Source: an uncultured Coriobacteriaceae bacterium
GTDB taxonomy: Bacteria; Actinomycetota; Coriobacteriia; Coriobacteriales; Atopobiaceae
NCBI GenBank assembly: GCA_902795065.1
Contig: CADBJR010000002.1
Coordinates: 1-64,000, forward strand
Direction of reading: 5' to 3'
DNA: 64,000 bases
The notes under the pieces: model-generated
What the model was told of the DNA's origin: nothing
Seen by the model: the letters and a program-made list of their open reading frames with translations, nothing else
The model's database searches: none
Translations under genes and position numbers: made by a program
In this document: positions 1-64,000 of the stretch, in pieces
Layout: the number at the start of each line of letters is the position of its first letter
How positions within the stretch are numbered: the stretch's first letter is position 1

Positions 1-21
1 ACGCGAGGCGCGTCCTTGCAG

Positions 22-658
22 CTAATCCACGATGGTGATAGAGGTGATGACCGGCTGGTTCTCGGGAAGCACCGTGCCGTTGGCATCCTCGACGGGCGTC
101 TTGGCGCAGATGGCGTCCACGACCTCGATGCCGCTCGTCACGGTTCCGAATGCCGCATAGCTGCCGTCGAGGCTGTGCGTGGTCTTCTGCATGATGAAGA
201 ACTGCGACGAGGCGCTGTTGTAGTCGCTCGAGCGTGCCATGGAGATGACGCCGCGCACGTGGGTGAGGTTGTTCTCGTGGCCGTTGGCTGAGAACTCTCC
301 CTCGATGGTGCGGCTGGAGCCGCCGAAACCGTTACCCTCGGGGTCGCCGCCCTGGATCATGAAGCCGTCGATGATGCGGTGGAAGGTGAGGCCGTCGTAG
401 AAGCCGCTCTGGGCGAGCTCCATGAAGTTGGCGACCGTGATGCTCGATGGTGCCATAGCCCTCGACCTCGATGACCGCGTGATGGATGCCCGAGACCTGC
501 TCGGCGGGAGCATCGGCTGCCGCATCGTCTGCAGCAGGAGCCGTCGCATCGCCTTCGGTAGCGGAGGTGGTGGATGCATCCGACGAGCATGCCGTGCCGA
601 CGAGCGCTGCGCTTGCAACGAGGCCTGCGAGGAACGAACGGCGCGAGATGGTGTGCAT
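22..658 (-). pseudogene. Cyclophilin-type peptidyl-prolyl isomerase lipoprotein, frameshifted
   Basis: The N-terminal part starts at 658 after a good ribosome site (AGAAGGG) and encodes a Tat/lipoprotein signal: SRRSF twin-arginine motif followed by the lipobox VGTAC. It continues through a Ser/Thr/Ala/Asp-rich linker to VIEVEGYGTIE. The rest of the cyclophilin fold (ITVANFMELAQSGFYDGL, FMIQGGDP, the SQFFI motif) is in the +1 frame and runs to the stop at 22. At the junction near 441-445 about nine residues of the family's second beta strand (usual pattern L-x-L-D-x-x-x-A-P before ITVANF) are missing. A small deletion of 3n+2 bases therefore removed codons and shifted the frame. The intact gene would be an extracytoplasmic folding catalyst. 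A sequencing error cannot be excluded, but loss of a whole block argues for a real deletion. Confidence 0.8.
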
Positions 659-775
659 GGCGGGACCCTTCTGATCGGGATTCGATTCCGAATCCCCATG
701 ATAACGCACCGGACGGCCCGTCCAGCGGCTACTATAGGGGAGACACACAAGCTGCGCGAACAGGACGGTGGCGGC

Positions 776-1117
776 ATGAGGTTCTTCAAGTTCAACGACA
801 AGGTGCCCGAGCCCAAGCCGATCACCGCCACGAGCCGCCGCGTGGCGGTGCGCTTCACCGGGATGGTCCAGGGCGTGGGATTCCGCTGGACCTGCCGCGA
901 GATCGCCCACGAGCTCGGCATGACGGGTTGGGTGCGCAACGAGTACGACGGCAGCGTGTCGCTCGAGATCCAAGGCGAGAGCGCAGATATCGCGACGTTC
1001 TTCTCCGAGCTCACGGCGAACTACGAGGGATACCGCTTCCGCATCAGCTTCACCATCGACGAGAAGGAGGACGTCCCCGTCATCCCCGGCGAGACGGACT
1101 TCTCGGTGGTGTTCTGA
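776..1117 (+). CDS. acyP: Acylphosphatase
   Basis: This 113-residue protein hydrolyses carboxyl-phosphate bonds of acylphosphates in the cytoplasm. The family signature is clear: RVAVRFTGMVQGVGFR with the phosphate-binding loop and catalytic Arg37, followed by GWVRNEYDGSVSLEIQG with the catalytic Asn55. The domain usually has about 90 residues; here it carries an N-terminal extension of some 20 residues (RFFKFNDKVPEPKP). I start it at 776 because the longer upstream reading frame runs through the divergent cyclophilin gene; a possible -10 (TACTAT, 730-735) lies about 40 bases before the start. It is a stand-alone gene followed by tRNA-Phe. The call is firm; the physiological substrate is unknown. 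Confidence 0.92.
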   Translation: MRFFKFNDKVPEPKPITATSRRVAVRFTGMVQGVGFRWTCREIAHELGMTGWVRNEYDGSVSLEIQGESADIATFFSELTANYEGYRFRISFTIDEKEDVPVIPGETDFSVVF

Positions 1118-1145
1118 GCTTCCGCAAATCGATGCAACTTCTGGC

Positions 1146-1173
1146 TTGCGCGACGCCGACAGTTTGGTATAGT
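1146..1173 (+). promoter_or_regulatory. Promoter of tRNA-Phe
   Basis: TTGCGC (1146-1151) and TATAGT (1168-1173) are separated by 16 bases and end 16 bases before the mature tRNA. This fits a housekeeping-sigma promoter for the tRNA. Confidence 0.55.
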
Positions 1174-1189
1174 AAATAGGCTACTTGAT

Positions 1190-1265
1190 GGCTGGGTAGC
1201 TCAGTTGGTAGAGCAGGGGACTGAAAATCCCTGTGTCGGGGGTTCGACTCCCTCCCCAGCCACCA
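1190..1265 (+). tRNA. tRNA-Phe(GAA)
   Basis: A complete 76-base cloverleaf is visible. The acceptor stem GGCTGGG (1190-1196) pairs with CCCAGCC (1255-1261), followed by discriminator A and an encoded CCA. The D arm is GCTC/GAGC, the anticodon stem GGGGA/TCCCT encloses loop CTGAAAA, giving anticodon GAA, and the T arm contains GTTCGACT. It reads UUC/UUU codons. Confidence 0.97.
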
Positions 1266-1355
1266 TCGCATCTTCGGAGGCCGACCACGTTGACTGGTTG
1301 GCCTTTTCTCTTATGCAGGTACCGGAACGTTCGTCTCCACGAACGGGGGCACGCC

Positions 1356-2138
1356 ATGAGGCAGTACATCGTCGATACGTTCGCGCCGAAGCCCTTCACG
1401 GGCAATCCCGCAGCCGTGTGCGTGATGGATGCGTGGCCTTCGGATGACTCCATGAAGCTGCTCGCACGCGAGAACAGCCTGTCCGAGACGGCGTTCCTCG
1501 TCGGCGGCGACGGCAGGTACCGCCTGCGCTGGTTCACCCCGGGAACCGAGGTCGAGCTGTGCGGGCATGCGACGCTCGCATCGGCCTTCACCATCATGGA
1601 GCTGGTCGAGCCCGGCATCCCCGAGGTGCGCTTCGACACGATGAGCGGCGAGCTCGTCGTGCGCCGCGAGGGTGCCGTGTTCACGATGGACCTGCCCGTG
1701 TACGCGCTCGAGGAGATCCCCGTTACCGACGCCATGGAGAAGGCCTTCGGGGTCCGTCCCTCCCGTGCCGTGCTGGGTCTCGACCTCATCTGCGTGTTCG
1801 ATGACGAGCAGGCGGTGCGCGCCATGGCGCCCGATCAGGCGCTGCTCGCGACGCTTCCGGGGCGCATCCAGAACGCGACGGCCGCGGGATCCGATGCGGA
1901 CTGCGTCTCGCGCAGCTTCTGCCCCAAGCTCTCGATTCCCGAGGACCCGGTGTGCGGGTCCGCCCACTGCCAGATCGCCGATTACTGGGCGGGCGTGCTG
2001 GGCAAGGAGGACATCCTGGCATACCAGGCGTCCGAACGTGGGGGCTACCTGCACTGCAGGAGGCTCGGCTGCGGCCGCATGCTCATCGGGGGAGAGGCAT
2101 CGCTCATCGCGATATCGGATGTGGTGGCTCCGTTGTAG
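1356..2138 (+). CDS. PhzF family isomerase/epimerase-like protein
   Basis: A 260-residue PhzF/YddE-type protein with two diaminopimelate-epimerase-like halves. Visible family marks are the opening FTGNPAAV, ENSLSETAFL with the catalytic glutamate (Glu44), CGHATLASAF, and DPVCGSAH in the second half. Family members isomerise small unsaturated acids, as PhzF does in phenazine synthesis, but most have unknown substrates. There are no phenazine genes here, so that role should not be inferred. The start at 1356 is just before MRQYIVDTF, where family similarity begins; upstream sequence in the same frame runs back into the tRNA. It faces the following TetR gene tail to tail. Confidence 0.88.
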   Translation: MRQYIVDTFAPKPFTGNPAAVCVMDAWPSDDSMKLLARENSLSETAFLVGGDGRYRLRWFTPGTEVELCGHATLASAFTIMELVEPGIPEVRFDTMSGELVVRREGAVFTMDLPVYALEEIPVTDAMEKAFGVRPSRAVLGLDLICVFDDEQAVRAMAPDQALLATLPGRIQNATAAGSDADCVSRSFCPKLSIPEDPVCGSAHCQIADYWAGVLGKEDILAYQASERGGYLHCRRLGCGRMLIGGEASLIAISDVVAPL

Positions 2139-2174
2139 GGGGACGGTCCCGCGAACCGTGCGGATCTGCGCCCG

Positions 2175-2825
2175 CTAGCCCTCCAGAAGCGAGACCCGCG
2201 CGTCGGGATGCGCCTCGACGAAGGCGCGCGCATGCGCGATGTAGGTTTCGAGCTTCGCCTGGTCGGTTCCGAACAGGCGCGCCGTGATCGAGTAGATGTC
2301 GTTCAGGAGCTGCTCGACGGCGTCGATGCCATGGTCGTCCTGCTCGATGAAGTTCATGTTGAGCTCGCGGCGGACTGCGTTGTCGGCAAGGACCAGCAGG
2401 TTGTAGGCGGGGTCGTTCCGGTCGACCGATCCCTCGTCCGAGAAATCTGCGATCACGGCACGTGGGTTCTCGAAGTACGCGCTCATCGATCCGAGGTTCA
2501 GCACCTCGCGGTGGAACGCCACCGTGCGCTCGTCGGAATAGAGCCTGCTGTAGTACAGCATGACCACGAACATGTGGTGCTCGGCGGAGGAGAGGCCCTC
2601 GATGCCCTGCGCGTCCACGTAATCCTTGCACGACTGCATGTAGGCGTTGTAGAGCTCGGAGAGCAGGTCGTTCTTGCGCGAGAAGTAGTACGTGAACGTG
2701 CCGAGCTTGACGTTGGCCAGCTCGCAGATCTCATGGACGGTCACGCTGCGGTAGCCGTGCTCGTAGAACAGGTGCTTCGCACAGCTGACGACCGTGCCCC
2801 TGGTCTCGATCCCCGTCTTGTACAA
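2175..2825 (-). CDS. TetR/AcrR family transcriptional regulator
   Basis: A regulator of 216 residues with an N-terminal TetR helix-turn-helix (about residues 10-55; SVTVHEICELANVKLGTFTYYF) and a divergent all-helical ligand domain. I choose the TTG at 2825 because a near-perfect ribosome site, AAGGAGGAG, lies four bases upstream; an in-frame TTG at 2849 has none. It converges with the PhzF-like gene, so the target is not obvious from the neighbours and may be itself or a distant locus. Its ligand is unknown. Confidence 0.85.
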   Translation of the reverse strand: MYKTGIETRGTVVSCAKHLFYEHGYRSVTVHEICELANVKLGTFTYYFSRKNDLLSELYNAYMQSCKDYVDAQGIEGLSSAEHHMFVVMLYYSRLYSDERTVAFHREVLNLGSMSAYFENPRAVIADFSDEGSVDRNDPAYNLLVLADNAVRRELNMNFIEQDDHGIDAVEQLLNDIYSITARLFGTDQAKLETYIAHARAFVEAHPDARVSLLEG

Positions 2826-2996
2826 GGCTCCTCCTTCCCGCGTCCACAACCATGATACGCCGTCCGCAGATAAATATCGTAAGAATTCAAATTCCTATAG
2901 TTATTGAGGCTGCCGTCAGGGGAGCGTACGGCATCCGACTGTTCTTCAAAAAGTCTTCACGATGAAGTTCGAAGTCCAAAAAAAACGCCATCTACG

Positions 2997-3005
2997 TGCT
3001 ATAAT
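2997..3005 (+). promoter_or_regulatory. Extended -10 promoter of the CarD-like gene
   Basis: TG-C-TATAAT is a perfect extended -10 box with no good -35. Transcription would begin near 3012. This places the promoter inside a reading frame that could otherwise open at 2962 and argues for the downstream GTG start. Confidence 0.65.
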
Positions 3006-3045
3006 ACAAATTGAAACCATTTCTATGCAAAGAGGGGAGGACTGC

Positions 3046-3546
3046 GTGTACTCCGTCGGCGACTACATCGTCCATCCAGGACAAGGGGTCTGCCTTGTCG
3101 GTGAGATCAGCTCCGAACCCTCCGAATGCTACCTGCTGCTCCCCATCGGCCAGCGCCATCCCATGCGCATCAGCTTCCCCATCGCGAGCGAGGACCGTCT
3201 CCGCCCCGTTCTCTCCGACGCCGAGGCCCAGGCTGTCATCGAGGCGTTCCCGACCCTCGAGCTCGACCCCTTCACCGCAAAGAGCAATGCGCTTGAGGAG
3301 GAGCATTTCCGCAACGAGATCCGCCAGGGCACCTGCCTCGACGCCGTGCGCATCGTCAAGACCTTCCGGGCACGCATCGCGCAGGTCAGGGCCAACAACA
3401 AGAAGCCCCCGGTGGCCTACGAGCGGATCCTCAAGCATGCGACCGAACGCTCCCTCACCGAGCTCTCCGTGGCGCTCGACACCACGGTCGACGACGTCAG
3501 GGATCGATTCGCGGCGGAAGATCAGGATGGCTCCGGCACCTGCTGA
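3046..3546 (+). CDS. CarD/CdnL-family RNA polymerase-interacting regulator
   Basis: The first residues, YSVGDYIVHPGQGVCLVGEI, match the CarD_CdnL_TRCF Tudor-like domain that binds the RNA polymerase beta subunit. The rest (about 166 residues in total) is helical and contains basic segments (RIVKTFRARIAQVRANNKK), as in the DNA-binding half of CarD. The GTG at 3046 is preceded by GGGGAGG at good spacing, and the promoter lies at 2997-3005, so starts at 2962 or 3025 are less likely. It is monocistronic and precedes citrate synthase. Known relatives stabilise open complexes at rRNA promoters; that role here is inference. Confidence 0.8.
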   Translation: MYSVGDYIVHPGQGVCLVGEISSEPSECYLLLPIGQRHPMRISFPIASEDRLRPVLSDAEAQAVIEAFPTLELDPFTAKSNALEEEHFRNEIRQGTCLDAVRIVKTFRARIAQVRANNKKPPVAYERILKHATERSLTELSVALDTTVDDVRDRFAAEDQDGSGTC

Positions 3547-3671
3547 CCCCGTCCGGTTCGGTTAAAAACTCTTGAAACAATCGCGGATTCCCCGTGGAGG
3601 GCCGATGCCCTCGCATAGGATGGTGGGCGTCGAACCGGAGCGCTCGCCCGCACATACGAGAAAGGCAGCAC

Positions 3672-5120
3672 ATGGCCGAGAACCGCGACGCCAAGGCACG
3701 TTACATCTACCCGCACCCCTCCACAGCCTTCACCAGGGGAGAAGACACGCATCTCATGCCCTCCAAGGGCATGGGTCGTCCGTCCGTCTCCGACCAGCTC
3801 TACGAGGGCTACTCTGCGATGGATGAGGTGTCGAGCGACCTCTTCGACCGCTTGGACGTCAAGCGCGGCCTGCGCAACTCCGATGGTTCCGGCGTGCTCG
3901 TCGGCCTCACCACCGTCTCGAGCGTCCACGGCTACAACAAGGTTGACGGCGTGGTCTCGCCCGATCGGGGCCACCTCACCCTGCGCGGCTACCAGATCGA
4001 TGACCTCGTGAACGCGGCACAGTCCGAGGGCCGCTTCGGCTACGAGGAGGTCGCGTACCTCCTGCTCTCCGGATCGCTGCCCACGGCGGCCGAGCTCGAC
4101 GACTTCAAGGCCCGCATCGGATCGATGCGCCAGCTCCCCGAGGGCTTCTTCGCATCGTTCCCGCACCGCACCTACTCGCACTCCATCATGAACGTGCTCC
4201 AGCGCGTCACCCTGAAGCTCTACGCCTACGATCCCATCCCCGACGACACCGCGCCCGAGCATGAGATCGACATCGCGCTCTCGCTGCTCGGCCGTTGGCC
4301 GCGCGCCGCGGCCGTCGCCCACGCGGCCTACGCGGCGGGCCAGGAGGGCGAGCGGAAGCTCGTGGTGCCTCCTGCGAACCCGGACTACTCGATGGCCGAG
4401 ACGGTCCTTGACGTGCTCTATCCCGACGGCGGCTTCTCGCGCGACGATGCGATGCTGCTCGACACCATGCTCATGCTCCATGCCGAGCACGGCGGAGGCA
4501 ACAACTCGACCTTCACCTGCCGCGTCCTCTCGAGCTCCGGCACCGATGCCTACTCCGCCTACGCGGCGGCCATCGGCTCGCTCAAGGGCCCCAAGCACGG
4601 CGGAGCGAACGCGAAGGTCGGCGAGATGTTCGACGACATCGCCGCCCACGTTGCAGACACCGCGGACGACGAGGAGCTCTCCGCCTATCTCGCCAAGATC
4701 CTGCGCCGCGAGGCCTTCGACGGCAGCGGTCTCATCTACGGCCTCGGCCATGCGGTCTACACCGTCACCGACCCGCGCGCCGAGCTCGTCAAGAAGTATG
4801 CGGCCAAGCTCGCCGCCGACAAGGGCAAAAGCGAGCGCTTCGAGCTCATCAAGAGCGTCGAGCGCCTCGGTCCGGGCCTCATGCGCGACGTACGCGGCAT
4901 CACCAAGCCCATCTCGACCAACGTCGACATGTACACCGGCTTCGTCTACGGCATGCTCGGCATCCCCGAGGACATGTTCACGCCCATCTTCGCGATGGCG
5001 CGCCTCGCCGGCTGGGCGGCGCACCGCATGGAGGAGCTCTACGGCTCCAAGCGCATCATCCGCCCGGCGTACAACTCCTTCATGTCCGAGAACGCCTATG
5101 TGCCCATCGCCGAGAGGTAG
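3672..5120 (+). CDS. gltA: Citrate synthase
   Basis: A 482-residue protein condensing oxaloacetate and acetyl-CoA. The three catalytic regions are present: HAEHGGGNNSTFT near residue 270, KGPKHGGANAK near residue 309, and VDMYTGFVYGMLGIP near 419 supplying the catalytic Asp. The N-terminal ~90 residues precede the usual fold and make it longer than the 370-430 typical of bacteria. AGAAAGG precedes the ATG at 3672. No other TCA genes are in the window; in fermentative anaerobes this enzyme usually supplies 2-oxoglutarate for glutamate, which would also feed the nearby arginine genes. The HAD gene follows after six bases and is probably co-transcribed. Confidence 0.93.
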   Translation: MAENRDAKARYIYPHPSTAFTRGEDTHLMPSKGMGRPSVSDQLYEGYSAMDEVSSDLFDRLDVKRGLRNSDGSGVLVGLTTVSSVHGYNKVDGVVSPDRGHLTLRGYQIDDLVNAAQSEGRFGYEEVAYLLLSGSLPTAAELDDFKARIGSMRQLPEGFFASFPHRTYSHSIMNVLQRVTLKLYAYDPIPDDTAPEHEIDIALSLLGRWPRAAAVAHAAYAAGQEGERKLVVPPANPDYSMAETVLDVLYPDGGFSRDDAMLLDTMLMLHAEHGGGNNSTFTCRVLSSSGTDAYSAYAAAIGSLKGPKHGGANAKVGEMFDDIAAHVADTADDEELSAYLAKILRREAFDGSGLIYGLGHAVYTVTDPRAELVKKYAAKLAADKGKSERFELIKSVERLGPGLMRDVRGITKPISTNVDMYTGFVYGMLGIPEDMFTPIFAMARLAGWAAHRMEELYGSKRIIRPAYNSFMSENAYVPIAER

Positions 5121-5126
5121 GGGAGC

Positions 5127-5981
5127 ATGCCGGCGCCTCTGGTGGGCATCGTCTTCTGCGACCTCGACGACACGTTCCTCTCATCGGGCAAGCACCTGCT
5201 CCCGCGCAACATGGCCGCCCTCGACCTGCTCGCCGAGTGCGGCATCGCCTTCGTGCCCTGCACGGGGCGCGGGCTGAACGCGATCGAGGTCTATCCCGAG
5301 CTTGCGGGGCATCCCGCCGTGCGCTATGCCATCACCTCGAGCGGCGCGGTGGTGTACGGCATGTCCTCCCGTACGGTCATCCATTCCCGCACGGTGGGGC
5401 ATGAGCGAGCCCTCGCCCTCTACGGGCTCGTCCGCGACCTCGACGTCTCCTTCGACGTCTTCGCCGACGGGCGTACGTTCGCCGAGCGCTGGCGCTACGA
5501 CCGGTTCCCCTCGTTCGGCCTCGAGCCGCCCATGCTCGCCCACATCATGGCCTCACGCACGCCGCTTGACCGTACGGTCCCCGAGATCCTGGATTCGGTG
5601 GGCATCGTCGAGCGTGTGAGCGTCTTCAACCGCATGGACGAGGAGGGCTTCGAGCAGGGTCGCCTCGCCCGCGCAGCCGTGGCACAGGTCGGGGGCCTGC
5701 GCTGGACGACGGCGCATCCCGCCTGCATCGAGGTCGTCGATGCAGGTTGCTCCAAAGGGGAGGCGCTCACATGGCTCTGCGACCATCTCGGGATCGACAT
5801 CGCAGCGTCTGTTGCCTTCGGCGACTCGGACAACGATATCGAGATGCTCGAGGCGGCGGGATGCGCCGTCGCCATGGGAAATGCCCGCGCCGTTGCGAAG
5901 GAAGCCGCAGATATGATCGCGCCCGCCAACGATGAGGCGGGCGTCGCGGTCGTTCTTGAGGATCTGCTCGGAGTGCGCTGA
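5127..5981 (+). CDS. Cof-type HAD-IIB family phosphatase
   Basis: This 284-residue hydrolase begins with HAD motif I (FCDLDDTFL, nucleophile and acid/base aspartates) and ends with motif IV (AFGDSDNDIEML). The large C2 cap between them is typical of Cof/YidA sugar-phosphate phosphatases. A GGGGAG ribosome site sits just ahead of the ATG and the gene follows citrate synthase by six bases. Substrates of this family are broad and cannot be read from sequence. Confidence 0.88.
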   Translation: MPAPLVGIVFCDLDDTFLSSGKHLLPRNMAALDLLAECGIAFVPCTGRGLNAIEVYPELAGHPAVRYAITSSGAVVYGMSSRTVIHSRTVGHERALALYGLVRDLDVSFDVFADGRTFAERWRYDRFPSFGLEPPMLAHIMASRTPLDRTVPEILDSVGIVERVSVFNRMDEEGFEQGRLARAAVAQVGGLRWTTAHPACIEVVDAGCSKGEALTWLCDHLGIDIAASVAFGDSDNDIEMLEAAGCAVAMGNARAVAKEAADMIAPANDEAGVAVVLEDLLGVR

Positions 5982-5990
5982 CGGTAGGCG

Positions 5991-6422
5991 CTAGGCTCCG
6001 TTCACGAGCTTCTCGATGAGGGCCTTGAGCTGGATGGCGTAGCTGGACGATTCGACCACCACGAGGACCGTGTCATCGCCCGAGACCGAACCGAGCGCAT
6101 GGGCGAGGCCCGCGGCATCGATGGCGGCGGCGACGCCCGAGGCGGTGCCGGGGTTGCACTTGACGAGCAGCAGGTTCTCGGCGCGCATGACCTCGTTCAC
6201 GAACTCGGAGAGCATGCGCTGCAGGTGCAGGTCCTCGGAGAGGACGTAGACGCCCTCGGGCAGCTTGCGCAGCCCCATGTCGGAGATGTCGCGCGAAACG
6301 GTTGCCTGCGTGCAGTTGAAGCCCATGGCCTTGAGCTCGTCGACCAGCGCGCGCTGGGTTTTGATCGATTTGCCGCGGATGATCTCGCGGATGGCGTCCT
6401 GCCTGCTGTTGCGATGCTTCAC
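5991..6422 (-). CDS. argR: Arginine repressor
   Basis: A 143-residue ArgR/AhrC: an N-terminal winged helix (about residues 5-65, with CTQATVSRDISDMGLRKLP as the recognition region) and a C-terminal hexamerisation/arginine-binding domain ending in GTASGVAAAIDAAGL and SGDDTVLVVV. The GTG at 6422 is chosen because AAGAGGA lies a few bases upstream; the in-frame extension to 6473 crosses one of the putative ARG boxes. It sits 1.4 kb from argJBD. The likely role is arginine-dependent repression of those genes and of itself. Confidence 0.92.
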   Translation of the reverse strand: MKHRNSRQDAIREIIRGKSIKTQRALVDELKAMGFNCTQATVSRDISDMGLRKLPEGVYVLSEDLHLQRMLSEFVNEVMRAENLLLVKCNPGTASGVAAAIDAAGLAHALGSVSGDDTVLVVVESSSYAIQLKALIEKLVNGA

Positions 6423-6468
6423 AATTTCCTCTTTCGTGAATAAGGGACTGCCATTGTAGCGCCAAAGC

Positions 6469-6500
6469 TGCATATTCAGTGTAAAAAGTCATTTTATTCA
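6469..6500. promoter_or_regulatory. Putative tandem ARG boxes upstream of argR
   Basis: TGCATATTCA (6469-6478) and TCATTTTATTCA (6489-6500; opposite strand TGAATAAAATGA) resemble the TGAAT-N-ATTCA family of ArgR sites. Their centres lie exactly 21 bases apart, the usual two-turn spacing of paired ARG boxes. This suggests autoregulation; the assignment is by eye. Confidence 0.45.
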
Positions 6501-6607
6501 CCGAATGGTATGCAAATCAGCCGTTTATGGGCGGATGCCTGCGTATGATAAAGAGTGATACAGTAAGTGCAGCTAGGCACTGCATACCCGTCATCGGGGG
6601 ATGAACC

Positions 6608-7633
6608 ATGGATTATTCACAGCGCACCGAACGTTCCCGCCCGCTCTCAGACAACCGCAGGTCATCACGCTCGAGGGTCGGCGGTTCCTACCGCTCGGGC
6701 CGCCAGTCCGGCGGCAACCGCTACGAGCTGAAGTCCCGCAACATCCGCTTCCGCGGTAAGGGTTCCAGCGTGAAGACGCGCTTCGCGGACCTCAACCCTC
6801 GCCAGATCATGTTCATCGTCCTCGGCGTCGTGCTCGCGATCCTCGTGATCTTCCTCGTGTCGAGCTGCGTGAGGAGCTGCAAATCCAACAAGCCCGAGAC
6901 CTCCGAGATCGATGCCCGCGTGGCCGCTGGCGTATCCGACGATCTCGTCGGCGCGTTCACGCCCGTGCTCGACCAGGCCGAGGCGCTCCAGTGGATCGCC
7001 GCCCATGCCAACGAGTATCCCAACGAGGACCTGCCACGCCTCGCCCTCTCCGAACCTGCAGCCATCGCGTTCGTCCGCGCCTATCCCGAGATGTCCAAGA
7101 CGGGCAGCGCCTTCGACGGCTCGGTGTCGCGCGGTGAGGCGCCGCAGCTCTACACCTGGGACGAGCATTGGGGCGCCGTCGATTACGACGGATCCGCGCT
7201 CGCGGTGACCGGTTCCGGTCCCACCGCCCTCGCGATGGCCTACATGGGCATCACCGGCAAGACCGACAGGACCCCTGCCGACCTCGCCAAGATGGCGACC
7301 GACAAGCAGATGGCGGGAGGGGAGTCCCACACCACCGCGGAGTTCTTCACCTCCATCGAGAAGGAGCTCGGTCTCTACGTGCACCATTACGAACCCGATG
7401 GCGACACGATCACCGAGGTCCTCGATTCCGGCACGTTCGTGCTCGTCGAGGTCCGCGCCGACACTCTCACCCCCGAGGCCCACTGGGTCATCGTCGCCTA
7501 CGAGAACGAGAACGGCTCCGTGCGCGTATACGACCCCACGTCCGTCTCGGTGAGCACGCGCCCCTGGGATCCCAAGACCATCGCCTCCGCAGCCATCACC
7601 ATGTATGCCGTGAGCGCGTCTGAATCTGAATAA
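6608..7633 (+). CDS. Membrane-anchored C39-like (papain-fold) protein lacking the catalytic cysteine
   Basis: A basic, Arg/Ser/Gly-rich cytoplasmic N-terminus (residues 1-68) precedes one membrane helix (about 70-88, IMFIVLGVVLAILVIFLVSS) and an extracytoplasmic region. The C-terminal half matches the Peptidase_C39_2 pattern: YTWDEHWG, then GSGPTALAMAYMGITG, then HWVIVAY with the expected His. Active relatives have GCGPT; here the codon is TCC (Ser). It may be a binding-only or altered enzyme, or a Ser-dependent variant. It is monocistronic with its own strong terminator. The substrate is unknown. Confidence 0.72.
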   Translation: MDYSQRTERSRPLSDNRRSSRSRVGGSYRSGRQSGGNRYELKSRNIRFRGKGSSVKTRFADLNPRQIMFIVLGVVLAILVIFLVSSCVRSCKSNKPETSEIDARVAAGVSDDLVGAFTPVLDQAEALQWIAAHANEYPNEDLPRLALSEPAAIAFVRAYPEMSKTGSAFDGSVSRGEAPQLYTWDEHWGAVDYDGSALAVTGSGPTALAMAYMGITGKTDRTPADLAKMATDKQMAGGESHTTAEFFTSIEKELGLYVHHYEPDGDTITEVLDSGTFVLVEVRADTLTPEAHWVIVAYENENGSVRVYDPTSVSVSTRPWDPKTIASAAITMYAVSASESE

Positions 7634-7655
7634 CGGCGACCGTACGAGCAGCTCA

Positions 7656-7693
7656 GGGGCCGTCTGCGCCACGCGTGGACGGCCCCTTTGTTT
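7656..7693 (+). terminator. Rho-independent terminator after the C39-like gene
   Basis: Nine-base-pair stem GGGGCCGTC/GACGGCCCC with a 13-base loop followed by TTTGTTT. Confidence 0.85.
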
Positions 7694-7732
7694 CCATCAT
7701 GTAGACGTGTGCGGGCATTTCGGCGAAACGCA

Positions 7733-7788
7733 TTGACTTGCATGGTCGCTCTGTTATCTTGAAGCCAAATAAATGCTGAATTGATGCA
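7733..7788 (+). promoter_or_regulatory. argJBD promoter and possible ARG box
   Basis: TTGACT (7733-7738) and TATCTT (7755-7760) with a 16-base spacer form a plausible promoter. Just downstream, TGAATTGATGCA (7777-7788) is an imperfect palindrome of the ARG-box type within an AT-rich leader. An ArgR molecule there would block initiation. The promoter is fair; the operator is a weaker call. Confidence 0.5.
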
Positions 7789-7824
7789 TATTATTTTGTT
7801 CTTATTCGATAACAAGGTGATTAT

Positions 7825-9120
7825 ATGAATCCAGGAACCATCGCGCCCATCCCCGTCCCACCGGTGGCGGACGGCATGGAGGAGTTCGGCTTCGCGCCCT
7901 GCACCGGCGGCATCTGCGCCGCAGCGGGAATCCGTGCGGCCGGTGTGCACGCCGGGTTCCGCAAGGATCCCGCACGCTCCGACCTCGCCCTCGTGGTCGC
8001 CGATGCGCCGTGCACCTGCGCTGCCACGTTCACGACCAACCGCTTCTGCGCCGCACCCGTGCAGGTCTCCCGCCCGCGTGCTGCAGCAGGCGTCGCCCAG
8101 GCGATCGTCCTCAACTCGGGCAATGCCAACGCTGCTACGGGCGATGAGGGCGTGAGGACCGCGCTCGCCTCGACCGAGATCGTCGCCTCCGTCCTCGGAT
8201 GCGATCCCGAGCAGGTGCTCGTGGCATCGACCGGCGTGATCGGCGTGCCGCTTCCGCTCGCCCCGTACGAGACCGGTGTCCCGATCGCCGTCTCCGCGCT
8301 CGCGAGCACGCCCGAGGCGGCCCATGCGGCTGCGTGCGCCGTCATGACCACCGATACCGTCTCCAAGGAGGTCTCGGTGGAAGGAACGGTTCCCACGGGC
8401 GCTGAGGGCGCTCCTGTGACCGTGCATGTGGGCGGTTTCGTCAAGGGCTCGGGCATGATCCAGCCCAACATGGCGACGATGCTCTGCGTGCTGTCCACCG
8501 ATGCCCCGCTCACCGCCGAAGCGGCCCATACCGCCCTGCTCGCTGCGGTCAAGACCACCTTCAACCACGTGACCGTGGACTCCGATACCTCCACCAACGA
8601 CTCCGCGTTCCTCCTGGCGACCGGAGCCGCGGGCGGTGAGGAGATCGGTCTCGGATCCGACGCGTTCCCCGCCATCGCCGCGGCCATCCACGGCGTCTGC
8701 GAGGCGCTCGCCCGCAAGATCGCCGCAGACGGCGAGGGTGCCACCAAGCTCGTGACCGTGGATGTCGTGGGCGCCGCGACGGTCGAGGACGCCGACACCG
8801 TCGCCTTCTCGATCGCGAACTCGCCGCTCACCAAGACCGCCATCTTCGGCCATGACGCCAACTGGGGCCGCATCGCGGCGGCTGCGGGCAAGTGCGGCGT
8901 TGCCTTCGACCAGTACGCCTGCGACATCGACCTCATGGGCGTGCCCGTGCTGCGCGCCGGGCTGCCCGTCCCCATGGACGAGGAGGACATGCTGCGCCGC
9001 TTCGAGCAGCCCGAGATCCCGATCGTGATCTCGCTCGGTGCCGGCACCGCATGCTCGCGCGTCTGGACCTGCGATCTCACGCACGAGTACGTGACCATCA
9101 ACGGCGACTACCGCACCTAG
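7825..9120 (+). CDS. argJ: Bifunctional glutamate N-acetyltransferase / ornithine acetyltransferase
   Basis: A 431-residue ArgJ. The self-cleavage site is visible as MIQPNMATMLCVLSTDA, in which the Thr of ATML (Thr218) becomes the N-terminal nucleophile of the beta chain. LNSGNANAATG and the C-terminal KTAIFGHDANWGRI are also conserved. ArgJ moves the acetyl group from N-acetylornithine to glutamate and so closes the cyclic arginine pathway. AAGGTG precedes the ATG. First gene of argJ-argB-argD; argC and argF/G/H are not in this window. Confidence 0.96.
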   Translation: MNPGTIAPIPVPPVADGMEEFGFAPCTGGICAAAGIRAAGVHAGFRKDPARSDLALVVADAPCTCAATFTTNRFCAAPVQVSRPRAAAGVAQAIVLNSGNANAATGDEGVRTALASTEIVASVLGCDPEQVLVASTGVIGVPLPLAPYETGVPIAVSALASTPEAAHAAACAVMTTDTVSKEVSVEGTVPTGAEGAPVTVHVGGFVKGSGMIQPNMATMLCVLSTDAPLTAEAAHTALLAAVKTTFNHVTVDSDTSTNDSAFLLATGAAGGEEIGLGSDAFPAIAAAIHGVCEALARKIAADGEGATKLVTVDVVGAATVEDADTVAFSIANSPLTKTAIFGHDANWGRIAAAAGKCGVAFDQYACDIDLMGVPVLRAGLPVPMDEEDMLRRFEQPEIPIVISLGAGTACSRVWTCDLTHEYVTINGDYRT

Positions 9121-9132
9121 GAGGGCGGACGC

Positions 9133-10011
9133 ATGGAGAAACGCACCGAGGAAGAGCTGGTGTATGCCACGGAGAAGGCGCAGGTCCTCATCGAGGCGCT
9201 GCCTTGGATCAACAAGATGAACGGCAAGACCTTCGTCGTGAAGTACGGCGGGGCCGCCATGGAGGATCGCGAGCTCTGCCGCGAGGTCATCAAGGACATC
9301 GTCCTCATGCACCGCATCGGCGTGCGCATCGTCCTCGTGCACGGTGGCGGCAAGGCCATCAACGCCCTCATGAAGCAGCTCGATATCCCCGTCCAGTTCA
9401 AGGACGGCCTGCGCGTGACCGATGAGGCCGCCATGAACGTCGTGCAGATGGCGCTCGTGGGAAACGTCAACCAGATGCTCGTCTCGCAGATCAACTCCTA
9501 TGGCGAGCTCGCCGTGGGCATCTCGGGCTCCGATGGCCGCACCTTCGAATGCACCGCGCAGGACCCCGCGCTCGGACGCGTGGGCAAGATCGACAAGGTC
9601 AACACCAAGCTCGTGTCCGAGGTCCTCGACGACGGCTACATCCCCGTGATCGCGAGCGTGGGCTGGGGCGAGGACGGCTCGTTCAACGTCAACGCCGACC
9701 TCGCGGCGAGCGAGATGGCCAAGGCGATGGGCGCAGACAAGCTCGTCTACCTCTCCGACGTCGACGGCCTGTTCCGCGACTTCAACGATAAGGACAGCCT
9801 CATCTCGCGCATGTACCTCGACGAGATGAAGGAGCTCATCGCATCGGGCGAGCTCGAGACAGGCATGATACCCAAGATGTCGTCTGCTGCAGATGCCCTC
9901 GAGCAGGGTGTCCGCCGCGTCCACTTCCTGAACGGCACCACCCCGCATTCGCTGCTGCTCGAGTTCCTCACCAACTCGGGCATCGGCACGATGTTCCTCA
10001 AGGAGGAGTAG
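9133..10011 (+). CDS. argB: Acetylglutamate kinase
   Basis: A 292-residue amino-acid kinase that phosphorylates N-acetylglutamate, the second arginine-synthesis step. Diagnostic stretches are FVVKYGGAAM (ATP site), VLVHGGGKAIN (acetylglutamate site), VGISGSDGRT, and the ADKLVYLSDVDGLF and GMIPKMSSA elements near the end. An N-terminal helix before the kinase core (ATEKAQVLIEALPWI) is of the kind found in arginine-inhibited hexameric enzymes, so feedback inhibition is likely. A good GGAGG ribosome site sits between argJ and argB. Confidence 0.96.
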   Translation: MEKRTEEELVYATEKAQVLIEALPWINKMNGKTFVVKYGGAAMEDRELCREVIKDIVLMHRIGVRIVLVHGGGKAINALMKQLDIPVQFKDGLRVTDEAAMNVVQMALVGNVNQMLVSQINSYGELAVGISGSDGRTFECTAQDPALGRVGKIDKVNTKLVSEVLDDGYIPVIASVGWGEDGSFNVNADLAASEMAKAMGADKLVYLSDVDGLFRDFNDKDSLISRMYLDEMKELIASGELETGMIPKMSSAADALEQGVRRVHFLNGTTPHSLLLEFLTNSGIGTMFLKEE

Positions 10012-10013
10012 CC

Positions 10014-11258
10014 ATGTCGTTCGAGAACGCAAAGGCCCTTGACGAAGCCTATATCATGCACACCTTCGGGCGCTATCCGGTCGAGTTCGTCTCCGGTGCA
10101 GGCGCCGTCCTGCTCGACGAGAACGGCAAGCAGTATATCGACTTCCTCGCCGGCATCGGCGTCGTGTCGCTCGGGCATCGCCACCCCGCCGTCCAGCAGG
10201 CGCTCTCCCGCCAGCTGCAGCGCCTCTGGCAGTCCAGCAACTACTTCTACGACGAGAACCGCGGCGAGCTCGCGAAGCTCCTCTCCGAGCTCCTCTCCAA
10301 GAAGACCGACGAGCTCGGGCACATCAACGGCTCGACCGGCTCGGTCTGGAAGTCGTTCTTCTCCAACTCCGGCGCAGAGTCGAACGAGGGCGCCTTCAAG
10401 GTCGCCCGCCGCTGGGGTGAGAAGCGCCTCGACGGCGCCTCGGGCATCATCACCGCACGCAAGAGCTTCCACGGCCGTACGCTCGCGACGCTCGCGGCGA
10501 CCGGCCAGGACGTGTTCCACAAGAGCTTCGGCCCGTTCCCGCCGGGATTCGCGTCCGTGCCGCTCAACGACATCGACGCGATGGTCGAGGCCGTCGAGCA
10601 TCCCACCGAGGAGACGGGCCCGGTCTGCGGCATCATGCTCGAATGCATCCAGGGCGAGGGCGGCGTCTGGCCCGCCGACCTCGACTACGTGCGCGATCTG
10701 CGCGCCCTCTGCGACGAGCATGGCATCGCCCTGATGGTCGACGAGGTCCAGACCGGCTTCTTCCGCACCGGGGCGCCCTTCTCGTTCCAGCTCGCGGGCA
10801 TCGAGCCCGACATCGTGAGCATGGCCAAGGGCATCGCCGACGGCTTCCCCATGGGCGCTGTCGCGGCACGCGGGGAGTTCGGCGATATGCTCGTTCCCGG
10901 CGACCACGGCTCGACCTTCGGTGGCAACGCGCTCGCCAGCGCGGCGGGCCGCGCTACGGTCGAGACGCTCATCTCCGAGGGCATCGGCTCCCACGTCTTC
11001 GCGGCGGGCTGCCATCTGGCGCGCAGGCTCGAGGCTCTTCCGCACGTCACCGAGGTGCGCGGACGCGGTCTTCTGCGCGGTGCCCAGCTCGACGTCCCCA
11101 TCGCGAACGAGCTCGTGGAGCAGGGCCTCGAGGCGGGTCTCATCCTCAACCACATCGGCGACTCGATCCTGCGCTTCCTGCCGCCGCTCGTGATCTCCTA
11201 CGAGCAGATCGACACGATGGCCGAGCGCCTCGGCGCCCTCATCGAGAAGCTCGCGTAG
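10014..11258 (+). CDS. argD: Acetylornithine aminotransferase
   Basis: A 414-residue class III PLP aminotransferase converting N-acetylglutamate semialdehyde to N-acetylornithine. Visible are SNSGAESNEGAFK (phosphate-binding loop), MVDEVQTGFFRTG (PLP-ring Asp), SMAKGIADGFPMGA with the Schiff-base lysine, and GSTFGGNALASAA. It starts two bases after argB, so the three genes form one transcript that ends at the hairpin at 11288. Some enzymes of this type also act on succinyl-diaminopimelate. Confidence 0.95.
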   Translation: MSFENAKALDEAYIMHTFGRYPVEFVSGAGAVLLDENGKQYIDFLAGIGVVSLGHRHPAVQQALSRQLQRLWQSSNYFYDENRGELAKLLSELLSKKTDELGHINGSTGSVWKSFFSNSGAESNEGAFKVARRWGEKRLDGASGIITARKSFHGRTLATLAATGQDVFHKSFGPFPPGFASVPLNDIDAMVEAVEHPTEETGPVCGIMLECIQGEGGVWPADLDYVRDLRALCDEHGIALMVDEVQTGFFRTGAPFSFQLAGIEPDIVSMAKGIADGFPMGAVAARGEFGDMLVPGDHGSTFGGNALASAAGRATVETLISEGIGSHVFAAGCHLARRLEALPHVTEVRGRGLLRGAQLDVPIANELVEQGLEAGLILNHIGDSILRFLPPLVISYEQIDTMAERLGALIEKLA

Positions 11259-11287
11259 CCGCCGCAGCACATTCGCCGAAAACGGGA

Positions 11288-11317
11288 ACGGCCCCGGAGG
11301 GGAACCTCCGGGGCCGT
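11288..11317. terminator. Bidirectional terminator between argD and the UMF1 permease
   Basis: Perfect 13-base-pair stem ACGGCCCCGGAGG / CCTCCGGGGCCGT with a GGAA loop, lying between two convergent genes. There is no long T tract on either side, but symmetry and position fit a shared terminator. Confidence 0.8.
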
Positions 11318-11339
11318 CTGCGTGCGATGGGGGATGGCG

Positions 11340-12632
11340 CTAGTCGATGTTGGCCGCTTCGCGGGAGGACGGCTGCTTGTCGGCGATCTTGAGGAAGAGG
11401 AAGCCCAGCGCGAAGAAGATGGCGAGCGATGCCACCGCGATGTTGATCGTGCCGCCCGCGAGCTTGACCCAGGCGATGACGGCGGAGCCGAGGAACGACG
11501 CGCCCTTCGAGAAGATGTCGTAGATGCCGAAGTACTCGCCGGAGTTCTCGGGCGGGATGATCTTGGAGAAGTAGCTTCTGGACAGCGACTGGATCGAACC
11601 CTGGAAGCAGCCCACGCCGAAGGCGAGGATGCCGAAGTCGATGAGGGTGTGCAGCGTGAGGGCATACAGGCACACGCAGAAATAGCCGAAGATGCAGATG
11701 AGGATCAGCGTGACGGTGTTGAGCTTGCGCGAGAGGCGCGCGAAGACGAGCGACCCGCCGAAGGCGACGACCTGCGTGGCGAGCAGGAAGACGACCTGGC
11801 CCACGGTGGGCAGCCCGAGGTCGGTGCCGATGTTGATGCAGTTGTCGATGATGGTGCCCACGCCGTCGATGTAGAGGAAGAAGGCGATGAGGAAGAAGAG
11901 GACCTTCTTGTCCTGCGTGGCGATCTTCTTGAGGGTCGCGCCGATCTTGGAGAAGACCTTGGCGATGACGCCGTGCTCGGCCTCGGTGTAGTTGACCTGC
12001 TTGTAGTTCTTGATCAGCGGCACGGTGACGGCGAACCACCACAGGCCGGTGACGGTGTAGCCGATGATCATGCCGACCTGCGGCGAGAACCACATGAGAT
12101 CCTCGGACAGGCCTCCGGAGAGGATGTAGGCGACCATGGCGACGATGAAGGGAATGCAGGATCCGATGTAGCCCCAGGCGTAGCCGTAGGAGGAGACCTC
12201 GTCCATGCGCTCCTCGACGGTGACGTCGTTGAGCATCGAGTCGTAGATGACGAGCGACATCTGGTAGAAGATCCTCGCGAACGCGTAGATCAGGATGAAG
12301 GCGACCCAGCTCATGGCGAAGCCGTTCAGGATGCACCCGATGACGCCGAGGGCGACCGTGGTGGTGAAGAAGATCTTCTTCTTGCCCTTGTGGTCGGCGA
12401 GCACGCCGGTGATCGGGCCGAGGACGGCGACGATGACCGTCACGACCGAGATGGCGATGGCGTAGTACGCGGTGGCCTGATCGCCCGTGATCTGGCCGGG
12501 GCCGGTGCCGATGGCGAGGTCCTTGAACCAGATGGGGATCAGCGAGCAGGCGAGCATCGTGAACGCGGAATTGCCCACGTCGTAGAGGATCCAGCTCTTC
12601 TCGGACGTGGTGAGTTTGCTCTTTTCAGCCAT
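11340..12632 (-). CDS. UMF1 (Atg22-like) family MFS permease
   Basis: A 430-residue membrane protein with about 12 helices. The opening SWILYDVGNSAFTMLACSLIPIWF and GPITGVLADHKGKKK are characteristic of the UMF1/Atg22 branch of the major facilitator superfamily, as is RSYFSKIIPPENSGEYFGIYDIFSKGASFLG near the C-terminus. Substrate is unknown; eukaryotic Atg22 exports amino acids from vacuoles, but bacterial members are uncharacterised. It is monocistronic. Confidence 0.88.
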   Translation of the reverse strand: MAEKSKLTTSEKSWILYDVGNSAFTMLACSLIPIWFKDLAIGTGPGQITGDQATAYYAIAISVVTVIVAVLGPITGVLADHKGKKKIFFTTTVALGVIGCILNGFAMSWVAFILIYAFARIFYQMSLVIYDSMLNDVTVEERMDEVSSYGYAWGYIGSCIPFIVAMVAYILSGGLSEDLMWFSPQVGMIIGYTVTGLWWFAVTVPLIKNYKQVNYTEAEHGVIAKVFSKIGATLKKIATQDKKVLFFLIAFFLYIDGVGTIIDNCINIGTDLGLPTVGQVVFLLATQVVAFGGSLVFARLSRKLNTVTLILICIFGYFCVCLYALTLHTLIDFGILAFGVGCFQGSIQSLSRSYFSKIIPPENSGEYFGIYDIFSKGASFLGSAVIAWVKLAGGTINIAVASLAIFFALGFLFLKIADKQPSSREAANID

Positions 12633-12791
12633 GGGTGCTCCTTCTGAGGTGGATACGCTTCGTCAATTGTAGGTTGTCCCCGCGAAGATGCGGCGCTTAC
12701 CGCGGCGAATGGCACATGTGGGAGACCATCGGCGCTGTTGGCGGGGATGCGACCTATAATCATTTCAACGGTTTCGGGAGAAGGAGGAGCC

Positions 12792-13736
12792 ATGCCGTCT
12801 GTTCTCACCCACGATTTCTTCGGACGCGACGTCTACGGCGCGGTCGGAACTGAGCTGGGGTTCACGACCACCGACGAGATGGACGCCTTCCTGCTGGGCA
12901 ACCAGGGACCCGATCCGCTGTTCTACCTCGTCCTCAACCCTCTGTTCGACAAGAGCTCGCACGTGGGTACGCTCATGCACGACGAGAAGCCCTCCGAGCT
13001 TCTGCTCGCCATGCGCACGGCCATCGAGGGCCTCGACGGCGATGAGCGGCGCATCTGCCGCGCCTATGCCGCGGGCTTCCTCTGCCATTATCTGCTCGAC
13101 CGCACGACCCACCCCTTCATCTTCGCCCAGCAGAACGCCATCTGCGCGTCATCCGCCTCAGGGCTGGGGGAGGAGCTCGGCGGCACCGTCCACGCCAACA
13201 TCGAGCGCGAGATCGACGAGATGATGCTTTTCCGCAAGCGCTCATGCACGGTTGCGGAGTACAAGCCCTACGTCGAGGTCCTGCGCGGGAGCGACGACGT
13301 GCTCCACGCCATAGACCTTCTCTACGAGCGCGCCATCTCCGCAGCCTACTGCATCGAGATCGCCCCGAACACCTTCTCCATGGCGGTCCACCTGTTCCGC
13401 CTCGGCAACCGCCTGTTCTACTCGCCCAAGGGCGGCAAGCGCGCCCTCATCGGCGGTATCGAGCGCATGGTCAAGCGCGTCCCCGTCTCGTTCTATTGCG
13501 GCATGAGCCACCGTGCCGTGCCCGCGAGCGTCACGCGCCTCGATAACCACGAGCATAGGGAATGGAAGCATCCGTATCTGCCGCTCAAGAGCTCCGACAG
13601 CTTCCTCGACCTCTACGACCGGGCGCAGGACTCGGTGATCGAGGCGGAGCGCTGCTTCCTCGAGGGGCCGTTCATGCCCGTCGACGCGCGCACGCTGACG
13701 GGCGGCATCAACTTCTCGGGCGAGCCCGTGGAATAG
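12792..13736 (+). CDS. Zinc-dependent phospholipase C-like protein
   Basis: A 314-residue protein of the Zn_dep_PLPC type. Histidines typical of the fold are spaced along the first half: LTHDFFGRDVYG, LGNQGPDPLFY, SSHVGTLMHDEK, and FLCHYLLDRTTHPFI. There is no signal peptide, so despite the family name it is predicted to be cytoplasmic. The start follows AAGGAGGAG and a TATAAT box lies at 12755-12760. The true substrate is unknown, and members of this group in gut anaerobes are usually left as uncharacterised hydrolases. Confidence 0.8.
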   Translation: MPSVLTHDFFGRDVYGAVGTELGFTTTDEMDAFLLGNQGPDPLFYLVLNPLFDKSSHVGTLMHDEKPSELLLAMRTAIEGLDGDERRICRAYAAGFLCHYLLDRTTHPFIFAQQNAICASSASGLGEELGGTVHANIEREIDEMMLFRKRSCTVAEYKPYVEVLRGSDDVLHAIDLLYERAISAAYCIEIAPNTFSMAVHLFRLGNRLFYSPKGGKRALIGGIERMVKRVPVSFYCGMSHRAVPASVTRLDNHEHREWKHPYLPLKSSDSFLDLYDRAQDSVIEAERCFLEGPFMPVDARTLTGGINFSGEPVE

Positions 13737-13864
13737 CGCCATAGCTGCGCCTGCACGCCATCGTTGGATTGTTCGTTATCTAGAAATCGGCATCCGCGGA
13801 CGGCGCCGTGCGGGAAGTGTGTCACGCTAGCACGCAGATACTGTCGTCGAGCATGGGGGAGAGC

Positions 13865-15598
13865 ATGGCATTCGATCTTCTGGAGAGCGTCACGGGTCCG
13901 CGCGACCTGGATGCGCTCTCGTTCGACGAGCTCGACGAGCTCGCCTCGGAGTGCCGCGCCGCCATCGTCAAGCGCGTGCGCGCCACCGGCGGCCACTTCG
14001 GGTCGAACCTCGGCGTCGTCGAGGCCACGATCGCCCTGCACCGCGTCTTCGACTCTCCGCGCGACCGCATCATCTTCGACACCTCCCACCAGTGCTACAC
14101 CCACAAGATGCTCACCGGCCGCGCCTACGGCTTCATCGACGATGCGCGCATGGGCGAGATATCCGGATTCACGAATCCCGAGGAATCCGAGCATGACTGG
14201 TTCCGCTGCGGCCACACCTCCACCTCCATCAGCCTGGCATGCGGCTTCGCTAAGGCGCGCGACATCCTGGGGCAGGACCACAACGTGGTCGCCTTCATCG
14301 GCGACGGCTGCCTCTCGGGCGGGGAGGCCTTCGAGGGCCTCGACAACGCGGCGACCTTCTCGTCGAACCTCATCATCGTCGTGAACGACAATGAGATGTC
14401 GATCGCCGAGGACCAGGGCGGCATCTACGGCGACTTCGCCGAGCTCCGCGCATCCGGCGGGACCGCTGCGCGCAACTTCTTCTCGACCTTCGGCTTCGAC
14501 TACCGCTACGTCGAGGAGGGCAACTCCATCCCCGCGCTCATCGCGGCGTTCGAGGAGGTCAAGGACATCGACCATCCCGTCGTGGTGCACATCCACACCA
14601 CCAAGGGCAAGGGCGACGAGTGGGCCGAGCAGAACAAGGAGGCGGCGCACTCGGTCAAGGCGGATGGAGGCTCCACACCCGCGGAGAGCTACACCGGCAT
14701 CATCCGCGCGCGCATGCTCGAGAAGATGGCGGCCGACCCCGAGATCGTCGTCATCAACGCCGGCACGCCCGGAGGCTCCGGCATCACCGCCGAATTCCGT
14801 GCGATCGCGGGGGACCGCTATGTTGACGTGGGCATCTGCGAGCAGCATGCGGTGACCTTCTCGGCCGCCCTCGCACGCGGCGGCGTCAAACCCGTCTACT
14901 TCGTGGCGAGCACCTTCCTCCAGCGCGCATACGACCAGATCGTCCAGGATCTCGCGCTCAACCAGAGCCCGGCGACGGTCCTCGTGTTCCAGGCAGGGTT
15001 CTCGTCGATCGACGCCACCCACCTCGGCGTGTTCGACCTCGCCTATACGGGCAACGTCCCCGGCCTCACCTGCCTTGCGCCCACGACCGCCGAACAGCTC
15101 CTCGCCATGCTCGACTGGTCGCTCGACGTCGCCGACAAGCCCGTGGTCATCCGCGTCCCCGACAGGGTCGTCCATGGGCCGCGGGTCGCCTTCGATGCGT
15201 CCGATATCGCGAGGTTCGTCATCGAGCACGAGGGATCCGACGTCGCGCTCGTGGCGCTCGGACCCACGGTCAAGCTCGCGGACGCCGTTGCGGACGAGCT
15301 TTCCGCCCACCACGGCATCGATCCCACCATCATCTCCGCCACGACCTACTCGGCGCTCGACCGTCCGCTGCTGTTCTCGCTCGAGAAGGGCCATCGCCTC
15401 GTCGTGACGCTCGAGAACGGTGTCCTGTACGGCGGTTTCGGCGAGAAGGTCGCCCGCGTCCTCGGGCCCTCGCCGCTGCGCGTGGTCTGCTTCGGCGGCA
15501 CCAAGGAGTTCGTCGACCGCGTGAGCACCGAGGAGCTGCAGCAGCGCTACCATCTCGAGCCCGCAGCCCTCGCGGCAGATATCGCCGCGACCCTCTGA
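13865..15598 (+). CDS. 1-deoxy-D-xylulose-5-phosphate synthase-like thiamine-diphosphate enzyme
   Basis: A 577-residue transketolase-superfamily protein with the DXS domain order. The TPP/Mg site reads GDGCLSGGEAFEGLDNAA, the substrate-side histidine lies in DTSHQCYTHKMLTGR, and the catalytic Glu of the Pyr domain is in YVDVGICEQHAVTF near residue 325. It is shorter than typical DXS (about 620-640) and the motifs differ (DTSHQCYTHK rather than the usual GHQAYPHK). It may be the isoprenoid DXS or a DXS-like paralogue. GGGGGAG precedes the chosen ATG. The metallophosphatase follows after six bases. Confidence 0.75.
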   Translation: MAFDLLESVTGPRDLDALSFDELDELASECRAAIVKRVRATGGHFGSNLGVVEATIALHRVFDSPRDRIIFDTSHQCYTHKMLTGRAYGFIDDARMGEISGFTNPEESEHDWFRCGHTSTSISLACGFAKARDILGQDHNVVAFIGDGCLSGGEAFEGLDNAATFSSNLIIVVNDNEMSIAEDQGGIYGDFAELRASGGTAARNFFSTFGFDYRYVEEGNSIPALIAAFEEVKDIDHPVVVHIHTTKGKGDEWAEQNKEAAHSVKADGGSTPAESYTGIIRARMLEKMAADPEIVVINAGTPGGSGITAEFRAIAGDRYVDVGICEQHAVTFSAALARGGVKPVYFVASTFLQRAYDQIVQDLALNQSPATVLVFQAGFSSIDATHLGVFDLAYTGNVPGLTCLAPTTAEQLLAMLDWSLDVADKPVVIRVPDRVVHGPRVAFDASDIARFVIEHEGSDVALVALGPTVKLADAVADELSAHHGIDPTIISATTYSALDRPLLFSLEKGHRLVVTLENGVLYGGFGEKVARVLGPSPLRVVCFGGTKEFVDRVSTEELQQRYHLEPAALAADIAATL

Positions 15599-15604
15599 TC
15601 GTCT

Positions 15605-16402
15605 ATGGCGACCTACGTCTTCTCCGATGTGCACGGCCATGCGGAGCCCTTGCGGCGCCTGCTGAACCGCATCGCGCCGTCCGACGACGACCGCTTCTTC
15701 TGCCTCGGCGATATGGTCGACCGCGGTCCCGCACCGCTCGATGTCGTCGAGCTCGTGCGGACGCTGCCCAACGTCACGGCCCTCATGGGCAATCATGAGG
15801 ACCTCATGCTCGGGTGGATCCACGACCAGTCGAACTACATGAGCCTCGCCGATTGGACGCTCAACGGCGGCAACGTGACGCGTGTGGGACTCATGCGCCT
15901 CACCCCGTGGGCGCGCATCTCGCTCGTCGAGTGGTTCGACAGCCTGCCCGCCTACGCCGTCTGCACCGTACGCGACCGCATCTACGTGCTCGTCCACGCC
16001 GGCATCCTTCCGTATACCGGAGAGCCGCGAGCCTGGGACGAGGACGTTCTGCGCGACCTGCTCGACGGAATGGACCGGCAGGATCTCATGTGGATCCGCG
16101 AGCTGTTCTGGGAGGCCCCGACCGGCCTCATGGATGGTGCGGGCGCCGGCCCCATCGTCATCGCGGGCCATACGCCCACGCGCTACCTCATGCACATGGA
16201 CGCCGTATGCGACCGTCCCGTCCTCGACGACGACGGCATCTGCCAGAGCGTCCGCGTGGGCGGCCCGGATTCGTGCGGCGGCATGTGGGACAAATGGAAC
16301 GTCGATTCCGGATGCGCCGGCGGCGCCGCCTTCGGCAAGGTCACCATCATCCGCCTCGACGATGGCGCCGAGCTTACCGAACCCATCGCGCCGGGGGAGT
16401 AG
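15605..16402 (+). CDS. PPP-type serine/threonine metallophosphatase
   Basis: A 265-residue calcineurin-like phosphatase. All metal-ligand blocks are present: SDVHGH, GDMVDRGPAP, LMGNHEDL, VLVHAG and IAGHTPT. This arrangement matches the bacterial PPP phosphatases (PrpA/ApaH-like), which act on phosphoproteins or dinucleoside polyphosphates. It is predicted cytosolic. It is tightly linked to the DXS-like gene upstream and the glycosylase downstream, suggesting one transcript. Confidence 0.88.
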   Translation: MATYVFSDVHGHAEPLRRLLNRIAPSDDDRFFCLGDMVDRGPAPLDVVELVRTLPNVTALMGNHEDLMLGWIHDQSNYMSLADWTLNGGNVTRVGLMRLTPWARISLVEWFDSLPAYAVCTVRDRIYVLVHAGILPYTGEPRAWDEDVLRDLLDGMDRQDLMWIRELFWEAPTGLMDGAGAGPIVIAGHTPTRYLMHMDAVCDRPVLDDDGICQSVRVGGPDSCGGMWDKWNVDSGCAGGAAFGKVTIIRLDDGAELTEPIAPGE

Positions 16403-16403
16403 C

Positions 16404-16910
16404 ATGGCCGAGCGCGTCCATGTGACCCATCCCTTCGGACCGCTCTTCGATGAGCGCTCGCGGGTCCTCATCCTCGGCAGCTTCCCCAGTCCCAAATCGC
16501 GCGAACAGGCTTTCTTCTACGGCCATCCGCAGAACCGGTTCTGGCGGGTCATCGCCGCCGTGCTCGACCGTCCGGTCCCGATGACCGTCGACGAGAAGCG
16601 CGCCTTCTGCGCCGAGGCGGGTATCGCGCTCTGGGACGTCCTCGCCGAGGTGGACATCGAGGGCGCCTCGGATGCCTCCATCAGGAATCCCCGCGCGAAC
16701 GACCTCGCGCCCATCCTTGCCTCCGCACCTATCGAGCGGATCTTCTGCACGGGCGCCACGGCGGGGCGCTATTACCACCGCCTTATCGAACCCGAGCTCG
16801 GGATCCCCGCCACCGTCCTACCGTCCACGAGCCCCGCGAACGCCGCGATGACCTTTGAGCGACTCGTCGGCGCCTATGCTCCCATTGCGGAGGTTCTTCT
16901 GCGAAAATAG
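16404..16910 (+). CDS. DNA-deoxyinosine (hypoxanthine) glycosylase, uracil-DNA glycosylase superfamily
   Basis: A 168-residue protein with the family-6 UDG/HDG pattern: LILGSFPSPKSREQAFFYGHPQNRFWRVI at the start (motif 1 with the Asn-rich active-site loop PQNRFW), GIALWDVL in the middle, and the second motif LPSTSPANAAMTF. Such enzymes excise hypoxanthine produced by adenine deamination. It starts one base after the phosphatase stop, and the phosphatase coding end carries its ribosome site (GGGGGAG). Confidence 0.88.
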   Translation: MAERVHVTHPFGPLFDERSRVLILGSFPSPKSREQAFFYGHPQNRFWRVIAAVLDRPVPMTVDEKRAFCAEAGIALWDVLAEVDIEGASDASIRNPRANDLAPILASAPIERIFCTGATAGRYYHRLIEPELGIPATVLPSTSPANAAMTFERLVGAYAPIAEVLLRK

Positions 16911-16942
16911 ATTGAATGGCAAGCAGATGAAACGGAGCGGCC

Positions 16943-18748
16943 ATGGCAGACCAATCATTCTCGAATTCGGCTAGGCTTCGCGTTCCCGCCCGCGGCTTCC
17001 TCCACGGTTCCGTGGGAGTCGAGCAGATCCGCGGCGGCTTCGTCCGGCCGCTGCGCATCACGCCCGCGCAGCTGCGCGTGCTCGGAAGCGTATCCGCGCT
17101 CCACCCCGGGCAGTTCCGCGGTATGGCCGCCTGCACCGCGGGCATCACGCTCGAGTTCGATACGGATGCATCCACCGTCGCCATCGAGCTCCGCCACATA
17201 CCACAGCCTCAGGGAACGCGCTTCGTGCATGGGGAGATGGCCAAGGCCGACCCCAAGAGCGTCTCGATGATCGAGGACTTCACGGTCGAGATGGACGGCG
17301 CCGCGCATCCCTACCTCCAGTACTTCGACAGCTCGCTCTACATCGATATCGCGGGCAACTCGGGAAGGCTGCCCGGCTTCGGCGACCGGCACCGCTTCCG
17401 CGTGTGGCTGCCCGTCATGACCGGCGTCGAGCTGGGCAATATCAGCTGCGACGGGTCGTTCATCGATCCCGTTCCCGCGCGCCGCACCCTGCTCGTGCTC
17501 GGCGACTCGATCGCCCAGGGCTATGCTGCTGCGACCCCCGCCGCGGCGTGGACCGCGCGCATCGCCAAGCTGCTCGATGCCGATGTCGTGAACCAGGGCA
17601 TCGGCGCCCACGTCTTCCAGCCCTTCACCGTGCCCCGTCTCGAGCAGGAGCCCTTCGCGGTCGTCATTGCCTACGGCGAGAACTACCGCTACGAGAAGCT
17701 TCCGCTCTCACGGATCGAGTCCGACATCCGTGCCTATCTCGACGAGGTCGCCCACGTATTCGAAGGCGTTCCCGTGTTCGTCGTGAGCCCGCTCTGGCAC
17801 AACGAGCAGGCGTCGCCCTCGGCAGATCCCGAGTGCCTCGCCTTCGTGCGCCTGCTGCTCGAGGAGCTCAGCGTCGAGCGCGGCTTCACCTTCATCGACG
17901 GCGCCAAGCTCATCGACGCCGACCCCGCGCTGTTCGCGGACGGCTACGAGCATCCCGGCGATGCCGGCATGGCGCAGATCGCACGGCGCCTCGCCCTCAT
18001 CATGGACGATGTCCTCGGCGATGAGCAGGCGCGCCGCGAGCGTGCGCTCGAGCTGCTCAAGGATGCGCCGATGACTGCCTTCCCGCTCGCCGAGCAGATC
18101 CGCCGCGGCGTCGGCCGCGTGGTCGTGGCCGAGAAGAACGTCATCTTCCTCAAGATCGACGAGCGCAACCAGTTCCTCTACGCCCTCGAGCGCGATGCCG
18201 GCCGCAACGTGCTCGCCTCGTGCGTCGAGCCCACCGAGCTCTGCATGCTCGGACGCGTTGCCCTGCGCGACGCCCAGTACATCCTGGGCATGCACCGCCT
18301 CACGCCCTGCTACCTTGCCGTCTACGAGAAGAGCGTGCCGCCCGCGCTCGATGCGACGCTCGACATCCGCGTGCTCGACCGCAGCTTCGCAGACGCGATC
18401 ATGGCCAACTACACGCGCTCCTACGAGCACAGCAAGGAGGAGCTCGAGGAGCTGCTCGACGCGGGCACATTCCTCGGCTGCTTCGATGGCGGCGAGCTTG
18501 CGGGATTCATCGGCGAGCACCCCGAGGGCGCCTTCGGCATGCTCGAGGTCCTGCCCGGCAGCCGCCGCAGGGGTTGGGCGACCGCACTGCTCTCCGCCAA
18601 GGTCGCGCAGCATATGGCGCGCGGCTACGTGCCATGGTCGGAGGTCTTCCCCGACAATGCGGCGTCGCTCAAGCTCCATGAGCAGGTGGGCTTCTCGTTC
18701 TATCCCGCCGAAGGCATGACCTTCATGAACACCCCCGCCTACGACTGA
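16943..18748 (+). CDS. SGNH-type esterase fused to a GNAT acetyltransferase
   Basis: A 601-residue cytoplasmic fusion. After a beta-rich N-terminal domain (to about 180), the SGNH block I appears as LVLGDSIAQGY with the nucleophile Ser near 188, and the Asp/His pair is in YEHPGDAGM near 335. A linker of about 120 residues leads to a GNAT domain (about 470-595) with the acetyl-CoA loop GSRRRGWATALLSAKV and SEVFPDNAASLKLHEQVGF. The N-terminal part resembles carbohydrate-esterase-like proteins that deacylate sugars. A deacylase coupled to an acetyltransferase suggests remodelling of acyl groups on one metabolite; this is inference. Confidence 0.82.
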   Translation: MADQSFSNSARLRVPARGFLHGSVGVEQIRGGFVRPLRITPAQLRVLGSVSALHPGQFRGMAACTAGITLEFDTDASTVAIELRHIPQPQGTRFVHGEMAKADPKSVSMIEDFTVEMDGAAHPYLQYFDSSLYIDIAGNSGRLPGFGDRHRFRVWLPVMTGVELGNISCDGSFIDPVPARRTLLVLGDSIAQGYAAATPAAAWTARIAKLLDADVVNQGIGAHVFQPFTVPRLEQEPFAVVIAYGENYRYEKLPLSRIESDIRAYLDEVAHVFEGVPVFVVSPLWHNEQASPSADPECLAFVRLLLEELSVERGFTFIDGAKLIDADPALFADGYEHPGDAGMAQIARRLALIMDDVLGDEQARRERALELLKDAPMTAFPLAEQIRRGVGRVVVAEKNVIFLKIDERNQFLYALERDAGRNVLASCVEPTELCMLGRVALRDAQYILGMHRLTPCYLAVYEKSVPPALDATLDIRVLDRSFADAIMANYTRSYEHSKEELEELLDAGTFLGCFDGGELAGFIGEHPEGAFGMLEVLPGSRRRGWATALLSAKVAQHMARGYVPWSEVFPDNAASLKLHEQVGFSFYPAEGMTFMNTPAYD

Positions 18749-18797
18749 CCTGGGACAGTTACCCGGTCATTTGTCTCGTGGCCGATGCGCCATCGCG

Positions 18798-18828
18798 TTG
18801 CCCTCGTGTCCGTCTCCCGTGCTAGCAT
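18798..18828 (+). promoter_or_regulatory. Probable promoter of the dGTPase-like gene
   Basis: TTGCCC (18798-18803) and TAGCAT (18823-18828) are 19 bases apart, and TG-C precedes the -10 (extended -10). Spacing is long, so the extended -10 is the main evidence. Confidence 0.4.
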
Positions 18829-18860
18829 GGGAGGCGAGAAACCTCTGCGAAGGAGCATCC

Positions 18861-20087
18861 ATGGCACGCAACAAGGCTCTTCCCGGCCCCATCTCCCGGC
18901 GCCTCTCCGACGAGGTCGAACGCGGCGTGGGCGAGCAGCTCGCGAGCGGGCGCCTCTCCGAGTTCGCCACCAAGGACACCGATGTCATCCGCCGCAACAC
19001 CGAGCGCGACAACACCACCGTCCTGCGCCCCGCCTTCCTGCGCGATGCCGAGAAGATCATCCATCTGCCGTTCTACAACCGCCTCACGGGCAAGACGCAG
19101 GTGTTCTCGTTCCGCGCCAACGACGACCTCACGCGCCGCGGCCTGCATGTGCAGCTCGTCGCCCGCGTGGCGCGCGACATCGGCCGTGCGCTCGGGCTCA
19201 ACCTCGACCTCATCGAGGCCATCGCGCTGGGCCACGACATCGGCCACACGCCCTTCGGGCATGCGGGCGAGCGCTTCCTCAACGACGTCTTCCACGACCG
19301 CACGGGACGCTGGTTCTTCCACAACGTCCAGAGCGTGCGCGTGCTCGACGGCCTCTCCAAGCGCAACCTCTCGCTGCAGGTGCTCGACGGCGTCATCTGC
19401 CACAACGGCGAGTTCGAGCAGCAGCGCTTCTCCACGAGCGACCTCGCGGCCTTCGAGGAGTTCGACCGCGATGTGGTCGCCGCGTGCTGGGAGCAGGGGG
19501 ACGAGAAGATCTCGCACCTCGTGCCCATGACGCTCGAGGGCTGCGTGGTGCGCATCTCCGACATCATCGCCTACGTGGGCAAGGACCGCCAGGACGCCAT
19601 CCGTGCGGGGCTCTGCACCGAGACCACCTTCGACGACGGCCTCGGCGGCGCCTACAACGCCTGGGCGCTCTCCGCGTTCATCACCGATGTGGTGGAGAAC
19701 TCCTTCGGCAAGGACCACATCGAGATGAGCGAGATGCTCTTCCACGAGCTCGCGCGCGCGAAGCGCGAGAACTACGAGAAGATCTACCATGCGGGCGAGG
19801 TGAGCGGCGATTTCTCGCACGAGATGGCGTGGCTCTTCGACGGCATGTACGAGCGTGTGCTGAAGGACCTCGCGGCGGGCGACGAGAGCGCACCTGTGTT
19901 CAGGCATCACATCAAATACTGTGACGTCATGCTCGGCCACTACGGCGAGGCGTACGATTGGGAGCGCGATCTGCACCAGACGTGCGTGGACTACATCGCC
20001 TCGATGACCGACGACTACTTCATGGCGTATGCCGAGCATCTGTTCCCCGAGGCGGTCGAGCTCTTCCCGCGGAGGGAGCACTTCTAA
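18861..20087 (+). CDS. dgt: dGTP triphosphohydrolase-like HD-domain protein
   Basis: A 408-residue HD hydrolase. The start of the family (RRNTERDNTTVLRPAFLRDAEKIIHLPFYNRLTGKTQVF) contains the dGTPase arginine-rich segment, followed by the metal site ALGHDIGHTPFGHAGE near residue 126 and the CVVRISDIIAYVGKD block. Family enzymes cleave dNTPs to nucleoside and triphosphate and help control the dNTP pool. AAGGAG precedes the ATG. It is monocistronic. Confidence 0.88.
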   Translation: MARNKALPGPISRRLSDEVERGVGEQLASGRLSEFATKDTDVIRRNTERDNTTVLRPAFLRDAEKIIHLPFYNRLTGKTQVFSFRANDDLTRRGLHVQLVARVARDIGRALGLNLDLIEAIALGHDIGHTPFGHAGERFLNDVFHDRTGRWFFHNVQSVRVLDGLSKRNLSLQVLDGVICHNGEFEQQRFSTSDLAAFEEFDRDVVAACWEQGDEKISHLVPMTLEGCVVRISDIIAYVGKDRQDAIRAGLCTETTFDDGLGGAYNAWALSAFITDVVENSFGKDHIEMSEMLFHELARAKRENYEKIYHAGEVSGDFSHEMAWLFDGMYERVLKDLAAGDESAPVFRHHIKYCDVMLGHYGEAYDWERDLHQTCVDYIASMTDDYFMAYAEHLFPEAVELFPRREHF

Positions 20088-20133
20088 GAACTCGGTGCCA
20101 TGCATCCGCTCCAGCGGTATAGTGGATACGTAC

Positions 20134-20151
20134 AGTTAGCGTTATCTAACT
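20134..20151. promoter_or_regulatory. Palindromic operator candidate upstream of two membrane genes
   Basis: AGTTAG-CGTTAT-CTAACT is an 18-base inverted repeat with perfect 6-base arms, placed between a possible -10 (TATAGT, 20118-20123) and the start codon at 20167. The form fits a TetR-type site; the cognate regulator is not identifiable. Confidence 0.45.
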
Positions 20152-20166
20152 ATGCGGGAGAACATC

Positions 20167-20673
20167 ATGAGCGTACCTATGATCCTCATTGAGATGGCGG
20201 TGTTCGCGGCGCTGTTTACCGTCGGGATCATGACGGCTTACAGGGGTGACAGGAAGTACACGGCGTCAGCCATCCACAACTATCCGCCCGACATCCAGGA
20301 GGAGTACTTCAAGACGCACGAACGGGTCGACGTCTCATACCGGTCGAGGAACGTCGTGCTCGCCAAGAGCGCGGGCGTGCTGCTGTTCACGGCGATCCTC
20401 GTCGGCTGCGCGCTCGTCGCGGGTGCGCGGACGTTTGCGCAGGGTTTCTGGCTCGCCTTCGGCTTGATGGTGTGGATCGGCGCTTACGACACGTTCTTCC
20501 TGGACTGGGTGCTGTTCGCCAACCTCCCCATGTTCCGGCTCGAGGGCACCGAGCACATGGACGAGGCCTACCACCAGAAGTGGTTCCACGTGAAGGGCAT
20601 GCTGTTCCCGGGCATCATCTTCGCCCTCATCCCCGCAGTGCTGGTGGGGCTGCTCGTTACCCTCATCCGATAG
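20167..20673 (+). CDS. Small multi-spanning membrane protein (paralogue pair, first gene)
   Basis: A 168-residue hydrophobic protein with about four membrane helices. I do not recognise the family. GGGAGAA supports the ATG at 20167 over the in-frame ATG at 20152. It shares a pattern with the next gene in the second half: aromatic-rich helix, Y/F-D, FFLDWVL, then an EGTE loop and a C-terminal helix pair; this indicates an ancient duplication. A palindrome in the leader suggests repressor control of the pair. Confidence 0.65.
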   Translation: MSVPMILIEMAVFAALFTVGIMTAYRGDRKYTASAIHNYPPDIQEEYFKTHERVDVSYRSRNVVLAKSAGVLLFTAILVGCALVAGARTFAQGFWLAFGLMVWIGAYDTFFLDWVLFANLPMFRLEGTEHMDEAYHQKWFHVKGMLFPGIIFALIPAVLVGLLVTLIR

Positions 20674-20690
20674 GGAAGTGACCCGAAACG

Positions 20691-21185
20691 ATGCTTACCG
20701 TGCTGCTCTCCCTCGTCATGATCGCCGGGATGGTTTTGCTGCTGTTCTCGGCCATCGCGCTGATACAGGACAGGCGGTTCTTCACCACCGCGCCCAAGGA
20801 CATCCAGGAGGCGGTGCTCGACCATCCCGAGCGGTTCCCCGGTGCACATGCGCTCGGCTATGCGCTTGCCGTCTGCGGCATGGCGCTCATCGCCGGCGCA
20901 TTCGTATACGGCGCCTATGACGGCATCCGCGACGGCTTCAGCTCCTGGCAGCTCTTCCTGCGGTTCCTCATGATCCTCTACCTGTGGAAAGCCTTCGACA
21001 TGATCTGCTTCGACTGGCTGCTGCTCACCAAATCGCATTTCTTCCAGCACTACTATCCCGAGACGGAAGGATGCGCGGGCTACAGCCAGTCCGATTTCAA
21101 CCGGAAAGAGCAGCTCATCCGCATCGCAATCTTTCCGTTCGTCGCGGCGCTGCTTGCGGGTATCGCAGCGTCCATAGGTGTTTAG
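20691..21185 (+). CDS. Small multi-spanning membrane protein (paralogue pair, second gene)
   Basis: A 164-residue protein with about four predicted helices, 17 bases after its partner. The segment LWKAFDMICFDWLLL followed by YYPETEG aligns with the partner's YDTFFLDWVLF and LEGTEH. Co-transcription and shared topology suggest the two form a hetero-oligomer. The function is unknown. It converges on the CLC gene. Confidence 0.62.
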   Translation: MLTVLLSLVMIAGMVLLLFSAIALIQDRRFFTTAPKDIQEAVLDHPERFPGAHALGYALAVCGMALIAGAFVYGAYDGIRDGFSSWQLFLRFLMILYLWKAFDMICFDWLLLTKSHFFQHYYPETEGCAGYSQSDFNRKEQLIRIAIFPFVAALLAGIAASIGV

Positions 21186-21191
21186 GAGAGC

Positions 21192-22517
21192 TTACTCCTC
21201 ATGGTGATGGCGCTCGAAGCCGCCCTCGTGGTAGTCATTGGCATGCACGTCGATGTATTTGGCCTTGAGCTTGTCGTAGAGGATGCGCTGGCTGGAGTAG
21301 AGGCCCGAATATCCGGAGAGCACGAACGACAGGCCGCAGCAGAGCGCGAAGAAGATGACCCCGCCTCCGCCGAAGAGCTCGAGCGCGAGCAGGAGCGAGG
21401 CGATGGGGCAGTTCACGCTCGCGCAGAACATCGAGATGAGCCCGATGGCGGCCGAAAATTCCGCGGGGATGCCGATGAGCGGACCGACGACGCAGCCGAA
21501 GGTTGCTCCGATGAAGAAGCACGGCACGACCTCGCCGCCCTTGAATCCGACGGAGAGCGTGATCGTGGTGAAGACGATCTTGAGGAGGAACGCAAACGGT
21601 TCCGCCTGCCCCTGCTCGACCGCGCGCACGATGACGTCCATACCCGCACCGTTGTAGTCGCCCGTGCCCACGAGCAGCGAGAGCACGAGGAGGACGGCGC
21701 CTCCCACGGCGGCGCGGATCCACGGGTTGGCGAGGTGCTTCGCGACTGCATGCTCGGTCTTGTGCAGCACCTCGCAGAACACCACCGAGAGCATGCTGCA
21801 GAACCATGCGAGCAGCGCGACCTGCACGAGCATGAGCGGCGAGACCTCGGGTATCCCGACGGCGAAGCGCGTGGGCTCCACGCCGAGGGTCAGCGAGATG
21901 CCGTAGGCGGCAAGCGATGCGATGAGGCAGGGGACGAAGGCGGCGAGGTAGAGCACGCCCACGCTGATCACTGCCATGGCGAAGATGCTCGCCGCAACGG
22001 GCGTGCCGAAGAGCGCCGAGAAGAACGCGGCCATGCCGATCATGATGGCGGTGCGCTGGTCGCGGTCGTCGAGGCGGAAGAGGCGGCTTGCGCCCAGCCC
22101 GATCGTGCCGCCCATCTGCAGCGCAGCGCCCTCGCGGCCTGCAGAGCCGCCGGCGAGGTGCGTGAGGATGGTGGTGAGGAAAATGGCGGGGAGCAGCTTC
22201 AGGCGCAGGCCCTCGCCGGTCTGGACCTGGTCGAGCACCGAGTCGGTGGAGAGCCCCTCGCACTCGAGGCCGTGGTAGATGGCGACCGCAGCGAGTCCGG
22301 CCACGGGAAGCAGGTAGAGTACCCAGGGATTCGCCACACGGAACTCGGTCGCGAGGTCGACGCCCTTGTGGAAGGCCGATCCCAGAAGACCGCACGGCAC
22401 GCCGATGACGACCGAGATCACGACCCAGCGCAGAAAGACCGCGGCATAGCTGCCCAGATGGGCGACGTAGCCCTTGGCATCCTGGACATCGGCATCGAAT
22501 TCGCTCTTGAACGACAT
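21192..22517 (-). CDS. CLC-family anion channel/antiporter (possibly fluoride type)
   Basis: A 441-residue CLC protein with the usual double-barrel sequence blocks. The anion-path motif reads GGSAGREGAALQMGG, in which the Pro of the canonical GKEGP is Ala. Helix N reads GFKGGEVVPCFFIGATFG, closer to the GGEVxP seen in CLC-F fluoride exporters than to the GGxFxP of chloride members. The C-terminus ends in a His/Glu-rich tail (EGGFERHHHEE). A fluoride riboswitch was sought and not seen. An extended -10 lies at 22549-22557. Family is firm; ion preference is inference. Confidence 0.85.
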   Translation of the reverse strand: MSFKSEFDADVQDAKGYVAHLGSYAAVFLRWVVISVVIGVPCGLLGSAFHKGVDLATEFRVANPWVLYLLPVAGLAAVAIYHGLECEGLSTDSVLDQVQTGEGLRLKLLPAIFLTTILTHLAGGSAGREGAALQMGGTIGLGASRLFRLDDRDQRTAIMIGMAAFFSALFGTPVAASIFAMAVISVGVLYLAAFVPCLIASLAAYGISLTLGVEPTRFAVGIPEVSPLMLVQVALLAWFCSMLSVVFCEVLHKTEHAVAKHLANPWIRAAVGGAVLLVLSLLVGTGDYNGAGMDVIVRAVEQGQAEPFAFLLKIVFTTITLSVGFKGGEVVPCFFIGATFGCVVGPLIGIPAEFSAAIGLISMFCASVNCPIASLLLALELFGGGGVIFFALCCGLSFVLSGYSGLYSSQRILYDKLKAKYIDVHANDYHEGGFERHHHEE

Positions 22518-22548
22518 GGATCATGCTCCCACGAGAAATACGGCGACT

Positions 22549-22557
22549 TGTATAGCA
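22549..22557 (-). promoter_or_regulatory. Extended -10 of the CLC gene
   Basis: On the minus strand TG-C-TATACA lies 32 bases before the CLC start codon at 22517. No clear -35 is present. Confidence 0.5.
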
Positions 22558-22626
22558 TACGCCAACCGGCGTGCAGGGAGCAGTTGGTGCGATGAGTTGC
22601 GGACGGGAGCGCACATCGCTCCCGTC

Positions 22627-22702
22627 CGGGTGAACAGGGGGACGGAGGTTCTGTTCACGTCGTGCACGACGTGAACAGAACCTCCGTCCCCCTGTTCACC
22701 CG
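22627..22702. repeat. Perfect 76-base palindrome (38-base arms)
   Basis: Positions 22627-22664 are exactly complementary to 22665-22702 with no loop beyond the centre GTG|CAC. The arm contains GTGAACAGGGGGACGG and AGGTTCTGTTCACGTCGTG. Such a structure could extrude as a cruciform or fold as an RNA hairpin. It lies between the CLC promoter and the 3' end of the upstream minus-strand gene. Confidence 0.95.
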
Positions 22703-22780
22703 TCCCCCTGTTCACCCGTCCCCCTGTTCACCCGTCCCCCTGTTCACCCGTCCCCCTGTTCACCCCGTCCCCCTGTTCAG
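22684..22780 (+). repeat. Six tandem copies of a 16-base unit
   Basis: The unit CCGTCCCCCTGTTCAC recurs six times at 16-base intervals from 22684 (the last copy ends CAG and is preceded by one extra C). The first copy is part of the right arm of the adjacent palindrome, so the array grew out of that arm, presumably by slippage. Confidence 0.95.
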
Positions 22781-22791
22781 CACGCGAGCGG

Positions 22792-24252
22792 TTAGCCTAC
22801 GGCGAGCTTGACCACCTCGTAGGCACCGTTGTAGATGCCCAGCTTGTTCGCGTCCTCGATGCGGTCGCACATCGACGCGATGATGGAGCGGTCGGCCTGC
22901 ATCGAGTCGATCATCGCGAGCACCTCATGGGTCTCGTCGATCTCGTAGGTGCCGTCGCCGATCTCCGCGGCGCGGATGGCTCCCCATGCCTCATGGCCGC
23001 CCACGCGATGAATCATGAGCTTGGGCACGGGATAGAAGGAGAGCTCGCTCGGCTTGGTGACGAGCATGTCGGTGCAGCGCATGAGCACGTTGGTGGTGTA
23101 GACCGCCGAGAAGATGTCGGAGTCGCAGAAGGCGTGGATGCCGCCGATGGGCTCGGTGAGCGCGGCGGTGGCGAGCGACGCCGCCTCGGCGAAGTCGTTG
23201 AAGTGCGTGGTGGCAAGGCCCTCGAGGTCCTTGACCGACTTGCAGAGGCTCTTCCACACCTTGTCATGGTCGCCCACGTTGATGAACAGGGTCGCCTCGC
23301 CGCGCACGACGTGGGGGATGAGCTTCTCGATGATGTCGGAGAAGAGCTTGGCCTGCGCGCCTGCGCCGCCCACGGTGATGAGCCAGCGCACGGGGCCGCC
23401 GTTCGTCACACGCTCGCGGCGTGCGGCACAGTCGGCGGGGATGTTGGCAACGAGCTCATGGTCGACGTAGTGGCCGGTGTAGCGGATGGCCTCGTCGGGC
23501 ATGGGTTTGAGGGCGCGCTTGGGATCCATGCCGCGCAGCTCCTTGTAACCCAGGTAGGAGCTCGGCGTCTGGACGGTGTGGATGGAGCCCTCGGCCAGAT
23601 GCAGCGCCATGGGCCAGTTGTCGGGGATGGCGTTCACGACATGGGTGAGGCCGGCGTGGACGGCTGCCTGCGACGGCCAGACGTGCGTGCCGATGTAGGG
23701 CACGTCCTTGGGCAGGTCGCGGAAGAGGGGAACCATGAGCTCGGCGTTCTTCTGGTCGCTCGCGTTGTAGGTGAGCTTGCGGAAGCCCTCGGAGTTGAGC
23801 GGCTCCCAGTAGAGCGCGTTGAACGGCGGGAGCTTCTGGGAGAGGCGCGAACCCATGGAGTAGAGGTCGTTCTGGTAGCCGATCACCTTGGAGCAGGTGG
23901 TCTCGGGGAAGGAGCAGAGGTCGAGCCAGTAGGGGGTGTAGCCCAGCGCGTGGGCCGCGCTCGCCATGGCCATGGAGATGCGGTAGTGTCCGAAGCCCAT
24001 GCGGATGTTGCCTACCACCACGGGCTTGTCGGCCTTGTCGAAGGAGAGGGGCTCGGCGCCCTCGGGAGCTATTACGAGGTTGCGCACGCCGAGGCGCTCT
24101 CCGATGACGGGCAGGTCGGCGGCGGCGAGGTGGTAGACGGCGTCGGAGTCGTCGCCGAACTTCTTGATGAAGTTCGTCTTGGACTTGCAGGCCGCCTTGT
24201 AGTCGGCCTCCGCAATCTCGTTCCCGAAAATGACCTTCGACCTCTCGACCAT
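22792..24252 (-). CDS. GT-B-like (MGDG synthase/MurG-type) protein of unknown function
   Basis: A 486-residue soluble protein. Two halves recall GT-B glycosyltransferases: an N-terminal VVVGNIRMGFGHYRISMAMASAAHALGYTPYWLDL (the nucleotide-sugar/diacylglycerol glycosyltransferases have a similar G-H-x-R loop) and a C-terminal WLITVGGAGAQAKLFSDII plus DMLVTKPSELSFYPVPKLMIHRVGGHEAWGAIRAAEIGDG. The family is common in gut anaerobes but I know of no assigned function. It is transcribed divergently from the alpha-galactoside operon across shared palindromes, so it is probably co-regulated by that TetR. Confidence 0.6.
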   Translation of the reverse strand: MVERSKVIFGNEIAEADYKAACKSKTNFIKKFGDDSDAVYHLAAADLPVIGERLGVRNLVIAPEGAEPLSFDKADKPVVVGNIRMGFGHYRISMAMASAAHALGYTPYWLDLCSFPETTCSKVIGYQNDLYSMGSRLSQKLPPFNALYWEPLNSEGFRKLTYNASDQKNAELMVPLFRDLPKDVPYIGTHVWPSQAAVHAGLTHVVNAIPDNWPMALHLAEGSIHTVQTPSSYLGYKELRGMDPKRALKPMPDEAIRYTGHYVDHELVANIPADCAARRERVTNGGPVRWLITVGGAGAQAKLFSDIIEKLIPHVVRGEATLFINVGDHDKVWKSLCKSVKDLEGLATTHFNDFAEAASLATAALTEPIGGIHAFCDSDIFSAVYTTNVLMRCTDMLVTKPSELSFYPVPKLMIHRVGGHEAWGAIRAAEIGDGTYEIDETHEVLAMIDSMQADRSIIASMCDRIEDANKLGIYNGAYEVVKLAVG

Positions 24253-24271
24253 ATCTGCCCCCGATTGTTTG

Positions 24272-24300
24272 TTGACGTTCAGTACCGAGAATGATAGTCT
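24272..24300 (+). promoter_or_regulatory. Promoter of the alpha-galactoside operon
   Basis: TTGACG (24272-24277) with TAGTCT (24295-24300), spacer 17. The -10 lies inside the first palindrome, so repressor binding would block polymerase. Confidence 0.5.
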
Positions 24301-24327
24301 GACTATCAGTTGATAGTGAGACTATCA
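24292..24327. promoter_or_regulatory. Twin 17-base palindromic operators
   Basis: TGATAGTCTGACTATCA (24292-24308) and TGATAGTGAGACTATCA (24311-24327) are perfect palindromes apart from the three-base centre, with centres 19 bases apart. They lie between the divergent GT-B-like gene and the tetR operon. This is the classic layout for a TetR dimer pair controlling both directions. Confidence 0.85.
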
Positions 24328-24334
24328 TTTCATG

Positions 24335-24346
24335 TGACGTACGTCA
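24335..24346. promoter_or_regulatory. 12-base palindrome in the tetR leader
   Basis: TGACGTACGTCA is a perfect palindrome 21 bases upstream of the tetR start. It may be a second regulator's site or chance. Confidence 0.3.
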
Positions 24347-24367
24347 AGGGAGGAGGATAACGGACCT

Positions 24368-25045
24368 ATGGCACCGCTGGTCAACCTCGCACCTTCGAAC
24401 GACGAGCCCCTGGACCGCCTTGCCCTCGTGATCAACCAGGCCGCGGCGCTCTTCCTGCGTGACGGCATCGCCGCCGTGCGCATGACCGACATCGCAGACG
24501 CCTCGGGCATCGGTGTCGCCACCCTCTACCGCCGCTTCAAGACCAAGACCTCGATCGCCATCCACGCGGGCATGCACATGTGGGGCCTCTTCAACGAACG
24601 CATCCGCCGCGCCATCGAGACCGACGCGTTCCTCGCGATGAACGGCGCCGAGCGGCTGATGATGCTCTTCGAGAAATACATCGCCGCGTACAGCGCGTAC
24701 CCCGAGTTCGTGCGCTTCCTCGACGAGTTCGACCATCTGGTCCTCTCCGAGGGGGCCGAGCCCGAGGAGCTCTCCGCATACGGCCAGGCGATCGATTCGT
24801 TCTACATCATCTTCGAGGACGCGTACCAGCTGGGCCGCTCCGACGGCTCGGTCACGCGCAAGGTCGATTTCCCGGTCCTGTACCGAACGGTCGCGCACGC
24901 CATGATGGGCGTCGCGCAGCACCTCGTCCGCGGGGAGGTCATCCCCTCGGACGATTTCACCAATGGAACGAACGAGCTCACCTGCATCGTGCGGATGGCT
25001 CGCTATACGCTCGGCATCGCCGAGGAAACTGCTGGAAACGAGTAG
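24368..25045 (+). CDS. TetR family regulator of the alpha-galactoside operon
   Basis: A 225-residue TetR protein with its helix-turn-helix at about residues 28-62 (AVRMTDIADASGIGVATLYRRFKTKTSI) and a long helical ligand domain. It is the first gene of an operon with the GPH permease, alpha-galactosidase, galK and galT, and twin palindromes in its own promoter suggest autorepression. An alpha-galactoside or galactose derivative is the obvious candidate inducer, by inference from the neighbours. Confidence 0.88.
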   Translation: MAPLVNLAPSNDEPLDRLALVINQAAALFLRDGIAAVRMTDIADASGIGVATLYRRFKTKTSIAIHAGMHMWGLFNERIRRAIETDAFLAMNGAERLMMLFEKYIAAYSAYPEFVRFLDEFDHLVLSEGAEPEELSAYGQAIDSFYIIFEDAYQLGRSDGSVTRKVDFPVLYRTVAHAMMGVAQHLVRGEVIPSDDFTNGTNELTCIVRMARYTLGIAEETAGNE

Positions 25046-25059
25046 GGAGATAAAAACAG

Positions 25060-26436
25060 ATGGAGAAGAAACTTGCCGATGGCCGCATCCTGCGCAACTT
25101 CGCGATCGGCCAGCTGGGCTGGGCGATGCTCTCGGGCATCGTGAGCAACTGGCTGCTGTACTTCTACACGCCGAGCGAGGAGGTCATCGCCCAGGGCATG
25201 CCGCTGTTCATCACGCAGGGCATCGTCTTCGCGGGCATGACGATCATCGGCCTCATCACGGCGCTGTGCCGCCTCGTCGACGGCTTCATCGATCCCTTCA
25301 TCGCCAGCAAGTCCGATAAGCTCAACCACCCGCTGGGCCGCCGCATCCCGTTCATGCGCTACGCCGCCATCCCGTTCGGCATCATGACCGTCGTGGTCTT
25401 CACGGTCCCGGGCCTCGGCTCCGAGCAGTTCAACAACATCGCCCTGCTCGTCTGCCTCGTTCTCTTCTACGTGTCGCTCTCGCTCTACTGCACGCCCTTC
25501 AACGCGCTCATCCCCGAGCTCGGCAGCACGCAGGAGATCCGCATCAACCTCTCGACCTACATCTCCGTCACCTTCTTCTTCGGCACCGCGTTCGCCTATC
25601 TCGTGCCCACCATCGCGGGCTTCTTCGAGGCGGCGCTGGGCATCGCGAACTCCTACCGCGTGACGATCGCCATCCTCTCCGCCGTCGCCGTCGCATTCAT
25701 GCTCGTCCCCGCCTTCACGATCGACGAGCACGTCTACGCCAAGGCCGAGCCCGCCACCATGAACATGGTCGAGTCCGTCAAGAAGACCTTCAAGAACAAG
25801 GCGTTCCAGATCTTCGAGGTCTCCGACGTCCTCTACTGGGTCGCCATCACCATGTTCCAGACCGGCATGCCCTTCTACGTGACCTCCCTCATGGGGCTCG
25901 ACGAGTCCTGGAACTTCGTGCTGTTCGCCGGCATGACGGGCATCAGCCTGCTCTTCTACGCCCCCGTGAACATCCTCGCCAAGAAGATCGGCAAGAAGAA
26001 GATCGTGACCTTCGGATTCTTCTTCTTCTGCCTCGCCTTCGGCATCACCACCGTCTGCGGCATGTTCGGCATCCCCTCGCTCGTCTGGGGCGGCATCGTC
26101 GCCGTGCTCGCCGCCATCCCCATGGCCATCCTCGGCATCCTTCCCCAGGCGGTTCTCGCCGACATCGCCGAGGGCGATTCCCTCAAGTACGGCCAGAGCC
26201 GCGAGGGCATGTACTTCGCTGCCCGCACCTTCTCCATGACGCTCGGCCAGTCGCTCGCCATGATCCTGTTCTCCTCGCTCGCCACCGTGGGCGTCGGCGG
26301 CTTCGGCTACCGTCTCACCGCGCTTGTCGCCATGGTCTTCTGCCTGCTCGGCGCCCTCGTCTTCATGCGCTTCGACGAGCAGCGCATGCTCCACGTCATC
26401 GAGGAGAACAAGCACCGCGAGACGGTTGAGGAGTAA
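25060..26436 (+). CDS. GPH-family sugar permease
   Basis: A 458-residue transporter with about 12 helices. Family marks of the glycoside-pentoside-hexuronide cation symporters are RLVDGFIDPFIASKSDKLNHPLGRRIPFMRYAAIPFG near residues 70-110 and the ADIAEGDSLKYGQSREGMYFAARTF block near 370. MelB, the melibiose carrier, belongs here. Its place before an alpha-galactosidase suggests uptake of melibiose or raffinose-type sugars. No fused EIIA domain is present. Confidence 0.88.
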   Translation: MEKKLADGRILRNFAIGQLGWAMLSGIVSNWLLYFYTPSEEVIAQGMPLFITQGIVFAGMTIIGLITALCRLVDGFIDPFIASKSDKLNHPLGRRIPFMRYAAIPFGIMTVVVFTVPGLGSEQFNNIALLVCLVLFYVSLSLYCTPFNALIPELGSTQEIRINLSTYISVTFFFGTAFAYLVPTIAGFFEAALGIANSYRVTIAILSAVAVAFMLVPAFTIDEHVYAKAEPATMNMVESVKKTFKNKAFQIFEVSDVLYWVAITMFQTGMPFYVTSLMGLDESWNFVLFAGMTGISLLFYAPVNILAKKIGKKKIVTFGFFFFCLAFGITTVCGMFGIPSLVWGGIVAVLAAIPMAILGILPQAVLADIAEGDSLKYGQSREGMYFAARTFSMTLGQSLAMILFSSLATVGVGGFGYRLTALVAMVFCLLGALVFMRFDEQRMLHVIEENKHRETVEE

Positions 26437-26439
26437 TCC

Positions 26440-28062
26440 ATGCTGAGCGTACCCACCTCCTGGTCGATCCGCTACACCCCCGCTGCCGGTGGGACCGAGC
26501 GCCGCATCACCATCGACCGCGGCGGCCTCGCCCGTCCCATCGACGCCGTCAAAGAGCTGGGGCTCACGGTGCATGGCAGCGGAGACTACGACTTCATGGC
26601 CAAGCGCGCCGTCATCGAGCCGATCGTCGACGTCACCGTCTCCTCCATCTCGGTGACCCTGCTCGACCTCGACGTCGTCGGCGCTGATGCCCTGTTCCTG
26701 AACGGCTACAACTCCTGGACCGACTCCGTGGAGCGCAGCCCGTTCGCCCGCACGCGCGGCCTGCGCGGCGTCCCCACGGCCGTCATCAACCAGTGGGTGC
26801 TCGACAACTCCGGCGACTACCGTTTCATCGCCCAGAGCGGCATGCCGGGCGGCCAGCACGGCGTGGGCTACGGGTATCTCCGCTACGGTGACCGCGTCGT
26901 CCTCATGGGCTCGCTTGACGAGGATTCGGGCTACACGGTCGTGCGCGAGTCCGCCCGCGGCAACGCCATGAAGCTCGAGAAGGAGCCTCCTGCGCGTACC
27001 ATCCGTGCGGGCGAGAAGCGCGAGATCGTCTCGTTCGCCGTCTGCGAGGGCACCCTCACCACGGCGTTCGGACGCTATGCGAAGCTCGCGGGCATCTCGT
27101 GCCGTCCCGCGCCCGCGCTCGTGGGCTACTCCAGCTGGTATCGCCACTACGGCAACATCTCCGCCAACGCCCTCCTGCACGACCTCGAGGCGACGGCCGC
27201 CCTCTACGACGGCCGCGAGCTCGGGAGCTGCCGTGCCGTCTTCCAGATCGACGACGGCTACGCCAAGGTGGGCGACTGGCTCGCTCCCGACCCCGTGCGC
27301 TTCCCCGACGGCATGGCGGGGTTCCCCGCGGCATGCGCGGAGCGCGGCCTCATCCCCGGCATCTGGCTCGCCCCCTTCCTCGTCGAGAAGGAGAGCGCCG
27401 TCGCGACCGAGCATCCGGACTGGCTGCTGCGCAATGCCGCCGGCGAGCTCGTCGCCGCCGGCGGCAACTGGAGCGGCGCCTGGGCGCTCGATACGCGCAA
27501 CCCTTCGGTGCGCGAGCACATCGCCCATTTCATGGGCACTGTCACGCGCGAGTGGGGCTACAAGCTCCTGAAGCTCGACTTCCTCTTCGGAGCCTGCCTC
27601 GAGCCGCACGACGGCATGAACCGCGGCGAGCTCATGGCCGACGCCCTCGACCTTTTGCGCGAAAGCGTCGCCGAGGGTACGTGGTTCGACCTGTGCGGCG
27701 TGCCGCTCACGAGCGCCTTCGGTCGAACGGAGTTCTGCCGTATCGGCTGCGATGTGGGCCTCGACTGGGACGATGTCCCCTACATGCGCCTGCTCCACCG
27801 CGAGCGCGTGAGCACCAAGCGCAGCCTCGCGAACACCATCGGACGCTCCCATCTCGACGGTGTCGTCTTCCGCAACGACCCCGACGTCTTCTTCCTGCGC
27901 AGCGACGTCAAGCTCACCGACGCGCAACGTTCGCGGCTTCTCCATGCCGATGCCACGCTCGGGGGCGTATTCTTCACCTCCGACGATGCCTCGCTGTGGG
28001 ATGATGGCCAGCGAACAGCGTTTGACGATGCGCTCGATACGTTCGTGAGGAGAAACGGATAG
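26440..28062 (+). CDS. GH36-type alpha-galactosidase
   Basis: A 540-residue protein, shorter than classic GH36 AgaR enzymes (about 720-740) because the large N-terminal beta domain is reduced. The barrel carries the nucleophile in KLLKLDFLFGAC (Asp near 379) and the acid/base in RIGCDVGLDWDD (Asp near 438); QIDDGYAKVGDW and GIWLAPFLVE are further clan-D marks. No signal peptide, so substrate must be imported first, in line with the adjacent permease. It releases galactose for galK. Confidence 0.85.
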   Translation: MLSVPTSWSIRYTPAAGGTERRITIDRGGLARPIDAVKELGLTVHGSGDYDFMAKRAVIEPIVDVTVSSISVTLLDLDVVGADALFLNGYNSWTDSVERSPFARTRGLRGVPTAVINQWVLDNSGDYRFIAQSGMPGGQHGVGYGYLRYGDRVVLMGSLDEDSGYTVVRESARGNAMKLEKEPPARTIRAGEKREIVSFAVCEGTLTTAFGRYAKLAGISCRPAPALVGYSSWYRHYGNISANALLHDLEATAALYDGRELGSCRAVFQIDDGYAKVGDWLAPDPVRFPDGMAGFPAACAERGLIPGIWLAPFLVEKESAVATEHPDWLLRNAAGELVAAGGNWSGAWALDTRNPSVREHIAHFMGTVTREWGYKLLKLDFLFGACLEPHDGMNRGELMADALDLLRESVAEGTWFDLCGVPLTSAFGRTEFCRIGCDVGLDWDDVPYMRLLHRERVSTKRSLANTIGRSHLDGVVFRNDPDVFFLRSDVKLTDAQRSRLLHADATLGGVFFTSDDASLWDDGQRTAFDDALDTFVRRNG

Positions 28063-28066
28063 GGAT

Positions 28067-29200
28067 ATGGGCAAGCTGCTCCAGGTCATCTCTCCCGGCC
28101 GCACCGAGATCGCCGGCAACCACACCGACCATGAGGGCGGGCACGTCATCGCCGCAGCCCTCGACCGCGCCATCATCGGCACGTTCGAGGAGCGCGACGA
28201 CCTGATCGCCCGCGTCGAGAGCGAGGGACGAGAGCCCTTCGAGATCGATCTTGCGAGCACCGATGCCCGCGACGACGAGTTCAACACCTCCATGGCGCTG
28301 GTCCGCGGCATGGCCGCGCAGTTCGTCCGCCGCGGCGTCGCCCCGCATGGGTTCATGGCGCGTGTCGCCAGCACGGTTCCCGCCGGAGGGGGCATCTCCT
28401 CGTCTGCCGCGTTTGAGAACATGCTCGGTGAGGCGATGCGCGTGCTCTGGGGAGCGGGCGAGATCTCGAAGCTCGAGCTGGCGCAGATGTCCCAGACCGT
28501 CGAGCGCGATTGGTTCGGCAAGCCATGCGGCCTCATGGACCAGGCTGCCTGCGCGCTCGGCTCCATCCAGTTCATGGACTTCTCCGATGACGACGACCCC
28601 CGCACCGAGAAGATCGATTTCGACTTCTCCGAAGCCGGCTACGCCATCTGCATCATCATGGTCGGCGCCGACCACTCCGCGCTGACCGGCGAGTACGCCG
28701 CCGTTCCCGCCGAGATGCGCGCCGCCGCCCGCGAGCTGGGCGTCGAGCGCCTGGGCGAGCTCTCGGAGGATGCGGTCCTCGCGAACATCTCCCGCCTGCG
28801 CGCCACGCTCGGCGACCGTCCCGTGCTCCGCACGCTGCACTACTTCCGCGAGGAGCGGCTCGTCTTCGAGCGTGCCGCCGCCCTGCGCGCCGGAGATATC
28901 GACGCGTTCCTCAATCTCACCAACCGCTCCGGTGCGAGCTCGGCGATGTACCTCCAGAACGTCTCCGTGGCGGGTGCTCCCGACCAGCCCACGATGTTCG
29001 CGCTCGCCCTCGCGGACGAGCTGCTCGCCGACCGCGGCGCCGTCCGCGTGCATGGCGGCGGCTTCGGCGGGACCATCCAGGCGTTCGTCCCCGCCGATAG
29101 GGCGCAGGGGTTCGCAACGTCTATCGACGCCGTCCTCGGCGACGGCGCATGCATGATCTGCTCGGTCGACCATGAGGGGATTCGTTCGCAATGGCTGTAG
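28067..29200 (+). CDS. galK: Galactokinase
   Basis: A 377-residue GHMP kinase. The galactokinase signature SPGRTEIAGNHTDHEGG opens the protein, the ATP loop is PAGGGISSSAAFENML near residue 108, and motif 3 is VHGGGFGGTIQAF near 330. It phosphorylates galactose released by the alpha-galactosidase. Its last ten bases overlap the start of galT, which indicates translational coupling. Confidence 0.95.
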   Translation: MGKLLQVISPGRTEIAGNHTDHEGGHVIAAALDRAIIGTFEERDDLIARVESEGREPFEIDLASTDARDDEFNTSMALVRGMAAQFVRRGVAPHGFMARVASTVPAGGGISSSAAFENMLGEAMRVLWGAGEISKLELAQMSQTVERDWFGKPCGLMDQAACALGSIQFMDFSDDDDPRTEKIDFDFSEAGYAICIIMVGADHSALTGEYAAVPAEMRAAARELGVERLGELSEDAVLANISRLRATLGDRPVLRTLHYFREERLVFERAAALRAGDIDAFLNLTNRSGASSAMYLQNVSVAGAPDQPTMFALALADELLADRGAVRVHGGGFGGTIQAFVPADRAQGFATSIDAVLGDGACMICSVDHEGIRSQWL

Positions 29201-30597
29201 AAACCGCTGCCACCGATCTTGTCCTGTACGCCCTGTCCTGCGGCCTCATCGAGGAGACCGACCTCAACTGGGCCTATAACCGCGTGCTCGAGTGCATCGG
29301 CGCTCCCGGCCCGCTCGAGGTTTTCTCCGAGCTCGATGGCCCCTCCGCAGATTTCGAGCAGCCGCTCTACGAGCTTGTCGAGGCCGGCGTTGCCAACGGC
29401 ATGGTCGAGGACACCCTCGGCGGCCGAGACCGTCTGGCCATGCGCATCATGGGCGTCCTCACGCCGCGACCCTCCGAGGTGGCCTCCATCTTCTGGGCGC
29501 TCTACGAGGAGGAGGGTCCCAAGGCCGCGACCGACTACCTCTACCAGCTCTCCTGCGACGTGGACTACGTGCGCGTCTCGGCCATCGCGAAGAACCTCGG
29601 CTGGAACGCCGAGACGCCGTGGGGCGCGCTCGAGATCACGATCAACAAGTCCAAGCCCGAGAAGGACCCGCGCGATATCGCCGCCGCGGGCAAGGCGGCC
29701 GTGGGGGAGAAGTACCCCGCGTGCCAGCTCTGCGTGCAGAACGAGGGCTATGCGGGCCGCGGTGCCGCGCATGCCATGGGCGAGCATCCCGCGCGCCAGA
29801 ACCTGCGCATCGTGCCCATCCAGCTCAACGACGAGCGCTGGGGCCTGCAGTACAGCCCCTACGCGTACTTCACCGAGCACTGCATCGCCATGAGCGTCGA
29901 GCACCGCCCCATGCACATCGACCGTTCGGCGTTCACCTGCCTGCTCGACTTCGTGGACCTCTTTCCGCACTACTTCATCGGCTCCAACGCCGACCTGCCC
30001 ATCGTGGGCGGCTCGATCCTCTCGCACGACCACTTCCAGGGCGGCTTCCACGAGTTTCCCATGATGCGCGCCGAGAAGGTCGCGTCGTTCAATATGGCGG
30101 GTTTCCCGCACATCGAGGGCTTCGTCGTCAAGTGGCCGCTCTCGGTTCTCCAGCTCGAGAGCACGGACCGCGAGGAGCTGCTCGAGGCCGCCTGCCACGT
30201 GCTCGATGCCTGGCGCGCTTGGAGCGACGAGAGCGTGGGCGTCTACGCGTTCACAGGCGAGACCCCGCACAACACCATCACGCCCATCTGCCGCAAGCTC
30301 GGCGACCGCTACGTCATGGCGCTCGCGCTGCGCTGCAACATCACGAGCGATGAGAACCCGCTCGGCGTGTTCCACCCGCATGCCGACAAGTGGCATGTCA
30401 AGAAGGAGAACATCGGACTCATCGAGGTCATGGGCATGGCCATCCTGCCGCCGCGCCTCGAGGCCGAGATGGAGGCCGGACGTCTTTCGCAGGAGGAGAT
30501 CGGCCGCGTGTTCGGCGCCGTTCTGGAGGATGCCGGCGTCTTCAAGTGGGACGATGCCGGCCGCGCCGCGCAGATGAGGTTCGTCGGGAGTTTGTAA
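29191..30597 (+). CDS. galT: UDP-glucose-hexose-1-phosphate uridylyltransferase, Gram-positive type
   Basis: A 468-residue GalT of the Firmicutes-type family (GalT2), which is longer than and barely similar to E. coli GalT. The active-site region is ILSHDHFQGGFHEFPM near residue 276, and QLCVQNEGYAGR and FTGETPHNTITPICR are further family blocks. It exchanges UMP between UDP-glucose and galactose-1-phosphate. galE is not in the window. Its last 19 codons are the start of a long direct repeat whose second copy is at 33490. Confidence 0.93.
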   Translation: MAVETAATDLVLYALSCGLIEETDLNWAYNRVLECIGAPGPLEVFSELDGPSADFEQPLYELVEAGVANGMVEDTLGGRDRLAMRIMGVLTPRPSEVASIFWALYEEEGPKAATDYLYQLSCDVDYVRVSAIAKNLGWNAETPWGALEITINKSKPEKDPRDIAAAGKAAVGEKYPACQLCVQNEGYAGRGAAHAMGEHPARQNLRIVPIQLNDERWGLQYSPYAYFTEHCIAMSVEHRPMHIDRSAFTCLLDFVDLFPHYFIGSNADLPIVGGSILSHDHFQGGFHEFPMMRAEKVASFNMAGFPHIEGFVVKWPLSVLQLESTDREELLEAACHVLDAWRAWSDESVGVYAFTGETPHNTITPICRKLGDRYVMALALRCNITSDENPLGVFHPHADKWHVKKENIGLIEVMGMAILPPRLEAEMEAGRLSQEEIGRVFGAVLEDAGVFKWDDAGRAAQMRFVGSL

Positions 30598-30658
30598 GGG
30601 CTTTACCCTGGCTCGTCTCGTATGCCCGCCCCTTGGGGGCATGTCATATCGGTCGTAA

Positions 30659-30700
30659 GTTGAGACTGGTAACACAGGTACCTGTGCAATCAGCCTCAAC
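30659..30700. repeat. 42-base imperfect palindrome A1
   Basis: Begins GTTGAGACTGGTAACACAGG and ends CAGCCTCAAC. Member of a four-copy family; a few mismatches in the right arm. Confidence 0.85.
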
Positions 30701-30776
30701 GTTATGATGGACGTCTCAATTTGACAAAGCCGCTGGTAGAAGGCATGTGCTATGTGCTGAACACCCCATTTGCGCG

Positions 30777-30818
30777 GTTGAGACTGTTTATACAGGCACC
30801 TGTGCAACCAGTCTCAAC
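30777..30818. repeat. 42-base imperfect palindrome A2
   Basis: Begins GTTGAGACTG and ends CAACCAGTCTCAAC, with the same central CAGG-CACCTG core. It lies 118 bases after A1, the same distance as between B1 and B2. Confidence 0.85.
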
Positions 30819-30933
30819 TTACGATAATGCCGATATGGCCATTGGTCGCCCCTATACTCCATGCCTATTCTACGAATCGTGGAGTGCAGTTTTCTACATG
30901 AGTGGATTACCGTAGCACTAAGACTTCTAATTA

Positions 30934-30980
30934 ACGGATCTCAATACTAAGGAGGTGAGAGGGAAACGGTGGAGATCCGT
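30934..30980 (+). promoter_or_regulatory. Leader inverted repeat around a perfect Shine-Dalgarno
   Basis: ACGGATCTC (30934-30942) and GAGATCCGT (30972-30980) can pair as a 9-base stem. The enclosed loop holds AAGGAGGTGA, a ten-base match to the anti-Shine-Dalgarno end of 16S rRNA. Pairing would partly hide this site, which suggests translational control. Confidence 0.4.
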
Positions 30981-31019
30981 ATCGAGCTGTCGCTTGTTAT
31001 TAACGGAGGTATCTCATGA
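30969..31019 (+). CDS. Possible 16-residue leader peptide
   Basis: A GTG at 30969 opens a 16-codon frame (MEIRIELSLVINGGIS) that ends with TGA overlapping the ATG of the secreted-protein gene (ATGA). GAGGG lies five bases upstream and the strong AAGGAGGTGA a little further. The overlap and ribosome sites suggest translational coupling, but such a short frame could be fortuitous. Confidence 0.3.
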   Translation: MEIRIELSLVINGGIS

Positions 31020-31768
31020 GATATTCAGCTGATATCCGTAAACCTCTATTGAACTTTGTACCCATTCTTCTTCTTCTTTTGCTTGCCCTATTTCCGACCG
31101 CTGCTTTGGCTGCTTCTGCGACTAGTACTCCAAAAACTGTGACGTTAAATGGTCACTCTTATTCGTACTATACAAAGGTCGCGACTGAATCTGGCAATGC
31201 GTACGCATGGACATACGCAAACGCAACGAACGGATCTGTCCCAACTGGATATATGGGAGCGAACTCGACTCTCTATAAGGAGGGCATCATTCCAACTGCG
31301 GTTGCATCCCGTGATTGGGCTTACAATACTTCAACCTCATCAAGCCATACTCGTGGATGCGGAATGACAGCCTCGTCAGGCAATTACTATGCCGCTGGAC
31401 AAGTCAGATTCTATAACGGATCCGGATACAATACGTATACGGCAAACCGGTCTCCCAGCTTAACGTATTCTGGGGCTCTTGCTGCGTATCAAAGCCAGCA
31501 ATTCTCGGGTTTATGGGCTGTTTCCGATGATTTCTACCAAGGTCGGCAGGATCTCATCCTTGCTGAAGGTGTGAATGGTGGGGTTGGTTATATCAGATAC
31601 GAAGACCTTGGTTTTGACTACACACCGTCCACCCCGGAAGAGGCGGTTGCATATACGCTGTCACAGCCTGATGTGCGCTATATTCCCGTCTACGATAAGG
31701 ATGGAGTTACTGTAATTGATGAATATCCTGTATTTGGTGGAGACTCAAGTTGGGATGCCTTTTTCTAG
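31016..31768 (+). CDS. Secreted protein with a C-terminal domain shared with the downstream membrane regulator
   Basis: A 250-residue exported protein. Residues 1-32 form a Sec signal peptide (basic start, poly-Leu core, cleavage after ALA). Residues 35-165 are rich in Ser, Thr, Tyr, Asn and Gly (SVPTGYMGANSTLY, YYAAGQVRFYNGSGYNTY), with one Cys (TRGCGM), and look like an extracellular beta domain. Residues 179-242 (DLILAEGVNGGVGYI ... STPEEAVAY ... IPVYDKDGVTVIDEY) align at about half identity with residues 427-489 of the next gene. Base composition is clearly more AT-rich than the flanking genes, suggesting transfer. GGAGG precedes the ATG. I do not recognise a named family; toxin, bacteriocin-like or signal roles are open. 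Confidence 0.75.
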   Translation: MRYSADIRKPLLNFVPILLLLLLALFPTAALAASATSTPKTVTLNGHSYSYYTKVATESGNAYAWTYANATNGSVPTGYMGANSTLYKEGIIPTAVASRDWAYNTSTSSSHTRGCGMTASSGNYYAAGQVRFYNGSGYNTYTANRSPSLTYSGALAAYQSQQFSGLWAVSDDFYQGRQDLILAEGVNGGVGYIRYEDLGFDYTPSTPEEAVAYTLSQPDVRYIPVYDKDGVTVIDEYPVFGGDSSWDAFF

Positions 31769-31955
31769 GACGAGCATTATTGGGAGCAATAGATAGCGGC
31801 CATTAAGCTTGCCTATATGCGGCAATCACCATACAAACGGCAACGCTTCAGCTGTGAACCAACAGAGTCTTGCAATTGCCGTTGAAATACCAACTATTCG
31901 GAGCTGTGTATAGACAGTACATATGACTGTTGCCTGATCTTTTGGGAGGTGCGAC

Positions 31956-33425
31956 ATGGACGCGGTAAAAACGGGCCGCTTTATTGCAGAACTCAGACAT
32001 GAGCGCGGGCTTACGCAGCAACAGCTTGCTGAAAGGCTGTACGTATCCTTCAAAGCTGTCTCGCGTTGGGAGACGGGTCGCGGTACGCCTGATCTCGACA
32101 ACCTCGAAGCGCTCTCCCGCGAGCTCGAGGTGAGTGTTGTCGAGCTTCTAAATGGAGAAAGAATCGAAGAACCTGTCACTTTAACAGATGCTGAGATTCT
32201 TTCTCGAGATGTTGTCTCGGTTATGAGGGGGCATCTGAAGCAGAGCATCACAAGAAGTGCCGTATTCGGTTTGATTGCAGGAATGATCTCCATAGCGCTT
32301 GTTGCCGTATGGCTCACCAGCTCGAATGCCATACCCTTTTACGAGGGGCTTGTCGAGGTTGAGAATTCCGAAAGCGGGATTCTGCTTGCTTCGTTCGACG
32401 AGAGTGTAACGGGCTTCGAGATCGACTACGAAACGGATTCCAACACTGGAGAAGTGATTGCATATATCAGCTGTTACTCGAAGATTTGGGACACGATTAC
32501 CGGTACAACAGACCTTGGGTGGCATGCACCGGACGTGCGGCCAACGTTGGCGATAGGCTCAAAGGATACCGTTGCGAGCGTTTACTACTATCCAGGATAT
32601 GTTCAGGAGAAGACCGCCCCGTTCGATTCGCGTACGGGGTGGTATGTCAATGCGCTCCTCTATGCTCGCGATGGCTCGGATGCATTTCTTTCGATCGTGC
32701 AGCCCAGGCGGGTATATGACCGTCTTATCGTCGGTTCGGCAGCTGTAGGCGGAGTCATGCTTGTTCTGTTCCTCTTGCTTCGCAAGCGAAGGCTCGCGTA
32801 CCTTCTCCTCATGGGTACGTTGCTCCCTCTCTGCCTTGCCTTGAGCATCGTTATCGTCCTTTGGGGAAAACTGGATCAGGTCTTCAACGCCTCCTTCTAC
32901 TTCAGCGAAATCGCCCTCCTTACACTGGTACTCTTCTTCTGCACGTACGTGATTGCTGCCCGCGTGATCTATGGTAAGGAAGCAGAGGGCTTGCCGGCAG
33001 GGCTCCTTGCTCGGCAGTTGGGGATCCTGGTATGCACGGCAAGTGCTTTGGTTGCGGTTGCATGCGCTGCCTGCATAGCATATGCGCGTTGGGGCGAAGG
33101 ATTCCGGAGCAGGACGGTTCTTGTTCCAACACCTGAATATGTTCTTGAGCAGGGGTATCCTCTTAACGCATCGGGCCAGACATATGGTCCTGGCGGCCTG
33201 AGCGATTCCAACGGCGAGATGATCAAGGAGCCAGATCTTGTGCTGGCACAGGGGGAAGATGGGGCTATAGGGTATCTGAGCCTTTACGATACGGACTATT
33301 ATTATGTCCCCTCTAGTCCCGAAGAGGCGGTTACCTATACGGAGTCGAAACCAAGCGAGGAGTACGTTCCCCTCTATGACAGGGATGGGAAAACCGTAAT
33401 TGGGACGTTTCGGATCGGCGGATAG
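31956..33425 (+). CDS. XRE-family HTH membrane protein with extracellular C-terminal domain
   Basis: A 489-residue protein. An XRE/Cro-type helix-turn-helix occupies residues 8-62 (LTQQQLAERLYVSFKAVSRWETGRGTPDLDNLEAL). Predicted membrane helices are at about 101-122, 257-276, 280-302, 314-338 and 355-377, with an external loop 123-256. With five helices the C-terminus is outside. Residues 427-489 (DLVLAQGEDGAIGYL ... SSPEEAVTY ... VPLYDRDGKTVIGTF) match the C-terminus of the secreted protein encoded upstream. The gene is probably a membrane-tethered regulator sensing an outside signal. The inverted paralogue at 33827 lacks the fifth helix and this domain. GGGAGGTG precedes the ATG. Confidence 0.8.
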   Translation: MDAVKTGRFIAELRHERGLTQQQLAERLYVSFKAVSRWETGRGTPDLDNLEALSRELEVSVVELLNGERIEEPVTLTDAEILSRDVVSVMRGHLKQSITRSAVFGLIAGMISIALVAVWLTSSNAIPFYEGLVEVENSESGILLASFDESVTGFEIDYETDSNTGEVIAYISCYSKIWDTITGTTDLGWHAPDVRPTLAIGSKDTVASVYYYPGYVQEKTAPFDSRTGWYVNALLYARDGSDAFLSIVQPRRVYDRLIVGSAAVGGVMLVLFLLLRKRRLAYLLLMGTLLPLCLALSIVIVLWGKLDQVFNASFYFSEIALLTLVLFFCTYVIAARVIYGKEAEGLPAGLLARQLGILVCTASALVAVACAACIAYARWGEGFRSRTVLVPTPEYVLEQGYPLNASGQTYGPGGLSDSNGEMIKEPDLVLAQGEDGAIGYLSLYDTDYYYVPSSPEEAVTYTESKPSEEYVPLYDRDGKTVIGTFRIGG

Positions 33426-33489
33426 GGCGATCCTGCCTTCTCGTCATCGCGGGCATTGCTCCACCAATGCGATCACGGATATCCCAAGC

Positions 33490-33549
33490 GTCTTCAAGTG
33501 GGACGAGGCGGGCCGCGCTGCCCAGATGAGTTTCGTCGAGAGCCTGTAA
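33490..33549 (+). pseudogene. Duplicated galT 3' fragment (last 19 codons)
   Basis: Reads VFKWDEAGRAAQMSFVESL then stop, against VFKWDDAGRAAQMRFVGSL at the end of galT. No upstream galT sequence is present. It is the left end of repeat copy B and has no coding role. Confidence 0.85.
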
Positions 33550-33611
33550 GGGGGTCGCCCGCTTCTACCTCGTATGTCCGCCCCTTTGGGGCATGCCGTA
33601 ACAGACGTCGA

Positions 33612-33653
33612 ATTGAGACTGGTAGCACAGGCACCCGTGCTACCAGTCTCAAC
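33612..33653. repeat. 42-base palindrome B1
   Basis: TTGAGACTGGTAGCAC pairs perfectly with GTGCTACCAGTCTCAA across a short core. Confidence 0.9.
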
Positions 33654-33729
33654 GTTATGATGGACGTCTCAATTTGACAAAGCCGCTGGTAGAAGGCATG
33701 CCCTATGTGCTGAGCACCCCATTTGCGCG

Positions 33730-33771
33730 GTTGAGACTGTTTATACAGGTACCTGTGTTACCAGTCTCAAC
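33730..33771. repeat. 42-base palindrome B2
   Basis: Begins GTTGAGACTG and ends TTACCAGTCTCAAC around the core CAGGTACCTG; partly mismatched left arm (TTTATA). Confidence 0.85.
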
Positions 33772-33826
33772 TTACGGCAAATGCCGATATGGTCATTGAC
33801 CGCCCTTACACTCCATGCCCACTTCT

Positions 33827-34759
33827 CTAAGGTGTGATTCTTGCAAGAATAACGCTGGCGATGGCATAGAGCGCGAGCGCGACGAGGCAGATTCCGCTGA
33901 GATAGAACGCAGCATTGTAGACCTGATCGAAACGTCCCCAAAGCACCGCGATCAAGGCAACCGTGAAACAGGCGGGGATAAGCGCTGCGAGCAGCACCCG
34001 CCTTCCGTACCAGCGCTTGCGGAGCAGGACATACGCACCGAGCCCGACAGCGCTTGCGACAATACCGATCGTCAGCCACATGTTGTAGACAAGGCGGGGG
34101 AGCGTGACCACGCCGGCAGCGTCATGCAGCTCGCCATAGATGAGCACGTCGTCGGGTGTGCCGGGATAGTAGAGCACTGCCTCGGTTTCGCCAAGCCTGC
34201 CCGCAACTGCGACCAGCTCACGGCTCTTGTGCATCATCTGGTTCCAGCGCGTGTTATAGAGGGTGATGAAGGACTCGCTGCCCACGGTGCTTATCTCAAC
34301 GCCGGCAGCGTCCTGCTCGGAGATCGCCACGAGCGTGCCGTCTGAAAGCTCGTCAACGCGCATGAGGTCTTCGCGGTAGGGGATGGCGATGGGTGCGGTG
34401 AGATGCACTACAAGCAACGTGACCACGATAAGGCCTGCGAGGAAGCCGATCAAGACATTCGATGTCGTACGGCGCCTGAGCGCCTCGCGGAAGAGCGATA
34501 TCCCGTCGCGGGCGAGCTCCTCGGCATCGCCTACAGCAACGGGCGCCTCGAAGCGCTCCCCGCGCAAGAGCTCAGCCACGCTCACGTCGAGCGCATCGGC
34601 AAGCGCTTCGAGGTTGTCGAGGTCGGGCATGCCGTGGCCCGTCTCCCAGCGCGAGATGGCCTTGTCGGAGACAAGCAGCTGCTCGGCAAGCTGCCTTTGG
34701 GTGAGACCCTGCTCCTTGCGAAGCTCTGCGATAAACGTTCCCGTCTTCTCAGCGTTCAT
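33827..34759 (-). CDS. XRE-family HTH membrane protein, short paralogue
   Basis: A 310-residue paralogue of the 31956 gene: XRE domain at residues 8-62 (LTQRQLAEQLLVSDKAISRWETGHGMPDLDNLEAL), helices at about 101-121, 226-246, 255-273 and 284-306, and an external loop 122-225. It ends in LARITP where the longer protein continues into its fifth helix and extracellular domain, so both its ends are cytoplasmic. The stop codon touches the boundary of repeat copy B; the gene may be naturally short or cut by the rearrangement. AAGGAGG precedes the ATG. Its composition is closer to the host than that of the secreted gene. Confidence 0.8.
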   Translation of the reverse strand: MNAEKTGTFIAELRKEQGLTQRQLAEQLLVSDKAISRWETGHGMPDLDNLEALADALDVSVAELLRGERFEAPVAVGDAEELARDGISLFREALRRRTTSNVLIGFLAGLIVVTLLVVHLTAPIAIPYREDLMRVDELSDGTLVAISEQDAAGVEISTVGSESFITLYNTRWNQMMHKSRELVAVAGRLGETEAVLYYPGTPDDVLIYGELHDAAGVVTLPRLVYNMWLTIGIVASAVGLGAYVLLRKRWYGRRVLLAALIPACFTVALIAVLWGRFDQVYNAAFYLSGICLVALALYAIASVILARITP

Positions 34760-34874
34760 GATGCGAACCTCCTTATGGACTACCTTACGCCGACCTTAGC
34801 GCGCTGTGTCCGAAAACGCACCCTATGCTTCGTGGATATCGGGGGAGATGTGCATGGTGGATGCTGGCGCTCAT

Positions 34875-34940
34875 GGCAATTAGTGCCGAATCAGCGCCTC
34901 GGAAGGACTCGTTTTCGGCACTAAATGCCATTAGTGCCGG
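34875..34940. repeat. Inverted and direct copies of a TTAGTGCCG element
   Basis: GGCAATTAGTGCCGAA (34875-34890) pairs with TTCGGCACTAAATGCC (34914-34929) with one mismatch, and a third copy ATGCCATTAGTGCCGG follows directly at 34925-34940. The region 34760-35018 otherwise holds only the pyrophosphatase terminator. Confidence 0.8.
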
Positions 34941-34963
34941 TGGAGAACGGCGCGTCGTCGCAC

Positions 34964-34995
34964 AAAAACGGGACCCGCACGAAGCGAGCCCCGTT
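34964..34995 (-). terminator. Rho-independent terminator of the membrane pyrophosphatase
   Basis: On the minus strand AACGGGGCTCGC and GCGGGTCCCGTT pair (one mismatched position) across TTCGT, followed by TTTTT. Confidence 0.8.
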
Positions 34996-35018
34996 GGGGA
35001 TGCGATGTGCGCCGGATC

Positions 35019-37112
35019 CTAGAGCAGGTGCATCGCGACGACCAAGCCTGCGAACACGATGGAAACCGTGGAGCAGAGCTTGATCAGGATGTTGATGGCC
35101 GGGCCGGAGGTGTCTTTGAAGGGGTCGCCCACGGTGTCGCCCACGACGGCCGCCTTGTGGTTCTCGGAGCCCTTGCCACCGAAGTTGCCCGCTTCGATGT
35201 ACTTCTTTGCGTTATCCCAGGCGCCGCCGGCGTTGGACATCATGACGGCCAGCACGAAGCCGGTGACGGTGTTGCCGGCGAGCATGGCCACGACGCCGTC
35301 CGGGCCCATGATGAGGCCGACGATGACGGGCACGGCCACGGCCACGAGGGCGGGAGCCACCATGAGCTTCTGGGCGGAGCGGGTGCACATGTCGACGCAG
35401 GTGGCGTAGTCAGGCTCGCCCTTGCCCTCGAGCAGGCCGGGGATCTCCTTGAACTGGCGACGGACCTCGACGACGATGGACTGCGCGGCCTCGCCCACGG
35501 CGCTCATGGTGAGCGACGCGAACAGGAACGGCAGCATGCCGCCGATGAACAGGCCCACGAGGACGATCGGGTTGTCGATGGCCAGGTTGAATTTGAAGTC
35601 GGGATTGATCTGGCCGACCTTGTTGATGTAGGAGACCATGAGCGCGAGTGCCGTGAGTGCGGCGGAGCCGATGGCGAAGCCCTTGCCGGTGGCGGCGGTG
35701 GTGTTGCCCAGAGAGTCGAGGGCGTCGGTGCGCTCGCGGACCTGCGGATCCATGCCGGTCATCTCGGCGATGCCGCCGGCATTGTCGGCGATGGGGCCGT
35801 AGGCGTCGGTTGCCAGGGTGATGCCCAGCGTTGAGAGCATGCCGACAGCGGCGACGCCGACACCGTAGAGGCCCTGCGCGAAGCCGCCGGTTGCACCTTT
35901 GGAGCAGAAGAATGCGACGAGGACCGCGATGCCCACGACGATGACGGGGCCGACGGTGGAGAGCATGCCGAGCGAGAGGCCGCTGATGACGATGGTTGCC
36001 GAACCGGTCTCGGAGGACTCGGCAAGCTTCTGCGTGGGCTTATAGGTGTCGGAGGTGTAGTACTCGGTCATAGCGCCGATGATGACGCCCGCGACGAGGC
36101 CGGCGAACACGGCGACGTAGATGCCCATATGCTCGGGAAGCAGGACCTTGATGGCCACGAAGGCGATGACGGCGATGAGGACCGCGGAGATGTAGGTGCC
36201 GGTGCGCAGCGCCTTCAGGAGGTTGCGCTGCGAGGCGCCCTCCTCGGTCTTGATGAAGAAGGTGCCGACAAGCGAGGCAACCACGCCGAGCGCTGCGATG
36301 AACATCGGCAGCGCGACGCCTTGCACGGAGTAGCCTGCGGCCACGGCGAGCGCGGCGGTGGAGATGATGGAGCCAACGTAGGACTCGTAGAGGTCGGCGC
36401 CCATGCCGGCGACGTCGCCCACGTTGTCGCCCACGTTGTCGGCGATGACGGCCGGGTTGCGCGGGTCATCCTCGGGGATGCCTGCCTCGACCTTGCCCAC
36501 GAGGTCGGCGCCCACGTCGGCGGCCTTGGTGAAGATGCCGCCGCCCACACGGGCGAAGAGCGCCATGGAGGAGGCGCCCATGCCGAAGGTGAGCATGTTG
36601 GCGGTGATCTCGGTCAGGCGCTCGGCCACGGGCAGCGCGGCGAACGCGGCGTTGAGGATGAAGTACCAGATGGTGAGGTCGAGCAGGCCGAGGCCGACAA
36701 CCGTGAAGCCCATGACCGTGCCGGCGTCGAAGGCGACGCGGAGACCGGAGTTGAGGCTCTTGGAGGCGGCGTTGGCGGTGCGGCAGTTGGCCATGGTTGC
36801 CGTGCGCATGCCCACGAAGCCCGCGAGGCCGGAGAAGAACGCGCCGGTGAGGAAGGCGAACGGGGTGAACCAGGAGAGCATGCCGGCGAATGCCATGCAG
36901 ATCATCGCCGCGAAGACGACCGCGAGGAAGATCGCCACGCCCGCATACTGGCGCTTGAGGTACGCGTTGGCGCCGTCGCTGACCCACTTGGAAATCCTCG
37001 CCATCTCGGGAGTGCCCTCAGGGGCGTTGTGCACGCTCTTGAACTTCAAGAACGAGAACACGAGAGCGATTATCGAGCCTATGCCAGTGAAGATGAACGC
37101 CATCGATTCCAT
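35019..37112 (-). CDS. hppA: Membrane-bound ion-translocating pyrophosphatase, K+-dependent type
   Basis: A 697-residue protein with about 16 helices that couples PPi hydrolysis to H+ or Na+ pumping. The substrate loop DVGADLVGKVEAGIPEDDPRNPAVIADNVGDNVGD and a second Asp-rich site (DNAKKYIEAG, DTVGDPFKDTSGP) are present. The segment GNTTAATGKGFAIG has Ala where K+-independent enzymes have Lys, which marks the K+-dependent subfamily. Whether it moves H+ or Na+ cannot be decided by eye. AAGGGG supports the ATG at 37112; an upstream extension to 37148 is unlikely. In a fermenter it conserves energy from biosynthetic PPi. Confidence 0.93.
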   Translation of the reverse strand: MESMAFIFTGIGSIIALVFSFLKFKSVHNAPEGTPEMARISKWVSDGANAYLKRQYAGVAIFLAVVFAAMICMAFAGMLSWFTPFAFLTGAFFSGLAGFVGMRTATMANCRTANAASKSLNSGLRVAFDAGTVMGFTVVGLGLLDLTIWYFILNAAFAALPVAERLTEITANMLTFGMGASSMALFARVGGGIFTKAADVGADLVGKVEAGIPEDDPRNPAVIADNVGDNVGDVAGMGADLYESYVGSIISTAALAVAAGYSVQGVALPMFIAALGVVASLVGTFFIKTEEGASQRNLLKALRTGTYISAVLIAVIAFVAIKVLLPEHMGIYVAVFAGLVAGVIIGAMTEYYTSDTYKPTQKLAESSETGSATIVISGLSLGMLSTVGPVIVVGIAVLVAFFCSKGATGGFAQGLYGVGVAAVGMLSTLGITLATDAYGPIADNAGGIAEMTGMDPQVRERTDALDSLGNTTAATGKGFAIGSAALTALALMVSYINKVGQINPDFKFNLAIDNPIVLVGLFIGGMLPFLFASLTMSAVGEAAQSIVVEVRRQFKEIPGLLEGKGEPDYATCVDMCTRSAQKLMVAPALVAVAVPVIVGLIMGPDGVVAMLAGNTVTGFVLAVMMSNAGGAWDNAKKYIEAGNFGGKGSENHKAAVVGDTVGDPFKDTSGPAINILIKLCSTVSIVFAGLVVAMHLL

Positions 37113-37283
37113 ATGCAATCCCCTTACCCTCTTACCCGCGCTTGCCATGCCGGAAAAACAGACCGCGCACGGATCCCTACCACATATTGCAAACGAAACA
37201 CTCGCATATGAGAAGTGTAAAAAAGGTGAAAGGCCTATAAACCAGCCGTTTTGAACAGTTTTTGCCGCGTGCGGTTGTGATTT

Positions 37284-38408
37284 TCAGACCAATTTGCGCT
37301 CTTGCAGCTCGAGCAGGGCGGAAACGACCGCTTTGGTTGTCGCGTAGGTTCCCGGCGTCTTGCTCTCGCGCGGACCCGCGACGTTCAGCGTGATGCCGCG
37401 ACCGAGTTCGTCGAGCCATGCGATCGCCGTCCCGATACCGTCGGTACCGCGGATGATGAGATGCGGCCGTCCATACTCCTCCGCGAAGCGCACGGTCATC
37501 TCGGTCCCGCTCAAAGGCTCGATGCCCGCGGGGGCGACGATGAGGGTGGCGTGGCTATCACGTACGTTCAGCGCCGTACGCTCCACGTAGCCCTCGCTTG
37601 CGCTCTCCCTGAGCTCGGGGTAGGCGGCGAGCAGACCAGGCGGTTCGGGCAGGTCCTCGGCGAGGCCTCCAGGCGGACACCATCCGCAGATGGGAACCTG
37701 GGCCGCCCGTGCTGCGTCGAGCGCGCCACGGTCGGCGCCGGTCTGCCCACCGGATCGGATGGACGCGATGCGGGGGAGCGATGAGGCGATCCTGCCGGCC
37801 TCATCCTGCTGGGCGCGCACGGTTGCCGCATCGACGGGATCCGCCTTCAGCGCGATCTCCCACTGCTCGCGGGTGATCTTGGTCACGTGCTCGGTCACCG
37901 AATCGCCCATGACCGTGCGCGGGCGGTTCCTGATGGTGCGGTCGTGGACGAGGCCCGCCTTCTCCTGGACGCGGCGGCTCCGGTCGTTGAAGTCTGAGTA
38001 GCCCGCCCAGATGGTCGAGAGGCGCAGGTCGAGGAAGGCGTGCTCCATCATGGCGTGGACGGCTTCGGGCATGTACCCGTTTCCCCACAGGGGCTTGGCG
38101 ATCCAATAGCCGAGCTCGGCCTCGTCGGAGCCGATGGCAAGGTCGGAGGCTGCGCCGATCATGAGGCTGATCGAGCCGACCGCCTCATCGGCCGGCTCGC
38201 GGTCCTTGATGACGATCGCATAGGTCTCGGGAACCATGAGAACGCGCTCGAGGACCTCGCGGCTCTCGTCGATGCTGGCATGGGCCTGCCAGCCTGCTGC
38301 AGGTCCCACGTCGGGATCGGACGCATAGGCGAACAGCGCCTCGGCGTCGTCCTCGCGCCATGCGCGGAGGACGAGCCGCTCGGTTTCGATCGTGGCGGGC
38401 CAGAACAT
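37284..38408 (-). CDS. GNAT acetyltransferase fused to a Mo-carrier/SLOG-like domain
   Basis: A 374-residue two-domain protein. Residues 1-185 form a RimJ/RimL-type GNAT domain (TERLVLRAWREDDAEALFAYASD, ELGYWIAKPLWGNGYMPEAVHAMMEHAF). Residues about 210-374 resemble the putative molybdenum-carrier/SLOG Rossmann fold: SIRSGGQTGADRGALDAARAAQVPICGWCPPGG, then TLIVAPAGIEPLSGTEMTVRFAEE. AGGAGGAG precedes the ATG at 38408. It is immediately downstream of the SpoIIE-type phosphatase (8-base gap). Substrates are unknown. Confidence 0.82.
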   Translation of the reverse strand: MFWPATIETERLVLRAWREDDAEALFAYASDPDVGPAAGWQAHASIDESREVLERVLMVPETYAIVIKDREPADEAVGSISLMIGAASDLAIGSDEAELGYWIAKPLWGNGYMPEAVHAMMEHAFLDLRLSTIWAGYSDFNDRSRRVQEKAGLVHDRTIRNRPRTVMGDSVTEHVTKITREQWEIALKADPVDAATVRAQQDEAGRIASSLPRIASIRSGGQTGADRGALDAARAAQVPICGWCPPGGLAEDLPEPPGLLAAYPELRESASEGYVERTALNVRDSHATLIVAPAGIEPLSGTEMTVRFAEEYGRPHLIIRGTDGIGTAIAWLDELGRGITLNVAGPRESKTPGTYATTKAVVSALLELQERKLV

Positions 38409-38416
38409 GGCTCCTC

Positions 38417-40750
38417 CTAGTTGCCCAGCTTGAGGGCGAGCACCGTGATGTCGTCCGACTGCTCGGCGCCATCGGCGTGGCGTGCCACGCTGCCGGTCAC
38501 GGCATCGACGAGCTCCTCGGGATCCGGGTCGGCGGTTCCGTTGACGAGCTCCTCCAGCTGCGCTTCCCCGAAGAGCCCGCCCTTGGCGTCCATGGCCTCG
38601 GTGACGCCGTCCGTGTAGAGCAGCAGCTCGTCTCCAGGCTCGAGGTCGAGGCTGTGGGCGCGGTATGTCATGCCGTCGAAGAGCCCGAGCGGGACGCCCG
38701 AGCGCCGGCGCTCCCAGGCCCAAGCACCATCATGGCGGATGAGCGGGGGATTGTGCCCTGCGTTGACGAACTCGATGTGGCCCGTCTCGTAGTCGAGCAC
38801 GCCGATCCATGCGGTCACGAACATGCCCGCGTCGTTGCCCTCGCAGACCTGGCGGTTGGCGCGCGCGATAGCTTCTCCAAGATCCCTCACATTGGAGAGG
38901 TGGGACTTGACCTGGGATTTCGCCTCCATCATGAAGAGGGCGGCGGGAATCCCCTTGCCCGAGACATCGGCGACGATGAAGCCAAGCTTGGGCGAGCCGG
39001 ATTCCTCGACTTCCTCCTCGCCGATGAGGAAGAAGTCGTAGAAGTCGCCTCCGACCTCCCGTGCAGCATCCATGCGCGCGTAGATGTCGAACGCGGTGAT
39101 GTCGGGGTAGGCTGGGAAGGAGCTGGGAAGTGCCGATTCCTGGATCGATTTTGCGAGCGCGAGCTCCGAGTCGAGGCGTGACTCCGCCTCGGCGATCCAT
39201 CCCTTCAGGGCGGAGACCGTGGCGTTGATGCCGCCGGCGAGCTCGGAGAGCTCCTTGCTGTCCGTGATCTCGACCTGTGCGTCGAGGTCGCCATCCTGCA
39301 CGCGCCCGAGAACCGCGTTGGTCTCGACGAGCCTGCGGACCACGATGCGGTCGAGCAGCTGGAACGTGAGCGCGAACACCGCGCCCAGCATCACGAACGA
39401 CGAGACCGCGGTCGAGAGCATCATCGACCAGCGGTCGACGAAGACGAGGCGCGTGTCTCGGATGATGGTGACCGTGAAGCCGTTGTATTCCCCGGAGAGC
39501 AGATAGGCGATGTACGAACGGGCTTGGGAGCCCGTGGAGTTCAAGGAGATGCCGATGGAAGCGTAGCCGGTATCGTCGAAGACGATGCGCTGGAGCGTGT
39601 TCGTCTCCTTGCTGCGCTCGATGGCATCGAGAGCCTGCCGATCGAGCAGCTGGTCGAGCTGACCGACCTCTGCTGCGCGCGGGGAGTCGGAATAGTGGAT
39701 GGCACCCTCCTCGTCGCTCAGGATGATGATGCCATCGACCGCCTCGTCGTATCCGCTAAGGGTTGAGTTGGGGCTGATGATGTAGAGGTAGCCCTCCCAT
39801 TCATCCAAGGTCATATCGTCGAATGTCAATCCGTGGCCTTCGAGCAGGGCGTCGGTGATGGCCTTGCGTTTCTCGGAGATCTCGATCTGGTCGATGATGA
39901 AGCTCACCTCGGAGCTCATGTCATTGTTCGCCTGCTGGTATTTCTGGGCCGTGATGCCCATGAAGCTCAAGGCGGCGGTGAGCATGTAGACAATGGCGAA
40001 TACGGCGGCCAGCCCCAGTCCGAACAGGTGGCGCAGGCCGAGGCCCTTCTCGAAGCCGACGGTCCGGCGGGAGACGATGTCCACCAAGATGCATGCGCCC
40101 GCCATCATCTCGGCTTCGAACACCGCCTGCATGATGGGGTCGCCCATGCGCACGAGCGCACGGTATATGACGGTGGTCGTGAAGTTCTCCGCATCAGCAG
40201 TGTTCGTTCCGGCCGCTGCAGCCGGGAAGGTCTCGATCGCGAACTGGACGACGAGGCTCACCATGCACAGGATGGTGTGGACCAGCGCGACGAGCAGGCA
40301 GATGAGCGCGATGCGGATGATGCGCTTCACCAGAGGAGGGTTCCTGCGCAGGGCGAGTTTCAAAAGGACTCCCAGAAGGATGCCCGAGATCGTCATCATG
40401 ACGACCGACGTGATCGGCGTGATGAACGACAGCTCGAATGCGTCGAGCGGCATGATCTTGGCGTGGGCGAACATCACGAGGCCGGAGAAGAGCCCCGTCA
40501 GAAAACCGCCTTTGAGCCCGAAGAGCAGCGCGCCCAAAGCGACGAGCGGCAGGAGCATGACGAGATGAACGTCCATCGCATTGGGCGAGGTGACGGTCGC
40601 ATAGCCGAGCGATGTGAACGAGATGGAGATGCACGCGGCGGCAAGGATGGCGATGACGGCCCAGCGCACGATCTGATGATGATCGGCGAGCATCCCGCGC
40701 CACTGCGGCGCAGGTGCCTTCTTTGTCTTCCGCGTGCTCGGATCGGACAT
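38417..40750 (-). CDS. SpoIIE/RsbU-type PP2C phosphatase with membrane sensor region
   Basis: A 777-residue signalling protein. The N-terminal ~300 residues hold about seven helices, followed by an extracytoplasmic region (about 300-440), another helix (about 450-475), a HAMP-like segment (RIVVRRLVETNAVLGRVQDGDLDAQV) and a C-terminal PPM phosphatase with AREVGGDFYDFF, IVADVSGKGIPAALFM, NAGHNPPL, LLYTDGVTEA and SDDITVLAL. Such proteins dephosphorylate anti-sigma-factor antagonists. No STAS or kinase partner is in the window. I prefer the ATG at 40750 (GAGG eight bases upstream) to 40786. Confidence 0.88.
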   Translation of the reverse strand: MSDPSTRKTKKAPAPQWRGMLADHHQIVRWAVIAILAAACISISFTSLGYATVTSPNAMDVHLVMLLPLVALGALLFGLKGGFLTGLFSGLVMFAHAKIMPLDAFELSFITPITSVVMMTISGILLGVLLKLALRRNPPLVKRIIRIALICLLVALVHTILCMVSLVVQFAIETFPAAAAGTNTADAENFTTTVIYRALVRMGDPIMQAVFEAEMMAGACILVDIVSRRTVGFEKGLGLRHLFGLGLAAVFAIVYMLTAALSFMGITAQKYQQANNDMSSEVSFIIDQIEISEKRKAITDALLEGHGLTFDDMTLDEWEGYLYIISPNSTLSGYDEAVDGIIILSDEEGAIHYSDSPRAAEVGQLDQLLDRQALDAIERSKETNTLQRIVFDDTGYASIGISLNSTGSQARSYIAYLLSGEYNGFTVTIIRDTRLVFVDRWSMMLSTAVSSFVMLGAVFALTFQLLDRIVVRRLVETNAVLGRVQDGDLDAQVEITDSKELSELAGGINATVSALKGWIAEAESRLDSELALAKSIQESALPSSFPAYPDITAFDIYARMDAAREVGGDFYDFFLIGEEEVEESGSPKLGFIVADVSGKGIPAALFMMEAKSQVKSHLSNVRDLGEAIARANRQVCEGNDAGMFVTAWIGVLDYETGHIEFVNAGHNPPLIRHDGAWAWERRRSGVPLGLFDGMTYRAHSLDLEPGDELLLYTDGVTEAMDAKGGLFGEAQLEELVNGTADPDPEELVDAVTGSVARHADGAEQSDDITVLALKLGN

Positions 40751-40843
40751 GACGACATCCTCTGCGATTCCTGCAAATCGTTTCAATTCTAGTCCAGACG
40801 ATGCCGTCGCGGGAGGCTCGGATACGCGATCGGGGTCGATGGG

Positions 40844-41680
40844 CTAGAGCGCGTGGAACGCTGGCTCCATGCGCTCGAAGGTCGCGATGGAGCGGAAACC
40901 TATCGAGCGCAGGAGGTCGTAGGTTTCGCGGACGCGCGACCCGAGATGCTCGGGCCTGTGGCTGTCTGAGCCGACCGTGATGACCGTGCCGCCGAGATCG
41001 CGGTACAGCTGGATGATGTCGGTCGCGGGGGAGAGGTCGCCCATCCCGTAGCGGTAGCCGGAGGTATTGGCCTCGATGCCCTTCCCGTCGGCGATGACCT
41101 GCTCGAGGATGGCTGCGATGATGTCGCGGTTCCTCTCGGTGGGGAAGGGTCCGGCGGGATCGTAGCGCCTGATGAGGTCCATGTGGGCGAGGACGCTGTA
41201 GTTCTTGAAGCCGCAAACGCAGCGGTAGAGCTCCTCGTAGTACTCGTCGTTGTACTCCTGCTGCGCACGCCCTGCCATGAAGGGATTGTCGGGGTACCAG
41301 AACTCGAGGTCCCCGACCTGGTGGACGGAGAGGAGCACGAAGTCGAGCGGCCATGCAGAGAAGAGCTTCTCGTAGCGGGGGATGGTGTGGGTCTGGATGC
41401 CGAACTCGAGGCCCGCAGCGATGCGGATCCGGCTTCCATATGCTGCGCGCATCCGCTCGAGCTCCATGAAGTAGGCGGGATAGTCGACGTTGAGCGCGGG
41501 GTCTCCGTCGTAGTTCAGATGCGGATTCGGACAATCCCAATCGTCGTAGAGGCCGTAATCCACATGATCGGCGAAGGCGAGCTCCTCGATGCCCTGGTCG
41601 ATGGCATCGAGGATGACGTCCTCCATGGGATAGCCGCAATCGTTCGAAAACGAGCTATGGACGTGGTAGTCGAAGAACAT
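40844..41680 (-). CDS. PHP-domain histidinol-phosphatase-like protein
   Basis: A 278-residue PHP phosphoesterase. Metal-binding blocks are DYHVHSSFSNDC at the start, AFADHVDYG, GLEFGIQ, LLSVHQV, LAHMDLIRRY and VGSDSHRPEHLG at the end. This is the HisK-type family, which includes histidinol phosphatases, but no his genes are nearby, so the substrate is uncertain. It begins seven bases after the ABC transporter stop and is likely the last gene of that transcript. Confidence 0.85.
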   Translation of the reverse strand: MFFDYHVHSSFSNDCGYPMEDVILDAIDQGIEELAFADHVDYGLYDDWDCPNPHLNYDGDPALNVDYPAYFMELERMRAAYGSRIRIAAGLEFGIQTHTIPRYEKLFSAWPLDFVLLSVHQVGDLEFWYPDNPFMAGRAQQEYNDEYYEELYRCVCGFKNYSVLAHMDLIRRYDPAGPFPTERNRDIIAAILEQVIADGKGIEANTSGYRYGMGDLSPATDIIQLYRDLGGTVITVGSDSHRPEHLGSRVRETYDLLRSIGFRSIATFERMEPAFHAL

Positions 41681-41687
41681 CGCGGTC

Positions 41688-43643
41688 CTACTCGAGCTCG
41701 AAGGCACCGGTATAGAGCTGGTAGTACGTGCCCTTCGCCTCGATGAGCTGGTCGTGCGTGCCGCGCTCGATGATGCGGCCGTGGTCGAGGACGATGATGA
41801 CGTCGGCGTTGCGCACGGTGGAGAGGCGGTGCGCGATGACGAAGGTGGTGCGCCCCTTCATCAGGGCGTCCATGCCGCGCTGGACGATCTGCTCGGTGCG
41901 CGTGTCGATCGAGCTCGTCGCCTCGTCGAGGACCATGACGGGCGGATCGGCGACGGCCGCGCGCGCGATGGAGAGCAGCTGGCGCTGGCCTTGGGAGAGC
42001 GATGCGGCGTTATCGCGCAGCATCGTCTGGTATCCGTCGGGCAGGCGCGTGATGAAGCTGTGTGCGCCTGCGATCTTGGCAGCCTGGATGCACTCCTCGT
42101 CGGTGGCGTTGAGTCGTCCGTAGCGGATGTTGTCCATGACCGTGCCGGTGAAGAGGTTCGTCTCCTGTAGGACCATGCCCACGGCGCGGCGCAGATCCGG
42201 CTTCTTGATCTTCTCGATGTTGATGCCGTCGTAGCGGATCTTGCCCTTCTCGATATCGTAGAAGCGGTTGAGAAGGTTGGTGATGGTCGTCTTGCCCGCT
42301 CCGGTGGCGCCCACGAACGCGACCTTCTGGCCGGGCTTGGCGTAGAGCGAGATGTCATGCAGGACCGTGTGGCCGGGCGTGTAGGCGAAATCGACGTGCT
42401 CGAGCACGATATCTCCTGCGAGCGGCGTGTAGGTGACGGTCCCATCGGCCTGGTGCGGATGCTGCCACGCCCACTGCTTCGTATCCTCGTGGACCGGGAC
42501 GATCTCGCCATCGACGACCTTGCAGCGATGCAGTTCGACGTAGCCCTCATCATGCTCGGGCTTCTCGTCGACGAGCGAGAAGATGCGCTCGGCGCCGGCG
42601 AGTCCCATGACGATGAAGTTGATCTGGTGGGAGATCTGGCCGATGGAGCCTGCGAAGCGCTTGGTGAGGTTGAGGAACGGCACCACGATGTCGATCGAGA
42701 GGACCATGCCGGAGATGGCGAGGTTGGGGACGCCGGAGGTGAGCATGATGCCGCCCGCGAGCGCCACGACAACGTAGGCGAGGTTGCCGAGGTTCATGAG
42801 CACGGGGCCGAGGATGTTCGAGTAGATATTGGCCTGGCGCGCCGCCTCGCAGAGCTCATCGTTGACCTTGTCGAAGGACTCCTCGGTCTCCTTCTCGTGC
42901 GTGAAGACCTTGATGACCTTCTGGCCCGTCATGGATTCCTCCACGAAGCCCTCGGCCGCGGCGAGGTTCTGCTGCTGGGCGAGGAAGAAATGGGCGCTCC
43001 TGCCGCCGAGGATGCGCGTGAGCCACGCCATGAAGCCCACCATGACGAGCACCACGATCGCCAGCCAGACCGAGTACCACAGCATGATCGCGAGGACCGA
43101 CGCCATGGCGAGGGTCATCGTGAGCACGTTGGGAAGCGCCTGGCTGATGAGCTGGCGGATCGTGTCGACGTCGTTGGTGTAGTAGCTCATGACGTCGCCA
43201 TGCTTGTTGCGGTCGAAGTAGGAGATGGGCAGGTCCTCCATATGCTCGAACATCGTGTTGCGGACGTGCATGAGGGTGCCCTGCGTGATGATGGCGCCCA
43301 GCTGCTCGCGTACCGCGACGAGCGCGATCGAGATGATGTAGACGATGATGAGGCGTAGCGCGATATTGGTGATGAGCGGTGCCGCGGAAGCCCAGTCGCC
43401 CTCCTTCCAGTAGTCGCCCACCACGGCGAGCGCCTCCTGCAAAAAGATCGACGGGAGCGACTGGAGGATCGCCGGGGTGATGATGCAGATGATGAAGATC
43501 GGCAGGAGCACGGGGTAGAACTTGAACACCATGCCGACGATGCGCTTGAGCGTGGCGACGGGGTTCTGCGCGCCCTTCGAACGCTTGGCGCGGCTGGACA
43601 GGGGCTTGCGGTCGTCCATGGTCTGGGCATTCTTCTCGGCCAT
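41688..43643 (-). CDS. ABC exporter half-transporter, canonical ATP site
   Basis: A 651-residue half-transporter: six membrane helices (about 40-360) then a nucleotide-binding domain with Walker A GATGAGKTT near 449, signature LSQGQRQLLSIARA near 552 and Walker B VMVLDEATSSID near 573 with the catalytic Glu. The domain has an insert of ~40 residues before the core. The neighbour has Asp at that Glu, so the two match heterodimeric exporters of the LmrCD/TM287-288 type, this being the consensus-site subunit. Its start overlaps the partner's stop by one base. Confidence 0.92.
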   Translation of the reverse strand: MAEKNAQTMDDRKPLSSRAKRSKGAQNPVATLKRIVGMVFKFYPVLLPIFIICIITPAILQSLPSIFLQEALAVVGDYWKEGDWASAAPLITNIALRLIIVYIISIALVAVREQLGAIITQGTLMHVRNTMFEHMEDLPISYFDRNKHGDVMSYYTNDVDTIRQLISQALPNVLTMTLAMASVLAIMLWYSVWLAIVVLVMVGFMAWLTRILGGRSAHFFLAQQQNLAAAEGFVEESMTGQKVIKVFTHEKETEESFDKVNDELCEAARQANIYSNILGPVLMNLGNLAYVVVALAGGIMLTSGVPNLAISGMVLSIDIVVPFLNLTKRFAGSIGQISHQINFIVMGLAGAERIFSLVDEKPEHDEGYVELHRCKVVDGEIVPVHEDTKQWAWQHPHQADGTVTYTPLAGDIVLEHVDFAYTPGHTVLHDISLYAKPGQKVAFVGATGAGKTTITNLLNRFYDIEKGKIRYDGINIEKIKKPDLRRAVGMVLQETNLFTGTVMDNIRYGRLNATDEECIQAAKIAGAHSFITRLPDGYQTMLRDNAASLSQGQRQLLSIARAAVADPPVMVLDEATSSIDTRTEQIVQRGMDALMKGRTTFVIAHRLSTVRNADVIIVLDHGRIIERGTHDQLIEAKGTYYQLYTGAFELE

Positions 43644-45487
43644 CAGGCATCGACCTCCTCTCCCTGAGCCTCTCCATCCAAGGCGATCGCCGCCATCTTG
43701 GAGTCATGGGACTGCTTGTTCTGCGAGGTGTAGGTCTCGCGGTAGATGGTGCTCGTGCGCAGCAGCTCGTCATGCGTGCCGATGGCTGAGATGCGGCCGC
43801 CGTCCATGACGATGATGCGGTCCGCGTCCTCGACCGAGCTCGTGCGCTGCGCGATGATGAGCTTGGTGGTGGAGGGGATGAACTGCTTGAAGCCCGCGCG
43901 GATGCGGCGGTCCGTCTTGGTGTCGACGGCGCTCGTGGAGTCGTCGAGGATAAGGATCTTAGGGCTCTTGAGCAGGGCACGGGCGATGCAGAGGCGCTGC
44001 TTCTGGCCACCGGAGACGTTGGTGCCGCCCTGCTCGATGTAGGTGTCGTACTTGTCGGGGAACAGCTGGATGAACTCATCTGCCTGCGCGAGCTTGCACG
44101 CCTCGAGCATCTCGTCGTCGGTGGCGTCCTTCTTGCCCCAGCGCAGGTTGTCCTTGATCGTGCCCGAGAAGAGCACGTTGCGCTGGAGCACCACGGCAAC
44201 CTGGTCGCGTAGGGTGTCGAGGTCGTAGTCGCGCACGTCGATGCCGCCTACGCTCACGGTTCCCTCGGTGGCGTCGTAGAGGCGGCTGATGAGCTGGATG
44301 AGCGTCGTCTTGGACGAGCCGGTGCCGCCGATGATGCCGATGACCTCGCCGCTCTTGATGTGCAGGTCGATGTCGGTGAGGGCCTTCTCGCCGATGTTGC
44401 CCGCATACTCGAAGCTCACGTGGTCGAAATCGATCGAGCCGTCGGGGACCTCGTAGACGGGGTTCTCGGGGTTGGCGAGATCGCTCTGCTCCTCGAGCAC
44501 CTCGACGATGCGTCGGGCGCTCTCCTCGCTCATGGTGAGCATGACGAAGATCATCGACAGCATGTTGAGGCTCATGAGGATCGAGAAGCCGTAGGTGATG
44601 AGGGCGGAGAGCTGGCCGAGGGCGAGGTTCGTGCCCTGCGACTCGACGATGGCGCGGCTGCCGAAGAAGATGACGAAGACGTACACCACGTTGATCGCGA
44701 GCTGCATGACGGGCATGTTCCAGGCGAGCAGGCGCTCGGCATGCAGGAAGTCGTCGCGGAGGTTGCCCGACGAGGTGTCGAACTTCTGCTTCTCGTACTT
44801 CTCGCGTACGAAGGCCTTGACCACGCGGATGCCCTTGATGTTCTCCTCGACGGTATCGTTGAGGGCATCGTACTTGCGGAAGAGGCGGCGGAAGATGGGC
44901 ATGACGTAGAGCGCGATGCCGAAGAGGAACGTGCCGAGCAGGATGGCGACGATCACGTAGACCGTTGCGAGCGCCCCGCCCGTGATGTAGGCCATGAAGA
45001 TGGCGAAGACCAGCATGAGCGGGCTGCGGATGGCCGTGCGGATGATCTGCATGAAGGCCATCTGGACGAAGCCGACGTCGGTCGTGAGGCGCGTCACGAG
45101 CGAGCTCGTGGAGAAGCGGTCGATGTTGCCGAACGAGAACGACTGGATGTTGTGGAACATGTCGTGGCGGAGGTTCCTCGCGAGGCCGGTGGAGGCGTTC
45201 GCGCAGGTGATGCCCGCGACCGTGCCGCAGGCGAGCGACACGAGCGCCAGCGCCACGAGGATGAGCGAATAGTGCGCGATGGCGTCCATACCCTGGCCCT
45301 CGTTCAGGGCGTTGATGAGCTGCGCCGTGATGAAGGGGATGGTGCATTCGATGATGACCTCGCCCGTGACGAGCAGGGGCGTCAGAAGCGCCGGCCTCTT
45401 GAACTCGCGCACACTCCGGGAGATGCGGCGGAAGATCTGGAAGAGGGAAAGGTGCGAGAGGGTCTTCTCGCGGTTCTCGTCGGCCAT
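43643..45487 (-). CDS. ABC exporter half-transporter, degenerate ATP site
   Basis: A 614-residue partner with six helices then Walker A GGTGSSKTT near 387, signature NVSGGQKQRLCIARALL near 491 and Walker B ILILDDSTSAVD near 513. The Glu that follows Walker B is Asp here, and Lys-neighbour residues in Walker A are Ser-rich, typical of the degenerate site of heterodimers. Substrate unknown; homologues export drugs and lipids. It follows a MarR gene by two bases, so drug- or phenolic-responsive control is likely. The start at 45487 follows AGGAGG. Confidence 0.92.
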   Translation of the reverse strand: MADENREKTLSHLSLFQIFRRISRSVREFKRPALLTPLLVTGEVIIECTIPFITAQLINALNEGQGMDAIAHYSLILVALALVSLACGTVAGITCANASTGLARNLRHDMFHNIQSFSFGNIDRFSTSSLVTRLTTDVGFVQMAFMQIIRTAIRSPLMLVFAIFMAYITGGALATVYVIVAILLGTFLFGIALYVMPIFRRLFRKYDALNDTVEENIKGIRVVKAFVREKYEKQKFDTSSGNLRDDFLHAERLLAWNMPVMQLAINVVYVFVIFFGSRAIVESQGTNLALGQLSALITYGFSILMSLNMLSMIFVMLTMSEESARRIVEVLEEQSDLANPENPVYEVPDGSIDFDHVSFEYAGNIGEKALTDIDLHIKSGEVIGIIGGTGSSKTTLIQLISRLYDATEGTVSVGGIDVRDYDLDTLRDQVAVVLQRNVLFSGTIKDNLRWGKKDATDDEMLEACKLAQADEFIQLFPDKYDTYIEQGGTNVSGGQKQRLCIARALLKSPKILILDDSTSAVDTKTDRRIRAGFKQFIPSTTKLIIAQRTSSVEDADRIIVMDGGRISAIGTHDELLRTSTIYRETYTSQNKQSHDSKMAAIALDGEAQGEEVDA

Positions 45488-45489
45488 GG

Positions 45490-45960
45490 CTAGCAGGCCT
45501 CCTCTCGTTCGCGCGCTTCGATGACGCGCCAGGTGGCGGCGATGCGGTCGAGCATGTCGAGCAGCTCGGTACGTTCGGTTTCGGAGAGGCAGGAGAAGGC
45601 CTCCTCCTCGAACGCGAGCTTCGTTGCGATGAGCTCGCGCGCTTTCTCGAATCCGGAGGGGGTGAGCTCGATGTCGAGTTGGCGGCCGTCGGCGGTTGAG
45701 CGCACGCGCGAGAGGTGCCCGGAGGACTCGAGCTTCGATATGACCTCGGAGAGTGCGGCGCTGCTCACGCAGGACTGCCGTGCGAGCTCGCTTTGGGCCA
45801 TATGGCCGCCGTTGCGGTAGAGGGAGGTCAGGATATGCTGCTTTCCGTTGCGACCCCCCGCATGGACGTGAAGGAAGTGGCCGAAGAAGCCGAAGTCGTG
45901 GAGGAGCCGTCGCTCGGTCGTCTGCTCGCCAAGCGACGCGCATAGTTCGGTGTCGGTCAT
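45490..45960 (-). CDS. MarR family regulator of the ABC exporter
   Basis: A 156-residue MarR protein with winged helix at about residues 45-110 (LTSLYRNGGHMAQSELARQSCVSSAALSEVISKLESSGHLSRVRSTADGRQLDIELT) between dimerisation helices. I start it at 45960 (MTDTELC), giving usual family length; the in-frame extension to 46095 has no homology. TTGACA, a perfect -35, occurs upstream on this strand near 46025. It is the first gene of marR-ABC-ABC-PHP and probably represses it. Confidence 0.85.
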   Translation of the reverse strand: MTDTELCASLGEQTTERRLLHDFGFFGHFLHVHAGGRNGKQHILTSLYRNGGHMAQSELARQSCVSSAALSEVISKLESSGHLSRVRSTADGRQLDIELTPSGFEKARELIATKLAFEEEAFSCLSETERTELLDMLDRIAATWRVIEAREREEAC

Positions 45961-46393
45961 GGATGCCCGTTTCGTACGTGATTCGATAACGCCTTCAATA
46001 CCTTCCGCCTTGGTTGAAAAAATGTCAAGGTACCTAACAAAATGAAGAGATAAATGTCTCATGCAAGGAGACCCGGAATTGTTGAGAAGCGCCAAACCCG
46101 TTTATTGCCCGAGTGTTACACCCCTACACTGCTTGTCGTCCAATCATTTCCAAAGTTGGGGAAGATCGAGATAAGAAGCTCTTGATGATGCTTGTCCAAC
46201 GTTTGCAAGTTAACGCAAAAGCTCGCTCATTAACTCGGTATTATTCATGTGAACGTAAGAGGTGTAAAACGCAAAGATTATAGAGCTGCGCGCGCGTTCA
46301 GCTGAAATGGGATGCACACTGTTGTATGGAAGAAGGAAGTACGACGGATTCTTTCTTAGCTGCGAGGGACTGCTTCTGGTGAAAGGATGAGAG
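45961..46393. other. Gene-free interval between marR and the lipoprotein
   Basis: This 433-base stretch is more AT-rich than its surroundings and holds the divergent promoters. On the minus strand TTGACA lies near 46025 next to the 8-base palindrome AGGTACCT, a possible MarR contact. On the plus strand TATAGA (46279-46284) may be a -10. No open frame with a ribosome site or known RNA fold was seen. Confidence 0.4.
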
Positions 46394-47155
46394 ATGAAGA
46401 AGTACCGCTCTATCGCGCTGCTCATCTCAGTTCTTGCAATTTGCCTGGGGCTGATCGCCTGCGCGGCTTCCGATACGCGCAGGGAGCTCGGTTTCAACAC
46501 CGACGTGGCGACGGAGGTCATCGTTGCCAACGGCCTCGATCAGGAGATCACCACCCTCGGCTACGGCAACCTCGAGGAGGGGTGGTCCGTTGAGTTCGAC
46601 CTGCAGGAGGGCGATCAGGCGCCCCTCGCCGTCGATGAGGAGTGCCACCTCTTCATGGAGAACGACGGGAAGCCCGTCGACATCCTCGTGACATGTGCCG
46701 ACGGCACCGCATACGAAATTCCCTCCGTTCCCGTGCAGGCCGGGATGAGTGTCCGGCTGGTCGCCGCAGATGGCATCGCCTATGCGGAATACACCGATGC
46801 TGACGGGAACACGGGCAGCACCAAGGATGCCGCGCTCGAGCGCAAGGCGAAGCTCGAGAAGGAGGAAGCCGATATGGCCGCCGCGGATGCCGTGCTCGAG
46901 CTCGCGTCCGCTCTTCCGGAGGGCGACGCCCTGACGCTCGATGCCGAGGGCGCCATCGTTGCAGCCCGCAAGGCGTATGACGAGCTTACCGAGGACCAGA
47001 AGCATCTCATCGTCTCCGAAGCCGCCCTTCAGATGATCGAGGCGGCCGAGCAGGGTCTTCAGGCCGCCAAAGATGCCGAGGCTGCCCGCATCGCCGCAGA
47101 GGAAGCGGCTGCCGAGGAGACCTACTACGAGGAAGACTACAGCTACGACGATTGA
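46394..47155 (+). CDS. Lipoprotein with C-terminal helical repeat, frameshifted near its end
   Basis: A 253-residue surface lipoprotein: signal peptide with lipobox GLIAC, a beta-type domain (residues 30-140, ATEVIVANGLDQEITTLGYGNLEE, with SVEFDLQEG), then a Lys/Glu/Ala helical tail including AARKAYDELTEDQKHLI, a motif common in Gram-positive surface proteins. It ends EEDYSYDD because a 19-base duplication shifts the frame; 25 further codons (to the stop at 47231, ending CLDDPVYRN) lie in +1. The lipoprotein may still function without them. The function is unknown. Confidence 0.78.
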   Translation: MKKYRSIALLISVLAICLGLIACAASDTRRELGFNTDVATEVIVANGLDQEITTLGYGNLEEGWSVEFDLQEGDQAPLAVDEECHLFMENDGKPVDILVTCADGTAYEIPSVPVQAGMSVRLVAADGIAYAEYTDADGNTGSTKDAALERKAKLEKEEADMAAADAVLELASALPEGDALTLDAEGAIVAARKAYDELTEDQKHLIVSEAALQMIEAAEQGLQAAKDAEAARIAAEEAAAEETYYEEDYSYDD

Positions 47156-47172
47156 CTACAGCTATGATGATT
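47135..47172 (+). repeat. 19-base tandem duplication causing a frameshift
   Basis: GACTACAGCTACGACGATT (47135-47153) is followed by GACTACAGCTATGATGATT (47154-47172); two bases differ. Removing one copy restores a continuous frame to 47231. Confidence 0.9.
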
Positions 47173-47253
47173 ATTCGGCACCGTCCCAGAGCGAGGACGA
47201 CTGCCTGGACGATCCAGTGTACCGCAACTAGCGGCTTCGATAGAGCAGCTCGT

Positions 47254-47287
47254 ACGGCGCATCCCCAAGGGGTGCGCCGTATTTTGA
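47254..47287 (+). terminator. Terminator after the lipoprotein
   Basis: ACGGCGCA...CCCC / GGGG...TGCGCCGT stem with a short loop followed by ATTTTG. Confidence 0.75.
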
Positions 47288-47294
47288 TGCGCCG

Positions 47295-48128
47295 CTATGC
47301 CTCGATCAATCTGAGCAGCTCGTAGACGACCATGTCGGGCCGGCGCTTGGGGATGGAGTGGCCGCATTCGGGCACGACGGAAAGCCGTGCGCCGGGAATG
47401 GAGCGCCAGATCGCCACGGTCTCATCGTCGCGGATGCAGTCGAATTCGCCCACCATGACCGTTGCTGGGCACGAGATCGCCGCAAGCGATTCTGCGGGGA
47501 TATGCGGCTCGAGGAGCATGAGTTCGAGCAGGTCCGCGGCCGCAGAGGCCTCATCGGGCGTCGGCGAGAGGAGCGAGGGGTCGATGCCGCCGTTCGAATC
47601 CCAGCCCGCATCTGCCCAATCCCGAAGCTGCGCGACATTCTCCGCGAGGTTCCAATCGGGTTCCTCGAGTACGCCCTCGGGTGTGAGGTTCGCACCAACG
47701 GAAAGCACCGATGCGACCCGTTCGGGATGGTCGCGGGCGATGAGCAGCGCCTCGATGGCGCCGTCGGAGAAACCGACGATGTGGACGCGCCTGATGCCGA
47801 GCTCGTCGAGCACGGCGAGCGCGTCGTCGGCCATGAGCTCGTAGGTGAGCCGCGTGCTTCCGAGCGTGGATTTCCCCTGACCGCGCGAGTCGATCGCCAC
47901 GACGTGATGCCCTGCCTCGACGCAGACGTCGATTGCCGGCCCGAAGATACCGTGCTCCTCACCATTTCCGTGGAGGAAGAGCACGGGGGTTGCATCGGTG
48001 CGCGCTCCGTACACGAACGAGGCGATGCGTGCGCCATCCGCCATCTCGATCGAGCGGGCGATGGAAGGCGCCGAGGATGGGCGCAGGTAGGGGCTCGGGA
48101 AGTGCAGCTGCGGCGGAATCGGAGGCAT
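47295..48128 (-). CDS. Alpha/beta-hydrolase fold protein
   Basis: A 277-residue hydrolase. The nucleophile elbow is VGFSDGAIEA, the oxyanion block is LFLHGNGEEHG, the acid lies in VMVGEFDCIRDDE and the His in VVPECGHSIPKRRP. It has no signal peptide. Its ATG is one base after the stop of the tRNA-ligase-like gene, so the two are co-translated. Substrate unknown; the family covers esterases, peptidases and dehalogenases. Confidence 0.85.
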   Translation of the reverse strand: MPPIPPQLHFPSPYLRPSSAPSIARSIEMADGARIASFVYGARTDATPVLFLHGNGEEHGIFGPAIDVCVEAGHHVVAIDSRGQGKSTLGSTRLTYELMADDALAVLDELGIRRVHIVGFSDGAIEALLIARDHPERVASVLSVGANLTPEGVLEEPDWNLAENVAQLRDWADAGWDSNGGIDPSLLSPTPDEASAAADLLELMLLEPHIPAESLAAISCPATVMVGEFDCIRDDETVAIWRSIPGARLSVVPECGHSIPKRRPDMVVYELLRLIEA

Positions 48129-48129
48129 G

Positions 48130-50136
48130 CTACTTCTGGCTCTCGTGCTTCTCGAAGAAGTCGAAGCGGGGCGGCAGCTCCTCGATGCGGTAGTCCTCGG
48201 GCTTGTCGGCATAGCACGAGATGATCTCGCGCACGCTCTCGAAGGCGTGATCCCATGAGAAGAAGAGCGGCTTCACAACATGGAGCATGCGTGCGATGAG
48301 CTCGCAGCCCTCGGGCACCACGGGGTGCATGAGCAGCGTGAGCGTGCGCAGGTAGCGGAACGCGTCGGCAAGCGCCCGGCGGTACGCCGCGTCGTCGCCC
48401 TTGGCAGCCTTGGATGCATCGTCCCAGCGCTTGTTCGCCGTGCGGCCGAACTCCTCGGCGATCGAGAGGGCCTCATGGGCGTTGAAGGCATGCGCTGCGC
48501 GCTCGAAATCGAGCGTGGCCTTATCGCAGAGATCGACGCACTCGTCGGAGGGATCCTCCTCGGGCAGATAGCAGCCGCAGGCGCGGGCGGCACCGTAGAA
48601 GCAGCTGCGGGCGAGGCGGTTGAAGATGTTGGTGAGGAACGCGCTCTCCTTGAGGGCGGGGTCGACCACACGTGGGTCGTCCTTCACGAGGACCTCCTCG
48701 CCGGTCGCCTTGTCCTTGCGCGAGACGCTCGTGTCGAACGCCTTGGGCGAGAAGCTCACGGCCTTGGCGTCGAGGCCGAGGCTGAGCCAGTGCGCGCGCA
48801 GCTGCTCTGCGGTGTAGTAATCGAGCAGCTCGGAGGCCATGGGCGGTTTGATGGCGCCCGAGCTCGAGGCCTTCTTGTTCATGAACAGGATGTGGTAGTT
48901 CGCGATGGGCGTGTCCTGGAAGAGCCCCCAGTCGAGCGCCTCCCACATGGCGGGCTGGGCGATGCAGTAGAAGTAGATGTTGTCCTGCCCGATGAACTGG
49001 TAGACGCGCGCGTCCTTATCGCACCACCAGTCGCGCCAATCCTGGGAGGAGTAGCGGCCGGGCTCGGCGGTCGCGAGCGCGGTCTGGGTGAACGAGATGG
49101 GCGCCCAGAGGCTCTCGGGCCAGACCCACACGGTGAGGCCGGAAACATCCTCGAGGTCGGGAGAGGGAACGCCCCAATCGATGTTGCCGGTGATGCGGAA
49201 GGGCAGAAGCGTCTTGCCCGTGCGGAAGCGGATGCCCGCGCTCTCGAGGACCGCGCGTGCGGCGTCACGCTCCTTCCAGCTTGCGAACGCCACCGAGAAC
49301 GACGTCTGGTTGCCCTCCGCCTCACGCAGTGTGTGCTCGGGCAGAGACGGGGCGACGTCGTCGAATGCAGTACGGTAATCGTTCTGGATGTAGATGACGG
49401 GGTCGACGAGCGACTCGCGCACGGTCTTCACGACGATGTCGCGCACCTGCGGATCCTCCGCCCACACGTCGGTGAGCCCCTCGAGCTGCCTGCGGTATGC
49501 GGGCAGGTCGAAGTACCAGTTGTCGACGGGGCGCAGCTCGGGCGTGGTGCCCGTGAGCTGCGAGACGGGGGCGATGAGCTCCTCGGGGTCGAACTGATGG
49601 CCGAGGTCGCACTCGTCCGCGTAGGCCTTCTCGCTCTTGCAGCCGCGCACGGGACAGCGGCCCACGACCTGGCGTCCGTTGAGGAACTGGCCCGCCTGCA
49701 CGTCGTAGAACTGGCGCGTGGACATCTTCATCAGGCTGCCCTTCTCGTGCAGGCGCCTGATGAGGCGGTCGGAGAGATCGGCGTGGAAGCTGCGTGCCGG
49801 CTCGAGGCCCGATCCCGCGAAGATGTCGAGCGAGATCCCATAGGCGTCGAGCGCTTCCTTCTGGAGGTCGTGGTTGGCGCGGACATAATCCTCGATGGTG
49901 CCCTCGTAGCCCTCCTCGGCGACCTTCTTGCGGTAGCCCTCCATGATGGGGGAGCCGTAGCAGTCGGTGCCCGAGACGAACAGGACGTTCTCCCGGCCGA
50001 TGCGGTCGCGCAGGAACCGTGCGAAGAAGTCCGCCGGTACAAAGACGCCGCCGATGTGGCCGAAATGCAGGCTCTTGTTGCCGTAGGGCATGCCGCCGGT
50101 GATGACGGCGCGTGCGGGGAAGGAGGGTCGTGCCAT
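48130..50136 (-). CDS. Class I tRNA ligase of the methionyl type, KMSKS motif not conserved
   Basis: A 668-residue class I aminoacyl-tRNA-synthetase fold. The HIGH motif is MPYGNKSLHFGHIGG and the MetRS-like SGTDCYGSPIMEGYRKK follows. A Cys/His cluster (GRCPVRGC, DECDLGHQFDPEEL) matches the MetRS zinc knuckle. At the KMSKS position the sequence is MNKKASSSGAIKPP. The C-terminus is helical, as in anticodon-binding domains. It could be a variant MetRS or a paralogue acting on another substrate; whether a normal metG exists elsewhere cannot be seen. AAGGA supports the ATG at 50136. Confidence 0.75.
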   Translation of the reverse strand: MARPSFPARAVITGGMPYGNKSLHFGHIGGVFVPADFFARFLRDRIGRENVLFVSGTDCYGSPIMEGYRKKVAEEGYEGTIEDYVRANHDLQKEALDAYGISLDIFAGSGLEPARSFHADLSDRLIRRLHEKGSLMKMSTRQFYDVQAGQFLNGRQVVGRCPVRGCKSEKAYADECDLGHQFDPEELIAPVSQLTGTTPELRPVDNWYFDLPAYRRQLEGLTDVWAEDPQVRDIVVKTVRESLVDPVIYIQNDYRTAFDDVAPSLPEHTLREAEGNQTSFSVAFASWKERDAARAVLESAGIRFRTGKTLLPFRITGNIDWGVPSPDLEDVSGLTVWVWPESLWAPISFTQTALATAEPGRYSSQDWRDWWCDKDARVYQFIGQDNIYFYCIAQPAMWEALDWGLFQDTPIANYHILFMNKKASSSGAIKPPMASELLDYYTAEQLRAHWLSLGLDAKAVSFSPKAFDTSVSRKDKATGEEVLVKDDPRVVDPALKESAFLTNIFNRLARSCFYGAARACGCYLPEEDPSDECVDLCDKATLDFERAAHAFNAHEALSIAEEFGRTANKRWDDASKAAKGDDAAYRRALADAFRYLRTLTLLMHPVVPEGCELIARMLHVVKPLFFSWDHAFESVREIISCYADKPEDYRIEELPPRFDFFEKHESQK

Positions 50137-50212
50137 GTGCATGTCCTTTATGTCGAAAACGTCATTCCAACCTCCCAATTATCCCACAACGCCGCCACGA
50201 GGTGCTATCCTT

Positions 50213-50221
50213 GCGCGTGTT
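50213..50221 (+). promoter_or_regulatory. Extended -10 of the aldolase gene
   Basis: TG-C-TATCCT, 45 bases before the ATG at 50266; no clear -35. Confidence 0.45.
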
Positions 50222-50265
50222 GATTTGTCGGATACGCCGACAGGACTCTATGAGGGGAGATCAGC

Positions 50266-51237
50266 ATGCTGGTCAATATGAACGAGCTTCTTTCCGTGGC
50301 TGACGAGAACCGTTTCGCGGTCCCCGCCTTCAATATCAGCTCCTATGCCATGTTCAACGGAATCATGGACATCTCCGAGCGCAAGGATGCGCCCGTCATC
50401 ATCGAGATCCACCCCAACGAGCTGAAGCACATCGGCTCCGACGCGGTTGCCGCCATGGTCAAGCGCGCCCAGGCCTCCACCGTGCCCGTGGTCATCCATC
50501 TCGACCATGGTGCGAGCTTCGCCAACGTCATGGCCGCCATCCGCGCCGGCTTCACGAGCGTCATGATCGATGCCTCCGCGCTGCCGTTCGAGGAGAACGC
50601 CGCGCTCGCCAAGCAGGTCGTCGAGGCCGCGCACGCCGCCATCAGCTACACCACCTGCTACGACGACGCCGATCCCCGCCGCGCAGAGGTTCCCGACGGC
50701 GATGCGTGGCACTACGTTCCCAGCGCCTTCAACCGCTACGTCTCCGTCGAGGCCGAGCTCGGCAACATCGGCGTGACCGATGCCGACAAGGCCTTCGGAC
50801 AGGTGATCCACTACACCCAGCCCGACGAGGCGGTCAAGTTCATCGAGGCCACCGGCATCGACACGCTCGCCATCGCCATCGGTACCTGCCACGGCCTGTA
50901 CCCCGAGGGCTATGTGCCCGAGCTCAAGCTCGCCCTGCTCCGCGAGATCCGCGCCGCCATCAAGGACGCCGGCCTCACCTGCTACCTCGTGCTGCACGGC
51001 GGCTCCAACAACCCCGACGACGAGATCGCCGAGGCCGCCCGCTCCGGCATCGCGAAGATCAATATCTCGAGCGATATCAAGGTTGCCTACTACCGCAAGA
51101 TGCGCGAGGTGCTCGCGGGCAACGACCTGCGCGAGCCCAACGAGATCGAGCCGCCCTGCATCGCCGCCATGCAGGAGGTCGCAGCGCAGAAGATCGACCT
51201 GTTCGGGACCACCGGCAAGGCTGCTCTGTACCGCTAG
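50266..51237 (+). CDS. Class II fructose-/tagatose-bisphosphate aldolase
   Basis: A 323-residue zinc aldolase. Metal and substrate residues are visible in VIHLDHGASF near residue 80, VEAELGNIG, GTCHGLYP near 205 and LHGGSNNPDDEI near 243; AKINISSDIK follows. It cleaves a ketose 1,6-bisphosphate to dihydroxyacetone phosphate and glyceraldehyde 3-phosphate. The loop YTTCYDDADP and lack of sugar-specific neighbours leave fructose versus tagatose open. GGGGAG precedes the ATG. Confidence 0.9.
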   Translation: MLVNMNELLSVADENRFAVPAFNISSYAMFNGIMDISERKDAPVIIEIHPNELKHIGSDAVAAMVKRAQASTVPVVIHLDHGASFANVMAAIRAGFTSVMIDASALPFEENAALAKQVVEAAHAAISYTTCYDDADPRRAEVPDGDAWHYVPSAFNRYVSVEAELGNIGVTDADKAFGQVIHYTQPDEAVKFIEATGIDTLAIAIGTCHGLYPEGYVPELKLALLREIRAAIKDAGLTCYLVLHGGSNNPDDEIAEAARSGIAKINISSDIKVAYYRKMREVLAGNDLREPNEIEPPCIAAMQEVAAQKIDLFGTTGKAALYR

Positions 51238-51246
51238 GAGAGGCGC

Positions 51247-51480
51247 ATGCCGTCGCTTGAGCTCTACGTGGGGTACTGGTGCCCGTTCTGCTTGAAGGTG
51301 CTGCGCTTCATGGATGCGCATGGCATCGAGCTGGTCCAGCGCGATGTCGATGTTCCCGAGAACCGCGCCTTCCTCGTCGAGCATGGCGGCAAGTACCAGG
51401 TTCCGTGCCTGTTCATCGACGGGAAGGCGCTGTATGAGTCCGATGACATCATCGCCTATCTCGGCAAGCTCTTCGGATAG
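51247..51480 (+). CDS. Glutaredoxin-like protein
   Basis: A 77-residue thioredoxin-fold protein with redox centre WCPFC (Cys12, Cys15) and the cis-Pro segment YQVPCLFIDG. YESDDIIAYLGKLF ends the fold as in GST-N-terminal/glutaredoxin families. It lies nine bases after the aldolase and nine before queH; QueH needs a reductant, so a supporting role is possible but speculative. Confidence 0.88.
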   Translation: MPSLELYVGYWCPFCLKVLRFMDAHGIELVQRDVDVPENRAFLVEHGGKYQVPCLFIDGKALYESDDIIAYLGKLFG

Positions 51481-51489
51481 GTCGATATC

Positions 51490-52077
51490 GTGACGCGCAT
51501 CCTCCTCCATGCCTGCTGCGGACCGTGCTCCCTCGAGCCGGTCAAGGCCCTCATGGAGGAGGGGTTCGTGCCCACGATCTGCTGGACCAACCCCAACATC
51601 CAGCCGCTCGACGAGCATGAGCTGAGGTTGGCGACGCTGCTCGCATGGGCTCGCGATACAGCGCATCTCGAGGTCATCATCGCGGGAGACGACCGCGATG
51701 CATGGGAGCGCGAGGTCGCGCCGCACGGGTTCGACCGTGCTGCCCGCTGCCGCGCCTGCTACGTGCTGCGACTCGAGGAAGCGTGCCGCTGCGCCGTGGA
51801 GAGGGGCTTCACGCACATCTCCACCACGCTCGCCGTGTCGCCCTACCAGCTCTTCGAGACCTGCACGGAGGAGCTCGTGCGCCTGGCGGGGGAGTACGGC
51901 CTCACGCCCGTCGTGCGCGACTTCCGCCCGCTCTACCCCGAGGCGACGCGCGAGTCGCGCGAGCTGGGGATGTACCGTCAGAACTACTGCGGCTGCCGCT
52001 TCTCGGCTGCCGAGGCGAGTGTCGAGCGCCAGCACGCGCGCGATGCCCGCAAGGCCGCCAAGGCCCACGTGGGATAG
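51490..52077 (+). CDS. queH: Epoxyqueuosine reductase QueH
   Basis: A 195-residue QueH, the non-cobalamin enzyme that reduces epoxyqueuosine in tRNA to queuosine. The metal-binding cysteines are in LLHACCGPCSLEP at the start, CRACYVLRLEEAC in the middle and MYRQNYCGCRFS at the end. It starts with GTG. It is followed by queA, the preceding step, and tgt lies 5.5 kb away, so three late steps of the pathway are in this window. Confidence 0.93.
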   Translation: MTRILLHACCGPCSLEPVKALMEEGFVPTICWTNPNIQPLDEHELRLATLLAWARDTAHLEVIIAGDDRDAWEREVAPHGFDRAARCRACYVLRLEEACRCAVERGFTHISTTLAVSPYQLFETCTEELVRLAGEYGLTPVVRDFRPLYPEATRESRELGMYRQNYCGCRFSAAEASVERQHARDARKAAKAHVG

Positions 52078-52079
52078 GA

Positions 52080-52114
52080 ATTCTTCGATAGGGGAGTATC
52101 CCCTGATGGAGAAT
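52080..52114 (+). other. Hairpin in the queA leader
   Basis: AGGGGA-GTA-TCCCCT (52090-52104) is flanked by a second pairing, ATTCT (52080-52084) with AGAAT (52110-52114). It ends just before the queA ribosome site. It may be an RNA stabiliser or weak attenuator. Confidence 0.35.
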
Positions 52115-52131
52115 CAAACAGGAGGAACGCT

Positions 52132-53223
52132 GTGCTCACCTCAGATTTCGACTACCCGTTGCCCGACGAGCTGATCGCCCAGGCTCCCGCAGAGCCGCGC
52201 GATTCCTGTCGCCTGCTCGTGCTGCATCGTCGCGACGGCTCGATCGAGCACCGCATCTTCTCTGATATCGTGGAGTACCTTCATCCGGGCGACCTGCTCG
52301 TGGCCAACAGGACCCGCGTGCTGCCCGCGCGCCTCATGGGTCGCAAGCGCGGCACGGGCGGCGTCGCGGAAACGCTGCTGCTCACGCGTCGCGAGGACCT
52401 CGATCCCTACGGCGGGGTGTGGGAGTGCCTCGTGAATCCCGGCAAGCGCCTCAAGCAGGGAGCCGTCATCGAATACCGTGCGGGAGGCGTCTCCGCGCCG
52501 GATGACGCTCCCGTGGTGCTCACGGGCGAGGTCGTCGACTTCGTCGAGGGCAGCCGAGGCGGACGCCTCGTGCGCTTCACGCCTGCCGAGGGATTCTCGC
52601 TCGACACCGCAATCCACGAGGCGGGGCGCGTGCCCCTGCCGCCCTATATCACGCAGTACGAAGGCGACCCCGAGAAGTACCAGACCGTCTACGCCATGCG
52701 CGAGGAGCATTCCGCCGCAGCGCCGACCGCAGGGCTCCACTTCACGCCCGAGCTCATCGCGCGGCTTCAGGACGTGGGCGTGGGCTGGGCGACGGTGGAG
52801 CTCGAGGTGGGTATCGACACCTTCCGCCTCGTGACCGAGGAGAACGCCGAGGACCACGTCATCCACACCGAGCGCTACCACGTCTCCCAGGAAGTCGTCG
52901 ACCGCGTCGCTGCCACCAAGGCAGCGGGCGGTCGCGTCATCGCCGTCGGCACCACGAGCGTCCGCTCGCTCGAGAGCGCATGGGATGCCGATGCGGGGCA
53001 CATGGTCGCGCGCGAGAACGCCACCACGAACCTGTTCCTCATGCCAGGCTCGCGGTTCCACGTGGTCGATGCGATGATCACCAACTTCCACGTGCCCAAG
53101 TCGACGCTCATGATGCTCGTCTCCGCGTTCGCAACGCGCGAGCAGATCATGGATGCCTATGCGTCTGCGATAGAGGAGCGCTACCGCTTCCTCTCGTTCG
53201 GCGACGCGATGTTCATCGAGTAG
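52132..53223 (+). CDS. queA: S-adenosylmethionine:tRNA ribosyltransferase-isomerase
   Basis: A 363-residue QueA that transfers the ribosyl moiety of SAM to preQ1-modified tRNA, giving epoxyqueuosine. The family start SDFDYPLPDELIAQAPAEPRDSCRLLVL, the block YQTVYAMREEHSAAAPTAGLHFTPELI and the end AVGTTSVRSLESAW are all clear. The GTG start at 52132 follows ACAGGAGG. queH lies 54 bases upstream. Confidence 0.95.
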   Translation: MLTSDFDYPLPDELIAQAPAEPRDSCRLLVLHRRDGSIEHRIFSDIVEYLHPGDLLVANRTRVLPARLMGRKRGTGGVAETLLLTRREDLDPYGGVWECLVNPGKRLKQGAVIEYRAGGVSAPDDAPVVLTGEVVDFVEGSRGGRLVRFTPAEGFSLDTAIHEAGRVPLPPYITQYEGDPEKYQTVYAMREEHSAAAPTAGLHFTPELIARLQDVGVGWATVELEVGIDTFRLVTEENAEDHVIHTERYHVSQEVVDRVAATKAAGGRVIAVGTTSVRSLESAWDADAGHMVARENATTNLFLMPGSRFHVVDAMITNFHVPKSTLMMLVSAFATREQIMDAYASAIEERYRFLSFGDAMFIE

Positions 53224-53234
53224 CGCGCGCCGCC

Positions 53235-54167
53235 CTACAGCCCGAACTCGGCCGGCACGATGCGCGGGCAGACGTTCTCGTCCGTCGCGATGACCTCGGA
53301 CGCGAGGCGCGTGCCGATCTCGCATGCCTCGCCGAGGGTCTTGCCGTAGGTGAGGCCGGACACAACCCCCGCGAAGAACGCATCGCCGGCACCCGTCGTA
53401 TCGACGACGTCCACGTCCCGGGCGTAGCAGCGACCGCGCGTCCCGTCTGCGGATACGTAGACGGCGCCCTTCGCCCCCATGGTCACGACCATGCTCTTGA
53501 TGCGATGGGCCGAGATCCTGTCGGCGAGGATGCCGATGAGCCCCTGCGGGCTCGCCTCCCCGTAGTCCTCGGCGAACAGCATGCCCGCTTCCTGCTGGTT
53601 GCAGACGAGGCACTCGATGCGGCTCATCAGGTTGAGCCGCTCGGCGGCGATCGACATGTTGGTGATGGGGGAGTAGACCTTCTTCCCGTGCTTCGCGGAG
53701 AGCGAGAGGATGCGGATGAGGATGTCCTCGTCGATGTCGAATTCGACGGCGATGCTGTCGGCCGCAGCGAAGATCTCATCGCCCTCCTCGTCGAGGATGC
53801 GTGCGATCTCGTCCATGCGCGGGCGCTTGGAGATGGAAGCCACGACATCGCCCGTATGGTCGAAGACGGCGAGCCACGTGCCCAGCCCGTCTTCGACCGC
53901 CCTCATGTGGGCGGTGTTGCAGCCATGCTCGCCGAGCCTTGAGATCACCCCTGCGCCGATGCCGCTCTCGTCGACCGTGCTGACGTAGGTGCAGGTCAGG
54001 CCGATGTTCGCGATATCCTCGACGATGTTGCGGCTCACACCGCCGTGCACCTCGATGATGCGGCCGGCGTTCCTGCCCGCCGGGATGAATTCGGAGAAGG
54101 GATAGCCCTTGATGTCGACGAAGGTCGTGCCGATGACGGTGATGCCGTTTCCCTGACCGATGCCCAT
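53235..54167 (-). CDS. PfkB family carbohydrate/nucleoside kinase
   Basis: A 310-residue ribokinase-fold protein. The catalytic anion-hole block is DTTGAGDAFFAGVVSG near residue 255, the N-terminal substrate region includes GITVIGTTFVDIKGYPF and HGGVSRNIVEDIANIG. MGIGQ start at 54167 has GGAGG ten bases upstream. The substrate (sugar, pseudouridine or nucleoside) is not clear. Confidence 0.85.
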   Translation of the reverse strand: MGIGQGNGITVIGTTFVDIKGYPFSEFIPAGRNAGRIIEVHGGVSRNIVEDIANIGLTCTYVSTVDESGIGAGVISRLGEHGCNTAHMRAVEDGLGTWLAVFDHTGDVVASISKRPRMDEIARILDEEGDEIFAAADSIAVEFDIDEDILIRILSLSAKHGKKVYSPITNMSIAAERLNLMSRIECLVCNQQEAGMLFAEDYGEASPQGLIGILADRISAHRIKSMVVTMGAKGAVYVSADGTRGRCYARDVDVVDTTGAGDAFFAGVVSGLTYGKTLGEACEIGTRLASEVIATDENVCPRIVPAEFGL

Positions 54168-54228
54168 GATCCGATTCCCTCCAAGCGCTTTCCCACCTGC
54201 GTTCCACTCGCTATTGTAGAGGAGTCTG

Positions 54229-54798
54229 ATGGAATCGATCCCCGTTTCGGGAGGGGCCATGGCCATTGGAGCGAACATCCTCGCCATCATATTCGGTCTC
54301 GCCGGTTTTCGGTTGAGCATCTCCCGAGGTTGGGCGGTCTTCGCGTTCTACACCCAGATCTCCAACCTCGTCGCGCTTCTCTCGAGCGTCGCGTTCCTCA
54401 TCTTCGGTGCCCCCGCCTCATGGTTCCGTTATCTGGGCGTCTGCATGCTCGCCATGACGCTTGTCGTCACCCTCTTCATACTCGTGCCGATGGGCGGCGG
54501 TTTCGAGGAGCTCATGCTCTCGGGGGTGGGGCTCTACCACCATACGCTCTGCCCGTTCATCTCGATCGCCTCGTATGCGCTCTTCGAGCCCCACGCGCAT
54601 GCATGGGCTGTTCCCGTTATAGTTACGACGGCATACGGCCTCACGATGCTCGTCCTCAACGCCAGGGAGGTCTTCGACGGGCCGTATCCGTTCTTCCGCG
54701 TGAACCAGCAGGGAAGGCGTGCGACCGTGCTCTGGACCGCGGCGCTCATCGCGCTCATCTCCGCCATCTCGCTGGGCATCTCCGCAATCGCCCGGTAG
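54229..54798 (+). CDS. Pr6Pr-like membrane protein
   Basis: A 189-residue protein with about six helices. FAFYTQISNLVALLSSVAFLIFG, TLFILVPMGGG and GLYHHTLCPFISIASYALFEP match the FAR-17a/Pr6Pr membrane family known from many gut bacteria. No function is established. GGAG precedes the ATG by four bases. It ends at a shared terminator. Confidence 0.75.
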   Translation: MESIPVSGGAMAIGANILAIIFGLAGFRLSISRGWAVFAFYTQISNLVALLSSVAFLIFGAPASWFRYLGVCMLAMTLVVTLFILVPMGGGFEELMLSGVGLYHHTLCPFISIASYALFEPHAHAWAVPVIVTTAYGLTMLVLNAREVFDGPYPFFRVNQQGRRATVLWTAALIALISAISLGISAIAR

Positions 54799-54804
54799 AG
54801 GGAA

Positions 54805-54826
54805 GGAGGCCGGCGAACCGGCCTCC
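54805..54826. terminator. Bidirectional terminator
   Basis: GGAGGCCGG / CCGGCCTCC with loop CGAA, between convergent genes. Confidence 0.8.
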
Positions 54827-54858
54827 GACGATCGATCGAAACTGTGCGTGCGAAGATC

Positions 54859-56226
54859 CTACTTGGGTCCGAAGATCAGGAACAGGACGACGATCAGCAG
54901 CACTACGGCAGCGGCGATGACGCCGATGAACAGGACGCGCTTGCCGCGCGTGCTGTCGCGCAGGCTCTTCTCGTTGGTCGCGAGCTGCTCGATGAGCGCG
55001 TTCTGCTGCTCGATGTCCGCATGCTGCTGGTTGACCGATGCGATGAGCGCCTCGGTGACCTCGGGTGTCGCATGGATGCCGTTGGCCTCGTCGAGCAGGC
55101 CCTGGGCCTCCTTGATGCGCTCCTCGGCTCCGCGCAGCATGGTCTGCGCCTCCTCGATGCCGCCGATGCGGGCGTCGATCTCGCGCTGGAGCGCCTCCTC
55201 CTTGTCCATGGCGTCCTTGTGGATGCGGTCGTACTCCGCACGACGGTCCTCGGCCTCCTTCTTGGCCGTCTCGTAGTCGTTCTCGGCGGTCTCGACCGAC
55301 TGGCGGAGCGAGAAGAGCTGCTGCTGGGCGCTCTCGACCGCATACTGGGAATCGGTCGTGACCGTCTGGACGTCGACGCGTGCGGCCTCGACCGAGGCGG
55401 TCTCCTGAGCGACCTCGTTCTTGAGATCGAAGATCGCGGAGAGGGCGGAACCGGGGTTCTCCTGCATCGCCTTGAGCTCGTCCTGGACCTGGCGCAGGCG
55501 CTCCTGCGCGCTGTCGAGCGTGCGGTTCGCGGATGCGACGGCCTGCTCGCGGCGGCGGTTCGCCTCCTCGACCTGCGACTCGGCGTCCTTCACGGCGCGG
55601 CGCGCATCTCCGAGGGTGCGGCTCGTGTCATCGGAGCGCTTGCGCGTGGAGTCGACGAGCGCCTTGTAGGGCCTGAGCATCTGCTCGTTCTCGCCCTTGA
55701 GCGCGGTGAGGCGGTTGCCCAGCTGGTCGCGCTGCGCCGAGAGGGTCTCGATGGTGTTCGTCGCCTCGGCGACCACGCGCTGCGCATCCTGCAGCTCAGC
55801 GGTCTGCTCGTTGACGATGCGCGTGAAGCTCGACTCGATGTCGAGACGGTGCTGCAGCGTCTCGCTGTCCGCCTCGAACGCTGTCTCCATCTCCCGCAGC
55901 AGCGCCTTGGCGTCGGAATGCTCGCGCGATGCAGCGGCGACGTCCTTGAGTGCCGTGAGGCCCTCCGCCATCGCAGCTGTTGCGGTGCGCGCAGCACCTG
56001 CGGCAGCTCCGCCCGCTTTTGCGAGCGTCTGCTGCACGGTCGCAGCCGCGTCCCCGATGCCTCCCTCGCGGCTCTCCGGTGCGGACAGATCGCCCGTCGG
56101 GTCATCGTCCGCTCCGTATCCGTCGTGGAAGATATCCGTCACGTCGTCGATTGCGTTGGGGTCGTAGGCTTCATCGCCGGGGGTGTATTGGAAACCGTCG
56201 TTTTCTGCCTTGAATTCGTCAGCCAC
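54859..56226 (-). CDS. Tail-anchored coiled-coil protein
   Basis: A 455-residue protein. An acidic N-terminus (residues 1-60) and an Ala-rich stretch precede a long coiled coil (about 90-420; heptads rich in Glu, Ala, Gln, Arg), and one C-terminal membrane helix (FIGVIAAAVVLLIVVLFLIF) ends with GPK. It is therefore a cytoplasmic coiled coil anchored by its tail, perhaps organising the envelope or chromosome. I do not recognise a family. Arms in the divergent direction share a promoter region with ptsH. Confidence 0.7.
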   Translation of the reverse strand: MADEFKAENDGFQYTPGDEAYDPNAIDDVTDIFHDGYGADDDPTGDLSAPESREGGIGDAAATVQQTLAKAGGAAAGAARTATAAMAEGLTALKDVAAASREHSDAKALLREMETAFEADSETLQHRLDIESSFTRIVNEQTAELQDAQRVVAEATNTIETLSAQRDQLGNRLTALKGENEQMLRPYKALVDSTRKRSDDTSRTLGDARRAVKDAESQVEEANRRREQAVASANRTLDSAQERLRQVQDELKAMQENPGSALSAIFDLKNEVAQETASVEAARVDVQTVTTDSQYAVESAQQQLFSLRQSVETAENDYETAKKEAEDRRAEYDRIHKDAMDKEEALQREIDARIGGIEEAQTMLRGAEERIKEAQGLLDEANGIHATPEVTEALIASVNQQHADIEQQNALIEQLATNEKSLRDSTRGKRVLFIGVIAAAVVLLIVVLFLIFGPK

Positions 56227-56287
56227 GGTACGCTCCTTCTCGAAAACCGACCATCTGCACCACTATACGATTCCACACAAGACGAGT

Positions 56288-56362
56288 TTGCAACCAATAT
56301 GAAAGAATGGGTATATAGATGGTGGTTTTTGGTAGGATTATCTCGGTTGGGGGAATCCTACC
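56288..56362 (+). promoter_or_regulatory. ptsH promoter and leader inverted repeat
   Basis: TTGCAA (56288-56293) and TATATA (56312-56317), spacer 18, form the promoter. Just downstream GGTAGGATT (56331-56339) pairs with AATCCTACC (56354-56362) over a 14-base loop, which could be an operator or a leader hairpin. Confidence 0.55.
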
Positions 56363-56385
56363 CCGGAGAGTGAAGGAGTTCTCTT

Positions 56386-56658
56386 ATGGTTTCTGCACAG
56401 ACTACGATCGTCAATGCTACCGGCCTGCATGCTCGTCCCGCTTCCATGTTCGTCGCCGAGGCGAAGAAGTTCGCGAGCGCCATCACCATCAAGAACGTCG
56501 ACAAGGACACCGCTCCTGTCAACGCCAAGTCGATCATGATGATCCTTGCTGCCGGCCTCGGCACCGGCACCAAGATCGAGATCGCGTGCGACGGCGAGGA
56601 CGAGCAGGCTGCCCTCGACGCCCTCGTCGCCCTCATCGACAGCGGTTTCGGCGAGTAA
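56386..56658 (+). CDS. ptsH: Phosphocarrier protein HPr
   Basis: A 90-residue HPr. The phosphorylated His is His15 in ATGLHARPAS and the regulatory serine segment is NAKSIMMILAAG (Ser49, equivalent to the HPr-kinase site Ser46). Its presence implies a phosphotransferase system although EI (ptsI) is not adjacent. AAGGAG precedes the ATG. Confidence 0.96.
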   Translation: MVSAQTTIVNATGLHARPASMFVAEAKKFASAITIKNVDKDTAPVNAKSIMMILAAGLGTGTKIEIACDGEDEQAALDALVALIDSGFGE

Positions 56659-56664
56659 GCGGGA

Positions 56665-57609
56665 GTGTCCCCACATAGCGTTACCGAGCGAGCCCGGTGC
56701 CCCGAGGGCATCGGGCTCATCTTTTTCGACCTCGACGGCACCGTCTACCGCGATTTCTCCACCATCTCCGAGCGCACGTTCGCTGCGTTCGATGCGGTGA
56801 AGGCACGTGGGACGGTGCTTGTTGCTGCGTCGGGGCGGAGCCTGCGCTTCATGCCCCCTCCGCTCGAGGCATGGGGTGGGCTCGACTACTTCATCGGCGC
56901 GAACGGCGTCTGCACGTATGACGTGCGGACGGGGGAGTGCCTGCACGAGGGTGCCATTCCACCCGATGCCGCCCTCGAGATCATGCGGATCACGGACGAT
57001 CTCGATGCCGCCTGGCTCGCGTTCTACGACGACATCGTGATGCGCGAGGAGAAGTCACACTACTACCTCGCCCTCGAGATGCGCCGTACGGGGATTCCCG
57101 ATGCCCGCGCCTACGGGTTCTTCTCGGCGGAGGAGCTCGAGGAGGTCTACCACGTCGACGTGTCGGGGGCCAACATCTTCGACTTGCCCATGGTCGAGGA
57201 CCTCGCCCCGTTCATCCGCGAGCACCAAGGGTCCATCCACAAGCTCGCCGCGACGTTCCCGAGCGTTGCGGCCACCGAGGAGGCCTTCATCCGCCTGAAG
57301 GGGCTTCCCATCGTCGAAGCGGCCCATACCGCGGGAGTTGAGATCGAGGTCTCCGCAGCGGGCTTCACCAAGGGTTCGTCGAGCGCGTGGCTCGCACGCA
57401 GGCTCGGCATCCCGCGCGAGCGCACGATCGCGTTCGGAGACGCGGGAAACGACGTCTCCTTCGCGGGAAACGTCGGCAAGCTCATCGCGGTGGGCGACCG
57501 CTCGCCCGCGCTTGTCGCCGTTGCCGACGAGGTCGCGCCGCCCATCGAGGAAGACGGCGTTGCCACCTGGATCGAGAGCCATATCGACCTGTTCGGAGCA
57601 GAGCTATGA
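56665..57609 (+). CDS. Cof-type HAD-IIB phosphatase
   Basis: A 314-residue HAD hydrolase with motif I LIFFDLDGTVY and motif IV IAFGDAGNDVSFAG, plus GFTKGSSSAWLARRLGI that holds the motif III lysine. Cap type C2b. It starts with GTG six bases after ptsH; its stop overlaps the tgt start (ATGA). Substrate unknown. Confidence 0.87.
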   Translation: MSPHSVTERARCPEGIGLIFFDLDGTVYRDFSTISERTFAAFDAVKARGTVLVAASGRSLRFMPPPLEAWGGLDYFIGANGVCTYDVRTGECLHEGAIPPDAALEIMRITDDLDAAWLAFYDDIVMREEKSHYYLALEMRRTGIPDARAYGFFSAEELEEVYHVDVSGANIFDLPMVEDLAPFIREHQGSIHKLAATFPSVAATEEAFIRLKGLPIVEAAHTAGVEIEVSAAGFTKGSSSAWLARRLGIPRERTIAFGDAGNDVSFAGNVGKLIAVGDRSPALVAVADEVAPPIEEDGVATWIESHIDLFGAEL

Positions 57610-58742
57610 GCGCCTACTTCACCTACGACATCATCGCGGAGGACCCCACGACGCACGCCCGCGCCGGCGTGCTCCATACCACCCACGGCGACATTCCCAC
57701 GCCCATCTTCATGCCGGTCGGTACCAAGGGCACCGTCAAGGGCCTGCTCATGGACACGGTCGCCTCGCTCGGCACCAAGATCCTGCTCGCGAACACCTAC
57801 CATCTGGCCATGCGGCCCGGCGCCGAGACGGTCGCCGAGCTCGGAGGCCTCCACGACTTCATGCAATGGCATGGGCCGATCCTCACCGATTCGGGCGGTT
57901 TCCAGGTCTTCAGCCACGAGGACAATGTCAAGCTCTCGGATGACGGCGTGCGATTCCGGACGGTCGACTACGACGGCAGCTACGTCACGTGGACGCCCGA
58001 GGAGAACATGCGCATCCAGCAGCTGCTGGGCGCCGACATCGTGATGCAGCTCGACCAGTGCCCGGGCTACCCCGCGGAGCGCAGCTTCGTCGAGCGCGCA
58101 GTCGAGCTCTCGAGCTCGTGGGCGGAGCGCTGCTGGAAGGCCCACACGCGCGACGATCAGGCCCTCTTCGGCATCGTCCAGGGCGGCATGCACCTCGACC
58201 TGCGCCTGCGCTCGCTCGCGCACCTCGAGAGCTGCGGCGATTTCTGCGGATACGGTATCGGCGGCTACTCGGTGGGGGAGCCCCACGAGGTGATGTTCGA
58301 GACGCTCGCCCCGCTCGTCTCGGAGCATATGCCCAAGCACAAGCCCCGCTACCTCATGGGCGTGGGCAACCCCACGACCCTCGTCCGCGGCGTGGCCTGC
58401 GGCATCGACATGTTCGACTGCGTACTGCCCACCAGGACGGCGCGCATGGGAACTGCCTTCTCCAGCGAAGGCAGGATGAACCTCAAGAACGCGCGCTATG
58501 CGCACGATGCGGGCCCGCTCGACGCCGCGTGCACCTGCCCCGTCTGCACAGGCGGCTACACCCGCGCCTACCTCAACCACCTCGTGCGGCAGAAGGAGAT
58601 GCTCGGGGGCATCCTCCTCTCCGTCCACAACATCTACTACCTGCTCGACCTCATGCGCCGTGCCCGCGAGGCCATCATCGACGGCCGTTATTCCGAGTTC
58701 GTCTCCGCATGGATGGATTCGTCCGCCGCAGCAGATTTCTAG
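57606..58742 (+). CDS. tgt: tRNA-guanine transglycosylase
   Basis: A 378-residue TGT that swaps guanine for preQ1 at wobble position 34. The active-site motif TDSGGFQVFS with the general-base Asp, the second aspartate in ACGIDMFDCVLPTRTAR, GIVQGGMH, and the zinc site CTCPVC ... LNHLV are present. It overlaps the upstream HAD gene by four bases. Together with queA and queH it makes queuosine; the preQ1 synthesis genes (queCDEF) are not in the window. Confidence 0.95.
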   Translation: MSAYFTYDIIAEDPTTHARAGVLHTTHGDIPTPIFMPVGTKGTVKGLLMDTVASLGTKILLANTYHLAMRPGAETVAELGGLHDFMQWHGPILTDSGGFQVFSHEDNVKLSDDGVRFRTVDYDGSYVTWTPEENMRIQQLLGADIVMQLDQCPGYPAERSFVERAVELSSSWAERCWKAHTRDDQALFGIVQGGMHLDLRLRSLAHLESCGDFCGYGIGGYSVGEPHEVMFETLAPLVSEHMPKHKPRYLMGVGNPTTLVRGVACGIDMFDCVLPTRTARMGTAFSSEGRMNLKNARYAHDAGPLDAACTCPVCTGGYTRAYLNHLVRQKEMLGGILLSVHNIYYLLDLMRRAREAIIDGRYSEFVSAWMDSSAAADF

Positions 58743-58920
58743 CGAGCTTCGCATCATCGGGTGCTCTAAACCGCCCCCATCCGGGGTGGAACCGCTCGGG
58801 TCGATTCGACCCGGCGTCGATTATTCTTGTCCGGATTCGCCGTATAATGATTTCGATGAACAGATACGGGGCACGCCCCATCACCTCAGCGTGATCGATT
58901 CAGAAAAGGCAGAATCCACC

Positions 58921-59001
58921 ATGGCCACCAACTGGTCTTCCCTGTGGTTTACGGCTATCCATGGCGACTCTTCGCGTAGCGCGGGGAGGTGGTCGCTGTG
59001 A
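58921..59001 (+). CDS. Possible 26-residue leader ORF before recJ
   Basis: ATG at 58921 opens a frame (MATNWSSLWFTAIHGD ...) whose TGA at 58999-59001 overlaps the GTG start of the exonuclease-helicase gene. It is Trp/Ser rich and has AAAAGG ten bases upstream. A TATAAT box lies at 58843-58848. The stretch 58743-58997 holds nothing else clear. Confidence 0.3.
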   Translation: MATNWSSLWFTAIHGDSSRSAGRWSL

Positions 59002-62000
59002 ATCGCGCGGCATCGCATCGCTGGGAGCTCCTCGAGCAGCGTCCCGATGTCGAGGTAAGGCTCAAGCGCGAGCTGGGCGTCTCGTCGCTTGTCGCACGCG
59101 TCCTTGCGGCACGCGGCATCTGCGATACCGATCAGGCGCGCGCATTCCTGAGTCCCTCGCTCGACCGCGACTGGGCAGACCCCCTCGACATACCCGGCAT
59201 GGCTGTGGCGGCAGACCGGATCGAGCGGGCCGTCAACGCTCATGAGACGATCGCCGTCTTCGGGGATTTCGACGTTGACGGCATGAGCTCCACCTGCCTG
59301 CTCACCCTCGGCCTGCGCGAGCTCGGCGGCGTCGCCATGCCCTACATCCCGTACCGTTTCGGCGAGGGCTACGGCCTCTCCGAGGACGCCCTCAACCGCG
59401 TCATCGACGACTGCGCGCCCGACCTCGTCATCACGGTCGACAACGGCATCGCCGCCGCCGTCGAGGTCGAGTGGCTGCGCTCGCAGGGTGTGGACGTCGT
59501 CATCACCGACCACCACGAGCCCGGCGATCTCGTTCCCGTCGGCGTCCCCGTCACCGACCCCAAGCTCATCGAGGGCGGTCCGTCGCGCGAGCTCGCCGGC
59601 GCGGGCGTCGCCCTGAAGCTCGTCCATGAACTGGGCAGGCGCTTCGGCAAACCCGATCTCTGGCGCCGCTACATCGATGTCGCGACCCTGGGAACGCTCT
59701 CCGACATGATGCTCCTCACGCCCGAGAACCGCGCGCTCGTCGCCGAGGGCATCGCCGCCATGCGCCGCACCACGCGTCCGGGCATCGTCGCGCTCGCCGC
59801 GACCTCCGGCATCGATCTCGCCGAGGTCACGGCGGACTCCCTTCCCTTCAGCATCATCCCGCGCCTCAACGCCGCAGGTCGCATGGGCACCACCGATGTG
59901 GCCTTCGACCTGCTCTTCACCGACGATCCCGCCGAGGCGGCCGTGCTCGCGGGCAAGCTCGAGCAGATCAACTCCGAGCGCCGCGAGATCGAATCGGTCC
60001 TCTCCGATGAGGCGCTCGCCAAGGTCGAGCGGAGCTACACGGGCGGGCGCTGCGTCGTCGTGGGCGGTGCGGGCTGGCACGAGGGCGTCAAGGGCATCGT
60101 CGCGAGCCGCATCGTCAACCGCTACCACGTGCCGGCGCTGCTGTTCACCATCTCCGACGGCATTGCCCGCGGCAGCGGCCGCTCCGTAGGCAGCGTCGAC
60201 CTGTTCCATGCCGTCGAGGAGTGCTCGGACGTGCTCGTCAGATTCGGCGGCCATTCGGGAGCCGTGGGCGTCACGGTCGAGGAGTCGCGCCTCGACGAGT
60301 TCAGGAGCCGCCTCGAGGCGGTGCTCGCCGACCTTCCCGAAGAGCAGTTCGTCGACAAGGGCGAGGTCACGGCGATCGTCACGCTCGATGAGCTCACGGT
60401 CGACGCGATCGCGTCGCTCGAGATGCTCCAACCGTTCGGCCAGGGCAACAAGAAGCCCCTGTTCGCCGTGCGCGGTGCGGGTATGTCAAACCGTTCGTGC
60501 GTGGGCGCCGACGGCACGCATCTGCGTTTCACGGCGACCGACGGCGCTGCGACCGTTCCGGCGATCATGTTCCGCGCGCCCGATATCGGCCGGCTCAGCG
60601 CCTGCGATGGCGCGTGCGACATCGTCTTCGATGCGATCAACGAGACCTGGCAGGGCCGCACCAAGCCCAAGCTCATGGTGCGCGACGTCCTTATCAACGA
60701 GGATGGGTCGCAGCTTCCGGCGGGCCCCGTCATCCGCCCCATCTCCGATGAGCTCTTCGAGAGGGCTTCCGAGATCCTGGCGCGCGACGAATACTCGTCC
60801 ATCGCCGACGAGCGCAGCTTCCGCACGAAGGCCGTCGGCGTCACCTTCGAGGGCAGGCAGGACATCGCAGGCACCCTTGCGGAGGGTGCGGAGCTCTCGG
60901 TGGTCCGCCAGCCGGACAATCCGTACGATCCGTGCGCCATGGCCCTCATGACCGCCGACGGTGCCCAGATCGGGTTCCTGCGCCGGCAGATCGCCCGCGT
61001 GCTCGCGCCGCTCGCCGACGTCGGCGTGCGCTATGGCGCGCATGTCCTGCAGGTCACGGGCGGGGACGGCCGCTCGTGGGGCGTGAATATCGAGGTCGAG
61101 CGCCTCGACGTCGAGGACGCCGCCTGCGCGGACGCAACCGAGTCACGCGAGCTGCGCCGCCGCCTCTCCGCGCTTCCCGCATCCCAGCTCGTCGACGAGC
61201 TGCGCAGGCGCATGATCGGCGAGAACATCCTCCTGCCCGCTCAGGCCGCGACGCTCGATCTGCTCGGGAGGGGGAGGAGCAGCCTCTGCGTCATGGCGAC
61301 CGGCCGTGGAAAGTCGCTCATCTTCCATCTCCACGCGGCGCGGACGGCCCTTCTCATGGGCAAGGCGAGCATCTTCGTCTATCCGCTGCGCGCTCTCGTG
61401 GCCGACCAGTCCTTCCATCTCGCGGAATCGTTCGGCGAGATCGGCGTCTCCGTCTCGGTGCTCACGGGCGAGACATCTTCCGACGAGCGTGACGAGGTCT
61501 TCGCAGCGCTTGCGGATGGTTCGGCCGATATCATCCTGACCACACCCGAATTCCTCGCCATCCACCGCGACCGCTTCGCCGAGTCGGGGCGCGTGGGATT
61601 CATCGTGATCGACGAGGCGCACCATGCCGGCCTCTCGAAATCGGGCAACCGCAGTGCATACGGGAGCCTTCCCGAGGTGCGTGCCGCCCTCGGCGAACCC
61701 ACCATCCTCGCAGTGACCGCAACCGCAGCTGATGAGGTGGCATCCGAGATCTGCCGCCTCGCCGGCATCGCGCACGATGCCGTCGTGGTCGACCGCGCCG
61801 TGCGCGACAACCTGCGCATCGTCGATCTCCGCAACACGAAGGACCGCGAATCCCATCTGGTCGAGACCGTATCGGGCGGAGGCAAGTGCGTCGTCTATGT
61901 GAACTCGCGCGAGCAGTCCGTCTCCCTCGCACGCATGCTCCGCCGCAGGATCGGCGCCATCGGCCAGTCGATCGCCTTCTACAACGCGGGCCTCACCCGC

Positions 62001-62660
62001 GATGAGCGCACCCGCGTCGAGCGGGCGTTCCGCACGGGGGAGCTGTCGTGCATCGTCTCGACGAGCGCGTTCGGCGAAGGCGTCAATGTTCCCGACATCG
62101 CCCATGTCGTGCTCTACCATATGCCGTTCGGCAGCATCGAGTTCAACCAGATGAGCGGCCGGGCGGGACGAAACGGCGCGGAGGCCAAGGTGCATCTGCT
62201 GTTCGGCAGCCACGATACCATGATCAACGAGCGCATCGTTGAGGGCTCCGCACCCAGCCGCGACGACCTCTCGGCGCTCTACCGAGCCCTCATGACGCTC
62301 TCCAAGCGCTGCTCCGCGGAAGGCGAGGGGAGCTTTTGCGAGACCAACGCCGCCATCGCAGATCTCGCACGCTCCATCGACCAGCGCTGCCGCCTTGACG
62401 AGCATGCCGTTTCCTGCGGAATTGCTATCTTCCGCGAACTCGGCTTCCTCACGACGTCGGGGTTCAGCTCGGCACGGCGCATAGAGATGGTAGAATCACC
62501 AATGCGTATGGACCTCAACTCCTCGATCCGCTACCTCGAGGGTCTCAAGGCACGCGAGGAGTTCAACGCGTTCTCCGCGTGGGCGCTCTCGGCTTCTGCC
62601 GACGAGATGCTCGCGCGTATCAACCGGCCCATCACGCCCTCGTTCGGCATCGTGGTCTAG
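58998..62660 (+). CDS. recJ: RecJ exonuclease fused to a HIRAN domain and a RecQ-like helicase
   Basis: A 1220-residue fusion. The DHH/RecJ nuclease has DFDVDG near 90, DNGIAAAVEV, TDHHEPGDL near 170, and the DHHA1 signature FGGHSGAVGV near 417, then an OB-like domain. Residues about 611-702 match HIRAN (AVGVTFEGRQDIAGTL ... GFLRRQIARVLAPL). The C-terminal half is a RecQ-like helicase: Walker A MATGRGKS near 765, DEAH in VIDEAHH near 872, VTATA, and motif VI QMSGRAGRNG near 1052. The GTG at 58998 follows GGGGAGG. It should unwind and resect DNA ends in recombination repair. Single long frame, no sign of frameshift. Confidence 0.9.
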   Translation: MNRAASHRWELLEQRPDVEVRLKRELGVSSLVARVLAARGICDTDQARAFLSPSLDRDWADPLDIPGMAVAADRIERAVNAHETIAVFGDFDVDGMSSTCLLTLGLRELGGVAMPYIPYRFGEGYGLSEDALNRVIDDCAPDLVITVDNGIAAAVEVEWLRSQGVDVVITDHHEPGDLVPVGVPVTDPKLIEGGPSRELAGAGVALKLVHELGRRFGKPDLWRRYIDVATLGTLSDMMLLTPENRALVAEGIAAMRRTTRPGIVALAATSGIDLAEVTADSLPFSIIPRLNAAGRMGTTDVAFDLLFTDDPAEAAVLAGKLEQINSERREIESVLSDEALAKVERSYTGGRCVVVGGAGWHEGVKGIVASRIVNRYHVPALLFTISDGIARGSGRSVGSVDLFHAVEECSDVLVRFGGHSGAVGVTVEESRLDEFRSRLEAVLADLPEEQFVDKGEVTAIVTLDELTVDAIASLEMLQPFGQGNKKPLFAVRGAGMSNRSCVGADGTHLRFTATDGAATVPAIMFRAPDIGRLSACDGACDIVFDAINETWQGRTKPKLMVRDVLINEDGSQLPAGPVIRPISDELFERASEILARDEYSSIADERSFRTKAVGVTFEGRQDIAGTLAEGAELSVVRQPDNPYDPCAMALMTADGAQIGFLRRQIARVLAPLADVGVRYGAHVLQVTGGDGRSWGVNIEVERLDVEDAACADATESRELRRRLSALPASQLVDELRRRMIGENILLPAQAATLDLLGRGRSSLCVMATGRGKSLIFHLHAARTALLMGKASIFVYPLRALVADQSFHLAESFGEIGVSVSVLTGETSSDERDEVFAALADGSADIILTTPEFLAIHRDRFAESGRVGFIVIDEAHHAGLSKSGNRSAYGSLPEVRAALGEPTILAVTATAADEVASEICRLAGIAHDAVVVDRAVRDNLRIVDLRNTKDRESHLVETVSGGGKCVVYVNSREQSVSLARMLRRRIGAIGQSIAFYNAGLTRDERTRVERAFRTGELSCIVSTSAFGEGVNVPDIAHVVLYHMPFGSIEFNQMSGRAGRNGAEAKVHLLFGSHDTMINERIVEGSAPSRDDLSALYRALMTLSKRCSAEGEGSFCETNAAIADLARSIDQRCRLDEHAVSCGIAIFRELGFLTTSGFSSARRIEMVESPMRMDLNSSIRYLEGLKAREEFNAFSAWALSASADEMLARINRPITPSFGIVV

Positions 62661-62673
62661 GGGGAGACCGCCA

Positions 62674-64000
62674 TGGACAAGCAGCCCGATCAAGCCGAGG
62701 CTCAGGCGAAGAGCATCCCCGAGGCGGTCAACTGGCGCCTGCTCGAGGAGGCATGCGCCTCCTATTTTGATGCGGATGAGATGGACCTCATCCGCCATGC
62801 CTACAGCTTCGCCTCCGATTACCACAAGGATCAGAGGCGCCGCAGCGGCGAGCCCTACATCAACCATCCCGTCGAGGTCGCCCTCATCCTCGCGAGCGAC
62901 CTCCACATGGATGCGGACAGCATCGCGGCGGCGCTGCTCCATGATACGGTCGAGGATACCGAGGCCTCGCTCGACGAGCTCACGGAGCGCTTCGGCACCG
63001 ATGTCGCGGAGCTCGTCGACGGCGTCACCAAGCTCACCAACATCGAGGTCTCGTCGATGGACGAGCGCCAGGCGCTCAACCTGCGCAAGATGTTCCTCGC
63101 CATGTCCAAGGACATCCGCGTGGTCATCATCAAGCTTGCCGACCGCCTGCACAACATGCGCACGCTCGCCGCGCTCAAGCCCGAGCGCAGGCTCTTCAAG
63201 GCACGCGAGACCATGGATGTGTATGCGCCGCTCGCCGACCGTCTGGGCATGTCGAACGTCAAGTGGGAGCTCGAGGACCTCGCGTTCTTCTGGCTGCTTC
63301 CCGAGGAGTACGAGCGCATCGCCCGCATGGTCCAGGACAGCCGCGCGCAACGTGAGGCCGATACCGAGGGGGCCATCAAGACGCTCGACGACGAGCTCAA
63401 GAGCGTGGGGCTTACGGGGTACCGCATCATCGGGCGCCCCAAGCACCTCTGGTCGATCTACCAGAAGATGACGCGGAAGGGCCGCGAGTTCTCCGATATC
63501 TACGACCTCATCGCCCTGCGCGTGATCACCTCCACGGTGGGCGACTGCTATTCCACGCTCGGTGCGGTCCACGCGCTCTGGCACCCGCTGCCCGGGCGCT
63601 TCAAGGACTACATCGCCACGCCGAAGGCCAACCTCTACCAATCGCTGCACACCACCGTCATCGGCCCCGACGGACGTCCCATCGAGATCCAGATCCGCAC
63701 CCAGGAGATGCACGAGGCGTCCGAGTACGGCATTGCCGCCCACTGGCTCTACAAGAAGGACGGCAACTCGCGCGGCAAGATGAGCGAGGAGGACAAGAGC
63801 GTCGACTCCACGATCCGCTGGGTTCGCCAGAGCCTCAACTGGGCCGTGGAGGACGATATCGAGGATGCGCACGAGTATCTCGACGACCTCAAGGTCGACC
63901 TCTTCGAGCATGAGATCTTCGTGTTCACTCCCAAGGGCGAGGTGCTGAGCCTGCGCCGCGACTCAACGCCTCTCGATTTCGCCTACGCGGTCCACACCCA
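62674..64000 (+). CDS. rel: Bifunctional (p)ppGpp synthetase/hydrolase, partial
   Basis: The gene runs off the window end; 442 codons are seen. An HD hydrolase domain (residues about 45-200) keeps the metal site LLHDTVEDT and IKLADRLHNMRT. The synthetase follows (about 240-350): RPKHLWSIYQKM, FSDIYDLIALRVI, KDYIATPKANLYQSLHTTV and EIQIRTQEMHEASEYGIAAHW. A TGS domain begins with FVFTPKGEVLSLRRDSTPLDFAYAVHT. Both active sites look intact, so it both makes and breaks the alarmone. It starts 13 bases after recJ with GGGGGAG, in the same transcript. Confidence 0.95.

What the first reader, a model, noticed from the sequence alone, without database searches (positions are those of the whole stretch)
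31016..33425. Secreted protein and XRE membrane regulator share an extracellular C-terminal domain
Residues 179-242 of the secreted protein and 427-489 of the downstream XRE-HTH, five-helix protein align at about half identity (common core: D-L-x-L-A, G-x-x-G-x-x-G-Y, P-S-x-P-E-E-A-V-x-Y-T, Y-x-P-x-Y-D-x-D-G-x-T-V-I). Topology prediction puts the DNA-binding domain inside and the shared domain outside. A secreted ligand carrying the same module as the membrane repressor suggests a sensing, competition or immunity pair: the free domain may compete with or dimerise with the membrane one. The pair is AT-rich and lies between direct repeats. I know of no described system with this design.
Basis: partly seen in the sequence, partly recalled or inferred. 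Interest (0 to 1): 0.75.

Follow-up and report, generated by a model that had tools for sequence, protein, structure and literature searches.

The report
Secreted protein paired with membrane regulator
A bacterium carries a small inserted cassette in which a secreted protein and a membrane-bound gene switch share the same outside domain; related pairs occur in other Gram-positive bacteria, so this looks like an undescribed family of sense-and-respond (or attack-and-protect) modules rather than a one-off coincidence.

Summary
P0001 residues 179-241 and P0002 residues 427-489 are 49% identical over 63 aligned positions (E 2e-17). P0002 is predicted HTH-in, five helices, C-terminus out. The shared domain matches nothing in Pfam, NCBIfam, PHROGs or the PDB, by sequence or predicted fold.

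The pairing is conserved. The secreted protein has its own N-terminal domain, also undescribed. In a 398-genome class sample all 14 hits to that domain lie within 400 bp of a shared-domain hit; all evaluable phylum hits and plasmids of Alkalihalophilus, Paenibacillus and C. difficile agree. The anchored partner varies: lipoprotein, single helix, XRE, double LuxR, or BlaI-linked M56. In several genomes the secreted partner lacks the shared domain.

An 18-bp near-palindrome occurs, in three same-genus genomes, almost only upstream of these XRE genes or of the cassettes, including 129 nt before P0001. So an XRE of this family probably controls the secreted gene.

Best reading: the shared domain is a portable receptor for the secreted partner or its wall target, placed here on a transcription factor. 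Precedents for the design exist (RsgI6/Xyn10D, BlaR1/class D beta-lactamases). The free-domain competition idea is untested and not favoured. Binding, regulation sign and toxicity are unknown.

The parts
31016..31768 (+). P0001, secreted protein, 250 aa (signal peptide, N-terminal beta-rich domain, C-terminal shared domain)
31142..31465 (+). Secreted N-terminal domain of P0001 (residues 43-150), homologous to stand-alone secreted proteins elsewhere
   Evidence: profile of four stand-alone proteins from other lineages hits P0001 43-150, E 1e-13 at Z=1000; one search places it at 31136-31465
31541..31744 (+). Shared domain in P0001 (residues 176-243), lacking the first ~30 residues of the full domain
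31956..33425 (+). P0002, XRE-HTH protein with five predicted helices and extracellular C-terminal shared domain, 489 aa
   Evidence: Pfam HTH_3 2.8e-14; topology
31983..32147 (+). XRE helix-turn-helix of P0002 (residues 10-64)
   Evidence: 67-72% identical over residues 1-75 to four XREs of the genus
33126..33422 (+). Shared domain in P0002 (residues 391-489)
   Evidence: AF2 model mean pLDDT 75.6
30869..30886 (+). Candidate operator TCTACGAATCGTGGAGTG, 129 nt before the P0001 start codon
34819..34836 (-). Candidate operator TCCACGAAGCATAGGGTG, 59 nt before the P0003 start codon; the only other match in the whole genome
33827..34759 (-). P0003, XRE-HTH plus four-helix paralogue of P0002 without the fifth helix and shared domain, 310 aa
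   Evidence: 45% identity to P0002 over residues 1-308, E 2.6e-59
30536..30865 (.). Left direct repeat: 3' end of galT plus intergenic hairpins
33488..33819 (.). Right direct repeat of the same stretch (86% identical)

Best explanation
The two genes form an acquired, self-regulating cassette built from two undescribed extracellular domains that occur together across Gram-positive bacteria. P0001 is exported and carries a beta-rich N-terminal domain (the likely effector) plus a partial copy of the shared domain. P0002 is a transmembrane XRE regulator whose outside shared domain acts as the receptor for the secreted partner, and whose XRE domain acts on the operator in front of P0001, giving feedback on production or response. 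It arose when a membrane-anchored shared-domain protein, the usual partner of the secreted protein elsewhere, was joined to a P0003-like XRE plus four-helix regulator. Shown by sequence: both domains, conserved neighbourhood, insertion, paralogy with P0003, an operator motif found almost only at these promoters. Inferred: that the shared domain binds the secreted N-domain, that P0002 and/or P0003 bind the operator, the sign of regulation, and that the secreted protein acts on other cells.
For: Every secreted N-domain hit in 398 class genomes (14 hits, 12 genomes) lies within 400 bp of a shared-domain hit, and all 12 genomes are among the 27 with the shared domain (hypergeometric 6e-16, not corrected for kinship). 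In the phylum sample four of four evaluable new hits agree; the fifth (G685) runs off its contig. The same neighbours occur on plasmids of A. pseudofirmus, P. polymyxa, P. cellulosilyticus and C. difficile. The two domains are fused in one Streptomyces plasmid protein. The shared domain sits on unrelated transducers next to a secreted shared-domain protein: XRE in the window and in G002, double LuxR-HTH in G113, BlaI-linked M56 in C. difficile. The pattern TCYACGNANCRTRGRGTG has two exact matches in the whole own genome (upstream of P0001 and of P0003), one in G001 (upstream of its XRE) and two in G002 (upstream of its galT-side XRE and of its cassette), with backward controls 0, 0 and 1 at up to one mismatch. 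The only one-mismatch match away from these sites lies inside another gene. HTH regions of all five XREs are alike. P0002 groups with G002 lipoprotein copies of the domain (93/90) and its residues 1-308 match P0003.
Against: No binding, expression or phenotype data. No AF2 complex could be run; the P0001 model is poor (mean pLDDT 45) and the shared-domain model matches no solved fold. In 15 of the 27 class genomes no N-domain was detected, though some of these (G055, G113, G167) have an adjacent secreted shared-domain protein whose N-part is too diverged for the profile. No operator copy lies in the 187 nt before P0002, so P0002 would have to be co-transcribed with P0001 or use another promoter. 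An XRE protein from the viral-contig collection carries the shared domain next to a PASTA domain with no secreted partner seen nearby, which hints at a cell-wall ligand instead.
Confidence: 0.45

Rival explanations
1. RsgI- or BlaR1-like design: the shared domain binds a third-party extracellular ligand (cell-wall fragment, polysaccharide, antibiotic). P0001 uses it to dock on its target and P0002 uses it to sense the same ligand and switch P0001 on.
For: Known precedents: RsgI6 sensor 57% identical to secreted Xyn10D (PMC4711584); BlaR1 sensor homologous to class D beta-lactamases (PMC5957439). The shared domain occurs on a BlaI-linked M56 protein in C. difficile and beside a PASTA domain on an XRE protein.
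Against: In several lineages the secreted partner carries no shared domain, so a common ligand-docking module does not explain the strict pairing. No ligand-binding fold was recognised.
Confidence: 0.3
2. Secreted toxin or bacteriocin with a membrane-anchored immunity protein: the anchored shared domain neutralises the secreted N-domain at the surface; in the window genus the immunity part was joined to an XRE regulator, so immunity and sensing are one protein (compare SdpC/SdpI/SdpR).
For: Sporadic distribution (27 of 398 class genomes), plasmid carriage, an insertion with an empty site in two sister genomes, a decayed extra copy in G002, constant co-location with an anchored partner.
Against: No toxin family match in Pfam, NCBIfam, PHROGs or PADLOC; no killing data; many of the secreted proteins themselves carry the supposed immunity domain.
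Confidence: 0.15
3. One reading: the free shared domain of P0001 competes with, or dimerises with, the P0002 domain.
For: 49% identity of the two copies and conserved neighbourhood.
Against: The conserved partner of the anchored domain is the N-terminal domain, which often stands alone. In the window genus the two copies belong to separate groups of the tree rather than being sisters (win_SEC with G002_SEC 99/94; win_XRE with G002 XRE and lipoproteins 93/90). The secreted copy is truncated.
Confidence: 0.08

Closest known systems
RsgI anti-sigma factors of Clostridium thermocellum (RsgI6-GH10 and secreted Xyn10D)
   Same: Membrane regulator with an extracellular C-terminal module homologous to a module of a secreted protein (PMC4711584)
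   Different: RsgI is an anti-sigma factor, not an HTH protein; its module binds polysaccharide; no sequence relation was found to the domains here
BlaR1/MecR1 - BlaI
   Same: Extracellular C-terminal sensor homologous to secreted enzymes; in C. difficile pJMR5-4 a BlaI-linked M56 protein carries the shared domain
   Different: The window protein has no M56 protease; DNA-binding and sensing parts are on one chain; no match of the shared domain to a penicillin-binding domain was found
BcrR and other transmembrane transcription regulators (PMC10269533)
   Same: XRE-type HTH fused to membrane helices acting as a one-component membrane regulator (BcrR architecture from memory; class described in PMC10269533)
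   Different: BcrR senses bacitracin and, from memory, has no large extracellular C-terminal domain; no secreted partner with a homologous domain
SdpC/SdpI/SdpR of Bacillus subtilis
   Same: A secreted protein sensed by a membrane protein that controls a repressor; a model for how it might work (own knowledge)
   Different: No sequence relation tested or expected; three proteins, no shared domain

Membership tests
Transmembrane transcription regulators (one-component, PMC10269533) | Recognisable DNA-binding domain | tested here: met
   HTH_3 2.8e-14
Transmembrane transcription regulators (one-component, PMC10269533) | Transmembrane helix or helices on the same chain | tested here: met
   five hydrophobic segments, hydropathy only
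Transmembrane transcription regulators (one-component, PMC10269533) | Acts on transcription from the membrane | not testable with these tools
   only a candidate operator
RsgI-type anti-sigma factors | Cytoplasmic anti-sigma-I domain with a cognate sigma-I gene | tested here: not met
   N-terminus is an XRE HTH; the neighbours read are galT and a second XRE
BlaR1/MecR1 sensors | M56 metalloprotease domain | tested here: not met
   no PF05569 match in P0002, present in the C. difficile relative
Known bacteriocin or toxin families | Match of the secreted protein to a described family | tested here: not met
   none in Pfam, NCBIfam, PHROGs, PADLOC
The secreted/anchored pair family defined here | Secreted N-domain and shared domain encoded within a few hundred bp of each other | tested here: met
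   the window itself

The most novel reading that the evidence does not exclude
The shared domain is a portable receptor for one family of secreted effector proteins found across Actinomycetota and Bacillota. It was used first as a membrane-anchored partner (immunity or tether) and then moved repeatedly onto different gene switches (XRE, LuxR, BlaI/M56), so that bacteria turn the presence of this secreted protein into a transcriptional response.
Probability: 0.35. Interest if true: 0.8.

Novelty: new variant of a known kind. Interest (0 to 1): 0.62.

Why it matters
It defines two domain families with no match in the databases searched and a conserved gene pair in Gram-positive bacteria, including plasmids of C. 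difficile and Paenibacillus. If the shared domain recognises the secreted partner, it would be a ready-made example of one extracellular recognition module being plugged onto several unrelated gene switches. It also gives a testable operator and a natural comparison, because the paralogue P0003 has the same DNA-binding and four-helix part without the outside domain.

Tried and rejected
Viral-contig scans gave the XRE-PASTA protein on two near-identical contigs and nothing with a secreted partner. No phage record matched. AF2 of P0001 failed for lack of usable alignment depth; fold searches of the shared-domain model gave nothing. A permuted SH3-like fold was considered because of the GYVxxxDL motif but no structural match supports it. 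PDB profile searches gave only chance matches to ribosomal L20 and CirpA5. Rejected: chance similarity, recent duplication within the window, prophage gene (no phage genes adjacent; no phage match). The 30925-31030 leader RNA fold is not better than shuffles (z 0.31). Text searches for the sequence motif, for M56/BlaI extracellular-domain papers and for shared-domain immunity papers found nothing relevant.

Full report
OBSERVATION. P0001 (31016-31768) and P0002 (31956-33425) share a C-terminal stretch: P0001 179-241 and P0002 427-489 are 31/63 identical without gaps, E 2e-17, far above shuffles. P0002 has an XRE HTH and five hydrophobic segments that put the shared domain outside; P0001 has a signal-peptide-like start. 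The stretch is lower in GC than most of the window and lies between direct repeats that hold the 3' end of galT and hairpin-rich intergenic DNA. The P0001 copy lacks the first ~30 residues of the full domain.

WHAT THE DOMAINS ARE. The shared domain (consensus YPxNxxGxTYG...PDLIxAxGxxGxxGYVxxxDL...PEEA...IPVYDxDGxTVIGxF) has no match in Pfam, NCBIfam, PHROGs or PDB sequences and its AF2 model (mean pLDDT 75.6) has no structural match. P0001 also has a second domain, residues 43-150, found by a profile built only from stand-alone secreted proteins of other lineages (E 1e-13 at Z=1000); it too is undescribed.

THE PAIR IS CONSERVED. In the same genus, G002 has lipoprotein + decayed secreted gene + XRE + secreted gene on one contig. 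In the family, G055 has lipoprotein + secreted protein, and G113 a double LuxR-HTH + helix + shared domain next to a secreted protein with the domain. In 398 class genomes the secreted N-domain was found 14 times in 12 genomes; all 12 are among the 27 genomes with the shared domain and every hit is within 400 bp of one. In the phylum sample G431 (twice), G445 and G459 agree; G685 ends at a contig edge. On plasmids: A. pseudofirmus and P. polymyxa have an anchored domain followed by a secreted protein with both domains; P. cellulosilyticus has a secreted protein with the N-domain only, followed by the anchored domain; C. difficile pJMR5-4 has BlaI, an M56 protein with the shared domain and, across the record start, the secreted protein; a Streptomyces plasmid has both domains in one chain. 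The genomes are not independent, so the hypergeometric value (6e-16) overstates the strength; the repeated pattern across phyla is the better argument.

ORIGIN. P0003, on the other strand just beyond the right repeat, is 45% identical to P0002 1-308 but stops after helix four. In G001 and G002 galT faces a P0003-like gene with nothing between them, so the pair and the repeat were probably added in the window's lineage. The tree places the P0002 domain with G002 XRE and lipoprotein copies (93/90) and the P0001 domain with the G002 secreted copy (99/94), so they are not a recent local duplication; in C. difficile, by contrast, the two copies are sisters (98/97) (many branches are weak). P0002 therefore looks like a P0003-type regulator joined to an anchored shared-domain protein (inference).

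REGULATION. Comparing promoters turned up an 18-bp near-palindrome. The pattern TCYACGNANCRTRGRGTG with up to one mismatch has only two matches in the whole own genome, both exact: 129 nt before P0001 and 59 nt before P0003. G001 has one, 45 nt before its XRE. G002 has two exact ones, 117 nt before its galT-side XRE and 106 nt before the likely start of its cassette; its other one-mismatch matches are the opposite strand of that cassette site and a place inside an unrelated gene. The pattern was derived from four of these sites, so those matches are not independent; that they are nearly the only ones in about 7 Mb, and that the exact 18-mer of the P0001 site recurs at the G002 cassette, is the evidence. 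The HTH regions of the other four XREs are 67-72% identical to that of P0002, so P0002, P0003 or both could bind. No copy precedes P0002.

HOW IT MOST LIKELY WORKS. Because the secreted N-domain, wherever it could be evaluated, is next to a shared domain, while the secreted protein may or may not carry a shared domain itself, the conserved relation is N-domain with shared domain. The simplest mechanism is that the anchored shared domain recognises the secreted partner; in the window it is mounted on a transcription factor that controls the secreted gene. The main rival is that both bind a third ligand such as cell wall, as the PASTA-linked relative suggests. Toxin-immunity is possible but has no direct evidence.

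NOVELTY. The design (a membrane regulator whose outside domain is homologous to a secreted protein) has precedents (PMC4711584, PMC5957439), and transmembrane one-component regulators are a known class (PMC10269533). New here are the two domain families, their constant association, the presence of the shared domain on XRE, LuxR and BlaI/M56 transducers, and the operator link. Hence 'new variant of a known kind'.

Noticed in passing
window 30969-31019 (+): A possible 16-codon leader ORF (GTG start, VEIRIELSLVINGGIS) ends in TGA overlapping the P0001 ATG (ATGA), with AAGGAGG 13 nt before it; could couple translation of P0001. Conservation was not tested.
   Followed up: partly
window 30654-30700, 30777-30824, 33613-33653, 33730-33776: Four copies of a 41-48 nt imperfect palindrome (GTTGAGACTG...CAGTCTCAAC), two per direct repeat in inverted orientation; they fold into hairpins (z -4.4 to -7.8) and in this genome were found only at this locus. 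Looks like a REPIN- or MITE-like element or paired terminators.
   Followed up: partly
window 30536-30600 and 33488-33552: The last ~65 nt of galT are duplicated 2952 bp downstream, so the cassette could be lost by recombination between the repeats; two sister genomes have the empty site.
   Followed up: yes
L010 2721-2948 (G002 contig C68): A decayed second copy of the secreted gene (TGA and TAA in frame) lies between a shared-domain lipoprotein and the XRE gene.
   Followed up: partly
L088 2572-3516 (viral contig collection): XRE-HTH + one helix + shared domain + PASTA domain (PF03793 4.7e-15), no secreted partner nearby; neighbours look like an AbiEi/AbiEii-type pair (by eye, not tested).
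   Followed up: partly
L149, L150, L156 (G306, G172, G331): Secreted shared-domain proteins lie beside ECF sigma-factor genes (Pfam confirmed in G306 and G331) and membrane proteins that look like anti-sigma factors, a further regulator type linked to this domain.
   Followed up: partly
L084 2914-5500 (Rhodococcus aetherivorans plasmid): A secreted shared-domain protein lies between a NucA/NucB deoxyribonuclease gene and a DUF6924 protein, a neighbourhood that could suit a secreted effector.
   Followed up: no
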